Positions 1 to 42,998 of a DNA stretch of 42,998 bases are shown here, one piece after another (positions within the stretch are counted from its first letter, which is position 1; each line of letters begins with the position of its first letter). The stretch comes from Lachnospiraceae bacterium (GTDB taxonomy: Bacteria; Bacillota; Clostridia; Lachnospirales; Lachnospiraceae), in the NCBI GenBank assembly GCA_017634455.1, contig JAGBNK010000002.1, positions 1 to 42,998 of the forward strand. The letters are read 5' to 3'. The notes under the pieces are model-generated. The model saw only the letters and a program-made list of their open reading frames with translations, ran no database searches and was not told the origin of the DNA. The translations under genes and the position numbers were made by a program.

Positions 1-2
1 GT

Positions 3-758
3 GCTAAGAACACGATGAATATTTCAAACGATGAATGGCTGTCGGGAGAAATAATTGTAGCACCATCTTTTGATGAACAGCATAAAATAGGCGAGTATTT
101 TAAAAGACTTGACAACCTTATCACCCTTCATCAACGAAAGTGTCTCATTCCTAGTTGTGAATCAGATGTTTGGGAACAGCATAAGTTGGAGGATTACATT
201 ATCGAATACCATGAAGTGACGACAGAAAACAATCAATATCCTGCTCTTACATCATCAAGAAAAGGTATCTTTTTACAGACGGAGTATTTTGCCGGTAATC
301 AAATAGCGTCAGATGATAATACTGGATATAATATTGTTCCTTATGGGTACTTCACTTATCGTCATATGTCCGATGATGAAATATTTCATTTTAATATTAA
401 CGATATCGTTGAAAACGGCATAGTTAGTACACTTTATCCAGTTTTCACAACCAACGATAAACTGGATTCGAGATATTTGCAGTATCAACTTAATTATGGT
501 TATGAATTTGCAAGGTTTGCTGTTCTTCAAAAGCAGGGTGGTTCGAGAACTTACATGTATTTGAGCAAACTGAAACAGTTATCTCTAACTATGCCTAAAG
601 CTGTAGAAGAACAGAAGAAGATTTCTGGATTCCTTATGGAACTCGACAACCTTATCACCCTTCATCAGCGACTATTAAAAATAAAGATAATCATTATTAG
701 AATTGGCTTATTCTTGGTTATAGTAATTGTGATTATAGAGGATTTTGAGCCCAAATGA
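3..758 (+). CDS. hsdS: Type I restriction-modification specificity subunit, 3' part
   Basis: The frame is open through base 3, so the gene starts left of the window. HsdS recognises DNA through two target-recognition domains (TRDs) separated by conserved helical spacers, and bridges two HsdM subunits and HsdR. Visible in order are the end of the central spacer (FDEQHKIGEYF, then LDNLITLHQRK), the second TRD, and the C-terminal spacer (EEQKKISGFL, then LDNLITLHQR). The two spacers share an identical 23-bp stretch at DNA level (111-133 and 645-667). After the second LITLHQR the protein ends in an odd Ile-rich tail with no family resemblance, as if the normal C-terminus was lost by frameshift or rearrangement. 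The location beside integrative-element genes suggests cargo. The family call is firm; activity is uncertain. Confidence 0.85.
   Translation, partial: AKNTMNISNDEWLSGEIIVAPSFDEQHKIGEYFKRLDNLITLHQRKCLIPSCESDVWEQHKLEDYIIEYHEVTTENNQYPALTSSRKGIFLQTEYFAGNQIASDDNTGYNIVPYGYFTYRHMSDDEIFHFNINDIVENGIVSTLYPVFTTNDKLDSRYLQYQLNYGYEFARFAVLQKQGGSRTYMYLSKLKQLSLTMPKAVEEQKKISGFLMELDNLITLHQRLLKIKIIIIRIGLFLVIVIVIIEDFEPK
111..133 (+). repeat. HsdS spacer direct repeat, copy 1
   Basis: This 23-bp stretch encodes DNLITLHQ in the central spacer and is identical to 645-667. Repeats like this in hsdS genes are known recombination points for TRD exchange. Confidence 0.8.
645..667 (+). repeat. HsdS spacer direct repeat, copy 2
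   Basis: Identical to 111-133 over 23 bp and in the same orientation, in the C-terminal spacer. Recombination between the two copies would delete the TRD between them; recombination with another hsdS allele could swap it. Confidence 0.8.
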
Positions 759-822
759 ACCTTTACGAACCATTTTGAGGATGTTACATTAAACTTAAGA
801 AATTGTAAATAATAGAAATCAA

Positions 823-864
823 GGATCGAGAGATTCACATTTTGTGAGTCTCCCGGTCCTTTTT
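823..864 (+). terminator. Rho-independent terminator after hsdS
   Basis: A 17-bp stem with G-U pairs (GGATCGAGAGATTCACA against TGTGAGTCTCCCGGTCC) is followed directly by a T-run. Confidence 0.8.
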
Positions 865-936
865 CTATGCCCATTTTGCCCGGATGGAAGCAATTTCGAG
901 TAAATATGATTGCCATTGTGCAGAAAGGGAACAATT

Positions 937-1968
937 ATGGAAAAACAGGAATTTATTGAGGGATTACAGAAGAGTTTTGTGAGTTTATTGCCTCCGGAAT
1001 ATGCTGATGCGAAGCTGCAGCTTAGAGAGGTGCATTCCAGTCGTGGAGTCTATCAGGGAGCGGATATCATCAGGCCTGATATGGATATGAGAATCATGCC
1101 AGTTCTGAATATTGATCAGATGTATGAGGGTATGAAAGACATGGATGTCACTTCTGCAGTAAATAAAGCTGCAACTATCTACAAGAAGCATCTGGGAAAT
1201 AGCCAGGATATGATGTATGACAACCAGATGAATAGCATCGTCAATAATATTTCAGATTATGACTTTGTGAAGGAGCATCTATGCGTCACGGTCTGTTCTG
1301 AAGCAGGAAGAGATATCTTAGAGAATACACCACATATCATGGAAGAAGATATTCCAATTATCGCGCGAATCGTGGTATCTCGTGAGAACGAAGAAACAGC
1401 TTCGATTGTAGTTACGGATCAGTTGTTAAGCAGCTGGAATGTAGAGAAGGAGACTCTGTTCGCAGATGCATTTGAAAATACTGCAAAGATTGATCCACCA
1501 CATTTGGTATCTATGTCGGATATGCTTCGTGAGATGATGGGACCAGAATTTCCGGTAGAGTTTGATGATTCATTCGGCCCGAGAATGTTCGTGTTTATAA
1601 ATGATAGTAAAGTAAATGCGGCTGCATCGATTTTTATTCCTGGAATGATGGATAAGATGGCTGAGGAAATGGGAGGGGACTATGTGGTTATTCCTTCTTC
1701 TACACATGAATTAATCTTAGTACCGGATGAGGGGTTAGACACTCCAGAAGATACTCTTGGAATCGTAGATATGGTAAGGGAAGTGAATGCAACTCAGGTG
1801 GAACCTTGTGATCGAATTGGAGACAACGCATATCATTATGATGCGAAGAATAAGTTATTTGAGCAGGTTAATGATTATGTGGCCCGATTGGAGAAATCAG
1901 AGGAGTTTACTCCAGAAACAGAGGAAAATCTGACGCAGGAAACACCAGCAAAATCAATGAAAATGTAG
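937..1968 (+). CDS. DUF5688 family protein of integrative elements
   Basis: A 343-aa soluble protein. The pattern resembles DUF5688 proteins common in Lachnospiraceae conjugative elements: an N-terminal LLPPEYADA-type segment, VTDQLLSSW, a central MLREMMGPE motif, a residue run like INDSKVNAAA, then VIPSSTHELILVPD and VREVNATQV near the end. The molecular function of the family is not known. ATG at 937 was chosen over an upstream in-frame ATG at 910 because AGAAAGGGA sits just before it. The gene is followed 9 bp later by the HTH gene and then by the PcfB-like and virD4 genes, so all four are probably one operon of the mobile element. Confidence 0.75.
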   Translation: MEKQEFIEGLQKSFVSLLPPEYADAKLQLREVHSSRGVYQGADIIRPDMDMRIMPVLNIDQMYEGMKDMDVTSAVNKAATIYKKHLGNSQDMMYDNQMNSIVNNISDYDFVKEHLCVTVCSEAGRDILENTPHIMEEDIPIIARIVVSRENEETASIVVTDQLLSSWNVEKETLFADAFENTAKIDPPHLVSMSDMLREMMGPEFPVEFDDSFGPRMFVFINDSKVNAAASIFIPGMMDKMAEEMGGDYVVIPSSTHELILVPDEGLDTPEDTLGIVDMVREVNATQVEPCDRIGDNAYHYDAKNKLFEQVNDYVARLEKSEEFTPETEENLTQETPAKSMKM

Positions 1969-1977
1969 GAGGCGTTT

Positions 1978-2436
1978 ATGGAAGCAACAGCACATGAAAG
2001 AAATCATTATGGGCTGCTATTTCAGAACCTCCGTTTAGAACAGGGGCTGAGTATAGATGATATGGCAAATATTATTCTGGTACCGGCCTCTTTCTTACAG
2101 GCTGTGGAGGAGGGACAGGAGTGTCTCTCTTCTGCAGATTTGAATATGGCAGCAAATGTATTTGGAGTATCAAAAGATGCTTTGGAGCGGGGACAAAAAG
2201 AACCAGCGACTAGAAGAGAAGATTTGCAGACATTATTAGGTGAATTAATAGGTGTATGTAAGAATTTGCAAGAATGCAATGAGGAACTTCGTAAAGAATT
2301 ATCTACTATCCGAGGAGAACTAGATCTTTCGGATAAGCATGTAGAAGAACCGGTTGTAAATCATTCTGATGTAGAAGAGGAATCTTACGATGCAGTTCAG
2401 TTTGATATTACAGTTTCAAAACCTTTAACTAGGTAG
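1978..2436 (+). CDS. Small XRE-type HTH protein with coiled-coil tail
   Basis: A 152-aa protein. Residues about 12-68 look like a Cro/C1-type helix-turn-helix (LRLEQGLSIDDMANIILVP and SADLNMAANVFGVSKDAL). Residues 80-115 are rich in Glu, Leu and Lys and are probably helical or coiled-coil (LGELIGVCKNLQECNEELRK). An AGGAGG site 7 bp upstream fixes the ATG. It sits between the DUF5688 and PcfB-like genes with 9- and 13-bp gaps, so it is translated from the same message. It may regulate the element or act as an adaptor. The DNA-binding helix is divergent, so the call is moderate. Confidence 0.6.
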   Translation: MEATAHERNHYGLLFQNLRLEQGLSIDDMANIILVPASFLQAVEEGQECLSSADLNMAANVFGVSKDALERGQKEPATRREDLQTLLGELIGVCKNLQECNEELRKELSTIRGELDLSDKHVEEPVVNHSDVEEESYDAVQFDITVSKPLTR

Positions 2437-2449
2437 AAGGGAGGGCATC

Positions 2450-3829
2450 ATGTCAGAATATACCAATGATTTATATATGCAGATGTATCGGAATAATCAA
2501 TATACGATGTTTGCAGTTACAGCTGGAGTGCGTGCAGTTGTGGCTTTGGTTCAGTTCGTGGCCAGACTGCAGAGAGAGCACATTCTTTCTGGCGGAGAGG
2601 TTGAGAAACTGATGAAGTTTGTTAAGGCAACGGATGGTAAATATGATATTTATAATGTTCCGCTGATGAAAGGTCAGGAAATGGATAAGCAGTTAGACTC
2701 GATTAAAGAAAAACTGGATCGTATGCAGATTCGTTATCATATCCTGCCGGATGTTAATGATGCGAATAATAGTATTCAAATCTGCGTATTTAAGGATGAC
2801 TTGCAGCGCTTTCAACAGTTCTTTGGAGATTATATTCAGGAGAACCTGTCTGGTGGTGTAAAGGATCTAGATGACCTTCGTAATTTTACTAATGGTAGGA
2901 CAAGTATTGTATCGATTCCGGATGAAGCTTTTGAGAGTATGAAGGGAGCGATGGAGAATCTTCGTGTCGATTATGCGCCTTTGCCGGATCTGAATCTGAA
3001 AGATGGTGAGAAGCAGTTTGCAATTTCTAATAGTTCTGTTCAATCGATGAAACAGGCATACCAATTGTATAGAGAGGGATTGCTAAAGCAAGGGCGAGAA
3101 GTATCTGAAATGCATGTGATGAAGTCACCTAAGGAATATACAGATACTGCGAAAATTTCTGCAGATGAATATATGGAACAGGCAGGCGAAAAGGAAAAAG
3201 CTGCAATTGTGAAGTATAAGGATAGCGAAGTGACAGAGAAAGAGATATCTATTGATAAATTAGAGAATACTATCAAACCAGCAGATAGTCCGGAATGTGC
3301 GCTGTTTCTTCGCAGTGATGACTATTGCAAACTTTCTATTGATGAGATGACTCTCGTGGATAATCCGGTTGATCCATTGCCGAAGCAGATGGAAGAAAAG
3401 TTTCCTGAGAGATTCTTTTGTAGGATTCCGGGAACCTATGGAGATTCAGAGCAGATTTTATCTGTGGAGAAATCTCATGTATTTTCCATAGAAGATGCAG
3501 ATCGACCTAGATATCTCGTTTTTGTAGACCGAGAAGAAGCACCTTTGGTTATAGTTAGTAAAGGAAAAAATGGTACCAGAGATTTGTATAAGTCTGGAGA
3601 TGACTTATACCGTTATTTTGACCGTTTTGGCAAACAGGCAAATGAACGTGAGAAGTCTGTAATGGTGGGTGTGAAAAAGGATTCGTCCTGGCACAAGGTT
3701 CATAATTTCAAAGAAAGAGAATATGATTGGGATGCATTGGAACGAGCTCTTCTTCAGAAGAGTTATAGTGGCATTGGAGCATCCGGACTTGCGAATAAAG
3801 CTGTACCTGTGCCTCCAAAAGTAAAGTAG
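2450..3829 (+). CDS. PcfB/DUF3801-like conjugation accessory protein
   Basis: A 459-aa protein placed 10 bp upstream of virD4, where PcfB/DUF3801 proteins normally lie. Residues 22-60 (TAGVRAVVALVQFVARL) recall the N-terminal helix of that family. Two tandem units follow: residues 65-125 with RYHILPDVND and 151-204 with DYAPLPDLNL. Each carries an LPDxN motif after a predicted helix, followed by a beta strand, so the fold seems to be duplicated. The remaining 250 residues are unlike PcfB, charged, and without transmembrane segments. PcfB binds the coupling protein and relaxosome in enterococcal conjugation; that role here is inference from position and weak pattern similarity. It could be a distinct uncharacterised family. 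Confidence 0.45.
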   Translation: MSEYTNDLYMQMYRNNQYTMFAVTAGVRAVVALVQFVARLQREHILSGGEVEKLMKFVKATDGKYDIYNVPLMKGQEMDKQLDSIKEKLDRMQIRYHILPDVNDANNSIQICVFKDDLQRFQQFFGDYIQENLSGGVKDLDDLRNFTNGRTSIVSIPDEAFESMKGAMENLRVDYAPLPDLNLKDGEKQFAISNSSVQSMKQAYQLYREGLLKQGREVSEMHVMKSPKEYTDTAKISADEYMEQAGEKEKAAIVKYKDSEVTEKEISIDKLENTIKPADSPECALFLRSDDYCKLSIDEMTLVDNPVDPLPKQMEEKFPERFFCRIPGTYGDSEQILSVEKSHVFSIEDADRPRYLVFVDREEAPLVIVSKGKNGTRDLYKSGDDLYRYFDRFGKQANEREKSVMVGVKKDSSWHKVHNFKEREYDWDALERALLQKSYSGIGASGLANKAVPVPPKVK

Positions 3830-3839
3830 GAGGTGTCAG

Positions 3840-5855
3840 ATGGTTCAGCGTAGAGGACTTTCAATGAGCATCTATGGAGTGATATTGATTCCTATTGTGG
3901 TTATTAGTTACTACATTTCGGGAATCTTTTCATTCCCGGATGTAACGATTTATAACTACAGTATTTATTTGGAAAAGGTTTTAGCGCAGTTTTACAAGCC
4001 TTGGATTTGGTTTAATGATAAAACTCTTGCCTGTATTGGCGTTGGTTTGGTAGCGTGGATTTTTCTGTGTTATTACATTTCTTTTCATTTTCGTAATTTT
4101 CAAACTGGCAAGGAATATGGAGATGAGGATTGGGGCAATCCATTTGATGTGTCGAAACGTAGGGCTGATCTTGTATATGAGAAGAATCGAGTTCTAACCA
4201 GAAATGTTCGTATTGCAAAGCAAGGTGATAAGGCGCCGTCTAATAACAATATGCTTGTTATTGGCTCTTCTGGTACCTATAAGACCACATCCATAGTTAC
4301 TCCAAATCTTCTTCAAGCGCAGGATAATTATATCGTCCTGGATGTAAAAGGCGAGCTTATGTACAAGTATGGATTGTATTTAGAGTCAAGGGGATATACG
4401 GTTCGTTGCTTGAATCTAAAAGATCAGAGTAAGTCAGATCGGTATAATCCGTTTGATTATATTGAGAATGAGAATGATTTGATTAAATTGATTTCGAATA
4501 TCTATGATGCATTAACGCCACCTGATTCAGCGATTAATGATCCATTTTGGACAGATGGACCGATGATGTATTTACAGTCTGTCTTCTACTATGAATGGTT
4601 TATAGCACGCTTAGAAGGACGTAAAGGCACCTTTAACAACGTTTTAAAGTATGTGAATGAGGAAATGATGCCGGATACGTCTGTGAAGGTTAAAAAAGGT
4701 GAAGAGCCACCTTCCTTATTGCAGACCAGAATGAATCGACTGGCTGAAATGGACAGTCCGATGAATCCGGCAGTGAGGGATTATCGTAAGTTTAAATCTG
4801 GCGCTGCAGAAACAGTTAAGTCGATTATTATTATCATAAATGCCAAATTGAAATTGTGTGAGACTGGAGGATTGAAGCGTATTTTTTCTGATGATGATAT
4901 CCATCTACGGGAATTCGCTACCGGAGTGGGTGGAACTGTAGATGAACCTACGGATAATAAACTGGCTTTGTTCTTATGCGTGGATGATAATGATAATTCC
5001 TTCAATTTTATTTGCTCCATGTTATATTCTCAGACTTTGGAAATCTTATGTCGTATGGCTGATGTGGATTTTAGGGACAGGGGTGGCGCTTTACCGATTG
5101 CGCTTGAAATGTGGATGGATGAGTTTTATGCCGGGGCTAGACCTCATGATACGGAAAAGCTTATGGGTACGATTCGTTCCAGAAACATTTCTATGATTCC
5201 CATCTTGCAGTCTGTAGCACAGATTAAGGTTTGCTTCAATACGGATAAATGGGAAGTTATAATGGATAACTGTCCTACGATGCTTTTTCTGGGTTCTGGT
5301 GCTGGTGCATTAGAAACGCATAAGTTTATCTCAGAATTGCTTGGAAAGATGACGATTGATACGATGACTGATGGCAAACATGGAAAGCAGATGAATGCAA
5401 ACTATAATCGTTCGGGCAGAGAACTGATGACTCCAGCAGAAGTGAAGCGAATGAATCGAAAGTATGCCATAGTTTTTACTGAGGAAGAACGTCCGATCTA
5501 TGACAGGAAAGCGCTTCCTTGGGAGATGTCCGGAAAAGATAACGTGTATAAGCAGGCTATGAGGCTTAATAAGGAATCTGACGATGGCGGTTATATCCAT
5601 AATGTGGAAGTCTTTGTAGATGAAGCAGATGGAGAACATCATACTTTAAAAGCAAACGAAGGTCGTGCTGTGATAAAAGAAGTAGATCCAGCCAAGGTGC
5701 CAGAAGATGCTAAAGTGATTACATATGGCAGCGAAGATGAATTCCTTCGGGCGAACTTCGAGTGCAAGAAGAAAGAGGTGTATACGGTTCAGGAGATGTT
5801 AGATTTTTATAATCAGTTGATAGTAAGTTCCAAGAAAAAATCGCATAGAGCATAG
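3840..5855 (+). CDS. VirD4/TraG-type coupling protein (type IV secretion ATPase)
   Basis: A 671-aa membrane ATPase that would dock the relaxosome to a mating channel. Two N-terminal transmembrane segments (about 11-30 and 62-82) precede the Walker A loop GSSGTYKT (142-149), the conserved LVIGSSGTYKT context, VLDVKGEL, and a Walker B-like ALEMWMDEF. It matches PcfC/VirD4 proteins of Tn1549-type elements in length and motifs. TAGGAGGTG 5 bp upstream supports ATG 3840. It is the last gene of the DUF5688-HTH-PcfB-like operon. The Maff2/TrbL/VirB4-type genes that usually follow are missing; instead there is a palindrome and a terminator. It probably serves mobilisation or is a remnant. Confidence 0.9.
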   Translation: MVQRRGLSMSIYGVILIPIVVISYYISGIFSFPDVTIYNYSIYLEKVLAQFYKPWIWFNDKTLACIGVGLVAWIFLCYYISFHFRNFQTGKEYGDEDWGNPFDVSKRRADLVYEKNRVLTRNVRIAKQGDKAPSNNNMLVIGSSGTYKTTSIVTPNLLQAQDNYIVLDVKGELMYKYGLYLESRGYTVRCLNLKDQSKSDRYNPFDYIENENDLIKLISNIYDALTPPDSAINDPFWTDGPMMYLQSVFYYEWFIARLEGRKGTFNNVLKYVNEEMMPDTSVKVKKGEEPPSLLQTRMNRLAEMDSPMNPAVRDYRKFKSGAAETVKSIIIIINAKLKLCETGGLKRIFSDDDIHLREFATGVGGTVDEPTDNKLALFLCVDDNDNSFNFICSMLYSQTLEILCRMADVDFRDRGGALPIALEMWMDEFYAGARPHDTEKLMGTIRSRNISMIPILQSVAQIKVCFNTDKWEVIMDNCPTMLFLGSGAGALETHKFISELLGKMTIDTMTDGKHGKQMNANYNRSGRELMTPAEVKRMNRKYAIVFTEEERPIYDRKALPWEMSGKDNVYKQAMRLNKESDDGGYIHNVEVFVDEADGEHHTLKANEGRAVIKEVDPAKVPEDAKVITYGSEDEFLRANFECKKKEVYTVQEMLDFYNQLIVSSKKKSHRA

Positions 5856-5856
5856 A

Positions 5857-5875
5857 TTTGACCAAATTGGTCAAA
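5857..5875. promoter_or_regulatory. 19-bp palindrome, copy 1
   Basis: TTTGACCAAATTGGTCAAA is a perfect inverted repeat around one central base, starting 2 bp after the virD4 stop codon. Two further copies lie at 6174-6192 and 6561-6579. It is probably an operator of one of the flanking HTH genes. Confidence 0.65.
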
Positions 5876-5897
5876 AAGACACTCATTGACGTAGCTG

Positions 5898-5944
5898 GCC
5901 TCCTTTGGTAAGATTTTTGTAAATCTTATGAAGGAGGCTTTTTT
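5898..5944 (+). terminator. Hairpin terminator that also buries a ribosome site
   Basis: Two stacked perfect stems (GCCTCCTT with AAGGAGGC, and TAAGATTT with AAATCTTA) are followed by six T. The 3' arm contains AAGGAGG, the Shine-Dalgarno site of the HTH gene starting at 5947. The hairpin should therefore end virD4 transcripts and hide the ribosome site in readthrough RNA. Confidence 0.75.
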
Positions 5945-5946
5945 CT

Positions 5947-6159
5947 ATGCAGATCGAGATTCAGAGTAATGATGAAAATCCAATTAAGCGTATGCGTTCA
6001 TACTTAGAGATGACACAGGAGCAGTTTTCTGATGCTTACGGAATCCCGGTGCGTACATTACAGCAATGGGAGGCTGGACGTAGAAATCCTCCAGAGTATG
6101 TGGTGAATCTTCTGGAGCGAGCTGTGAAGGAAGATGGGAAAGGAAAAATGGATTCGTGA
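5947..6159 (+). CDS. Small XRE-family HTH regulator
   Basis: A 70-aa protein made almost wholly of one helix-turn-helix (residues 12-62): RMRSYLEMTQEQFSDAYG is followed by the recognition segment IPVRTLQQWEAGRRNPP. Such single-domain proteins act as dimeric DNA-binding repressors or as antitoxins. Its ribosome site is inside the preceding terminator stem. Identical palindromes flank it on both sides (5857-5875, and 6174-6192 inside its own terminator), so autoregulation is plausible. No toxin partner is adjacent. Confidence 0.8.
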   Translation: MQIEIQSNDENPIKRMRSYLEMTQEQFSDAYGIPVRTLQQWEAGRRNPPEYVVNLLERAVKEDGKGKMDS

Positions 6160-6164
6160 TGTGC

Positions 6165-6205
6165 AAGGAGTCTTTTGACCAATTTGGTCAAAGGGCTCCT
6201 TTTTT
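6165..6205 (+). terminator. Terminator hairpin built around the 19-bp palindrome
   Basis: AAGGAG pairs with CTCCTT and the stem continues through the palindrome to one apical base, giving an 18-bp stem followed by a T-run. Palindrome copy 2 occupies the upper stem. Confidence 0.8.
6174..6192. promoter_or_regulatory. 19-bp palindrome, copy 2
   Basis: TTTGACCAATTTGGTCAAA is identical to the other copies except for the orientation of the central base. It lies between the two small HTH genes and forms the tip of a terminator hairpin. Confidence 0.65.
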
Positions 6206-6282
6206 ATCCAATGGATTGTCTCAAACAGGACAATACTCAAAAAATCGTGGTTATTTTATCCTTGATACAGAGGTAAATAACT

Positions 6283-6531
6283 ATGCATTATACATTTGAT
6301 CCTTTTTGGGATAGCCTGAAGAAAAAGGGGATAACTAAGTATCAGTTAATCCATAAATATAAGATTTCAAATAGTACGATAGATAAGTTGGAGCATGATA
6401 AAGGAATCCAACTAGAAACAATTTGTCGTATTTGTGATTTGCTAGAACTCCGGATAGAAGATAGCGTACGAGTTGTTGATGATTCGTATGTTTCTACGAG
6501 GAAGAAGATAAAAGAAAACAATGAAGATTAG
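6283..6531 (+). CDS. Small XRE-family HTH regulator
   Basis: An 82-aa Cro/C1-type protein. Helix 1 is near FWDSLKKKGITKYQLI, the turn and recognition helix are KYKISNSTIDKLEHDKG, and helices 4-5 are LETICRICDLLELRIED. This pattern matches short regulators common on Firmicutes mobile elements. The start is supported by AGAGG 9 bp upstream. A terminator starts at the base after the stop codon and palindrome copy 3 follows. It is probably a repressor controlling the element; its targets are unknown. Confidence 0.8.
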   Translation: MHYTFDPFWDSLKKKGITKYQLIHKYKISNSTIDKLEHDKGIQLETICRICDLLELRIEDSVRVVDDSYVSTRKKIKENNED

Positions 6532-6563
6532 GACGCGCTTTTTTTATGAGGCGTGTCTTTTTT
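6532..6563 (+). terminator. Terminator after HTH gene
   Basis: GACGCGC pairs with GCGTGTC, and a T-run follows that merges into palindrome copy 3. Confidence 0.7.
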
Positions 6564-6579
6564 GACCAATTTGGTCAAA
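6561..6579. promoter_or_regulatory. 19-bp palindrome, copy 3
   Basis: TTTGACCAATTTGGTCAAA, same sequence as copy 2 and extendable by one complementary base on each side. It opens a 330-base gene-free stretch (6532-6861) that otherwise holds a terminator at 6715 and an operator-like repeat at 6786. Confidence 0.65.
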
Positions 6580-6714
6580 ACAATAGAATGTTAATACAAT
6601 TGAATAAATGCTGCTCCTTGAAATATCAAGTCGAGTTTAAAGGACACCTTGTCTAATAGAATACAATGGGGATTTTTAGACTTACTTAGATTTTACGAGG
6701 TGCAAACAATAATA

Positions 6715-6773
6715 GCGACAGTCATTTACACAATGAAAGAAAACATTTCAGTGTAAGTGCTGTCGCTTTTTTT
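6715..6773 (+). terminator. Terminator hairpin in regulator spacer
   Basis: GCGACAGTCATTTACAC pairs with GTGTAAGTGCTGTCGC with one bulge, followed by seven T. It insulates the next regulator from upstream transcription. Confidence 0.75.
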
Positions 6774-6785
6774 GTACATAAAAAC

Positions 6786-6807
6786 TTTACATCCATTCGG
6801 ATGTAAA
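6786..6807. promoter_or_regulatory. Operator-like inverted repeat before XRE gene
   Basis: TTTACATCC and GGATGTAAA form perfect 9-bp arms around ATTC, 55 bp before the XRE start codon. It is a likely repressor site for that gene's own product; no pairing is tested. Confidence 0.5.
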
Positions 6808-6861
6808 ACCCCGATTATCTGCGCCTTTTCGGTATTATCAAGGAAGGAGAGCAGATTAACT

Positions 6862-7080
6862 ATGAGGTATCAATATAGGAGGATACGTGACCTGAGGGAG
6901 GACGAAGATCTAAAACAGGCCTACGTGGCAGTGAAATTGAATATATCTCAACAAACGTATCAAAGATACGAATCCGGTGAACGTGAAATACCGGTACATC
7001 TTTTGATCGAATTGGCTGAATTATATGACGTTTCAACAGACTACCTTTTAGGACGGACTAATCATAAGCATATTCTTTAG
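6862..7080 (+). CDS. XRE-family HTH transcriptional regulator
   Basis: A 72-aa repressor-type protein that matches the classic short Cro/C1 pattern closely: IRDLREDEDLKQAYVA, then LNISQQTYQRYESGEREIP, then LIELAELYDVSTDYLLGR. The frame is open upstream to a GTG at 6757, but GGAAGGAGAG 10 bp before ATG 6862 and the family length favour the shorter start. It is placed ahead of xis and int, as regulators of integrative elements often are. A 9-bp inverted repeat upstream may be its operator. Confidence 0.88.
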   Translation: MRYQYRRIRDLREDEDLKQAYVAVKLNISQQTYQRYESGEREIPVHLLIELAELYDVSTDYLLGRTNHKHIL

Positions 7081-7296
7081 ATAATCTGCAGGAGTGAACC
7101 TTGAAAACTGCATATAGAGAGACGGCTTGATACATGACGTGACTGATATTTTGATTTGGGGATTAGAATACCAGTCACTTAATTTTTGCACAGCAAATGT
7201 CAGACGCACTAGGTGTAGGAACTGCGCCGTCTATTTCATAGATATCTATTTAGTAACATTAAAATTGTATAGTGTGTTAAGAGTTTGGGGGAAAAT

Positions 7297-7506
7297 ATGG
7301 AAGTTAGAAAGGATGAAAATATACCAATTGAAAACAAATATTTACTAACCATCAAAGAGGCAGCGCTGTATACCAATATAGGTATTAACAAGATTGAATT
7401 GATGTTAAATGAACCAATGTGTCCGTTTGTCATCTATGTAGGGAGAAAGAGGCTGGTCAAACGAAAGGAATTCGAAAACTACCTGGAGCATAAAATCGCT
7501 CTATAA
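7297..7506 (+). CDS. xis: Excisionase, Tn916 Xis family
   Basis: A 69-aa DNA-bending protein that directs the integrase towards excision. It follows the Tn916 Xis pattern: an IPIENKYLLTIKEAALYTNIG winged-helix start (recognition region residues 14-40), then IYVGRKRLVKRKEFENYL at the end. ATG 7297 was chosen over a TTG at 7285 because GGGGGA lies 6 bp upstream. It lies 94 bp before int in the same direction, the usual xis-int order. The 200 bases upstream hold no convincing gene; they contain short inverted repeats and probably the xis promoter. Confidence 0.85.
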   Translation: MEVRKDENIPIENKYLLTIKEAALYTNIGINKIELMLNEPMCPFVIYVGRKRLVKRKEFENYLEHKIAL

Positions 7507-7600
7507 CGGGCTTTATTGAACAAAAGGCAAGAATATGGTAGAATTTGAAAGGTTAAGGAATAGGCTGACTTTCAACAAGAAAGGAGGTCTATAGAGTCAC

Positions 7601-8743
7601 ATGGGAAAAAGTTTGACTGGCCGAAAACTTGCAAGAGGTGTTTGCCAGAGAAAGGATGGTTTATACACAGCTAGATTTACAGATCGCACAGGGAAAAGGC
7701 ATGAGAAATACTTTCATAATCCGCAAGAAGCCAAATGTTGGATAGAAGAGGAGAAACTTCGTATCAATAGCTTAAGTGGAATGACAACGGGATTTATGAC
7801 AGTAGATCAGTGGTTTCAGTACTGGATCGAGAATATCAAAACGCCGACAGTAAGATACAATACGGTAAGGAATTATCGTGAGCGGTATCAAAAGAATATC
7901 GGCCCTGTGATAGGCAAGATGCAGATATGTGATGTGAAAACATTGCATTGCCAGCAAGTACTGAATAATATGATGGATTCTTATGCAGGTTCTACGATTG
8001 ATAAAACACGTATTACAATGCAAAGCATGTTCTATTATGCATTCATTAATGAAGTGATACCAAGGACTCCCATGAATAAGATGGTTCGTGTACCAAAAGA
8101 AATTGAGAAACATGTTCGGTTTCTTACAGTAGATGAGCAGATTCGATTTATGGAAGAAGCTAGGGATTGTTCTAATTTTGGACAGTATCTATTAGTATTA
8201 CAGACTGGGATGCGTATGGGCGAGATTATGGGATTGCAGTGGGATGATATTGATTTTGAGACTCGACAAATCACGGTAAACAGAACCATGGAGTATCGCT
8301 TTAGTGAGCAGAGATTTTATATTGGTCCGCCGAAAACGAAATCCGGACATCGAAAAATACCAATGACAGATGTTGCTTATGAAATGCTAAAGCAACGTTA
8401 TGACAATCGTAAGTTTCGCTATGTAAAGGATAAACAGTGGGAAGAATTCGTGTTTGTTAATCGAAATGGAATGCCGACGAAGAATACGTCTTATGATACG
8501 ACCCTGGAAAAGATATGTAAGAAAGCAAAGATAAAGAAAATATCGATGCATTCACTTAGACATACCTATGCGACTAGATGTATTGAAGCAGGAATGAGGC
8601 CTAAGACATTGCAAGAGATCTTAGGACATGCGCATATATCTACGACAATGGATTTATATGTGCATAACACGGAAGAGGAAAAGATAAAGGAGCATCAAAA
8701 ATTTGAAGCTTCTTTCGTGGACAGTTTTAAAAACGTCCTATAG
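7601..8743 (+). CDS. int: Site-specific tyrosine integrase, Tn916 Int type
   Basis: A 380-aa recombinase that integrates and excises the element. The N-terminal arm-binding domain covers about residues 1-58, the SAM-like core-binding domain about 64-160, and the catalytic domain 175-375. All catalytic residues are visible: R205 (TGMRMGE), K247 (PKTKSGHRK), H317 and R320 (HSLRHTYATR), H343 (LGHAHIS) and nucleophile Y353. AAAGGAGGT lies 12 bp before the ATG. It is the last gene before the core gene ychF, so the right junction of the element should lie in the 127 bp after it. The protein is intact. Confidence 0.95.
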   Translation: MGKSLTGRKLARGVCQRKDGLYTARFTDRTGKRHEKYFHNPQEAKCWIEEEKLRINSLSGMTTGFMTVDQWFQYWIENIKTPTVRYNTVRNYRERYQKNIGPVIGKMQICDVKTLHCQQVLNNMMDSYAGSTIDKTRITMQSMFYYAFINEVIPRTPMNKMVRVPKEIEKHVRFLTVDEQIRFMEEARDCSNFGQYLLVLQTGMRMGEIMGLQWDDIDFETRQITVNRTMEYRFSEQRFYIGPPKTKSGHRKIPMTDVAYEMLKQRYDNRKFRYVKDKQWEEFVFVNRNGMPTKNTSYDTTLEKICKKAKIKKISMHSLRHTYATRCIEAGMRPKTLQEILGHAHISTTMDLYVHNTEEEKIKEHQKFEASFVDSFKNVL

Positions 8744-8772
8744 TGATATATGAAAATACATCCCGAATTATG

Positions 8773-8794
8773 ATTGGTGTAAAATTGGTGTAAA
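8773..8794 (+). repeat. Tandem 11-bp repeats, candidate integrase arm sites
   Basis: ATTGGTGTAAA occurs twice back to back just after int. Arm-type sites of tyrosine integrases are short direct repeats near the element end. Directly downstream, TTCCAA-TG-TTGGAA (8797-8810) is an inverted repeat that could be a core-type site. The exact attachment core cannot be fixed without the left end. Confidence 0.5.
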
Positions 8795-8870
8795 TATTCC
8801 AATGTTGGAAGGTAAAAAAGCCTTACAAACCGCACCAATAGGGGATTTGAAAGAAATGGAGTAGATATTT

Positions 8871-9971
8871 ATGAAACTAGGAATCGTAGGTTTACCAAAC
8901 GTAGGAAAATCAACATTATTTAACTCACTTACCAAGGCAGGAGCCCTTGCAGCAAACTATCCATTTGCCACAATCGATCCAAATGTGGGAGTGGTACAGG
9001 TACCGGATGAGAGAATTGAGAAATTAGGAGAATTGTACAACACTAAGAAGGTGACACATGCCACAATCGAGTTCGTAGACATCGCTGGTCTTGTAAAAGG
9101 TGCATCACACGGTGAAGGTCTTGGGAATCAGTTCCTGGCTAACATCCGCGAGGTTGATGCAATCGTGCATGTGGTTCGTTGCTTTGAAGATGGTAATGTA
9201 GTTCATGTAGATGGAAGCGTAGATCCAGCTCGTGATATTGAGACTATCAACTTAGAGTTAATCTTCTCTGATATCGAGATTCTAGACAGACGTATCGCTA
9301 AGATTTCTAAGCAGGCCAAGATGGACAAGACTCTTGCCAAGGAATTAGAGCAGGTGGAGGCTATCAAGGCTCACCTTGAGGCTGGCAAGATGGCTCGTAC
9401 ATTTGAAGTGGCTGATGACGAGGATTTGCAGGAGTGGTTTAAGGGCTACAATCTTCTGACAGCTAAGTCTACTATTTATGCGGCAAATGTTGCTGAGGAC
9501 GACCTTGCAGATGATGGAAATTCTAATCAGTATGTGGCAGCAGTTAGAAAGCTTGCAGCAGAAGAGGGTTCACAGGTATTTGTTGTATCAGCTCGTCTTG
9601 AGGAAGAGTTGTCAGAGCTTGATGACGAGGAGAAGACAATGTTCCTTGCAGACCTGGGTGTAGAATCATCAGGTCTCGATAAGCTTGTTGCAGCATCTTA
9701 TGATTTACTTGGTCTTATCTCATTCCTTACAGCAGGAGAGGATGAGTGCCGCGCTTGGACAATTACCAAGGGCACCAAGGCTCCACAGGCAGCAGGCAAG
9801 ATTCACACAGACTTCGAACGCGGATTTATCAAGGCTGAAGTAGTAAATTATCAGGATTTGCTTGACTGCGGTTCATTATCAGCTGCCAAGGAAAAGGGAA
9901 TTGTAGGCATGGAAGGTAAGGACTACGTAGTAAAAGACGGAGATGTAATCTTATTTAGATTCAATGTCTAA
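8871..9971 (+). CDS. ychF: Redox-regulated ATPase YchF
   Basis: A 366-aa cytosolic P-loop protein of the Obg/OLA1 family that binds ribosomes and prefers ATP to GTP. The G1 loop is GLPNVGKST (7-15), G3 is DIAGLVKGASHGEG, and the G4 region is NVAEDDL in place of NKxD, as is normal for YchF. The C-terminal TGS domain ends in KEKGIVGMEGKDYVVKDGDV. Length and motifs are those of the full family. It is the first clear chromosomal gene after the integrative element and ends in a strong terminator, so it is transcribed alone. Confidence 0.97.
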   Translation: MKLGIVGLPNVGKSTLFNSLTKAGALAANYPFATIDPNVGVVQVPDERIEKLGELYNTKKVTHATIEFVDIAGLVKGASHGEGLGNQFLANIREVDAIVHVVRCFEDGNVVHVDGSVDPARDIETINLELIFSDIEILDRRIAKISKQAKMDKTLAKELEQVEAIKAHLEAGKMARTFEVADDEDLQEWFKGYNLLTAKSTIYAANVAEDDLADDGNSNQYVAAVRKLAAEEGSQVFVVSARLEEELSELDDEEKTMFLADLGVESSGLDKLVAASYDLLGLISFLTAGEDECRAWTITKGTKAPQAAGKIHTDFERGFIKAEVVNYQDLLDCGSLSAAKEKGIVGMEGKDYVVKDGDVILFRFNV

Positions 9972-9998
9972 AACATAATATGTTAAATATTTGAAAAA

Positions 9999-10041
9999 CC
10001 ACAAATTGTCATAACTCACATTGACAATTTGTGGCTTTTTT
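9999..10041 (+). terminator. Terminator after ychF
   Basis: A perfect 12-bp stem (CCACAAATTGTC with GACAATTTGTGG) is followed by a T-run. Confidence 0.9.
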
Positions 10042-10138
10042 ATTATCATAACACTATATGTTGTTGTAGTATGAGTAATACTATATTTTTCAGGGGGATA
10101 CGAAGACAACAAAACTTATTTGGTTGGAGGGTAGACAT

Positions 10139-10606
10139 ATGAAATGTCCATTTTGCAGCAGTGAGAATACTAGAGTTATAGATTCTAGACCAGCTGACGA
10201 CAACAATTCAATTCGTCGTCGCCGTATGTGTGATGAGTGCGGGAAGAGATTCACTACATATGAGAAGGTTGAGACAATCCCATTAATTGTTATTAAAAAA
10301 GATAATAACCGTGAGCAGTATGACCGTTCCAAGATTGAGTCAGGTATTTTAAATGCATGCCACAAGAGACCTATTTCTGCTAAGCAGATTACAGATCTCA
10401 TTGATGATGTGGAGACAGAAATCTTTGCTCGTGAAGAGAAGGAGATTCCTAGCCAGGAAATCGGTGCTATTGTTATGGACAAAATCAAGGACTTAGATGA
10501 TGTTGCATATGTTCGCTTTGCTTCTGTATACAGAGAGTTCAAGGATGTCAACACATTCATGAGCGAATTGGAGAAGATGCTCAACAGCCGTACTTCTAAG
10601 AAATAA
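10139..10606 (+). CDS. nrdR: Transcriptional repressor NrdR
   Basis: A 155-aa zinc-ribbon plus ATP-cone repressor of ribonucleotide reductase genes. Zinc ligands are C3, C6, C31 and C34 (MKCPFCSS and MCDECGKRFTTYE), with the DNA-contact basic run SIRRRRM between them. The ATP-cone spans about residues 49-139. The frame extends upstream to a TTG at 10124, but ATG 10139 with GGAGGG 8 bp upstream gives the canonical MKCPFC start. No nrd genes are in the window, so its targets are elsewhere. Confidence 0.97.
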   Translation: MKCPFCSSENTRVIDSRPADDNNSIRRRRMCDECGKRFTTYEKVETIPLIVIKKDNNREQYDRSKIESGILNACHKRPISAKQITDLIDDVETEIFAREEKEIPSQEIGAIVMDKIKDLDDVAYVRFASVYREFKDVNTFMSELEKMLNSRTSKK

Positions 10607-10649
10607 TTAGCAGTACACAATCATTTCACAAATTCTTCATCCATAGATG

Positions 10650-10676
10650 TTAATTTTGTGGTATCTTGTCCGATAT
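10650..10676 (+). promoter_or_regulatory. Sigma-28 (SigD/FliA)-like promoter
   Basis: TTAA, 15 bases, then TCCGATAT, close to the SigD consensus TAAA-N15-GCCGATAT. It lies 84 bp before the small-protein gene at 10760. One -35 and one -10 base differ from consensus. Confidence 0.5.
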
Positions 10677-10759
10677 ATTAATTGAAAGTGATAAATACTT
10701 TCGAACAAATAACTTTAACTATTAACTTTTGAGATTTTATATATAAGGTAGATTAGATA

Positions 10760-11170
10760 ATGAATATATCAGGTATCCGTCCATCAATTGGATTCTATGA
10801 TTACAATTCAATATCGAAAATTCGTCAGGCTGAGGAAGCGCAAGCAAGCATCCAGACACAGGCTGAGGTTGATCAGATAAAGCCGGTTGTTGCCGATGAC
10901 AGAGACGCATCAGTGGTGGCTGAGCAAAATGGTAGAAACAAGCAGACATTTGGAGCTTACGATTATGCTAATCAGTACAATCCTGATGAGACATTTGAAA
11001 TGGTAGGCAAAGAAGCTGACATTCATTCTCTTGATGTGGAGAAAGCCATTTCAGATATGCAGAAGGACCAGGTGCTTCATGAATATCAGTACTTCGTTGG
11101 AAATGATATTGCAGTTGGAGCTCAGGCTGGTGCGGCTACAATTCGAGGAGCTGAGAACTTCTCATTATAA
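10760..11170 (+). CDS. Small hypothetical protein, possible motility-regulon member
   Basis: A 136-aa soluble protein that I do not recognise. It opens with MNISGIRPSIGFYDYNSI, has a Gln/Ala-rich helical stretch (QAEEAQASIQTQAEVDQ), then a central FGAYDYANQYNP echoing the GFYDYN motif, and ends in a hydrophobic-helical segment (VGAQAGAATIRGAENFSL). There is no signal peptide and no cysteine. It stands alone between a sigma-28-like promoter and a terminator, which hints at a flagellar or chemotaxis-linked role. Codon use is like the neighbours, so the gene is probably real. The function is open. Confidence 0.7.
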   Translation: MNISGIRPSIGFYDYNSISKIRQAEEAQASIQTQAEVDQIKPVVADDRDASVVAEQNGRNKQTFGAYDYANQYNPDETFEMVGKEADIHSLDVEKAISDMQKDQVLHEYQYFVGNDIAVGAQAGAATIRGAENFSL

Positions 11171-11184
11171 TTATGTATTTTATG

Positions 11185-11216
11185 TCCGTGGGCAGTGATT
11201 GCTCACGGGCTTTTTT
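11185..11216 (+). terminator. Terminator
   Basis: CCGTGGGCA pairs with TGCTCACGG around GTGAT, followed by a T-run. Confidence 0.8.
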
Positions 11217-11285
11217 GTTGCATGGATTTTCTATAGTTATATTTTCCTCATTAATTTTTACTTGTTTCAGTTCTAGGTCATTATA

Positions 11286-11314
11286 TTGTTCCACAAAATT
11301 TAATTTGCTATAAT
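11286..11314 (+). promoter_or_regulatory. Sigma-A promoter for rpiB
   Basis: TTGTTC, 17 bp, then TATAAT, 40 bp before the rpiB start codon. Confidence 0.65.
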
Positions 11315-11353
11315 ATAGTATGACAAAAAATAGAGATTAGGAGTTTATATAAA

Positions 11354-11800
11354 ATGAAAATCGTAATTGGAAATGATCACGCTGCTGTTGATATGAAGAA
11401 TGAGATTAAAGCATACTTGGAGGAGCAAGGTCATGAGGTTGTCAATTTTGGAACTGACACCAATGACAGCGTGAATTATCCAGAATATGGAGAGAAAGTC
11501 GGCGTAGCAGTTGCTAATGGCGAGTTTGATTGTGGAATTCTCATCTGTGGAACTGGTGTTGGAATTTCTATTGCAGCTAACAAGGTAAATGGTGTTCGCG
11601 CTGCAGTATGTTCTGAGCCAACAACAGCCAGATTGGTAAAGGAGCACAACAATGCCAACATCATCGCTTTTGGAGCTAGAATTGTTGGTATGGAAACTGC
11701 CAAAGCTATAGTTGATGCTTATCTTGGTGCAACATTTATGGGTGGCCGCCACCAGGAGAGAATCGATATGTTCTCAGACATTGAGAATAGACAGAAATAG
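11354..11800 (+). CDS. rpiB: Ribose-5-phosphate isomerase B
   Basis: A 148-aa enzyme of the RpiB/LacAB family that interconverts ribose 5-phosphate and ribulose 5-phosphate in the pentose phosphate pathway. Seen are the N-terminal GNDHAAVDMK (D8 and H9 at the active site), the CGTGVGIS loop with catalytic C65, and VCSEPTTARLVKEHNNANI with the phosphate-binding region. Length is standard. It has its own sigma-A promoter. A sugar specificity like LacA/LacB cannot be ruled out from sequence alone, but single genes of this type are usually RpiB. Confidence 0.93.
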   Translation: MKIVIGNDHAAVDMKNEIKAYLEEQGHEVVNFGTDTNDSVNYPEYGEKVGVAVANGEFDCGILICGTGVGISIAANKVNGVRAAVCSEPTTARLVKEHNNANIIAFGARIVGMETAKAIVDAYLGATFMGGRHQERIDMFSDIENRQK

Positions 11801-11874
11801 TATTTTGCGCTGCGTCTCTGGCGTAGCGCTTTATTCGACTTTATGAGATTTTGTGAGACTGAGGGGATTGTGTT

Positions 11875-14190
11875 ATGTGGAAAACAGTTTATCTAGGGGT
11901 TTTATTTGTATTAGTTCTAATAGTTTTTACATCTAATGGATTGATTGGCAAGATGAAGGACAGGGACAATGTTATCAAATATCTGCATCACCTGTTAAAT
12001 ATTGCCCTTATATCCATTCTCTTTAATGGTTTGTTCATTATCAGTACAACTGAGATAACAGGCCTGATTTCACATAGTATTTTTACATCTACAATTGATT
12101 GGCTATTGATGTTCTTTGTACTTTATGTAATGGAATACACAGGCTTTAATAAGTACAGGAGATTGTTTGTACCGCCTATGCTTTTTATGGCTATATTAGG
12201 AAGCGTTTCTGCCTGCGCTAATATTTTCTTCCATAATCAATTTAATGTTGTAATAGAATATGTGCCTGGCTTTGGTCAGTGTGCCCGTCCGGTGAATTAT
12301 ACCAGTTTATATACTGCTCATCTTCATTATTCATATGTATTGGTGGGCTTTGCTGTATTTATCCTGGTTCATAGATTAGTGACATCAGCGCGAGTTTACC
12401 GCACCAAATATTTTGCGGTTCTTGTCAGCTTTGTCGTATGCATTGCCATTGATGGTATAGGACTTATTATGCATTTGCCGGTTGATTTATCGCTTATATC
12501 ATATTGCCTGGTATGCATTTTGCTGTGCTATTTCACCATTATATATGTGCCAAATGATTTGATTCAGTCATCACTTATTAATGCTGTGGGCAGATTCGAT
12601 GTGGGTGTAGCTTGCTTTGATGAAAACCATCATTGTATCTATATCAATGAAATGGGCAAGAGCATTTTTAACAGATTTGACAAAACGAAAATTATAAATG
12701 GTGACCTGACGCCTATAGAAGACTATTGCCGTAAATGGTTCGAGGAGAACTGGACGGAGGATGACAAGCGAGGCAAGGTTGTATTCAAGGATATTAAGGA
12801 CTCTTACAGAAGCTACAACTTCGAGGTGAGTGCCTGCAAATTATATGACAAGAAAGACAATGAGATTGGTTATTACATCACCATTTCTGACAGAACAGAG
12901 GAGGTTGAGAAATATAATCTCGAGCACTATAAGGCAACTCATGATCCCCTCACTGGCTTATACAATGCGGAATATTTCTTTGAAAAGGTTGAGGAGGCTC
13001 TGCTCAATAATCCAAAGCAGTACTATGTTATGATCACTTCTGATATCAAGAATTTCAAGTTGATCAATGACATGCTTGGATACGAGACTGGTGACGAGCT
13101 TCTGAAAATGCATGCCAAAGAGATGCAAAAATATGCTAAAGAGGATGATATCTATGGTCGTATTGGCGTGGATCAGTTTGCATTTTTCATGCCTAGAGTG
13201 AGATTTCAGTCCAGAGATTTCCTGAAGACCATTGACTATCTAAAGGATCAGTTTTCTAACCAGTTCTTCCGCGTGCAGATTTACATGGGAGTCTACGAGA
13301 TTGTAGATAGATTTGAACCGGTTTTTGCTATGTGTGATAAATGTAACATGGCCATCAACAGCATCAAGGGTGATTACACCAACAAGATTGCTTACTACAA
13401 TGACCAGGTTATGGAAAAGGAGCTTACCAACAACGCCATTATCAATGGCTTTGGTTCGGCCCTGGACAATGGTGATTTGAAAATGTTTCTACAGGCTCAG
13501 ACAGATGCTTCTGGCAGAATGATTGGAGCGGAGGCTTTGGTTAGATGGGTTGACAGTGAAAATGGTGGCATGCGTTTTCCAGCATCATTTATCGGAGTTT
13601 TGGAGAAGGCTCGCCTCATACATTTGCTGGATACATTTATGTGGGAAGAAGCCTGCAGAAAGCTGGCTGAGTGGAAGGAACGCGGCCTGGAGGATTTATA
13701 TATTTCTGTAAATATTTCTGTGGAAGACCAATATTATATAGACATTTACCGAACCATCAGAAATTTGGTGGAGAAGTACAAGATTAATCCCAAGAATTTA
13801 AAGCTTGAGATTACAGAATCAATATTTGCCACAAATATGGCTAAGCATATGAAAATGGTAAAGGATCTGCGCAACTATGGCTTCGACATTGAGATTGATG
13901 ATTTCGGTAGCGGATATTCGTCTCTTACTGTTTTGAAAGATATCCAGGCGGATGTGCTGAAACTTGACATGGAATTCCTGCGCCATATGTCTGATGTGGG
14001 TAGAACCAGAAGTATATTGAAGTCCACCATTCAGATTGCCAAAGACTTGGAAATGAAGGTGGTATCTGAGGGTGTGGAGACTGAAGACCAGTTCAATATG
14101 ATGAGAGGTTTGGATTGTGATTTGTTCCAGGGATATTATTTCTCAAAGCCAATTTCAGTTGAGGACTTCGAGGAGAAATATTTAAGTTGA
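11875..14190 (+). CDS. Membrane c-di-GMP phosphodiesterase: 7TM-PAS-degenerate GGDEF-EAL
   Basis: A 771-aa protein. Residues 1-225 form about seven membrane helices like the N-terminal 7TM sensor domain of some histidine kinases. Residues 240-345 look like a PAS domain. The diguanylate cyclase domain (355-510) has GVDQF at 431-435 where GGDEF should be, so synthesis is unlikely. The EAL domain (520-771) keeps all residues needed for hydrolysis: E553, N613, E645, D675, D676, K696, E732 and Q752, with the loop DDFGSGYSSL. It should degrade c-di-GMP, perhaps tuned by GTP on the dead cyclase domain, as known for similar proteins. It precedes a chemoreceptor gene, fitting a motility role. Confidence 0.93.
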   Translation: MWKTVYLGVLFVLVLIVFTSNGLIGKMKDRDNVIKYLHHLLNIALISILFNGLFIISTTEITGLISHSIFTSTIDWLLMFFVLYVMEYTGFNKYRRLFVPPMLFMAILGSVSACANIFFHNQFNVVIEYVPGFGQCARPVNYTSLYTAHLHYSYVLVGFAVFILVHRLVTSARVYRTKYFAVLVSFVVCIAIDGIGLIMHLPVDLSLISYCLVCILLCYFTIIYVPNDLIQSSLINAVGRFDVGVACFDENHHCIYINEMGKSIFNRFDKTKIINGDLTPIEDYCRKWFEENWTEDDKRGKVVFKDIKDSYRSYNFEVSACKLYDKKDNEIGYYITISDRTEEVEKYNLEHYKATHDPLTGLYNAEYFFEKVEEALLNNPKQYYVMITSDIKNFKLINDMLGYETGDELLKMHAKEMQKYAKEDDIYGRIGVDQFAFFMPRVRFQSRDFLKTIDYLKDQFSNQFFRVQIYMGVYEIVDRFEPVFAMCDKCNMAINSIKGDYTNKIAYYNDQVMEKELTNNAIINGFGSALDNGDLKMFLQAQTDASGRMIGAEALVRWVDSENGGMRFPASFIGVLEKARLIHLLDTFMWEEACRKLAEWKERGLEDLYISVNISVEDQYYIDIYRTIRNLVEKYKINPKNLKLEITESIFATNMAKHMKMVKDLRNYGFDIEIDDFGSGYSSLTVLKDIQADVLKLDMEFLRHMSDVGRTRSILKSTIQIAKDLEMKVVSEGVETEDQFNMMRGLDCDLFQGYYFSKPISVEDFEEKYLS

Positions 14191-14270
14191 AAATATTTTC
14201 GTTAAAATGACTATGCAATATAGAAATATTTGTACATAAATCTGATTTCATAGCTAATAATCTGTACTGT

Positions 14271-14327
14271 AACCTCCAAAAGGTATATTATAATACACGG
14301 TGTATTACAATAAACTAGTTGGAGGTT
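14271..14327 (+). promoter_or_regulatory. Long inverted repeat with palindrome around the MCP promoter and ribosome site
   Basis: AACCTCCAA (14271-14279) is complementary to TTGGAGGTT (14319-14327), which contains the MCP Shine-Dalgarno site and runs into five T. Inside lies a 17-bp palindrome TAATACAC-G-GTGTATTA (14291-14307) overlapping a TATAAT (14289-14294). It could end the upstream transcript, sequester the ribosome site in readthrough RNA, and present an operator. Confidence 0.55.
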
Positions 14328-14334
14328 TTTACAT

Positions 14335-16185
14335 ATGGGAAACGATAAGGTCGTGATTGACGAAAACCAAGGGGAGAATGAGTACAACCAGCTTCAAGGC
14401 ATCAAGGGAAATGCTGAAAGTGAGAAACGCAAGAGGAGAGTTAAGAAAAACAAGAGTTCAAAACCTAGACACGTAAGTAAGTTGAGTGTGTTTGCCAAGG
14501 TGAGTATACCATTTATTATACTTGGTATATTGGTGGGCACCAGTCTCTTTGCCATGAACATATCTATCAAAGAGGCGGAACGCAATTCAGAAATTCTATC
14601 AACTAATATGATGGAGTGTCAGAGATCTGTAGGGGATATGCAGTATTGCTATACTCTGGCCAATTCTATGGTGGATTCAGCAGCAGGCAACCTGTCTCTT
14701 GCATCAAACTACCAGGAGGCAATGGAAGAGCAGTTTAAGAAACTAAAGGAAGCTGCAGATGTCTATAAAGCCAATGCTTTGACAGACAAAGAGCGTGAGT
14801 ATGCGGACAAGCTTGTGGAGTTTGCTGATACAGCATTGGAAGCTCGTGAAGAGAAATTCTCTTACTATTTAAAAGGCGAAGTGCCTGACAAGTCAGTACT
14901 TACAGTCAAAGATTCTAATTCAGATGTTCTTGGGATGATTGCAACTATGAGAAATGCTACATCCGAGGATGTGGGTCTCATTCAGAATGAGTTGACTGAG
15001 TCATACAGACGAGTAAATACTTCGGTTGTCGGTGCTATTGTAGCTGTTGCATTAGGCTTCGCTATCGGTATTATTATCATTTTAAATAGCGTAGTTAAGC
15101 CTATCAAGAAGTCATCTAAGGAACTTGATAAGATGGTTTCAGAGGTAAATAATTCTGAGGGTGATTTGACCAAGAGAATCACAATTTATCAGCAGGATGA
15201 AGTTGGTAAACTTGTGGTGGGTGTCAACACATTTATCGAATCCCTCCAGGGAATTATCTCGGGAATTCGTGGAAGTGCCAACGATTTGGATGCATCATTT
15301 TCCAATGTAACGAACTCTGTTTCTATGGTAAATGATAGCGCCAACGATATATCTGCTGTAATGGAAGAACTTTCTGCAACTATGCAGGAGGTGGCTGCCA
15401 GCCTGGCAAATGTAAATGCTACAGTTGAGGGCGCCGGAAGCGAGATGGATGGCATCAACGACAAATCTATGGCAATTCTGGAATACGCTGGCGAGATGAA
15501 GAGCCGCGCTGAGGATTTGGAGCAGACTGCCGTATCCAACAAGAATACAACAGAGGCTATGATCAACGAGATTTTAGGATCTCTTGAGACTGCTATTGAA
15601 AATAGTAAGAGTGTGGAAGAGGTAAATGCCCTTACGGATGATATCCTAAGCATTTCTTCACAGACTAATCTCCTGGCTCTCAATGCTTCAATTGAAGCTG
15701 CTCGTGCTGGAGAAGCTGGAAAGGGATTTGCGGTTGTTGCTGATGAAATTAGAAATCTGGCTGACAGCAGTAGAGAGACTGCTAATAATATTCAGGAAAT
15801 CAACGAGAAGGTCGTGGCAGCAGTATCTGATTTGTCTGCAAATTCAGAGAAGATTATAGAGTACATCAACGAGAACATCATGAAGGATTACGATGGATTC
15901 GTGGATTCAGGGCATCAGTATAGTGCGGATTCAGAGTATATCAATAATATAATGATTGATTTCAGCCATGCAGTTGCAGATTTGAAAAATACTATGAACG
16001 AGGTTGTCACCAAAATCAATGATGTATCTACAGCTGTAGATCAGGGTGCTAACGGAGTCGCAAGTGCAGCAGAGAACACATCTGACTTGGTTGGAGAGTT
16101 GTATTCTATTTCCAACGAGATGGAAGAAAGCAATAAGATTGTAGGGGAATTGAATCAGAATACCAATAAATTCACCAACGTATAA
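14335..16185 (+). CDS. Methyl-accepting chemotaxis protein
   Basis: A 616-aa chemoreceptor. A 50-residue Lys/Arg-rich cytoplasmic N-terminus ([10 protein letters not shown]) precedes TM1 (about 52-74), a short extracellular sensor domain of about 155 residues, TM2 (231-253), HAMP (254-307) and the signalling domain. The hairpin tip that contacts CheA/CheW is intact: [20 protein letters not shown] (441-460), then [21 protein letters not shown] 7 bp upstream fixes the start. The ligand is unknown; the sensor is helical, like the four-helix-bundle type. The basic N-terminal extension is longer than usual. Its neighbour is the EAL phosphodiesterase. Confidence 0.96.
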
Positions 16186-16189
16186 AAAC

Positions 16190-16218
16190 TTGCCAATGTG
16201 TCTGTTTTATATTAAAAT
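16190..16218 (+). promoter_or_regulatory. Sigma-A promoter for efp
   Basis: TTGCCA, 17 bp, then TAAAAT, directly after the MCP stop codon. A small hairpin (GGGC-TTAT-GCCC, 16232-16243) lies in the efp leader. Confidence 0.6.
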
Positions 16219-16266
16219 ATAGAACATAAGTGGGCTTATGCCCCGATATTAAGGAGGAATTAACAG

Positions 16267-16824
16267 ATGATTACAGCTGGCGATTTTAAAAATGGTATTA
16301 CTATCGAGTATGATGGCAAGGTATGTCAGATTGTCGAATTTCAGCATGTAAAGCCTGGAAAAGGTGCTGCTTTCGTGCGTACAAAGTTAAAGGATATTGT
16401 AAACGGTGGTGTAGTTGAGACTTCATTTAGACCTACAGAGAAGTTCCCAACAGCACATATCGATCGTAAGGATATGACATATCTCTACAATGATGGAGAG
16501 ATGTACAACTTCATGGACGTTGAGACATATGACCAGATTTCTCTTAATGCAGATGATATTGGTGATGCTCTTAAGTTCGTTAAGGAAAATGATATTGTAA
16601 AAGTTTGCTCACACAACGGTAATGTATTTGCTGTTGAGCCACCACTTTTTGTTGAGCTTGAGATCTCTGAGACAGAGCCTGGTGTTGCTGGAAATACAGC
16701 TACAAATGCTACAAAGCCTGCAACAGTTGAAACTGGTGCTACAGTTTATGTTCCATTATTTGTTAGCACAGGCGATAAGATCAAGATTGATACAAGAACT
16801 GGAGAGTACCTCTCTAGAGTATAA
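16267..16824 (+). CDS. efp: Translation elongation factor P
   Basis: A 185-aa factor that relieves ribosome stalling at polyproline. The KOW-like domain I carries the modification lysine K32 in the loop KPGKGAA, followed by two OB domains ending in [13 protein letters not shown]. Length and motifs are standard. TAAGGAGG lies about 8 bp before the ATG. It is transcribed with the small ORF that starts 2 bp after its stop. No modification-enzyme genes are nearby. Confidence 0.97.
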
Positions 16825-16826
16825 TT

Positions 16827-17036
16827 ATGGATTTTAGAAATATACCTTTTTCAGAGCTATTACAGGATAGAACTGTATTTGGAATATTTGATGAAATATT
16901 TCAAAAAGGTACCTGGCTTGATGTATCAGCTTTAGTTGCTAGTGATAGCACAATTGAGAGCTCATACAAGGATGGAACAATTCCTGAAAGTAGCTTGGAC
17001 GAAATAGTAGAAAAATTAAATGAGATTATGAAGTAG
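16827..17036 (+). CDS. Small conserved-looking protein coupled to efp
   Basis: A 69-aa acidic, probably helical protein (FRNIPFSELLQDRTVFGIFD at the start, SLDEIVEKLNEIMK at the end). It begins 2 bp after the efp stop with no ribosome site of its own, so translation would depend on re-initiation after efp. Codon use resembles the neighbours, and the amphipathic ends argue for a real protein. The family is not recognised and no function is assigned. It could be a chance ORF, but full-length openness directly behind efp makes that less likely. Confidence 0.6.
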   Translation: MDFRNIPFSELLQDRTVFGIFDEIFQKGTWLDVSALVASDSTIESSYKDGTIPESSLDEIVEKLNEIMK

Positions 17037-17052
17037 ACTTGGTGGTGACGCC

Positions 17053-17082
17053 TTGACATGTCAGAGGTAAATATAGTATATT
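17053..17082 (+). promoter_or_regulatory. tRNA-Thr promoter
   Basis: A consensus TTGACA, 18 bp, then TATATT, 22 bp before the tRNA. Confidence 0.75.
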
Positions 17083-17104
17083 TATCAAGGTCGTTTTAAG
17101 ACAG

Positions 17105-17177
17105 GCTGACATGGCACAGGTGGTAGCGCACTTCATTGGTAATGAAGAGGTCGGCGGTTCAAGTCCGCTTGTCAGCT
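17105..17177 (+). tRNA. tRNA-Thr (GGT)
   Basis: A cloverleaf can be drawn: acceptor GCTGACA with TGTCAGC, anticodon stem CTTCA with TGAAG, loop TTGGTAA giving anticodon GGT, and T-arm loop GTTCAAGTC. CCA is not encoded. A promoter and terminator flank it, so it is a single-gene unit. Confidence 0.95.
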
Positions 17178-17193
17178 TTAGAAGTATTATAAA

Positions 17194-17220
17194 AGCAGGT
17201 TCGTATGAACCTGCTTTTTT
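17194..17220. terminator. Bidirectional terminator between tRNA-Thr and lytic transglycosylase
   Basis: AGCAGGTTC-GTAT-GAACCTGCT is followed by T-runs on both strands, ending the tRNA transcript and the convergent gene. Confidence 0.9.
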
Positions 17221-17229
17221 CTTGATGAA

Positions 17230-18039
17230 TTAATTTTGACGGTTGCTCTCAGCAATTAACTGGTTAATCAGCCCCTGTGTCTCATAAAGCATTCTAATAT
17301 ATGCTGAGTTGGCATCATTATTTCCTGTACTTGTATTGCTTATTGCGTTTGCTGCATTTCCTGAACTGGCGCTGCTGACTGAGTTTACGTCATTAGAATT
17401 ATTTGCGCCGTTAGCAACATTTTCCACACCAGCACTATCAGATGCGTCCGCAGGAGATGAGTAGACGATATCAGGTACCTCAACCTTGTTTTCGTAGTTG
17501 GCTGTAACCTTGGCCACATAGTTCTGCGTCTCAGTAAATGGTGGCACGCCACCGTATTTCGCTACATTTCCGCTACCAGCATTGTAAGCGGCCAGAGCTA
17601 GTGTTACATCACCATCGTATCTGTCTAACATCTGGCGGATGTATTTCGCACCGCCCATAATATTTTCCCTGGCATCATAAGGATTAGAAACTCCCAATGA
17701 CTCAGCGGTTGCAGGCATAAGCTGCATGATTCCGATTGCGCCGGCTGAACTTACGGCATCAGCCTTGAAGTTCGATTCCTGTTTGGCAATGGCTGTGAGG
17801 AGATTCACATCAACTCCATAAGTTGTGGCAGCCTCGTTGAACAGATCGGCATAGGTCACAGTTCCTGCTGGATGAGTGACATTGTTGGCGCTATTCAAAG
17901 CTGCTTCTTCAGTTGCCAATACATTTGAAAAGGATGATGCGTCATCATTTGACACATTTGACACATTAGAATTGCTCACTGGAGCAATGGAATCTACATA
18001 TGTAGTTAATCCGTGTTCATTAGTAATTGAAATTCTCAT
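17230..18039 (-). CDS. Lytic transglycosylase (SLT domain)
   Basis: A 269-aa peptidoglycan-cleaving enzyme. The first 60 residues are Asn/Ser/Val-rich and disordered. The SLT domain (about residues 64-170) has the catalytic Glu in AIAKQESNFK, then GAIGIMQLMPATA, NPYDARENI and ALAAYNAGSGNV, all family hallmarks. A low-complexity Asn/Ser/Ala linker and a helical tail follow. There is no recognisable signal peptide, so export by the flagellar apparatus or another non-Sec route is possible; CwlQ of Bacillus subtilis is a comparable SLT protein. The frame extends to a GTG at 18111, but MRISITNEHG at 18039 is the more natural start. Neither has a strong ribosome site. Confidence 0.85.
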   Translation of the reverse strand: MRISITNEHGLTTYVDSIAPVSNSNVSNVSNDDASSFSNVLATEEAALNSANNVTHPAGTVTYADLFNEAATTYGVDVNLLTAIAKQESNFKADAVSSAGAIGIMQLMPATAESLGVSNPYDARENIMGGAKYIRQMLDRYDGDVTLALAAYNAGSGNVAKYGGVPPFTETQNYVAKVTANYENKVEVPDIVYSSPADASDSAGVENVANGANNSNDVNSVSSASSGNAANAISNTSTGNNDANSAYIRMLYETQGLINQLIAESNRQN

Positions 18040-18146
18040 ATTTGCAAATCTTTCGGCCCTGTGATTTCCTACCGTGGCAGGGCATTCAATCCATTTCCTA
18101 CATTTTAACACAGGATTGTCCTTTTGGGTACATGGAATATTGGGCT

Positions 18147-18180
18147 AATCCACTAAATTGTGCCAATCTACTAAATAGTG
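18147..18180. promoter_or_regulatory. Two operator-like repeats between divergent genes
   Basis: AATCCACTAAATTGTG and AATCTACTAAATAGTG (2 mismatches in 16) are spaced 18 bp apart, upstream of the lysA promoter and in the divergent spacer to the lytic transglycosylase. Confidence 0.45.
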
Positions 18181-18200
18181 GAATTTTGCGCAAATAATCT

Positions 18201-18229
18201 TTGCATATTTATGCAGAAAATGTTATTAT
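18201..18229 (+). promoter_or_regulatory. Sigma-A promoter for lysA
   Basis: TTGCAT, 17 bp, then TATTAT, 50 bp before the lysA ATG. Confidence 0.6.
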
Positions 18230-18279
18230 GTAGCACAAATAACGCGTAGACAAGAGTTGAAAAGGAGAAGAAGAACGAG

Positions 18280-19545
18280 ATGAAGACACCATTTCTCACA
18301 AAAGAAAAAGCACTTGAAATTAGCAGACAGATTCCAACACCATTTCATGTTTATGACGAGAAGGGAATCAGAGCCAACGCTGCTGCTGTAAAGGAAGCTT
18401 TCGCCTGGAATAAGGGCTACAGAGAGTATTTCGCAGTGAAGGCTACACCAAATCCTTTCCTTATAGATATATTGCGAGAATATGGATGCGGTACAGACTG
18501 CTCTTCTATGACAGAGTTGATGCTTAGCGATGCCCTTGGAATGAAGGGGGAGGAGATTATGTTCTCTTCAAATGATACCCCTGCAGAGGAGTTCGTATAT
18601 GCGGACAAGATTGGCGCAATCATCAACCTGGATGATTTTACTCATATTGATTATCTGGAGGAGGCTATTGGTCACATTCCTGAGACAATTAGCTGCCGAT
18701 ACAATCCAGGTGGAGTATATGCTGTGTCAAATGGTATTATGGATAACCCTGGAGATGCAAAGTACGGTATGACCAAGGAACAGCTTTTCGAAGCTTACAA
18801 GATTTTGCGTGACAAAGGGGCTAAGCGATTCGGACTTCATGCTTTCCTTGTAAGTAATACTGTAACAAATGATTATTATCCAGCTCTTGCCAAGACTCTC
18901 TTTGAGCTTGTGGTTGAGTTGAAAAATGAAACTGGAATTGAGATATCATTTATCAACTTATCAGGTGGAGTAGGAATTGCTTACGAGCCTGATCAGACAC
19001 CAAATGACATCGCTGCAATTGGGGCAGGAGTTCACAAAGTATTTGACGATGTTTTGGTTCCTGCAGGTCTTGGTGATGTTGCTATTTATACTGAGATGGG
19101 TAGATTTATGATGGGGCCTTACGGCGCTCTCGTGACAACAGCTATTCATGAGAAGCACACTTACAAGGAGTACATTGGTGTGGATGCCTGTGCAGTAAAT
19201 CTTATGCGTCCAGCTATGTATGGCGCATACCATCACATCACTGTTCTGGGTAAGGAGGATGCTCCTTGTGATCACACATATGATATTACTGGATCACTCT
19301 GCGAGAACAATGATAAGTTCGCTATTGATAGAAAACTTCCAGAGATTGAGATGGGCGACATTCTCTACATTCATGATACTGGCGCTCATGGATTTGCTAT
19401 GGGTTACAATTATAATGGTAAACTGAAGTCAGCAGAAGTTCTTCTGAAGGAAGATGGAAGCTTTGAACTTATCCGTCGTGCTGAGAAACCACAGGATTAT
19501 TTTGCAACATTTGACTGCTTCGATATATTTAATAAGTTGAAATAA
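18280..19545 (+). CDS. lysA: Diaminopimelate decarboxylase
   Basis: A 421-aa PLP enzyme of fold type III that converts meso-diaminopimelate to lysine. PLP lysine K54 lies in EYFAVKATPNP. The glycine-rich phosphate loop is NLSGGVGI, and the C-terminal domain has GSLCENNDKFA, where the active-site Cys-Glu is followed by Asn-Asn-Asp rather than the common Ser-Gly-Asp. HDTGAHGFAMGYNYNG is the dimer-interface motif. AAAGGAG lies 12 bp before the ATG. It stands alone without other lysine genes. No lysine riboswitch is visible in the 240-bp leader. Carboxynorspermidine decarboxylase relatives are less likely given the length and motifs. Confidence 0.88.
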   Translation: MKTPFLTKEKALEISRQIPTPFHVYDEKGIRANAAAVKEAFAWNKGYREYFAVKATPNPFLIDILREYGCGTDCSSMTELMLSDALGMKGEEIMFSSNDTPAEEFVYADKIGAIINLDDFTHIDYLEEAIGHIPETISCRYNPGGVYAVSNGIMDNPGDAKYGMTKEQLFEAYKILRDKGAKRFGLHAFLVSNTVTNDYYPALAKTLFELVVELKNETGIEISFINLSGGVGIAYEPDQTPNDIAAIGAGVHKVFDDVLVPAGLGDVAIYTEMGRFMMGPYGALVTTAIHEKHTYKEYIGVDACAVNLMRPAMYGAYHHITVLGKEDAPCDHTYDITGSLCENNDKFAIDRKLPEIEMGDILYIHDTGAHGFAMGYNYNGKLKSAEVLLKEDGSFELIRRAEKPQDYFATFDCFDIFNKLK

Positions 19546-19655
19546 GATTGAGATTGGAACAATTTGTTGCTTTGATTATTGATTTAGCTTGATGAATTCT
19601 GGGCTTGAAATAGTATGATTATTATTTGGAAAATCTTCCATATGTCTTTGTCGAA

Positions 19656-19682
19656 GTAACTGCAACGGGGTGTTGCGGTTAC
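19656..19682 (+). other. Stem-loop downstream of lysA
   Basis: GTAACTGCAAC and GTTGCGGTTAC form an 11-bp stem with one mismatch around GGGGT, without an immediate T-run. It is either a weak terminator or an mRNA 3' stabiliser. The rest of 19546-19731 shows nothing I can interpret. Confidence 0.45.
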
Positions 19683-19731
19683 ATTGCAAAGTTATCCTTA
19701 AAAAATTTTTGGAAAATCATAAAGAAAATAC

Positions 19732-19760
19732 TAGACATCGGACCTGGAATAATATATACT
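19732..19760 (+). promoter_or_regulatory. tRNA-Leu promoter
   Basis: TAGACA, 17 bp, then TATACT. A hairpin TGTCGGT-GATTT-ACCGACA (19767-19785) lies in the short leader, right before the tRNA, possibly a processing signal. Confidence 0.7.
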
Positions 19761-19789
19761 AGCATTTGTCGGTGATTTACCGACAGAAT

Positions 19790-19873
19790 GCCGGTGTGGC
19801 GGAATTGGCAGACGCACAAGACTCAAAATCTTGCGAGGGCAACTTCGTATGGGTTCAAGTCCCATCACCGGCA
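19790..19873 (+). tRNA. tRNA-Leu (CAA)
   Basis: A type II tRNA: acceptor GCCGGTG with CACCGGC, anticodon stem CAAGA with TCTTG, loop CTCAAAA giving CAA, a long variable arm, and T-loop GTTCAAGTC. CCA is not encoded. Confidence 0.95.
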
Positions 19874-19887
19874 CGATTGAGTGACGA

Positions 19888-19929
19888 AAGCATCAAAATC
19901 CAGAGTACTGTGGTTTTGGTGCTTTTTCC
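19888..19929 (+). terminator. Terminator after tRNA-Leu
   Basis: AAGCATCAAAATCCA pairs with TGTGGTTTTGGTGCTT using U-G wobbles, followed by a T-run. Confidence 0.75.
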
Positions 19930-19932
19930 TTT

Positions 19933-19978
19933 TTGGGAAAATGTCCCAATTATGTCTCAAAGTATATGGCATAATTGG
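19933..19978. other. Two overlapping, mutually exclusive inverted repeats
   Basis: TTGGGA-AAATG-TCCCAA (19933-19949) shares its 3' arm with CCAATTATG (19946-19954), which is a perfect complement of CATAATTGG (19970-19978). Only one can form at a time. The remainder of the 260-base spacer before mecA holds a TATAAT at 20031 with no good -35 and the short upstream ORF described in the findings. Confidence 0.4.
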
Positions 19979-20139
19979 AGAAAGTAACAAACTTAAACTG
20001 TAGGTATATTTATTTTGATGAAATACACGATATAATAATTATAGAAGGAAATCTTCTGATTTATAAATGCATGTGGGGTATTTAAATTGGAAGTTGTGTA
20101 TTGAATCAAAGGAGTTTATGAGAATGGGAGGTGGCAAAT

Positions 20140-21087
20140 ATGAAATTTAAGAGAATTAGTGAAAAACAGATACAGTGTCTGATATCTCAAGAAGAACTTA
20201 TAGAGAAGGGAATTGCCATCGACGACTTCCTTGATCACAGAGACAAGACTGAGGAATTTCTTCGAGAGGTTGTAGATGAGGCACAGGATGCATTAGACAT
20301 TGAGGAGATGGGACATTTCTTCAGCGTACAGATGCACATTTTAAAAACAGGTAATGTCTCTCTAATTATTAATTTAGAGGGTGATGAGGGTCACAACTCT
20401 GTAATGGATGAGATTATAGAGTCTGCTGAGAGTCTGGGCAGATTCAAAGATAAATATGGCCAAGAAGCTTTTGATGATTTGTCAAATACAGTTATCAAAG
20501 ATTTGGTAGATATGTTGATGAAGTCTGCAAGTCTTGATGATGACGACAATGATGATGAGCCAGAGGTTGATGGACATGCATATAATGCAGCGCATACTTA
20601 TGGTGATGATTCTGATTTACTATATGATGTTGATGATCCGGAAACTGGAAATGCAGACCCGTATGCACAACTTCCTGAACCACTTAGGAAATTCATTAAG
20701 GGGGATTATCCAACAGATTCTAATGAAGGACAGAAAACGGATAAGGCTACTAAGCGTGCTGCAAATCAAGATAATGATGAAACTCCAGATGAAATACTTG
20801 GTGGAAAATCTGTATTTGTCAGAATGGAGACATTGGATGATTGCATCCGTATGAGCAAGGCTTTGAAGGATGTGAAATGCAACTACTCTAAATTGTACAA
20901 GTATGATGAGGAATACTACATTGAGATTGCATTTATCAATGATTCGAAGTTTGTGGCAGGCCAGATTATGACAATCAGCGAATACGCTGAGGAAATCTTC
21001 ACATTTGATGAAGGTGGCGCTCTCATTGAGGAGCATGGCAAGCCAATCATTTCAGAAAATGCAGTTGCAGTGCTTGCGAAGTTGTAA
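20140..21087 (+). CDS. mecA: MecA-type adaptor protein for ClpC
   Basis: A 315-aa adaptor that delivers substrates to the ClpCP protease. The N-terminal substrate-binding domain begins MKFKRISEKQIQCLIS and contains EELIEKGI and EFLREVVDEA. An acidic low-complexity linker of about 90 residues follows (DDDDNDDEPE). The C-terminal ClpC-binding domain has VFVRMETLDDCIRMSKAL and ISEYAEE. The linker is long and Asp-rich compared with Bacillus MecA. ATG 20140 is preferred over GTG 20131 because GGAGGT lies 7 bp upstream. An out-of-frame short ORF with its own ribosome site overlaps the start. The gene ends in a strong terminator. Confidence 0.88.
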   Translation: MKFKRISEKQIQCLISQEELIEKGIAIDDFLDHRDKTEEFLREVVDEAQDALDIEEMGHFFSVQMHILKTGNVSLIINLEGDEGHNSVMDEIIESAESLGRFKDKYGQEAFDDLSNTVIKDLVDMLMKSASLDDDDNDDEPEVDGHAYNAAHTYGDDSDLLYDVDDPETGNADPYAQLPEPLRKFIKGDYPTDSNEGQKTDKATKRAANQDNDETPDEILGGKSVFVRMETLDDCIRMSKALKDVKCNYSKLYKYDEEYYIEIAFINDSKFVAGQIMTISEYAEEIFTFDEGGALIEEHGKPIISENAVAVLAKL

Positions 21088-21131
21088 ATGGAATGATTAA
21101 AAAGTGGATAATTATATTTCGGTTAGTATAA

Positions 21132-21168
21132 AACCTCTCTGCTGGTTGTACCAGCGGAGAGGTTTTTT
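21132..21168 (+). terminator. Terminator after mecA
   Basis: AACCTCTCTGCTGGT pairs with ACCAGCGGAGAGGTT with one mismatch, followed by six T. Confidence 0.9.
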
Positions 21169-21206
21169 GTGTTGCTGTAAAGCGGAGGGCTTTTGTGTTG
21201 CTGTAA
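21152..21206 (+). repeat. Direct repeat duplicating the 3' half of the mecA terminator
   Basis: AGCGGAG plus TTTTGTGTTGCTGTAA occurs twice; the 16-mer is identical at 21165-21180 and 21191-21206. The second copy lacks a stem partner. Confidence 0.6.
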
Positions 21207-21210
21207 TGGA

Positions 21211-21565
21211 ATACGGTTGGAATTGCCAATAATGCTCGAACCAGCCGTATGTTTATGCCGCCACGCATCAGGAATACGGCTGTAATTGCCCATAGTGCCC
21301 AAATCAGCTGTATCTTTATGCCGCCGCGCCGCAAGAATACGGCTGTAATTGCTGATAATGCCTGAAATAGCCGTATTTAGCGACAATCCCGTCGCCGGGA
21401 TACGGCTAAGAAGAACAAAAAGAAAGAAATTGACTGCTCTTGAAACTCCCTCATGTCAAAAAGGACAGATGAAACCGAGCTTTACGCATATATTATCCGC
21501 CTTTGGCGACAAGTGAACTGCGTGGATACGGCTGGAATTGCCAATAATGTTCGAACTAGCCGTAA
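21211..21565 (+). repeat. Array of 40-nt hairpins in exact 63-bp phase
   Basis: Units start at 21211, 21274, 21337, 21400, 21463 and 21526, each 63 bp apart with no indel. Units 1, 2, 3 and 6 are 40-nt hairpins opening ATACGG and closing with AGCCGTA or a one-base variant. They share a loop region like AATTGCCAATAATG and are separated by 23-nt GC-rich linkers. Unit 4 keeps only its 5' arm and unit 5 only its 3' arm region and the GCGACAA linker motif. Stem changes in units 1 and 2 are G-U wobbles only in plus-strand RNA. This fills most of the 555-bp gene-free space between mecA and the next gene. I see no coding function. Confidence 0.85.
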
Positions 21566-21589
21566 AAGTAAAAAAAGTTGGAAAAACTA

Positions 21590-21618
21590 TTGACAAATGT
21601 TATCATATATGATAATCT
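21590..21618 (+). promoter_or_regulatory. Promoter with palindromic operator
   Basis: TTGACA at 21590 is followed by TAATCT with 17-bp spacing. A perfect 16-bp palindrome TTATCATATATGATAA (21600-21615) covers the spacer and -10, 28 bp before the XRE gene start. Autorepression is likely. Confidence 0.65.
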
Positions 21619-21642
21619 ATCAATACGAATGGCGGTGATGAC

Positions 21643-21888
21643 ATGAGAAAGAGATATGAAGATGGAATAGTTCCGCAGAGCTCGACAGAAGCTAGACAGG
21701 AAGCGGCAAGACAATTGAAAGAAGCTAGATTAGCAGTCAACTTGACGCAACAGGTTTTAGCTGATCGATCTGGAACGCAGAAATCGAACATTTCTCGTAT
21801 GGAGAGTGGAAAGTATAATCCGACTCTTGATTTTCTCGTGAAAGTCGCTGAAAGCATGGGAAAGCGTGTTGTTATTCGTATCGAATAA
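21643..21888 (+). CDS. XRE-family regulator (HigA-like, no toxin partner)
   Basis: An 81-aa protein. Residues 22-76 form a typical HTH: ARQLKEARLAVNLTQQVLA, then GTQKSNISRMESGKYNPTLD, then LVKVAESMGKRVVIRIE. This layout, with an N-terminal extension and a final beta strand, matches antitoxins of the HigA/RelB-partner type and phage-like repressors. No toxin gene is on either side: upstream is the hairpin array, downstream a terminator. Its promoter contains a perfect palindrome overlapping the -10, which points to autoregulation. Confidence 0.85.
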   Translation: MRKRYEDGIVPQSSTEARQEAARQLKEARLAVNLTQQVLADRSGTQKSNISRMESGKYNPTLDFLVKVAESMGKRVVIRIE

Positions 21889-21921
21889 GGTTATAAGCCT
21901 AGTTTTTGTTTGGTGTGTGTA

Positions 21922-21957
21922 GAGGCCCTGGATGAAGTTCCGGGGCTTCATTTTTTA
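21922..21957 (+). terminator. Terminator after XRE gene
   Basis: GAGGCCCTGGA pairs with TTCCGGGGCTT with a mismatch, followed by a T-run. The following 280 bases up to rsmF carry no gene I trust, only a TTGACA/TATAAT pair with short 15-bp spacing at 22040-22066. Confidence 0.75.
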
Positions 21958-22241
21958 TTAGTGATAGTTGTTGAGATGATTGAATTATAATTAATGCAGT
22001 CAATATAATTGTAACTGGTATTATTCGATATTTAGGCTTTTGACATTACGCCGGATAAGTTATAATTATGAGCGAGAAAAATATAGAAGAAGTCGCTAAG
22101 TCTCGGTTGAGCTGGAGCGTTGATATTGTAATGATTTCAGCAGAGCTAGAACATTGTTATTGTAAGAGCTTCAGCAGGGATGATATTTAAATAGTTGATA
22201 GATAATTACAGGATATTAATTAGTAGGAAAGAGGATGGTAT

Positions 22242-23789
22242 ATGCTGCCACAGGATTTTATAGATAGAATTGAACAGATGCTTGGAGAAGAGGAACTGCA
22301 GGAATTCCTTGCAAGCTATGATGAGAAACGCAATTATGCTCTTAGGTTAAATGGTGCCAAGCCTATTGACAATGGTTACTTTGAGTCAGCAGACATACCT
22401 TGGGAGCCTAGTGGAAGATATTATGCTGATTCTGAGGTAAGCGGTTTCAGACCAGGGAAGCATCCTTATCATGAATGTGGTGCTTATTATATTCAGGAAG
22501 CCAGTGCTATGTCGCCGGCAGCTTATCTAATGCGAGAGGAGTTGTGGTTTCCAAGTGCTGAAGCTGGAAAAATAGGTTCAAATAAAACAACCAATGTTGC
22601 AGATTATAAAATGGATGAAAAAGGATTGAGCAACTATAATGCTAACCATACAGGCATCCGTATTCTGGATTTGTGTTCGGCGCCAGGCGGCAAGACAACC
22701 CAGATTGCATCTTTTATGTATGGTCAGGGACTCCTAGTATCAAATGAGATTATTCCGAACCGTGCCAAGATTTTGGCGGAAAATGTGGAGCGAATGGGCA
22801 TCCGAAATTGCGTGGTTGTCAGTGAGGATCCTCTGAAGCTTGCACCGAAGTTTCCAGAGTTCTTCCATCGCATAATGGTGGATGCGCCATGTTCTGGCGA
22901 GGGTATGTTCAGAAAAGAGCAGGAAGCCAGTGAGCAATGGTCTCTGGAAAATGTGCGAATGTGCGGTGAGCGACAGGATTACATATTGGATTGTGCTTAT
23001 GATATGTTGGCGCCAGGTGGTACTATGGTCTATTCTACATGTACATTTGCACCAGATGAGAATGAGGGAAGTGTCTCAAGATTCATTCATAGACATCCTG
23101 ATATGATGATTGTGCCTGTTGTGAAATATGATGGCATGAGCGATGGTAGTGCTGCTTGGGCTAGAGAATTCGGCGAGTTAGGTGATGCAACTGTGGCTGA
23201 TGGTATTGAGCATACAATCCGTCTGTGGCCACACAAGCTACATGGTGAAGGTCATTTTCTGGCGGTTCTCTACAAGAAAAAGCCAGGCTTCGATGCAGAT
23301 TCGCTATCCATCGATTATAAGACAGAGAAGACTTATGCTCTGAAACATTTTCCAGAGCTGCAGAAATTTGCCAAGGAAGTTCTGACGGATGAGGCATATG
23401 AGCAATTTGCTGACAGAGAATTTATTCAATTCGGTAGTCAGATATGTCTGGCTACAGATGAGTTTGCGCCAATTCCATCCTTGAAGGGCTTGAAGGTGTG
23501 TCGAGTAGGATTGCATCTGGGAGAGGTGAAGAAGAATCGTTTTGAGCCAAGTCATGCATGGGCGCTTGCTCTTACACGAGAGGAGACAAGAGATGGAGTC
23601 ATGCTTACCATGTCAGAAGATGCCGAGGAGGCTTATAAATATTTCAATGGAGAGACATTTAACAGAGAGGCGCAGCCTGGCTGGCAGGTGGTGTTTATTG
23701 ATGGATGTTCTGCTGGCTGGTGCAAGGTGACAGGTAATACAGTGAAGAATCATTATCCAAAGGGCCTTCGCAAAAATTTGCGCCCATAG
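22242..23789 (+). CDS. rsmF: RsmB/NOP-family rRNA (cytosine-5) methyltransferase, RsmF-like
   Basis: A 515-aa SAM-dependent rRNA m5C methyltransferase. The SAM-binding motif LDLCSAPGGKTTQIA (142-156) is followed by NEIIPNRAKILAENVERMG, the first active-site cysteine C217 (DAPCSGEGMF) and the catalytic C267 (YSTCTF). The C-terminal region (about 380-515) has the PUA-like layout typical of RsmF/YebU. An insertion at about residues 103-137 (around SNKTTNVADYK) splits the usual link between the N-terminal domain and the Rossmann core. GAGG lies 7 bp upstream of the ATG. The target base cannot be told from sequence. It lies before the pan cluster but ends in a terminator. Confidence 0.92.
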   Translation: MLPQDFIDRIEQMLGEEELQEFLASYDEKRNYALRLNGAKPIDNGYFESADIPWEPSGRYYADSEVSGFRPGKHPYHECGAYYIQEASAMSPAAYLMREELWFPSAEAGKIGSNKTTNVADYKMDEKGLSNYNANHTGIRILDLCSAPGGKTTQIASFMYGQGLLVSNEIIPNRAKILAENVERMGIRNCVVVSEDPLKLAPKFPEFFHRIMVDAPCSGEGMFRKEQEASEQWSLENVRMCGERQDYILDCAYDMLAPGGTMVYSTCTFAPDENEGSVSRFIHRHPDMMIVPVVKYDGMSDGSAAWAREFGELGDATVADGIEHTIRLWPHKLHGEGHFLAVLYKKKPGFDADSLSIDYKTEKTYALKHFPELQKFAKEVLTDEAYEQFADREFIQFGSQICLATDEFAPIPSLKGLKVCRVGLHLGEVKKNRFEPSHAWALALTREETRDGVMLTMSEDAEEAYKYFNGETFNREAQPGWQVVFIDGCSAGWCKVTGNTVKNHYPKGLRKNLRP

Positions 23790-23829
23790 AGATGGAAAAC
23801 AAGGATATTTATAATTGTATATTTTTAAA

Positions 23830-23861
23830 GGCAAGGATAGGTTTTCCTTGTCTTTTGTTTT
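23830..23861 (+). terminator. Terminator after rsmF
   Basis: GGCAAGGA pairs with TCCTTGTC, followed by a T-rich run. Confidence 0.6.
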
Positions 23862-23882
23862 AGATAGTGTTAAATTTTTATC

Positions 23883-23978
23883 GAGCGGTATTCCATTGGA
23901 AACTGCATCAGATGGTAATGTGTTATTACATGACTTTGCGACTGCGAAGAACTGCATCTGATTTTTACGGAGCGGTAT
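23883..23978 (+). repeat. Interleaved short direct repeats before panG
   Basis: GAGCGGTAT occurs at 23883 and 23970 and AACTGCATC at 23901 and 23950. All are direct copies in the 176-base leader after the rsmF terminator. The meaning is unclear. Confidence 0.3.
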
Positions 23979-24037
23979 CCGAGCAACTGACAGCTGCATG
24001 GCGGCTGGCTTTATTGGCGAGAAGACGAGGTGATAAC

Positions 24038-24892
24038 ATGAAAATTGGAATAATTGGCTCCGGCCGAGTAGGATATTCTATGGGAAAATATCTGTCGGTT
24101 GGTGGCGAGGATGTGGTCGGCTATTACGACAGACATCCGAAACGCGCGGCTGATGCTGCGTCATTTACTCAGACCAAAAGTTTTACAGACTTGTCCCAGT
24201 TGGTCGAACTTAGTGATACCCTGTTTATCACCACACAGGATGGTGAGATTTCAAACATATGGGATTGCATAAGTCAGTATGATTTAAATAACAAAATAAT
24301 TAGTCATTTCAGTGGCTCATTATCATCAGATGTATTTCAAGGGATAGATGAAACCGGGGCAAAAGGTTTGTCTATTCATCCAATGTTGGCGTTCAGCGAC
24401 AAATATAATTCCTATTTACAATTGAATGAAGCGTTTTTTACTCTCGAGGGAAATGATGACGCAGTTCGGACTATGAGTGAGATTCTTGCGGCTCACGGTA
24501 ATCATGTGCTTCATGTCTCGAAGGAGGACAAGGCTCTGTATCATTGCGCCACAAGTGTCCTTAGCAATCATGTAGTTGCAGTTCTACAAAGCGGTTATGA
24601 GATGCTTGAGGCAGCCGGTTTTTCCACGGAGGATGCAATTCGTTCTACGGCAAATCTGGTTAAGTGCAATGTGGAAAATGTTATTGCAAATGGCCCGGTA
24701 AATGCTTTGACCGGTCCTATTGAGAGAAATGATGTGGGCACAGTGCAGAAACATTTATCATCTTTGAACGATGCCCAAAAGGCGCGTTATTGTGATTTGG
24801 GAATGAAGATTGTGGAGATCGCCATGGAGAAACATCCGGAGAAAGATTATGAGGATATGATTTCGTTGCTGCAACAAAATCAATCCAACTAA
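24038..24892 (+). CDS. panG: Rossmann/DUF2520 protein, probable ketopantoate reductase PanG
   Basis: A 284-aa NADP-dependent reductase candidate. The N-terminal Rossmann fold has the loop IGSGRVGYSMG (6-16), the C-terminal part (about 130-270) matches DUF2520 with HPMLAFSDKY, LYHCATSVLSNHVVAV and NALTGPIERNDV. PanG proteins of this layout, described in Francisella, reduce ketopantoate to pantoate and replace PanE. The position, 58 bp before panB and followed by panC and panD, supports that role here. GAGGTG and the family start fix ATG 24038; the frame extends further upstream without a ribosome site. No panE is in the window. Confidence 0.82.
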   Translation: MKIGIIGSGRVGYSMGKYLSVGGEDVVGYYDRHPKRAADAASFTQTKSFTDLSQLVELSDTLFITTQDGEISNIWDCISQYDLNNKIISHFSGSLSSDVFQGIDETGAKGLSIHPMLAFSDKYNSYLQLNEAFFTLEGNDDAVRTMSEILAAHGNHVLHVSKEDKALYHCATSVLSNHVVAVLQSGYEMLEAAGFSTEDAIRSTANLVKCNVENVIANGPVNALTGPIERNDVGTVQKHLSSLNDAQKARYCDLGMKIVEIAMEKHPEKDYEDMISLLQQNQSN

Positions 24893-24950
24893 GGCTTTTT
24901 CGGTCATCGGGGGATGGAGAAGAAATATTCATATATGGGAGAAATAGAAA

Positions 24951-25778
24951 ATGAAGAACACAGTAGTAACTTTTAAGGAAGCAAAGGAAAAGGGTGAGAA
25001 GCTTACAATGCTTACAGCTTACGATTATTCTACAGCGAAGCTTATTGATGCAGCTGGGATTAATTCGATTCTGGTTGGCGATTCTGTAGGCAATGTAATT
25101 TTGGGATATGAGGATACAATTTCAGTGACTATGGAGGACATGATTCATCATTGCGCAGCAGTTGCTCGTGGAAATAAGGACTGTCTCTTGGTTTGTGACA
25201 TGCCATTTATGTCTTACCAGTCATCAGTTTATGATGCTGTGGTAAATGCTGGTCGTCTCATGAAGGAAGGCCGTGCTCACGCAGTTAAGCTCGAGGGTGG
25301 TGTTGAGTACGAAGAGACAATCAGAGCTATTGTAAATGCGTCAATTCCGGTATGCGCACACATTGGTTTGACACCACAGTCTATCAATGCATTTGGCGGA
25401 TTCAAGGTACAGGGCAGAGGCGAGAAGGCTGCACAGAAACTTCTTGATGATGCAAGAGCTGTAGAGAGAGCGGGAGCATTTGCCGTAGTATTGGAGTGCG
25501 TGCCAGCAAAGCTTGCTGAGAGAGTATCCAAGGAACTTAGCATTCCTACAATCGGTATTGGAGCTGGAGCAGGTTGCGACGGACAGGTGCTTGTATATCA
25601 GGATATGCTTGGCATGTTCACTGACTTCAAGCCTAAGTTTGTAAAACATTTTGCAAATGTTGGTGAGCAGATGACAGCTGCTTTCAAGGCTTATGATCAG
25701 GAAGTGAAGGCGGGAACATTCCCTGCTGAGGAGCACACATACAAGATTGATGATTCTATTATTGAGAAGTTGTATTAG
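24951..25778 (+). CDS. panB: 3-methyl-2-oxobutanoate hydroxymethyltransferase
   Basis: A 275-aa TIM-barrel enzyme that makes ketopantoate from ketoisovalerate and 5,10-methylene-tetrahydrofolate. Family motifs: [32 protein letters not shown] (metal-binding Asp), [21 protein letters not shown] and [18 protein letters not shown]. Length is standard. GGGAGA precedes the ATG. It is the second gene of panG-panB-panC-panD-coaBC, all on the same strand. Confidence 0.98.
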
Positions 25779-25872
25779 AAGCTGAATTGAAGCGATATAC
25801 GAGTATTATTTGGAATTGAGAAATGCTACCGGTTATTGATGATTTTGCACTGGAAGCATGTAGGAGGACACG

Positions 25873-26718
25873 ATGAAAATCTGTTATATAGTTGATGAAG
25901 TTAGAGAAGCAGTGAAGGAGTGGAAGCGCCAGGGGTTAAGCGTAGGATTTGTCCCAACAATGGGATATCTTCACGAAGGTCATAGAAGCCTCATGGAGGC
26001 TGCGCGCAAGGATAATGACAAGGTGGTAGTTAGTATATTTGTCAATCCTATGCAGTTTGGTCCGGGAGAAGATTTGGAGACTTATCCAAGAGATTTGGAA
26101 AAGGATTCTAAGCTTTGCGAGGAAGTTGGCGTTGATATTATATTCCATCCTGAACCAGAGGAGATGTACAAGGCAGGATTCTGCACTTATGTAGATATGA
26201 ATGGTCTGACAACAGAGCTTTGTGGCAAGACAAGACCAGTGCATTTCAGAGGAGTTCAGACTGTTGTTTTGAAATTATTTAACATAGTAACACCAGACAG
26301 AGCTTACTTCGGACAGAAGGACGCTCAGCAGTTGGCTGTAATCAAGAGAATGGTTACTGATTTGAATGTGGGCACAGAAATTATCGGTTGCCCGATAATT
26401 CGTGAGGCCAATGGCTTGGCTAAGAGTTCTAGAAATACATATCTAAGTGATGAGGAACGCCAGGCTGCATTGATTTTGAGCAAGAGCTTGAAACTTGGAA
26501 GAGAGGCTATCGAAGCTGGAGAGCGCGATTCGGCCAAGGTTATCGATATCATTTCACAGAATATTGCTACTGAGCCACTGGCCAAGATTGACTATGTGGA
26601 TGTGGTTGATTTCGCCACAATCACACCGGTTGATGCAATCTCAGGTGAGACTCTTGTGGCTATTGCCGTATACATTGGCAAGACTCGCCTGATTGATAAC
26701 TTCATCGTGGAAGTTTAG
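25873..26718 (+). CDS. panC: Pantothenate synthetase
   Basis: A 281-aa ATP-dependent ligase joining pantoate and beta-alanine. It shows the nucleotide-binding PTMGYLHEGHRSLM (28-41), FVNPMQFGPGED, YFGQKDAQQLAVI and the KSSRN loop late in the catalytic domain, in normal order. AGGAGG 6 bp upstream supports the ATG. It follows panB by 94 bp. The 247-bp gap to panD is filled by a large structured element. Confidence 0.98.
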   Translation: MKICYIVDEVREAVKEWKRQGLSVGFVPTMGYLHEGHRSLMEAARKDNDKVVVSIFVNPMQFGPGEDLETYPRDLEKDSKLCEEVGVDIIFHPEPEEMYKAGFCTYVDMNGLTTELCGKTRPVHFRGVQTVVLKLFNIVTPDRAYFGQKDAQQLAVIKRMVTDLNVGTEIIGCPIIREANGLAKSSRNTYLSDEERQAALILSKSLKLGREAIEAGERDSAKVIDIISQNIATEPLAKIDYVDVVDFATITPVDAISGETLVAIAVYIGKTRLIDNFIVEV

Positions 26719-26787
26719 GGTAATCAACAACTTCATCATCAAAGCTAGGGTGATTAATTATTATTTTGTTTTAGTTAGAGTAAACTA

Positions 26788-26929
26788 GCATCAGCTGACT
26801 TATATAGCTTTATCAGGAACATTGCGAGCCCTGGCACTTAACGAGTCGCGTAAGCAGACGAGTTTAGTACCGCTGGTGCGAGCAGGTGGCGGAAGCGTTC
26901 CGGTAAAGCTCATATAAGTCTGCAGATGC
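26788..26929 (+). other. 142-nt highly structured element between panC and panD
   Basis: Four stems nest around one axis: GCATC/GATGC, GACTTATAT/ATATAAGTC, AGCTTTA/TAAAGCT and GGAAC/GTTCC. Inside, ACTTAAC pairs with GTTTAGT (one mismatch), then a symmetric GA/GA internal loop, then GTCGC-GTAA-GC-A-GAC closed by a GNRA-type tetraloop. GCGAGC occurs twice in the inner part (26824 and 26878). The core is clearly more GC-rich than its surroundings. It could be a cis-regulatory RNA of panD-coaBC or an ERIC-like palindromic repeat. It does not resemble a riboswitch I know, and the simple pan RNA motif has a different form. Confidence 0.75.
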
Positions 26930-26965
26930 GGAACTATAAGTGGAATTATAAGTAGGAGAAAAGAA

Positions 26966-27361
26966 ATGACATTAAATATGTTAAAAGGCAAAATTCACAG
27001 AGCAACAGTTACTCAGGCGGCATTGGACTATGTGGGAAGCATCACAATCGACAGTCAGCTTATGGAAGCTGCTGGAATCCTGGAGTACGAGTATGTGCAG
27101 ATTGCAGATGTGGAAAATGGTAATAGATTTGAGACATATGTAATTGCCGGCGAAGCTGGAAGCGGTATGATTTGCTTAAATGGAGCAGCTGCTCGTCAGG
27201 TTCAGGTTGGCGATCATGTAATTATCATGGCTTATGCTCAGATGAGTCCTGAGGAAGCCAAGGAGAACAAGCCTTATGTGGTGTTTGTGGATGATGATAA
27301 CAAAATTTATCGTGAAACACGCTATGAGAAACATGGCTTACTCATGGATGATTTTAGATAA
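26966..27361 (+). CDS. panD: Aspartate 1-decarboxylase precursor
   Basis: A 131-aa pyruvoyl enzyme that makes beta-alanine. Self-cleavage is expected between G24 and S25 in DYVGSITID, giving the pyruvoyl group. [11 protein letters not shown] (catalytic Lys and His), [21 protein letters not shown] and VVFVDDDN are typical. GGAG 8 bp upstream supports ATG 26966. A second ATG 4 codons in is also possible. It is 30 bp before coaBC. Confidence 0.97.
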
Positions 27362-27391
27362 TCAGAACAGTAATTATAAAGGAGAAAATAT

Positions 27392-28576
27392 ATGCTTGAG
27401 GGTAAATGTGTAGTCCTGGGAATTACAGGTAGCATTGCTGCTTATAAAATTGCATCACTGGCATCTGCTTTGAAGAAGTTGGGGGCTGATGTGGAAGTTA
27501 TTATGACACGCAATGCCACCAATTTCATTAATCCAATTACATTCGAGACTTTGACAGGACACAAGTGCCTGGTAGATACATTTGACAGAAACTTCGAATT
27601 CAATGTGGAGCATGTATCTATCGCTAAGAAAGCAGATGTATTTATGGTGGCACCTGCTTCGGCAAATGTTATTGGCAAAATTGCAAATGGAATATGCGAC
27701 GACATGCTTACAACTACATTTATGGCATGTCGATGCCCAAAGATTATTTCGCCAGCTATGAATACAGCAATGTATGAAAATGCTATATTGCAGGATAATC
27801 TCACTAAGCTGGAAAGTTATGGCATGAATGTCATTAAGCCAGCCAGTGGATATTTGGCTTGCGGTGATGTGGGCGCCGGCAAGATGCCTGAGCCTGAGGT
27901 GCTATTGGATTACATTTTACAGGAAATCGAGTATGAGAAAGATATGGTTGGCAAGAGAGTTCTTGTGACAGCAGGTCCGACTCGTGAGGCTATTGATCCT
28001 GTGCGATTTATCTCTAATCATTCCACTGGTAAGATGGGATATGCCATTGCCAGAGTGGCCAGCAGAAGAGGAGCTGAAGTGACATTGGTTTCAGGTCCAA
28101 CTAATTTGGATAAGCCTCTGGGAGTGCGTGTTATTGATGTGACAAGTGCCGGAGAAATGTATGATGCTGTGGTTGCTAATTACAAGGACGCGGATATTAT
28201 AATCAAGTCTGCAGCTGTGGCTGATTACACTCCTACAACTGTAGCCAATCAGAAGATGAAGAAATCAGATGATGATATGTCCATTGAACTTACCAGAACA
28301 GAGGATATTCTGGGCTGGTTGGGACAGCATAAGCTTGATAACCAGAAGCTGTGTGGATTTGCCATGGAGACACAGGACTTGATTGAAAATGCTACTGCCA
28401 AATTGAAGAAGAAAAATGCCGATATGATTGTGGCAAACTCCATTGCAACAGAAGGTGCCGGTTTTGGTGTTGATACCAATGTAGCGACTTTGATTACTTC
28501 TGACGGCGCTGAGTCTCTGAATATGATGTCCAAGGAAGAACTGGCGAAGATTATATTGGATAGATTAAATTTGTAA
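27392..28576 (+). CDS. coaBC: Bifunctional phosphopantothenoylcysteine decarboxylase/phosphopantothenate-cysteine ligase
   Basis: A 394-aa fusion enzyme for two consecutive CoA steps. The N-terminal FMN-dependent CoaC domain (1-185) has ITGSIAAYK, catalytic H74 (NVEHVSIAK), PAMNTAMYEN (121-130) and the flap Cys C157 (YLACGDVGAGKMPEP). The C-terminal CoaB domain (186-394) has AGPTREAIDPVRFISNHSTG and the CTP-binding KMKKSDD region. It is fully intact. It closes the pan operon and is followed by a terminator. coaE lies at 36000; a pantothenate kinase (the step before) and coaD are not in the window. Confidence 0.97.
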   Translation: MLEGKCVVLGITGSIAAYKIASLASALKKLGADVEVIMTRNATNFINPITFETLTGHKCLVDTFDRNFEFNVEHVSIAKKADVFMVAPASANVIGKIANGICDDMLTTTFMACRCPKIISPAMNTAMYENAILQDNLTKLESYGMNVIKPASGYLACGDVGAGKMPEPEVLLDYILQEIEYEKDMVGKRVLVTAGPTREAIDPVRFISNHSTGKMGYAIARVASRRGAEVTLVSGPTNLDKPLGVRVIDVTSAGEMYDAVVANYKDADIIIKSAAVADYTPTTVANQKMKKSDDDMSIELTRTEDILGWLGQHKLDNQKLCGFAMETQDLIENATAKLKKKNADMIVANSIATEGAGFGVDTNVATLITSDGAESLNMMSKEELAKIILDRLNL

Positions 28577-28620
28577 TGTTCGAATAATAGTATGCGAGAT
28601 TATGAATGATGCATAGAATG

Positions 28621-28659
28621 CACAGGCTGATTGTGAGAGCAATTAGGCTGTGTTTTTTT
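28621..28659 (+). terminator. Terminator after coaBC
   Basis: CACAGGCTGATTGT pairs with GCAATTAGGCTGTG with one mismatch and G-U pairs, followed by a T-run. Confidence 0.75.
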
Positions 28660-28666
28660 ATAACTA

Positions 28667-28724
28667 TTTACACGACTACCCCTGTGGGGGTATAATATAG
28701 TTAAACTACTCCTGTAGGGGGAGT
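28667..28724 (+). promoter_or_regulatory. Promoter with tandem operator repeats for the DUF3990/HTH pair
   Basis: TTTACA, 18 bp, then TATAAT (28691-28696). The 16-mer ACTACCCCTGTGGGGG (28675) recurs as ACTACTCCTGTAGGGG (28705), exactly 30 bp or three helical turns apart, one in the promoter spacer and one near the start site. Each is hairpin-like (TACCCC-TGTG-GGGGTA; ACTCC with GGAGT). Confidence 0.7.
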
Positions 28725-28749
28725 GGCATTTATTTCAAGGGAGATTATT

Positions 28750-29427
28750 ATGAGGCAGTATCTATATCATGGATCGGACCATATAGTTGGTCAACCTAAA
28801 TATGGTGAAGGAAAACTACATAATGATTATGGCAAGGGCTTTTACTGCACTGAGGATATATCTTTGGCACGTGAATGGGCTGTTGATAGAGATAGAGATG
28901 GCTATGTAAATATCTATGAGATAGATGATGGTGATTTGCAAATCCTTAATCTCGAAGAAGATTGCTATAATGGACTTCATTGGATAGAAATACTATTAAA
29001 TAATCGTAACTTTTCTTTGAATTATCCAATGGCTGTGGCAGCTGCAGATTATCTACATAAATATTTTCATGTTAACGTTGATGACTATGATGTTGTCATA
29101 GGATATAGAGCAGATGATAGTTATTTTTCATATGCCAGAGCTTTTGTAAATGGGAATATTGGATTGAATCAATTGTGTGATTCACTTCGCTTAGGAGAAC
29201 TTGGTGTTCAATATGTACTTAAAAGTAAAAAAGCATTTGACCAAATAAAGTATATTGGTTCAGAGCATGTGAACTCATATGAATGGTTTGCAAAGAAAGA
29301 TGCAAGAGATAAGCATGCCAGAGAAGCTTACAAGAATATGGATGTGATGAAGTATATCAAGACAGATATTTATATCAATAAAATAATTGAAGAGGAGATG
29401 AGGGCCGATGATCCACGCTTACAGTGA
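28750..29427 (+). CDS. DUF3990 ADP-ribosyltransferase-like protein, candidate toxin
   Basis: A 225-aa soluble protein with the DUF3990 pattern: LYHGSDHIVGQPKYG (5-19), NDYGKGFYCTEDISLAREWA (25-44), the central DVVIGYRADDSYFSYAR, and GVQYVLKSKKAFDQIKY near the end. DUF3990 is related to ADP-ribosyltransferase folds, with His7 and Tyr32 as likely NAD contacts. The chemistry here is inferred, not shown. AGGGAG before ATG 28750 is better than the upstream GTG. Its 3' end overlaps the HTH gene by 20 bp, a usual sign of translational coupling in toxin-antitoxin pairs. A C-terminal charged tail of about 50 residues is extra to the domain. Confidence 0.75.
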   Translation: MRQYLYHGSDHIVGQPKYGEGKLHNDYGKGFYCTEDISLAREWAVDRDRDGYVNIYEIDDGDLQILNLEEDCYNGLHWIEILLNNRNFSLNYPMAVAAADYLHKYFHVNVDDYDVVIGYRADDSYFSYARAFVNGNIGLNQLCDSLRLGELGVQYVLKSKKAFDQIKYIGSEHVNSYEWFAKKDARDKHAREAYKNMDVMKYIKTDIYINKIIEEEMRADDPRLQ

Positions 29428-30052
29428 ATTATATTTGGAAGAAATGCAAGAGGATATGGGATTGGTGTTTGATCTCGCCGTAAATGTCTTGCATTATGAT
29501 ATCAATGAATTTAATAAAATATTTATTAATAGTACAATTGCTAAGAAAATAGAGTATGGTGATTCATCTGTTTTGGCAGGCAAGTCGGGGGTTGAGATGT
29601 TATATGATGTCTTGGATGAGCGTGGTGATAAATACCGTGATATCCAGCAGGAAGACATAGATATTTGGTCGAGAAGCCCTCAATATTGGGTGGGGTGGAT
29701 TCTGTGTTATTATCAGTGGTATACGGCAATTTCATTTTTGGAAATATATAAGACTGTTACTGCAAAGGATATTGAGGATATGTATATGCCATATCATGAG
29801 ATGGATGAGAGTCAATTTGTTGATGAGATTAATCGACGCCGATCGGATATAAGAGCGATGACATATTTGAAATATTTTCGCCAGAAGGCTGGCTATACTC
29901 AGCAGCAACTTGCCGATTTGACAGATGTCCCGGTCAAAACAATACGTCAGTATGAGCAGGGGCAGAAAAACATTAATAAGGCTAGTGCAGAGACAGTGAT
30001 TAAGTTTTCCAGAGTTTTGTGCTGCCAGCCTTTTGATTTGTTGGAGAAATAA
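29408..30052 (+). CDS. C-terminal HTH protein, candidate antitoxin/regulator
   Basis: A 214-aa protein overlapping the DUF3990 gene. Residues 153-210 form an XRE helix-turn-helix: LKYFRQKAGYTQQQLADLTD, then VPVKTIRQYEQGQKNINKA. The N-terminal 140 residues are a separate acidic, aromatic domain (YWVGWILCYYQWYTAISFLEIY) that I cannot name; it may bind the partner toxin. An HTH antitoxin with a toxin-binding domain at the other end is a standard design, and the tandem operator upstream fits its DNA-binding part. The gene order, toxin first and HTH second, resembles HigBA. The role is inferred. Confidence 0.7.
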   Translation: MIHAYSELYLEEMQEDMGLVFDLAVNVLHYDINEFNKIFINSTIAKKIEYGDSSVLAGKSGVEMLYDVLDERGDKYRDIQQEDIDIWSRSPQYWVGWILCYYQWYTAISFLEIYKTVTAKDIEDMYMPYHEMDESQFVDEINRRRSDIRAMTYLKYFRQKAGYTQQQLADLTDVPVKTIRQYEQGQKNINKASAETVIKFSRVLCCQPFDLLEK

Positions 30053-30074
30053 TTTTACTTAGCTATTAAACTAA

Positions 30075-30875
30075 TCATTTCTTCAACCCAAGCCAAAGCG
30101 CCAATACGGCGTAGAGCTCCCGGACGAAATATGTTGGAAAGAGCCACCAAGCTGTAGGCGCGCTGATTGCGCCATAGGAGAATCTGTCGGATTCAATAAG
30201 TGGTCTGACAGTGTTAGTTGACTTACATTTATTTACCAGCTTCAGGGCGCGGTAGAGGTGGAAGTCATTTGATGTGATTGCTATATTTGGATTTAATTTT
30301 TGCTCCATTATTATTTCGAATGAGAAGATTAGATTCTCATAGGTGGTTGTGGATTTGGATTCCATATGTATGCGCATTGGATTAATGCCATGGTCTACAA
30401 GCCAGTTGTTCATGCACTCAGCTTCGGATATTTCTTCATCATAACCACGGCCGCCGGCTACAATTACATGAGAAGTGACATTTGCCTCCAGATAATCCAA
30501 GGCGGCATAGAGTCTCTCCTCCAGCATAAGTGAAGCTTTGGTTCCATAGACCTTGCATCCCAACACGATTACAGTGGCGGGATCCACGGGTCTTTTTTTA
30601 GTTGCAGTATATATGCACATGGATATGATAAATGCTGTGATACAGATTACACCTATGGCGTAAGCTGCGATTATAATTATGTTATGTACAATCGGAATCT
30701 GCAGACCTTCCATTATGAGATTCTGGAAAATGTTATGGCACAATCCGGCAATTATTAGGATGACGCCCACAATTATTCCGGTAGCATTTCCAATATTTAA
30801 AATTCTTTTTGTAAAAAATGGTGCGAGAAACCATAGAGTTAACATGATTCCCACAAGAGCTACTAATATATTCAT
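30075..30875 (-). CDS. YdcF-family (DUF218) membrane protein
   Basis: A 266-aa protein with three N-terminal membrane helices (about 2-20, 32-50, 62-90) and a DUF218 domain (101-235): VIVLGCKVYGTKASLMLEER, VIVAGGRGYDEEISEAE and ESKSTTTYENLIFS. ElyC and SanA of Escherichia coli belong to this group and affect envelope integrity and vancomycin tolerance, but the biochemical activity is not settled. It runs convergent to the HTH gene and divergent from the M24 peptidase gene. The start is the ATG at 30875; no strong ribosome site is visible. Confidence 0.85.
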   Translation of the reverse strand: MNILVALVGIMLTLWFLAPFFTKRILNIGNATGIIVGVILIIAGLCHNIFQNLIMEGLQIPIVHNIIIIAAYAIGVICITAFIISMCIYTATKKRPVDPATVIVLGCKVYGTKASLMLEERLYAALDYLEANVTSHVIVAGGRGYDEEISEAECMNNWLVDHGINPMRIHMESKSTTTYENLIFSFEIIMEQKLNPNIAITSNDFHLYRALKLVNKCKSTNTVRPLIESDRFSYGAISAPTAWWLFPTYFVRELYAVLALWLGLKK

Positions 30876-30940
30876 TTATTCTTCCTTGGTGTTCTGTTTT
30901 CAATTGAATTCTAAAGGAATAATCTCCAAGTTTCAATAAA

Positions 30941-31002
30941 ATTATAATTAAATTACAAGGTAATTATAATTGAATTACAAGATGATTATAATAACTTTAT
31001 AA
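30941..31002 (+). repeat. 22-bp AT-rich tandem repeat, about 2.5 copies
   Basis: Units begin at 30941, 30963 and 30985 with the core ATTATAATT(A/G)AATTACAAG; the third is truncated. It lies in the 252-bp divergent spacer between the ydcF-like and M24 genes. Confidence 0.7.
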
Positions 31003-31127
31003 TTTTACTTTAAAAACTTTATAACCCGTTGATTTTATTGAGTTTTTCAACATTTTCTGCTTTAAAATATACCCGTTTTGTTATATGATTATGTAGTACG
31101 AGTTCATATAGAAAAGAGGCATAAGAT

Positions 31128-33035
31128 ATGGCAAATATTATTGATGAAAGACAGAGTGCATTGAGAAATCTTATGGAAGAAAATGGAATTGATATTTATG
31201 TGGTTCCGACTTCTGATGATCATGCATCTGAATATGTAGGAGATCATTTTAAAACAAGAAAATATATAACAGGTTTTACAGGTTCTGCTGGAACTGCCGT
31301 AATTACCAAGACTGAGTCAGGACTTTGGACTGACGGTAGATATTTCGTTCAGGCTGGTAAGCAGCTTGCAGATAATCAGACCATTTTACAGAAGATAGGT
31401 GAGGAAGGTGTACCAACTGTAGATGAGTATCTTACTGATCAGATGAAGGCTCTGGCATCTGTTGGCAAGAAGCCGGTTATTGGATTTGACGGCAGCTGCA
31501 TGACAGCTACAGATGGTTATAAATATCAGGAGATGGTTGCCAAGCTTGGTGGACATCTTGTGACAGACTTGGATTTGATTGGACAGCTGTGGGAGGACAG
31601 ACCTGCACTTCCTAATTCTAAACCATGGATTCTGACTTCAGAATTCTCTGGTAAGGACACTCTGGATAAATTAGCTGATGTTCGCGAGAAGATGACAGAG
31701 AAGAAGGCTAAGTATCACCTGGTTGCAGACTTGTGTAATGTGGCATGGTTCTTGAATCTCCGTGGAGATGATATAACCAATGTTCCTGTATTTATGTCTT
31801 ATCTTCTCATTTCACAGAAGGATGTGACATTATTTATCGGAGAAGAGGGTAAGGCTTCTGATATTTTGACATCTGAGGTGATGAATTATTTATCAGAGAG
31901 AAATATTAGTGTTAAACCATACGCTTCAATTTATGATGTATTATCAGAGATTGATGGAGACATCCTCCTTGATGAGGACTTTGCAAATTACAAGATTTGC
32001 AATAGCGTATCCAAGACAGTAAAGATTATCAACGAGGCTGAGCCAGAGGAGCTTATGAGAGCTACCAAAAATGATACTGAGATTGCTAACACAATCCAGG
32101 CTCACATCAATGATGGTGTGGCAATGACCAAGTTCATTTTCTATATCAAGAAGAAAATGGGCCAGATTTCAGAGGATATAATGGAAGCAGTTGCCAAAGA
32201 GGAAGCGGCTACAGGAAAGCACATTGGATTCCCTGAGGATGAGCCACTTACTGAGATTTCAGCAGCTGAGTGTATCGATGGACTTAGAAGTGAGATTTCT
32301 GATTATCTGGATTTGAGCTTCGGCACAATCAGCGCCTATGGCCCAAATGCTGCAATGGCACATTACAGCGCTACACCAGAGAACTACAGTGTTGTAGATC
32401 CTAGAGGATTCCTTCTTGTAGATTCAGGCGGACATTACAAGACCGGTACAACAGATATTACCAGAACCATTGCAGTTGGTCCTGTATCTGATGAGGAGCG
32501 AGAGATGTACACTCGTACACTTCAGTCTCATTTGAGATTGGAATATGCTAAGTTCTTGGAGGGAACCTGTGGAGTACAGCTTGATATGCTTGCAAGAGAG
32601 CCTTTCTGGGAAGTTGGTAAGGACTTCAAGCATGGTACAGGTCACGGAGTGGGACATATTTTAAATGTTCACGAAGGACCAAATGGATTCAGATGGAGAA
32701 TCAACGGTATGAATTCTATTCAGGAATTAATACCTGGTATGATTACAAGTGATGAGCCTGGTTATTACGAGGCTGACAGATATGGTATCAGAATTGAAAA
32801 TGAGATTCTGTGCCAGCAGGCTGAGAAGAACGAGTACGGACAGTTTATGAACTTCAAGCCTCTGACCATGGTTCCAATTGATTTGGATCCGGTTGATTTC
32901 GATTTGCTTAGCAATCAGGAAATTGCCTGGATAAATGATTATCACAGAGAGGTTCGCGAAGCTATTGCACCACATTTAACAGGCGCAGCTTTAGAATGGC
33001 TTGAAGAAGTTACTACGGAAGTGGCAATAGATTAA
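31128..33035 (+). CDS. Aminopeptidase P family protein (M24B)
   Basis: A 635-aa Xaa-Pro aminopeptidase of the long, eukaryote-like type: two creatinase-like N-terminal domains, a catalytic pita-bread domain (about 330-560) and a C-terminal extension. Metal ligands are visible: Asp432 and Asp443 (VDSGGHYKTGTTDITRT), His in GTGHGVGH, Glu in SDEPGYY and Glu in RIENE. GFTGSAGTAVIT and LWTDGRYFVQA are typical of the N-terminal domain. It releases N-terminal residues before proline and is cytosolic. It stands alone between an AT-rich spacer and an inverted-repeat spacer. Confidence 0.93.
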   Translation: MANIIDERQSALRNLMEENGIDIYVVPTSDDHASEYVGDHFKTRKYITGFTGSAGTAVITKTESGLWTDGRYFVQAGKQLADNQTILQKIGEEGVPTVDEYLTDQMKALASVGKKPVIGFDGSCMTATDGYKYQEMVAKLGGHLVTDLDLIGQLWEDRPALPNSKPWILTSEFSGKDTLDKLADVREKMTEKKAKYHLVADLCNVAWFLNLRGDDITNVPVFMSYLLISQKDVTLFIGEEGKASDILTSEVMNYLSERNISVKPYASIYDVLSEIDGDILLDEDFANYKICNSVSKTVKIINEAEPEELMRATKNDTEIANTIQAHINDGVAMTKFIFYIKKKMGQISEDIMEAVAKEEAATGKHIGFPEDEPLTEISAAECIDGLRSEISDYLDLSFGTISAYGPNAAMAHYSATPENYSVVDPRGFLLVDSGGHYKTGTTDITRTIAVGPVSDEEREMYTRTLQSHLRLEYAKFLEGTCGVQLDMLAREPFWEVGKDFKHGTGHGVGHILNVHEGPNGFRWRINGMNSIQELIPGMITSDEPGYYEADRYGIRIENEILCQQAEKNEYGQFMNFKPLTMVPIDLDPVDFDLLSNQEIAWINDYHREVREAIAPHLTGAALEWLEEVTTEVAID

Positions 33036-33049
33036 TTATTTGTTGAGAC

Positions 33050-33113
33050 ATTGCAATAAATTAGTTATAAGCTAAGCCATAGCAATAGATGCATGGCATT
33101 GGATAATTGCAAT
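33050..33113. other. Inverted repeats between the M24 peptidase gene and polA
   Basis: ATTGCAAT occurs at both ends (33050 and 33106), enclosing GCCAT (33076) and ATGGC (33093). A two-step stem can form without a T-run. Confidence 0.4.
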
Positions 33114-33160
33114 TAGAGATTGAATCTCATAATGATATAGAAAAATGAGAGAGTGATTAT

Positions 33161-35923
33161 ATGAGCAAGAAACTTTTGTTGATTGATGGACATAGTATAT
33201 TGAATAGAGCCTTCTATGGCGTGCCTCCCCTTACAAATTCCAAGGGGCAGCACACTAATGGAGTGTATGGATTCCTGAATATGATGTTTCGCTTTATTGA
33301 TGTGGAGAAGCCTGACCATCTGACAGTTGCATTTGACGAGAAGGCGCCAACCTTCCGCCACGAGATGTATGCTGCTTACAAGGGCACCCGCAAGGGCATG
33401 CCTGACGAACTTCATGAGCAGGTACCATATACCAAGGAAGTGCTTCGTGCTATGAATATTCCGGTTATTTCCAAACCTGGACTTGAGGCTGACGATTTGC
33501 TGGGTACTATGTCTCGTCGCGCTGAAGCTGCTGGTTATGATGTGACAATAATATCCGGAGACAGGGATTTACTCCAGTTGGCTACTGACAAAATCAAGAT
33601 TGCCATCCCAAAGACCAAGGGGGGCGGAACTGAGGTTGAGGAGTATTATCCAGCTGATGTTATGGAACACTATCTGGTTACTCCAACAGAGTTTATAGAT
33701 GTGAAGGCTCTTCAGGGAGATACATCTGATAATATTCCTGGTATTCCCATGATTGGTGAGAAGGTTGCTCCAAAGATTATTGCCAAGTACCATTCTCTGG
33801 AAAATGCTTACCAGAATGCTATTGACAACGAGGAGGAGTTCTCCAAGGAATTCGGCAAAGCCAAATGCAATAAGCTTAAGGAATTCTATGAGCAGGGCGT
33901 AATGTCCAAGGTTTTGGCCACCATTAAAGTGGATGCAGACTTTGATTGGAATATAGATGATGCTGTTATTGGAGATTTATTTACCCCTGAGGCATACGAA
34001 CTTTGCAAGCAGTTTGAATTGAAGAAGTTGCTCTCTCGATTTGATGTGACAGAAGCTGCAGCCAATGTAGTTGACACTGAGATTGAGAAGACATTTACCC
34101 ATATAGATTCCAAGGCAAAGCTTCAGGAGTTCATATCTGGCATTAAGTCTGAGTATGTAGGCTTGTATCTGGCTATGGAAGGACAGGAAATTTATGGCGC
34201 ATCTATAAGTGATGGGGCTAGTGCTGAGTGGGTTCGCTGCGGTGAAGCCCAGGAGAAGTGTCAGCAGTTGTCTCTCTTTGGCACTGATATGGGAAATGAT
34301 AGTGCATCTGGAGCTGGTTTCAACAGTGATATTACAGTCCATGACCTTGTTGCTCTGCTACAGAATCTCATTGAATCAGGAGCTAAGATTGCCACAGCCA
34401 ACGGCAAAGAATTGGTTAAAATATTATATCCTGATATAAGAAATAGAAAGCTTGACTACAGCAATCTATATGACGTGGCAGTGGCGGATTATCTGATCCA
34501 TCCTCTGAAGAAGGAATATACTGCAGAAGATTTGGGCATGGATTATCTGAATATGGTGGTTCCATCTTATACAGAAATATTTGCTAAGAAGAAATTCCAT
34601 GAAGCTGTGGATATGACAGAGGAGATGACCAGATTTGCTGGATATCAGTCTTATGTATATGTATCTATTGTTGAGAAATTGCAACAGGAATTAGACAAGC
34701 AGCATATGCTTGATTTATATAATGACATTGAATTGCCATTGGTATTTACTCTGGCTGATATGGAACTTGCAGGAATGGCAATTGATGCAACAGCCCTAAA
34801 GGCTTATGGAGACAAGCTGGCTGTTCGCATTGCTGAGCTGGAGCAGGAGATATACAAGGAGGCGGGAGAGGAATTCAATATCAACTCTCCTAAGCAGTTA
34901 GGTGTTATTCTATTTGAGAAAATGGGAATAGAAGGTGGCAAGAAGACCAAGACTGGTTATTCAACTGCAGTGGATGTGCTGGAGAAGCTTGCAGCAACCA
35001 ATCCTATTGTGGGAGATATATTGGAATATCGTCAGTTGGCTAAGTTGAAGTCTACTTATGCAGATGGACTTGCCAAATGTATTGCAGATGATGGCAGAAT
35101 ACATTCTTCTTTCCAACAGACTGTAACAGCTACAGGTCGAATCAGCAGTACTGAGCCGAACTTACAGAATATTCCTGTGAGAATGGAACTTGGTAAATTG
35201 ATTCGTAAGGTATTCCATCCGAAGTCAGGTTATGTATTCGTAGATGCGGATTACTCACAGATTGAACTTAGAGTGTTGGCACATATGTCAGGAGACGGAA
35301 ATCTTATATCTGCATTTAACAATGGCCAGGATATTCATCGTTCTACGGCATCATTGGTATTTAATGTGCCTTTTGATGAAGTTACAGATTTACAGAGACG
35401 CAGTGCCAAGGCTGTTAACTTCGGTATAGTATATGGAATCAGTGCTTTTGGTCTGGCGCAGGATATTGGAGTGGACAGAAAGGAAGCTCAGGCTTATATT
35501 GATGGATATTTCGTGGCTTACCCACAGATGAAGGAATATATTGATTCATTAGTGGCATCAGCTCACGAGACTGGCATGGTACAGACTATGTATGGCAGAA
35601 TCAGACCGATTCCAGAACTTGCTTCCAGCAATTTCATGCAGAAGCAGTTTGGGGAGCGTGTTGCCAAGAATTCACCTATTCAGGGAACAGCTGCGGACAT
35701 TATCAAGATTGCCATGGTAAGAGTTCACGACAGATTGGCTAGAGAAGGATTGGAGTCTCGTCTGTTATTACAGGTTCACGATGAACTTCTCATAGAAGCC
35801 AAGGAATCTGAATTAGAGCAGGTGAAGAAAATATTACAGGAAGAGATGGTAGGAGCTGCTCAATTATCAGTTAACTTAGAGGTTGATATGCACACTGGTA
35901 AGGACTGGTATGAGGCAAAATAG
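33161..35923 (+). CDS. polA: DNA polymerase I
   Basis: A 920-aa repair and primer-removal polymerase. The N-terminal FEN domain has LLIDGHSILNRAFYG, VAFDEKAPTFRH, EADDLLG, ISGDRDLLQL and GDTSDNIPGI. The central 3'-5' exonuclease-like domain (about 300-500) lacks the usual metal-binding DxE motif: GLYLAMEG stands in its place. Proofreading is therefore probably lost, as in Bacillus PolA. The polymerase domain is intact: motif A DADYSQIELR (from D695), motif B RRSAKAVNFGIVYG, motif C VHDE (872-875). It ends in a terminator. Confidence 0.97.
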   Translation: MSKKLLLIDGHSILNRAFYGVPPLTNSKGQHTNGVYGFLNMMFRFIDVEKPDHLTVAFDEKAPTFRHEMYAAYKGTRKGMPDELHEQVPYTKEVLRAMNIPVISKPGLEADDLLGTMSRRAEAAGYDVTIISGDRDLLQLATDKIKIAIPKTKGGGTEVEEYYPADVMEHYLVTPTEFIDVKALQGDTSDNIPGIPMIGEKVAPKIIAKYHSLENAYQNAIDNEEEFSKEFGKAKCNKLKEFYEQGVMSKVLATIKVDADFDWNIDDAVIGDLFTPEAYELCKQFELKKLLSRFDVTEAAANVVDTEIEKTFTHIDSKAKLQEFISGIKSEYVGLYLAMEGQEIYGASISDGASAEWVRCGEAQEKCQQLSLFGTDMGNDSASGAGFNSDITVHDLVALLQNLIESGAKIATANGKELVKILYPDIRNRKLDYSNLYDVAVADYLIHPLKKEYTAEDLGMDYLNMVVPSYTEIFAKKKFHEAVDMTEEMTRFAGYQSYVYVSIVEKLQQELDKQHMLDLYNDIELPLVFTLADMELAGMAIDATALKAYGDKLAVRIAELEQEIYKEAGEEFNINSPKQLGVILFEKMGIEGGKKTKTGYSTAVDVLEKLAATNPIVGDILEYRQLAKLKSTYADGLAKCIADDGRIHSSFQQTVTATGRISSTEPNLQNIPVRMELGKLIRKVFHPKSGYVFVDADYSQIELRVLAHMSGDGNLISAFNNGQDIHRSTASLVFNVPFDEVTDLQRRSAKAVNFGIVYGISAFGLAQDIGVDRKEAQAYIDGYFVAYPQMKEYIDSLVASAHETGMVQTMYGRIRPIPELASSNFMQKQFGERVAKNSPIQGTAADIIKIAMVRVHDRLAREGLESRLLLQVHDELLIEAKESELEQVKKILQEEMVGAAQLSVNLEVDMHTGKDWYEAK

Positions 35924-35964
35924 AAATTGCTATAGTGCCATTTTCATGGCAAGTAATTTCTTTT
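35923..35964 (+). terminator. Terminator after polA
   Basis: An outer GAAATT/AATTTC pair and an inner perfect TGCCAT-TTTC-ATGGCA stem are followed by TTTT. The first base of the stem is the last base of the polA stop codon. Confidence 0.75.
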
Positions 35965-35999
35965 AATTGAGCCGTATAAATGATAAAATATACATAATT

Positions 36000-36626
36000 A
36001 TGGAGTTTATAGGTATAACAGGCGGAGTTGGTGCTGGAAAAAGCGCCATACTTGCATATTTATCACAAAATTATAAATGCAAAATAGTCATGGCAGATGA
36101 TTTGGCCAAGGAATTAATGGAGCCGGGTCACCAGTGTTATGACGATTTGCTGGATGCTTTGGTTAGAGAGGGATTCATTGCTTCATCCATGGAGATATTG
36201 GATGGGGATGATTACCTGGATCGAAGCAAGATGTCAGAGATTGTATTTGCATCAGAGAAGGGGCGCATGCTGGTGAATTCCATTGTGCATCCTGCGGTGA
36301 AAGATTGGATAGTCGCTGATGTGGCTGCCGCCAGAGAAGAGGGAGCCTTGGATTATTATTTCTTTGAGGCTGCACTTCTTCTTGAGTGTGAGTATGAAAA
36401 GATATGTGATGAAATCTGGTATATATTTACCACACAGGACAATAGAAGAGCGAGATTGAAATCATCTAGAGGATATAGTGATGAGAGGGTGGATGAAATA
36501 TTTGCCAGCCAGCTGGATGAGAAAGTATTTCGCATGAAGAGCGACTTCGTAATAGATAACAACAGAAGTCTGGATTATACTTTTGAGCAGATTGATAAGC
36601 GATTGACAGATCGCGGAGATTTATAG
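36000..36626 (+). CDS. coaE: Dephospho-CoA kinase
   Basis: A 208-aa P-loop kinase that catalyses the last step of CoA synthesis. Walker A is GGVGAGKS (near residue 8), followed by ADDLAKELMEPG (substrate Asp), the lid region and DEIWYIFTTQDNRRARLKSS. The frame extends to a TTG at 35967, but MEFIGITGGVGAGKS at ATG 36000 is the family start. No Shine-Dalgarno site precedes it. TGATAAAAT (extended -10, 35981-35989) lies so close that the RNA may start only a few bases before the ATG. Together with the polA terminator this suggests a leaderless message. The FtsA-like gene follows after 18 bp. Confidence 0.93.
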   Translation: MEFIGITGGVGAGKSAILAYLSQNYKCKIVMADDLAKELMEPGHQCYDDLLDALVREGFIASSMEILDGDDYLDRSKMSEIVFASEKGRMLVNSIVHPAVKDWIVADVAAAREEGALDYYFFEAALLLECEYEKICDEIWYIFTTQDNRRARLKSSRGYSDERVDEIFASQLDEKVFRMKSDFVIDNNRSLDYTFEQIDKRLTDRGDL

Positions 36627-36644
36627 ATACAAGGGAGAGTACAC

Positions 36645-38777
36645 ATGATTGAATTAACTCAGGCAGAAAATATGGTATTTGGTCTGGATATTGGAACCAG
36701 AAATGTGGTGGGAACAGTCGGTGTTCGCACAGATGATGGTTTCAGAGTTATTGCAACTCACAATGAAGAGCATCAGACAAGAGCTATGTTGGATGGTCAG
36801 ATTCATGATATAGGACGAGTTGCAGAGACAATTCGACAGGTGAAGGAGACATTGGAAGCGCAGATAAATGCACCTCTTAGCGAGGTATGTATAGCTGCCG
36901 CTGGTCGTGTGCTCAAGACTGTTACAACTCGTGTGAAATATGAGTATCCAGAGGAGACTGTGGTTACAGCAGAGGATTTGCATACACTTGACCTTATGGG
37001 AATTGATCAGGCCCAACGCGAACTTCTAGGTGAGGATGAGGAAGCTGCCAAGAAATATAAGTTCTACTGTGTAGGATACTCAGTAATGAAATATTACCTC
37101 AATGGGGATTTGTTCCAGAGTTTGGAAGGTCACAAGGCTGATTTTATTGAGGAAGTTATTATCGTAACATTTCTCCCAGAGGATGTAGTAGATGGTTTGT
37201 ATTCGGCTGTTGAGCGAGCAGGCCTTAAGGTTGCCAATCTTACATTGGAGCCTATAGCCGCAATCAATATCGCTATTCCAGAGAATTTCCGTATGTTAAA
37301 TATTGCCCTTGTTGATGTGGGAGCAGGTACATCGGATATTTGTATCACCAGAGATGGAAGTATCATAGCTTATGGCATGATTCCTTGTGCAGGTGATGAG
37401 TTAACAGAAGTTATTGTGCAGGAATACTTGGTAGATTTTGCAACAGCAGAACAGATTAAGTTGGATTCCTCATCTCTTGATAAGATTCAGTACACAGACA
37501 TTATGGGCATTTCTCATGAAATCAAAGCTTCTGATGTATGGAAGCTGACAGAGCCAATTCGTGAGAAGATGACTACAGATGTAGCTGAGAAAATCAAGGA
37601 GCTAAATGGCGATAAATCTGTAAGCGCCTGCTTCGTAGTAGGTGGTGGCGGTAAGATTCATGGCTATACAGAATCTATGGCAGAGAAACTTGGAATTGCT
37701 TCAGAGCGTGTAGCACTTCGTGGTGAGGAAGTAATGCAAAATATAACTTTCGATCAGCCTGAGGTGAAGAAGGATCCACTCCTTGTAACACCTATTGGAA
37801 TCTGTCTCAATTATTATGAACAGAAGAATAACTTCGTCATGGTGCATTTCAATGACGAGATGATTAAGCTGTATGATAATGGCCATTTGACAGTTGTAGA
37901 TGCAGCAATGCAGGTTGGATTTACTACAGAGGAATTGTTCCCTCGCCGTGGCAAGGAGATACATTTCACAGTAAATGGTACCAAGAGAATGGCTCGTGGA
38001 AATGAGGGCGAGTCAGCAGTTGTGAAGATGAATGGAAATCAGGTTGGAATGAATACTCCTCTTGAGCCAAATTGTTTTATAGAAATCGAGCCATCAACTG
38101 TGGGAACAGAAGCAGTTCATACAATTGAACAGCTTGATGAGTATGCTTCAAGCACTGTGACTTTTGTGGTAAATAATAAGCGAGTTATCTGTCCTAAGTT
38201 CGTAGAGGTAAATGGTAGTTTAGAGCCTGGCTCTTACCAGATTCAAGAGGGCGATGACATAGAGACCAGAAGTTATTATACAGTAGGTCAGTTGGCAGAA
38301 TTTATGGATGTAGAGCTTGATAGCGATAGAGCTATTATGGTAAATAATCGCCCTGCAACTCTTGATTCACTTATTTATGAGAACTTCGAGATTGAGTGGA
38401 CAACTCTTGGATTCGGAGCTGCTGATGTTGAAAAGGCTGGTGAAGTTGCTGATGCTGAAGGCAATTCAGAAGATGCAGATGAATCTGGCAATGCCGCAGA
38501 AGGCAATGGGGAAAATGCTGGTGACATAGCTGCAGATGGTGAGAAGACACCTGAGCAGATGTTGTCTGGCAGAGTTATACATGTGAAAGCAAACGGCGAG
38601 GATATAACATTATCTGGTAAGAATGATTATATGTTCGTAGATATATTTACAGTAATTGACTTTGATATCCATGCAGGCGGCGGAAGAAATGTAGTCACCA
38701 AGATAAATGGTGAGCCTTGTGGATATACTGCTCCATTAAATGATGGAGACAGCGCAGATGTCTACTGGGAAGAGTAG
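36645..38777 (+). CDS. FtsA-like actin-fold ATPase with long C-terminal extension
   Basis: A 710-aa protein. Residues 10-380 match FtsA/SHS2 actin-like ATPases: phosphate 1 VFGLDIGTRNVVGTV, phosphate 2 LVDVGAGTSDICI (about 222-234), adenosine motif VVGGGGKIHGY (about 331-341), and an SHS2-type insertion near 85-200. FtsA itself is about 400-420 residues, so about 330 residues are extra. These contain three beta-rich segments with similar openings (IHFTVNG, VTFVVNN, IHVKANG) separated by an acidic Gly/Ala/Glu linker (about 592-638). There is no clear C-terminal membrane-binding amphipathic helix. It is probably a clostridial FtsA paralogue in division or envelope assembly; the exact role is unknown. 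It lies in an operon with coaE and the MBL gene. Confidence 0.85.
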   Translation: MIELTQAENMVFGLDIGTRNVVGTVGVRTDDGFRVIATHNEEHQTRAMLDGQIHDIGRVAETIRQVKETLEAQINAPLSEVCIAAAGRVLKTVTTRVKYEYPEETVVTAEDLHTLDLMGIDQAQRELLGEDEEAAKKYKFYCVGYSVMKYYLNGDLFQSLEGHKADFIEEVIIVTFLPEDVVDGLYSAVERAGLKVANLTLEPIAAINIAIPENFRMLNIALVDVGAGTSDICITRDGSIIAYGMIPCAGDELTEVIVQEYLVDFATAEQIKLDSSSLDKIQYTDIMGISHEIKASDVWKLTEPIREKMTTDVAEKIKELNGDKSVSACFVVGGGGKIHGYTESMAEKLGIASERVALRGEEVMQNITFDQPEVKKDPLLVTPIGICLNYYEQKNNFVMVHFNDEMIKLYDNGHLTVVDAAMQVGFTTEELFPRRGKEIHFTVNGTKRMARGNEGESAVVKMNGNQVGMNTPLEPNCFIEIEPSTVGTEAVHTIEQLDEYASSTVTFVVNNKRVICPKFVEVNGSLEPGSYQIQEGDDIETRSYYTVGQLAEFMDVELDSDRAIMVNNRPATLDSLIYENFEIEWTTLGFGAADVEKAGEVADAEGNSEDADESGNAAEGNGENAGDIAADGEKTPEQMLSGRVIHVKANGEDITLSGKNDYMFVDIFTVIDFDIHAGGGRNVVTKINGEPCGYTAPLNDGDSADVYWEE

Positions 38778-38780
38778 GAA

Positions 38781-39578
38781 ATGGAATTTTATAGTATAGC
38801 AAGCGGAAGCAGTGGCAATTGTATATGCGTGGGTGATGATGACACTCATGTAATGATAGATGCAGGTATTAGCGGTAAGCGAATTGAAGAAGGAATGAAT
38901 GCTTACGGCTATACCACATCTGATATGGCAGGACTCCTAATTACACATGAACACAGTGATCATATAAGTGGTGTGGGAGTTATATCCAGAAAATATGGAT
39001 TGCCAATTTATGGGACAGCAGGAACACTGGCTTCCATTAAAAGAAATAATAGTTTGGGAAAGATTGACCCAGGATTGTTTAGGGAAATTAAAACAGGGGT
39101 TAATTTTCGAATAGGCAGTTTGGATATTTATCCAATGCACATATCACATGATGCAGCAGATCCTGTTGCATATATTGTATCTTCTGGAAATAAGCGAATT
39201 GGTATTATTACTGACTTAGGTTATTTCGACGAGAATATTATATTACATTCTATGGGGCTTGACGCCATGCTTGTGGAAGCCAATCATGATGTTCACATGT
39301 TGGAAGTTGGCCCGTATCCTTATCCATTAAAACAGAGAATACTTGGTGAACATGGACATTTATCAAATGATACATGCGCCAGATTTTTGAATGAGATATT
39401 ACATGATGATACCAAGCATGTGCTGCTGGGACATCTTAGTAAGGAAAATAATTATCCTCAATTGGCTTATGAGACAGTGAGGGTTGGAATAACCATGGGG
39501 GATTGTCCTTATACAGGTTCAGATTTTCCCATAGAGGTTGCTCCAAGAAGTGAAGTGTCTCGATTGATTACAGTATAG
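38781..39578 (+). CDS. MBL-fold metallohydrolase, WalJ/YycJ-like
   Basis: A 265-aa metallo-beta-lactamase fold protein. The metal motif THEHSDH occupies residues 55-61, with later ligands in MHISHDAADP, GIITDLGYFDENI, EANHD and GHLSKENNYP. The N-terminus MEFYSIASGSSGNCICV is characteristic of the YycJ/WalJ group, whose Bacillus member is a 5'-3' exonuclease tied to DNA repair and cell-wall signalling. It starts 3 bp after the FtsA-like gene, so the two are translationally coupled. The substrate is not deducible. Confidence 0.9.
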   Translation: MEFYSIASGSSGNCICVGDDDTHVMIDAGISGKRIEEGMNAYGYTTSDMAGLLITHEHSDHISGVGVISRKYGLPIYGTAGTLASIKRNNSLGKIDPGLFREIKTGVNFRIGSLDIYPMHISHDAADPVAYIVSSGNKRIGIITDLGYFDENIILHSMGLDAMLVEANHDVHMLEVGPYPYPLKQRILGEHGHLSNDTCARFLNEILHDDTKHVLLGHLSKENNYPQLAYETVRVGITMGDCPYTGSDFPIEVAPRSEVSRLITV

Positions 39579-39586
39579 CTAAGGAC

Positions 39587-39654
39587 TTGTGTGGCGAAGC
39601 ACAAATGCATTAGGCAGTGCGTGATAAATGAAGCACATGTGGAGTGCTTGCTGC
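39587..39654 (+). other. Structured region downstream of the MBL gene
   Basis: TTGTG-CACAA forms a first hairpin (39587-39604). GCAG (39613) and CTGC (39651) enclose a second, AAGCAC-ATGTGGA-GTGCTT (39631-39649). No T-run follows. It lies in a 312-base gene-free space that also holds a tandem repeat at 39795. Confidence 0.45.
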
Positions 39655-39794
39655 GTGTCAGCTTTGTTGATTTAACATAATAAAATCATAATTCTTGACG
39701 GATTTATGGTAAATAATCAGCGGACAAATCGGTTATAGTTAATGGCGGATGATATAGATATATTGTTGTTGTGAAGTAATATTTGTAAATAGTA

Positions 39795-39840
39795 ATTGCT
39801 ATAGAGATAAAATAATTATTGTTATAGAGATAAAATAATT
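39795..39840 (+). repeat. 23-bp tandem repeat, two copies
   Basis: Two adjacent 23-mers differ at one base: ATTG(C/T)TATAGAG followed by ATAAAATAATT. They lie in the leader 51 bp upstream of the ACT-domain gene. Confidence 0.8.
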
Positions 39841-39890
39841 ATCAAGGGTATTTGTTATTAAAAGTAATAAAATTAAAAGGAGATATAATA

Positions 39891-40172
39891 ATGGAGAAAA
39901 AACAAAAAGCTGTCATTACTGTTGTGGGAAAAGATACAGTGGGGATTATTGCAAAGGTATGTACTTATTTATCTGAGCAAGGTATCAATGTCCTTGATAT
40001 TTCACAGACTATTGTACAGGATTTCTTTAACATGATGATGATTGTAGACTTGGGAAATGCTACTAAATCTCTTGGTGACATTCAGGCAGATTTAGATGCT
40101 CTTGGGGAAGAGATTGGCGTTGATATTAAGTGTCAGCGTGAAGAAATCTTTGAGAAGATGCATCGTATCTAA
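39891..40172 (+). CDS. ACT-domain protein (UPF0237)
   Basis: A 93-aa single ACT domain: KAVITVVGKDTVGIIAKVCT, then LSEQGINVLDISQTIVQDFF, then MMMIVDLGN. ACT domains bind amino acids or similar ligands. This stand-alone family is nearly always next to a UPF0210 gene, as here, and the ligand is unknown. An AAGGAG site 8 bp upstream decides ATG 39891 over an in-frame codon at 39852. Confidence 0.92.
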   Translation: MEKKQKAVITVVGKDTVGIIAKVCTYLSEQGINVLDISQTIVQDFFNMMMIVDLGNATKSLGDIQADLDALGEEIGVDIKCQREEIFEKMHRI

Positions 40173-40201
40173 TTTGATTAATTTTGATTAATTGTAACAG
40201 G

Positions 40202-40237
40202 CATGCTTTCGCGACAATAGTCGGAAGAGCATTTGCA
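40202..40237 (+). other. Imperfect hairpin between ACT and UPF0210 genes
   Basis: ATGCT-TTC-GCGAC pairs with GTCG-GAAG-AGCAT around AATA, with small bulges, 30 bases before the UPF0210 start. It may modulate expression within the operon. Confidence 0.45.
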
Positions 40238-40266
40238 TAACTAGACATCATTATAGAGGAATTATC

Positions 40267-41631
40267 ATGGTAAATATATTTGAAGTAAATGAAACCAATA
40301 AGATGGTGGAGCAGGAGAATTTAGATGTGCGTACCATCACAATTGGTATTAGCTTATTGGATTGTATAGATTCTGATTTGGATAAGCTTAATGAAAAGGT
40401 ATACAACAAGATAACAACTGTAGCCAAGGATTTGGCCAAGGTTGGAGCTGAGATAGAAGCTGACTATTGTATTCCTATTGTAAATAAGAGAATATCAGTT
40501 ACTCCAATTGCTATGATTGGAGCTGCTGCATGTAAGAGCCCTGAGGATTATGTGACTCTTGCCAAGACAATGGATAGAGCGGCTGCCAAGGTGGGAGCAA
40601 ATCTTATCGGCGGTTATTCGGCACTTGTATCCAAGGGTATGACTACAGGAGATGAGATGCTTATTCGCTCAATTCCAATGGCTCTTACTCAGACTGAGAG
40701 AGTATGTAGTTCAGTAAATTTGGCATCAACCAAGACTGGTATCAATATGGATGCTGTTCGTCTTATGGGTGAGATTTTACTTAAGGTTGCAGAATTATCC
40801 AAGGATAGAGATTCTGTTGATTGCATGAAGCTGGTAGTATTTTGTAACGCGCCTGACGATAACCCATTTATGGCAGGAGCTTTTCATGGTGTTACTGAGG
40901 CTGATGCTATTATAAATGTAGGTGTGTCTGGCCCAGGCATTGTAAAGACTGCTCTTGAATCAGTTAGAGGAGAGAGTTTTGAAGTATTATGCGAGACTAT
41001 CAAAAAGACTGCTTTCAAGGTAACTCGAGTGGGACAACTTGTGGCACAGGAAGCTTCCAAGAGACTTGGCATTCCATTTGGAATTATTGATTTGTCTCTG
41101 GCACCAACTCCTGCAATTGGTGATTCAGTTGCGGATATCTTGTGTGAAATCGGACTTGAATATGCTGGAGCTCCTGGAACAACAGCAGCTCTTGCTATGT
41201 TAAATGATCAGGTGAAGAAGGGTGGAGTTATGGCTTCATCTTATGTAGGTGGTCTTTCAGGAGCATTTATCCCTGTTTCAGAAGATCAGGGAATGATTAA
41301 TTCTGTAGAAGCTGGAGCGATTACACTTGAGAAGCTTGAAGCTATGACTTGTGTGTGCTCTGTTGGATTGGATATGATTGCAATTCCAGGAGATACACCT
41401 GCTACAACGATTTCAGGTATGATTGCTGATGAGATGGCCCTCGGTATGGTAAATCAGAAGACTACAGCTGCTAGACTTATTCCAGTAATTGGTAAGGGTG
41501 TTGGCGATACTGTGGAATTTGGCGGATTGTTTGGATATGCACCAATTATGCCTGTAAATAAATATTCTTGTGCTGACTTCATTAATCGTGAAGGTAGAAT
41601 TCCAGCGCCTATTCATTCTTTCAAAAACTAA
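40267..41631 (+). CDS. UPF0210/PFL-family protein (DUF711)
   Basis: A 454-aa protein of the conserved DUF711 family, related in fold to glycyl-radical enzymes but without the radical loop chemistry. Seen are the N-terminal [70 protein letters not shown] and VYSC-free C-terminal [12 protein letters not shown]. Full length. It pairs with the ACT protein 94 bp upstream, a conserved arrangement. The biochemical function is unknown. Confidence 0.93.
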
Positions 41632-41749
41632 GATAATTATATGTTAGAAGTAAAATATAATTCATAGAATTAAGTTTTCAAGAATTAGTTTAAATATTTA
41701 TGTTAAATATTTAATTAGAAGATAAATAGAATTAAGGTTATATTAAGTG

Positions 41750-41782
41750 AAAAGGTCACCTCTTTATGAGGTGACCTTTTTG
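41750..41782. terminator. Bidirectional terminator
   Basis: AAAAGGTCACCTC pairs perfectly with GAGGTGACCTTTT around TTTAT, with T-runs on both strands, between two convergent genes. Confidence 0.9.
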
Positions 41783-41813
41783 ATGATTCTTCTACTGATT
41801 GTTTTTGCCTGCT

Positions 41814-42077
41814 TTATGCCAATCCGTAAAGTGCCATAATAGAAGCAAGCACTGTAGCACCAACAAGGAACCAGAGAACAATTGCAATAAGCATCCAGAT
41901 AAGGTTTGCCTTTGCCCAGTTCTTCTTGCTCTCATCAGCAGTATTGCCAAATGCCCAAACAAAGAGCATAACCAAACCTACAACAGGAATCAGTGTAAGC
42001 AAAATTGTTACAAACCACTGTCCCATAGATGATGGCTGTGATGGCTGTGATACTGGTGTTGTGTAATTCTCTTCCAT
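41814..42077 (-). CDS. Small two-helix membrane protein
   Basis: An 87-aa protein with a Pro/Ser/Thr-rich cytosolic start (TTPVSQPSQPSS), TM1 about 21-43, a charged loop NTADESKKNWAKAN and TM2 about 58-82. Similar short proteins with this loop are widespread in clostridia, without known function. AAAGGAGAG 8 bp upstream favours ATG 42077 over an in-frame start at 42140. It is convergent with the UPF0210 gene and shares its terminator. Confidence 0.8.
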   Translation of the reverse strand: MEENYTTPVSQPSQPSSMGQWFVTILLTLIPVVGLVMLFVWAFGNTADESKKNWAKANLIWMLIAIVLWFLVGATVLASIMALYGLA

Positions 42078-42255
42078 TTTCAAAACTCTCCTTTCATATA
42101 ATCCACAGATTATTTTATAACAAGTGATAACTATACACAAGAGCGAATGTGGGAAAGTACTTCGTTTATAGATAATTGATTGACAAATGCTATTGGTCGC
42201 AGTATTTTTTAATTAAATACAGAATGTGGTTACTAACAATGGAAAATGATGGTGT

Positions 42256-42270
42256 TTACAATTTTTGTAA
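42256..42270. promoter_or_regulatory. Inverted repeat in leader of membrane-protein gene
   Basis: TTACAA-TTT-TTGTAA, 62 bp before the gene. TTGACA with 17-bp spacing to TATTTT lies further upstream (42179-42207). Confidence 0.4.
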
Positions 42271-42332
42271 TTGAGAAAGGGGGACAATTACAAAAGTAGG
42301 AACAATTGTAGGAATGTATGGAGGGTTTTGCT

Positions 42333-42716
42333 ATGAAAAAGATAATAATTATTATTATGTCAATTATTAATTTTATAGATTTGGCTTTGCTTACAAATGG
42401 ATTTAAGCATGTTTTGTGGACTTCGATTCCTATTACAGGGATGTTGGTATCTGTTCTTGTAGGATATGCTATTCTATTTCATATTTTTAGATTGATATAT
42501 TTTTATAATATTTCAGATAATAAAAATCTGATGAAAGCGTTACAAACGATTGTTTTATCAGCGGTTATTATTTTGTTTTTTGTAATTCAACCTGTTGATG
42601 AATTTAACATGTTTTATAGTACAAGTATGTTTGGCTTATTTATAATTAGCGTAGGGATAGATGGATCTGTAATTAGAAAATATTTAAATCTGAATCAAGA
42701 TGTTTCTTTAGATTAA
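42333..42716 (+). CDS. Small four-helix membrane protein, unknown
   Basis: A 127-aa protein with four predicted membrane helices (about 3-20, 33-56, 68-86, 96-114) and almost no polar loops. I do not recognise a family. GGAGGG 7 bp before ATG 42333 is better placed than for the ATG at 42318. Base composition is visibly more AT-rich than the neighbouring core genes, and it sits next to an insertion sequence, so recent acquisition is possible. It is followed by its own terminator. Confidence 0.7.
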   Translation: MKKIIIIIMSIINFIDLALLTNGFKHVLWTSIPITGMLVSVLVGYAILFHIFRLIYFYNISDNKNLMKALQTIVLSAVIILFFVIQPVDEFNMFYSTSMFGLFIISVGIDGSVIRKYLNLNQDVSLD

Positions 42717-42774
42717 AAGCACTAGAATAATTATTATTAAATAAATGAATTAGTGAAGGCCATAAATAAAACAG

Positions 42775-42815
42775 TAGCGAATTATGTTATAAACATAATT
42801 TGCTCCTGCTTTTTA
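42775..42815 (+). terminator. Terminator before the insertion sequence
   Basis: AGCGAATTATGTT-ATA-AACATAATTTGCT is a 13-bp stem with one G-U pair, followed by CCTGC and a T-run. Confidence 0.75.
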
Positions 42816-42900
42816 TTATGGGTCGTGACCCAGTTTCGCGCGCGAAGCGTGCGAAATATAAACCACCCGCTATGCGGGTGCGCGGTGTTTGTTATACAAA

Positions 42901-42967
42901 AAAATCACCTTTCCGTTATAATTTTGGATGTTCAAGCCTAAATTATAACGAAAGGAAAGGTGATTTT
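42901..42967 (+). promoter_or_regulatory. Long hairpin sequestering the transposase ribosome site
   Basis: The arm starting AAAATCACCTTTCC pairs with the arm ending GGAAAGGTGATTTT over about 24 bp with a 4-nt bulge. The 3' arm contains the AAAGGTGA ribosome site 5 bp before the tnpA ATG. IS200 elements are known to use such a hairpin to keep translation low. Confidence 0.85.
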
Positions 42968-42968
42968 A

Positions 42969-42998
42969 ATGGCCAACAAGGCAAATAGTTTAGCACAC
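42969..42998 (+). CDS. tnpA: IS200/IS605 transposase TnpA, first ten codons
   Basis: Only MANKANSLAH is inside the window. This is the characteristic beginning of IS200-type Y1 transposases, single-strand HUH enzymes that cut and join at hairpin-marked ends. The family assignment rests on ten residues plus the RBS-burying hairpin directly upstream, which together are quite specific. The catalytic HUH and Tyr lie outside the window. Confidence 0.75.
   Translation, partial: MANKANSLAH

Follow-up and report, generated by a model that had tools for sequence, protein, structure and literature searches.

Helically phased arrays of inverted half-sites in Lachnospiraceae as candidate double-stranded DNA platforms for a large family of predicted PD-(D/E)XK-type nucleases

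The repeat array at positions 21212..21564 of a 42,998-nucleotide stretch of a Lachnospiraceae genome (assembly GCA_017634455.1, contig JAGBNK010000002.1; this whole stretch is referred to as the window) belongs to a family of arrays whose units measure about 37 bp, whose spacings are whole numbers of helical turns and whose arms lack covariation, which often lie upstream of the gene for a predicted nuclease and whose half-sites change with that nuclease. With a probability of about 0.7, and on the evidence of sequence comparison, the array would be a double-stranded DNA binding platform for a cognate predicted PD-(D/E)XK-type nuclease, whose gene follows such arrays in a sister species as well as elsewhere among the Lachnospiraceae. 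Such a reading would account for a type of repeat that is present at many loci of gut bacteria.

The window array, delimited on the plus strand by pattern and by TRF, is composed of six units of inverted 7-bp half-sites in a 63-bp register, with the consensus TACGGYT / ARCCGTA; measured between its outer edges, each unit is 38 bp long, and 25 bp separate it from the next. Four of the six units are intact: unit 1 (21212..21249, TACGGTT-N24-AGCCGTA, with both half-sites), unit 2 (21275..21312, TACGGCT-N24-AGCTGTA, with one change in the 3' half-site), and units 3 (21338..21375) and 6 (21527..21564), both of the form TACGGCT-N24-AGCCGTA. Unit 4 keeps the 5' half-site TACGGCT (21401..21407) and has lost the 3' one, while in unit 5 (21464..21501) both half-sites are degenerate (GACAGAT and ATCCGCC) and keep to the exact register. 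A period of 63 is detected by TRF at 21208-21376, and four inverted-arm units share one 63-bp register, whereas none of 20,000 mononucleotide shuffles had more than one. The array is therefore real, and its unit starts (21211, 21274, 21337, 21400, 21463 and 21526) are indeed 63 apart, as a preliminary description of this DNA had stated; the alignment it reported between the diverged unit at 21463 and unit 3 is likewise sound, with 33 of 63 bases equal, a value reached by 0/20,000 shuffles. Its picture of six 40-nt hairpins holds for the register, which runs across all six units, and fails for units 4 and 5, which are not hairpins and whose folding energies are no better than those of shuffles. 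Folding is clearly better than in shuffled sequence for unit 3 (z -3.5) and unit 6 (z -2.2), and no better for units 1 (z -0.8) and 2 (z 0.1). An origin in an old coding repeat, which had also been suggested, is not supported, as half-sites and spacing are kept while the spacers diverge and the 95-aa minus-strand ORF has no Pfam match.

The array is flanked by a plus-strand MecA-domain gene (20131..21087), whose terminator-like inverted repeat lies at 21130..21166 on the same strand, and by a downstream plus-strand helix-turn-helix (HTH_3) gene (21643..21888), which is not the nuclease. The terminator tail (GAGGnnTTTTGTGTTGCTGTAA) occurs twice, 26 bp apart, immediately to the left of the array (21159-21206), and a 34-bp repeat is present in two copies at 22109-22177, between the HTH gene and an RsmF-type methyltransferase gene. 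In a species of the same genus with the same gene order (G002), the array is absent and a short unrelated stretch stands in its place; the interval 21179..21569 is not alignable to this syntenic locus, and neither terminal inverted repeats nor a target duplication are apparent in the alignment. G001, in which the alignable part of the spacer is smaller, also lacks the array at the corresponding location, and a scan of that genome with a model of the window units returned no match. Comparison of the array with phages and plasmids likewise gave no DNA match.

Related arrays are found through their half-sites. The pattern TACGGYT-N-ARCCGTA, searched in 145 genomes, mostly yields one or two matches per genome, as does the backward control, but gives 25 matches in G030, 11 in G023 and 28 in G075, where the matches form arrays spaced 52 or 53 bp. 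BLASTN of the array against 145 genomes (own included), a variant of the check that the preliminary description had proposed for one unit, recovered only the array itself and a 24-nt match in lysine-rich coding sequence of G043, which was judged to be chance. A three-arm pattern matches 13 of 397 family genomes (own included), and does so two or more times in 10 of the 13; because its reversed control gives single matches in four genomes, the three genomes with one match each (G198, G322 and G436) are not counted as carriers. A four-arm pattern recovers at least 120 stretches of named genomes. Among the matches listed, carriers include Blautia, Mediterraneibacter, Eisenbergiella, Roseburia, Drancourtella and others, often with several contigs per genome, and all titles name Lachnospiraceae genera or Lachnospiraceae, Clostridia, Firmicutes or Bacillota, with the exception of one Actinoplanes record (L158). 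The candidate new repeat family of the preliminary description is thus supported by pattern searches: the absence of the unit from every other genome, which it had named as evidence to the contrary, is not what is seen, as the half-site pattern finds arrays in many Lachnospiraceae genomes.

Measurement of the four-arm matches listed together with the window gave 126 arrays and 657 units, including the Actinoplanes match and some arrays cut by contig ends. The outer unit length is 37 in 485 of the 657 units, and the commonest array size is six units (41/126 arrays). Among 531 unit spacings, 493 fall at 49-54 bp and 38 at 62-63 bp, with none between, the short class being over-represented because the pattern demands one 16-bp spacer. 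Loops within one array are mostly alike in the arrays printed, and 25 of 124 arrays overlap some ORF of at least 90 aa.

In every one of 20 loci, the array is followed, 11-159 bp downstream, by a gene whose product of about 265 aa has a nuclease domain predicted to be of the PD-(D/E)XK type. Neither Pfam nor NCBIfam gives a match above cut-off for this protein, and the nuclease assignment is a prediction from two sources, namely a modeled fold whose matches are middling and the E, PD and E-H invariants. Across 66 diverse members, 13 residues of the nuclease half are invariant, among them E167, P197-D198-F199 and E213-H214, although the classical PD-(D/E)XK catalytic lysine is not obvious. A structural match to TasH covers a helical hairpin only and stands alongside matches to prefoldin and V-ATPase stalks; since it is confined to this hairpin and shared with those proteins, it reflects a common arrangement. 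The family is large: of 7,997 proteins scored, 4,639 reach an E-value of at most 1e-10. Homologues occur in 129 of 397 family genomes, with up to at least six per genome among the matches listed, and are present in 9 of the 10 genomes with firm TACGG arrays against 120 of the 387 others (Fisher p 0.0002). The one array genome that has no detected homologue, G385, is 99% complete and represents a second orphan case beside that of the window; it indicates either that arrays can exist without the nuclease or that another protein binds them. TACGG arrays are seen in Mordavella massiliensis (L223). The nuclease has a match in a single one of 50,697 phage records, plasmid matches never cover more than 58% of its length, and it appears to be a chromosomal gene as far as seen. 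Five array-nuclease loci (L088, L123, L178, L180 and L189) adjoin apparent ribosomal protein L13/S9 genes, named by eye, a neighborhood that suggests old vertical inheritance. The long frames at L306 and L328, suspected gene fusions, are taken to run through upstream arrays.

Arrays upstream of the nuclease gene are also recovered by methods that assume no particular half-site. Altogether, 91 homologue loci were assembled (2 from the window's own genome, 30 returned with the homologue search and 59 hand-picked), six of which have less than 200 nt upstream. Autocorrelation, which uses no half-site model, reaches at least 0.60 in 58 of 85 upstream regions, with the remaining 27 below that value; none of the 46 window tiles and none of the 27 downstream stretches (maximum 0.53) reach it. 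An inverted-arm finder detects arrays in 65 of 76 full 900-nt upstream regions and none in the other 11, compared with 1/76 shuffled regions, 3/46 window tiles and 4/31 downstream stretches; at least three spacings are found in 52/76 upstream regions and in 0/76, 0/46 and 0/31 of these respective controls. Half-sites differ between nuclease loci (TACGGYT, GGCTACC, TACGTA, TGACTG, GTGACC, GTACCC and others), and divergent homologues combine other half-sites with the common array plan. The last half-site lies within 45 bp of the gene start, taken as the first position of the model, in 12 of 65 arrays and within 70 bp in 28, so that the promoter would often overlap the array.

The spacings of these arrays follow the pitch of the double helix. 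A total of 131 distinct spacings fall at 51-54, 61-65, 70-77, 82-86, 94, 105-108 and 115-116 bp, with singles at 45 and 47, and those above 100 may be steps across an unrecognized unit. Of these spacings, 124 deviate by no more than 2 bp from a multiple of 10.5 bp (38% expected) and seven are off this ladder, giving a Rayleigh R of 0.79 at 10.5 bp; when one array is taken per cluster of <45% protein identity, R is 0.88 (n=37, p 5e-13), and the 21 cluster-representative spacings above 57 bp give 0.84. The preliminary suggestion that 63 bp represents six helical turns under selection for phasing accordingly extends to the family, whose spacings correspond to five to nine turns, 63 included. Within an array, the unit length is constant to a base or two and the spacer varies by whole turns, as would be expected if proteins on neighboring units must face one side of the helix; some individual arrays combine different steps, for example 62, 52, 83, 52, 52, 61 and 84 in L301. 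Two autocorrelation outliers, L285 (39) and L292 (45), are assigned spacings of 70-77 and mostly 53, respectively, by the arm finder. Perfect 30-bp periodic repeats, off the ladder, are detected by autocorrelation upstream of the nuclease homologues at L306 and L335 (G413).

Half-sites and nucleases change together. Half-sites are shared by all 6 pairs of nucleases with >70% identity, by 53% of the 34 pairs at 60-70%, by 10% of the 86 pairs at 50-60% and by 3-4% of pairs below 50%, and nuclease identity correlates with half-site sharing (Mantel r 0.19, 0/2000). Paralogues within one genome (G000, the window's genome, and G075) carry different half-sites. G000 has an intact nuclease gene (C2:8088) with a GGCTACC array of alternating 73/74-bp steps, equal to seven turns, and 24 exact GGCTACC units spaced 73-74 bp are present at six loci of this genome. 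By the exact pattern, G002 has 21 such units distributed over four loci, each of which has an orthologous array in G000, and G001 has none. In one G000/G002 aligned array, with a common 74-bp spacing, the half-sites are identical at 69/70 positions, the loops at 109/120, the spacers at 114/144 and the flanks at 568/599, which in this single array seems to indicate purifying selection on the half-sites.

A model of the window units identifies further 63-bp arrays at C23 and C36 of G000 and at C12, C7 and C19 of G002; several of these matches are weak (E 0.003 to 1), but their units stand in 63-bp register. At C12 of G002, eight 5' half-sites (TACAGAT, TGCAGAT or TACGGCT) in exact 63-bp register form an array of the window type, and an intact nuclease gene follows 221 bp after it; half-sites beside this sister-species gene include TACAGAT and ATCTGTA, comparable with the GACAGAT/ATCCGCC of window unit 5. 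At C23 of G000, eight units and one further half-site precede by about 20 nt an ATPase_2/DUF234 gene (L358:2620-3978), and the same locus in G002 (C7, L367) retains two units; at both, an array of the 63-bp type thus lies directly upstream of this gene and not of a nuclease. G000 carries at least three arrays of the 63-bp type, and a cognate nuclease was not detected in it. It has only two homologues: one adjoins the GGCTACC array, and the other, at C3, is broken and, among the sequences compared here, most resembles one in G001 (58% across its longer fragment). Because neither is close to the C12 gene of G002 (34-36%), the window array is most likely orphaned, its partner lost and its units decaying, which fits their worn state; alternatively, the missing nuclease may sit in a gap of the assembly, which is about 93% complete.

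Several other explanations of these arrays have to be weighed. That they encode a structured non-coding RNA, or a series of RNA hairpins or of guide RNAs, TIGR-like arrays included, is very improbable. The U-G pairing in units 1 and 2 of plus-strand RNA, on which the preliminary description had relied, is correct for the window array, and covariation on the four window units is reached by 260/500 shuffles and is hence uninformative. In the pooled set of 664 units from 122 de-duplicated arrays (without the Actinoplanes match), both arms are changed at the C/T position in 3 units against 2.65 expected; this position 6 was left free in the search, whereas the selection of units by near-consensus arms constrained the other arm positions. 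A within-array test of position 6 has 2 usable arrays only, and the pooled test was used instead. Mismatched arm pairs, counts of which are not independent because units of one array share arms (single arrays lean 31 to 33), number 102 G-T and 97 A-C as stored, with array orientations mixed, and 17 G-T and 25 A-C once the arrays are oriented like the nuclease gene beside them (115 units, 20 loci), an orientation in which no G-U preference is therefore seen. A tally oriented by the A-rich loop center (78 G-T and 120 A-C; 653 units, 119 arrays) leans towards RNA, as the opposite strand would have more G-U than A-C. Above the gathering threshold, Rfam matches are confined to tRNAs in the window and to unrelated families in 12 array loci; the loops, being mostly alike, are not spacer-like, the TasH match does not extend beyond its hairpin, and quantization by helical turns, a property of double-stranded DNA, argues against RNA. 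Base pairing between the arms seems not to be what is kept, and the lack of covariation, of G-U preference on the gene-sense strand and of Rfam matches, together with the helical spacing, speaks against the non-coding RNA family that had been proposed. Even less credible is a neutral minisatellite that expands by slippage: unit number does vary between species, as at the C23 locus (8 units in G000, 2 in G002), but half-sites are conserved where spacers are not (in the one aligned array), and unlinked loci and different genera with different sequences keep a common architecture and helical spacing.

Two further alternatives concern the role of the nuclease. Arrays could serve as operators for an unrelated regulator or a nucleoid protein, with the nuclease as merely one regulated gene; their position upstream of the ATPase_2/DUF234 gene and the window's HTH gene, as well as the genome with arrays and no homologue, would fit, yet a separate shared regulator would not explain half-sites that change with the nuclease sequence and differ between paralogues, and this option is considered unlikely. 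A possible, though somewhat doubtful, alternative is a REPtron-like selfish or domesticated pair, in which the nuclease cuts DNA and copies the array, the dispersed arrays are non-autonomous satellites, and spread matters more than self-regulation. Consistent with it are the dispersal of arrays (six loci of one type in G000 and many per genome by the four-arm pattern), the apparently chromosomal nuclease, the invariance of 13 residues in its nuclease half, and the absence of the window array at the syntenic place of G002 and G001. Conversely, the orthology of all four G002 GGCTACC loci to G000 arrays implies that array movement is rare there, no target duplication was seen at the window, and the Eisenbergiella-type arrays look like passengers of an unrelated transposase. 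The latter reside in an element of about 490-520 bp with 15-bp terminal inverted repeats (GTTACTTTTCAYGGG) that carries a six-unit array at many loci; both ends are present at L151, L155, L157, L172, L176, L197, L199 and L248, a ninth pair of ends (L150) without an array having been dropped. Among these eight complete elements, 8-bp flanking duplications are found with 0-1 mismatch in three and with 2-3 in two, and three have none.

In the preferred reading of a platform for a cognate nuclease, each inverted pair of half-sites would accommodate one protein dimer, and whole-turn spacing would place all dimers on one face of the helix, where neighbors would touch and bind cooperatively. Where an array covers the promoter region of the nuclease itself, its cooperative filling would keep that gene repressed, and dispersed arrays would be further binding sites copied around the genome, possibly by the nuclease. 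Regulation of other genes is possible, given the window array upstream of the HTH gene and another close upstream of the ATPase_2/DUF234 gene. A more tentative proposal, which falls somewhat short of even odds, is a new genome-wide two-part system in which fast-diversifying nucleases with their own half-sites form one-faced filaments, repress themselves and copy arrays by break and repair. The 10.5-bp ladder would represent a natural record, and an unusually clear one, of proteins bound to a single face of DNA, and since the arrays spell out the probable binding sites of a large protein family, dozens of protein/site pairs would be readable from genomes alone.

Searches of the open-licence PMC literature turned up no account of such arrays, nor of the nuclease paired with arrays, and PMC3733652 contains none of six genus and phylum words sought there. 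Several known systems can nonetheless be compared. The C-terminal nuclease domain of PADLOC PDC-S68 and PDC-S69 is similar to the partner nuclease (E down to 2e-27); the PDC-S68 models comprise about 1,200 residues, of which the last part alone matches. To our knowledge, neither is associated with arrays, and nothing was found under these names in the open-licence literature. The EDxHD homing endonuclease I-Bth0305I is a phage-type homing enzyme, for which the available portion of its source describes no site array (PMC3943268). TIGR arrays, as outlined in the accessible part of their description, alternate two 8-12-nt repeats with 9-nt spacers and yield 36-nt guide RNAs bound by a Nop domain (PMC12045711). 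On that outline, the present arrays are similar in being tandem, in lying by a gene that can carry a nuclease domain, and in having repeats that vary between loci and are conserved within a locus, but they are spaced 51-94 bp in 10.5 steps rather than in 36-nt units, and Pfam scans of array-linked proteins and neighbors found no Nop family. Unlike CRISPR, their arms are short and inverted and their loops mostly alike, with neighbors compared by clustering. The closest parallel is provided by REP/BIME sequences and TnpAREP (RAYT), together termed REPtrons, which the available excerpts present as intergenic palindromes, in many copies and often in tandem, that co-evolve with an adjacent nuclease gene, TnpAREP being an HUH enzyme that acts on folded single-stranded REP with a GTAG tag (PMC8266576, PMC3116915). 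Judged against those excerpts, dispersed intergenic palindromic arrays with one locus beside a co-evolving nuclease gene are common to both. In contrast to REPtrons, the partner has a predicted PD-(D/E)XK-type fold, with no Pfam match above cut-off, in place of an HUH/Y1 transposase, no GTAG-like tag is seen, as the bases before TACGG vary by eye between the printed arrays, and the sites look double-stranded from their arms without covariation, with spacing locked to helical turns. If the two-part system proves true, it would constitute a double-stranded DNA counterpart of REP/TnpAREP built on an unrelated nuclease. The arrays are not TIGR-Tas, CRISPR or an Rfam family; their partner proteins form a large, unnamed family, and their resemblance to REPtrons is one of plan only.
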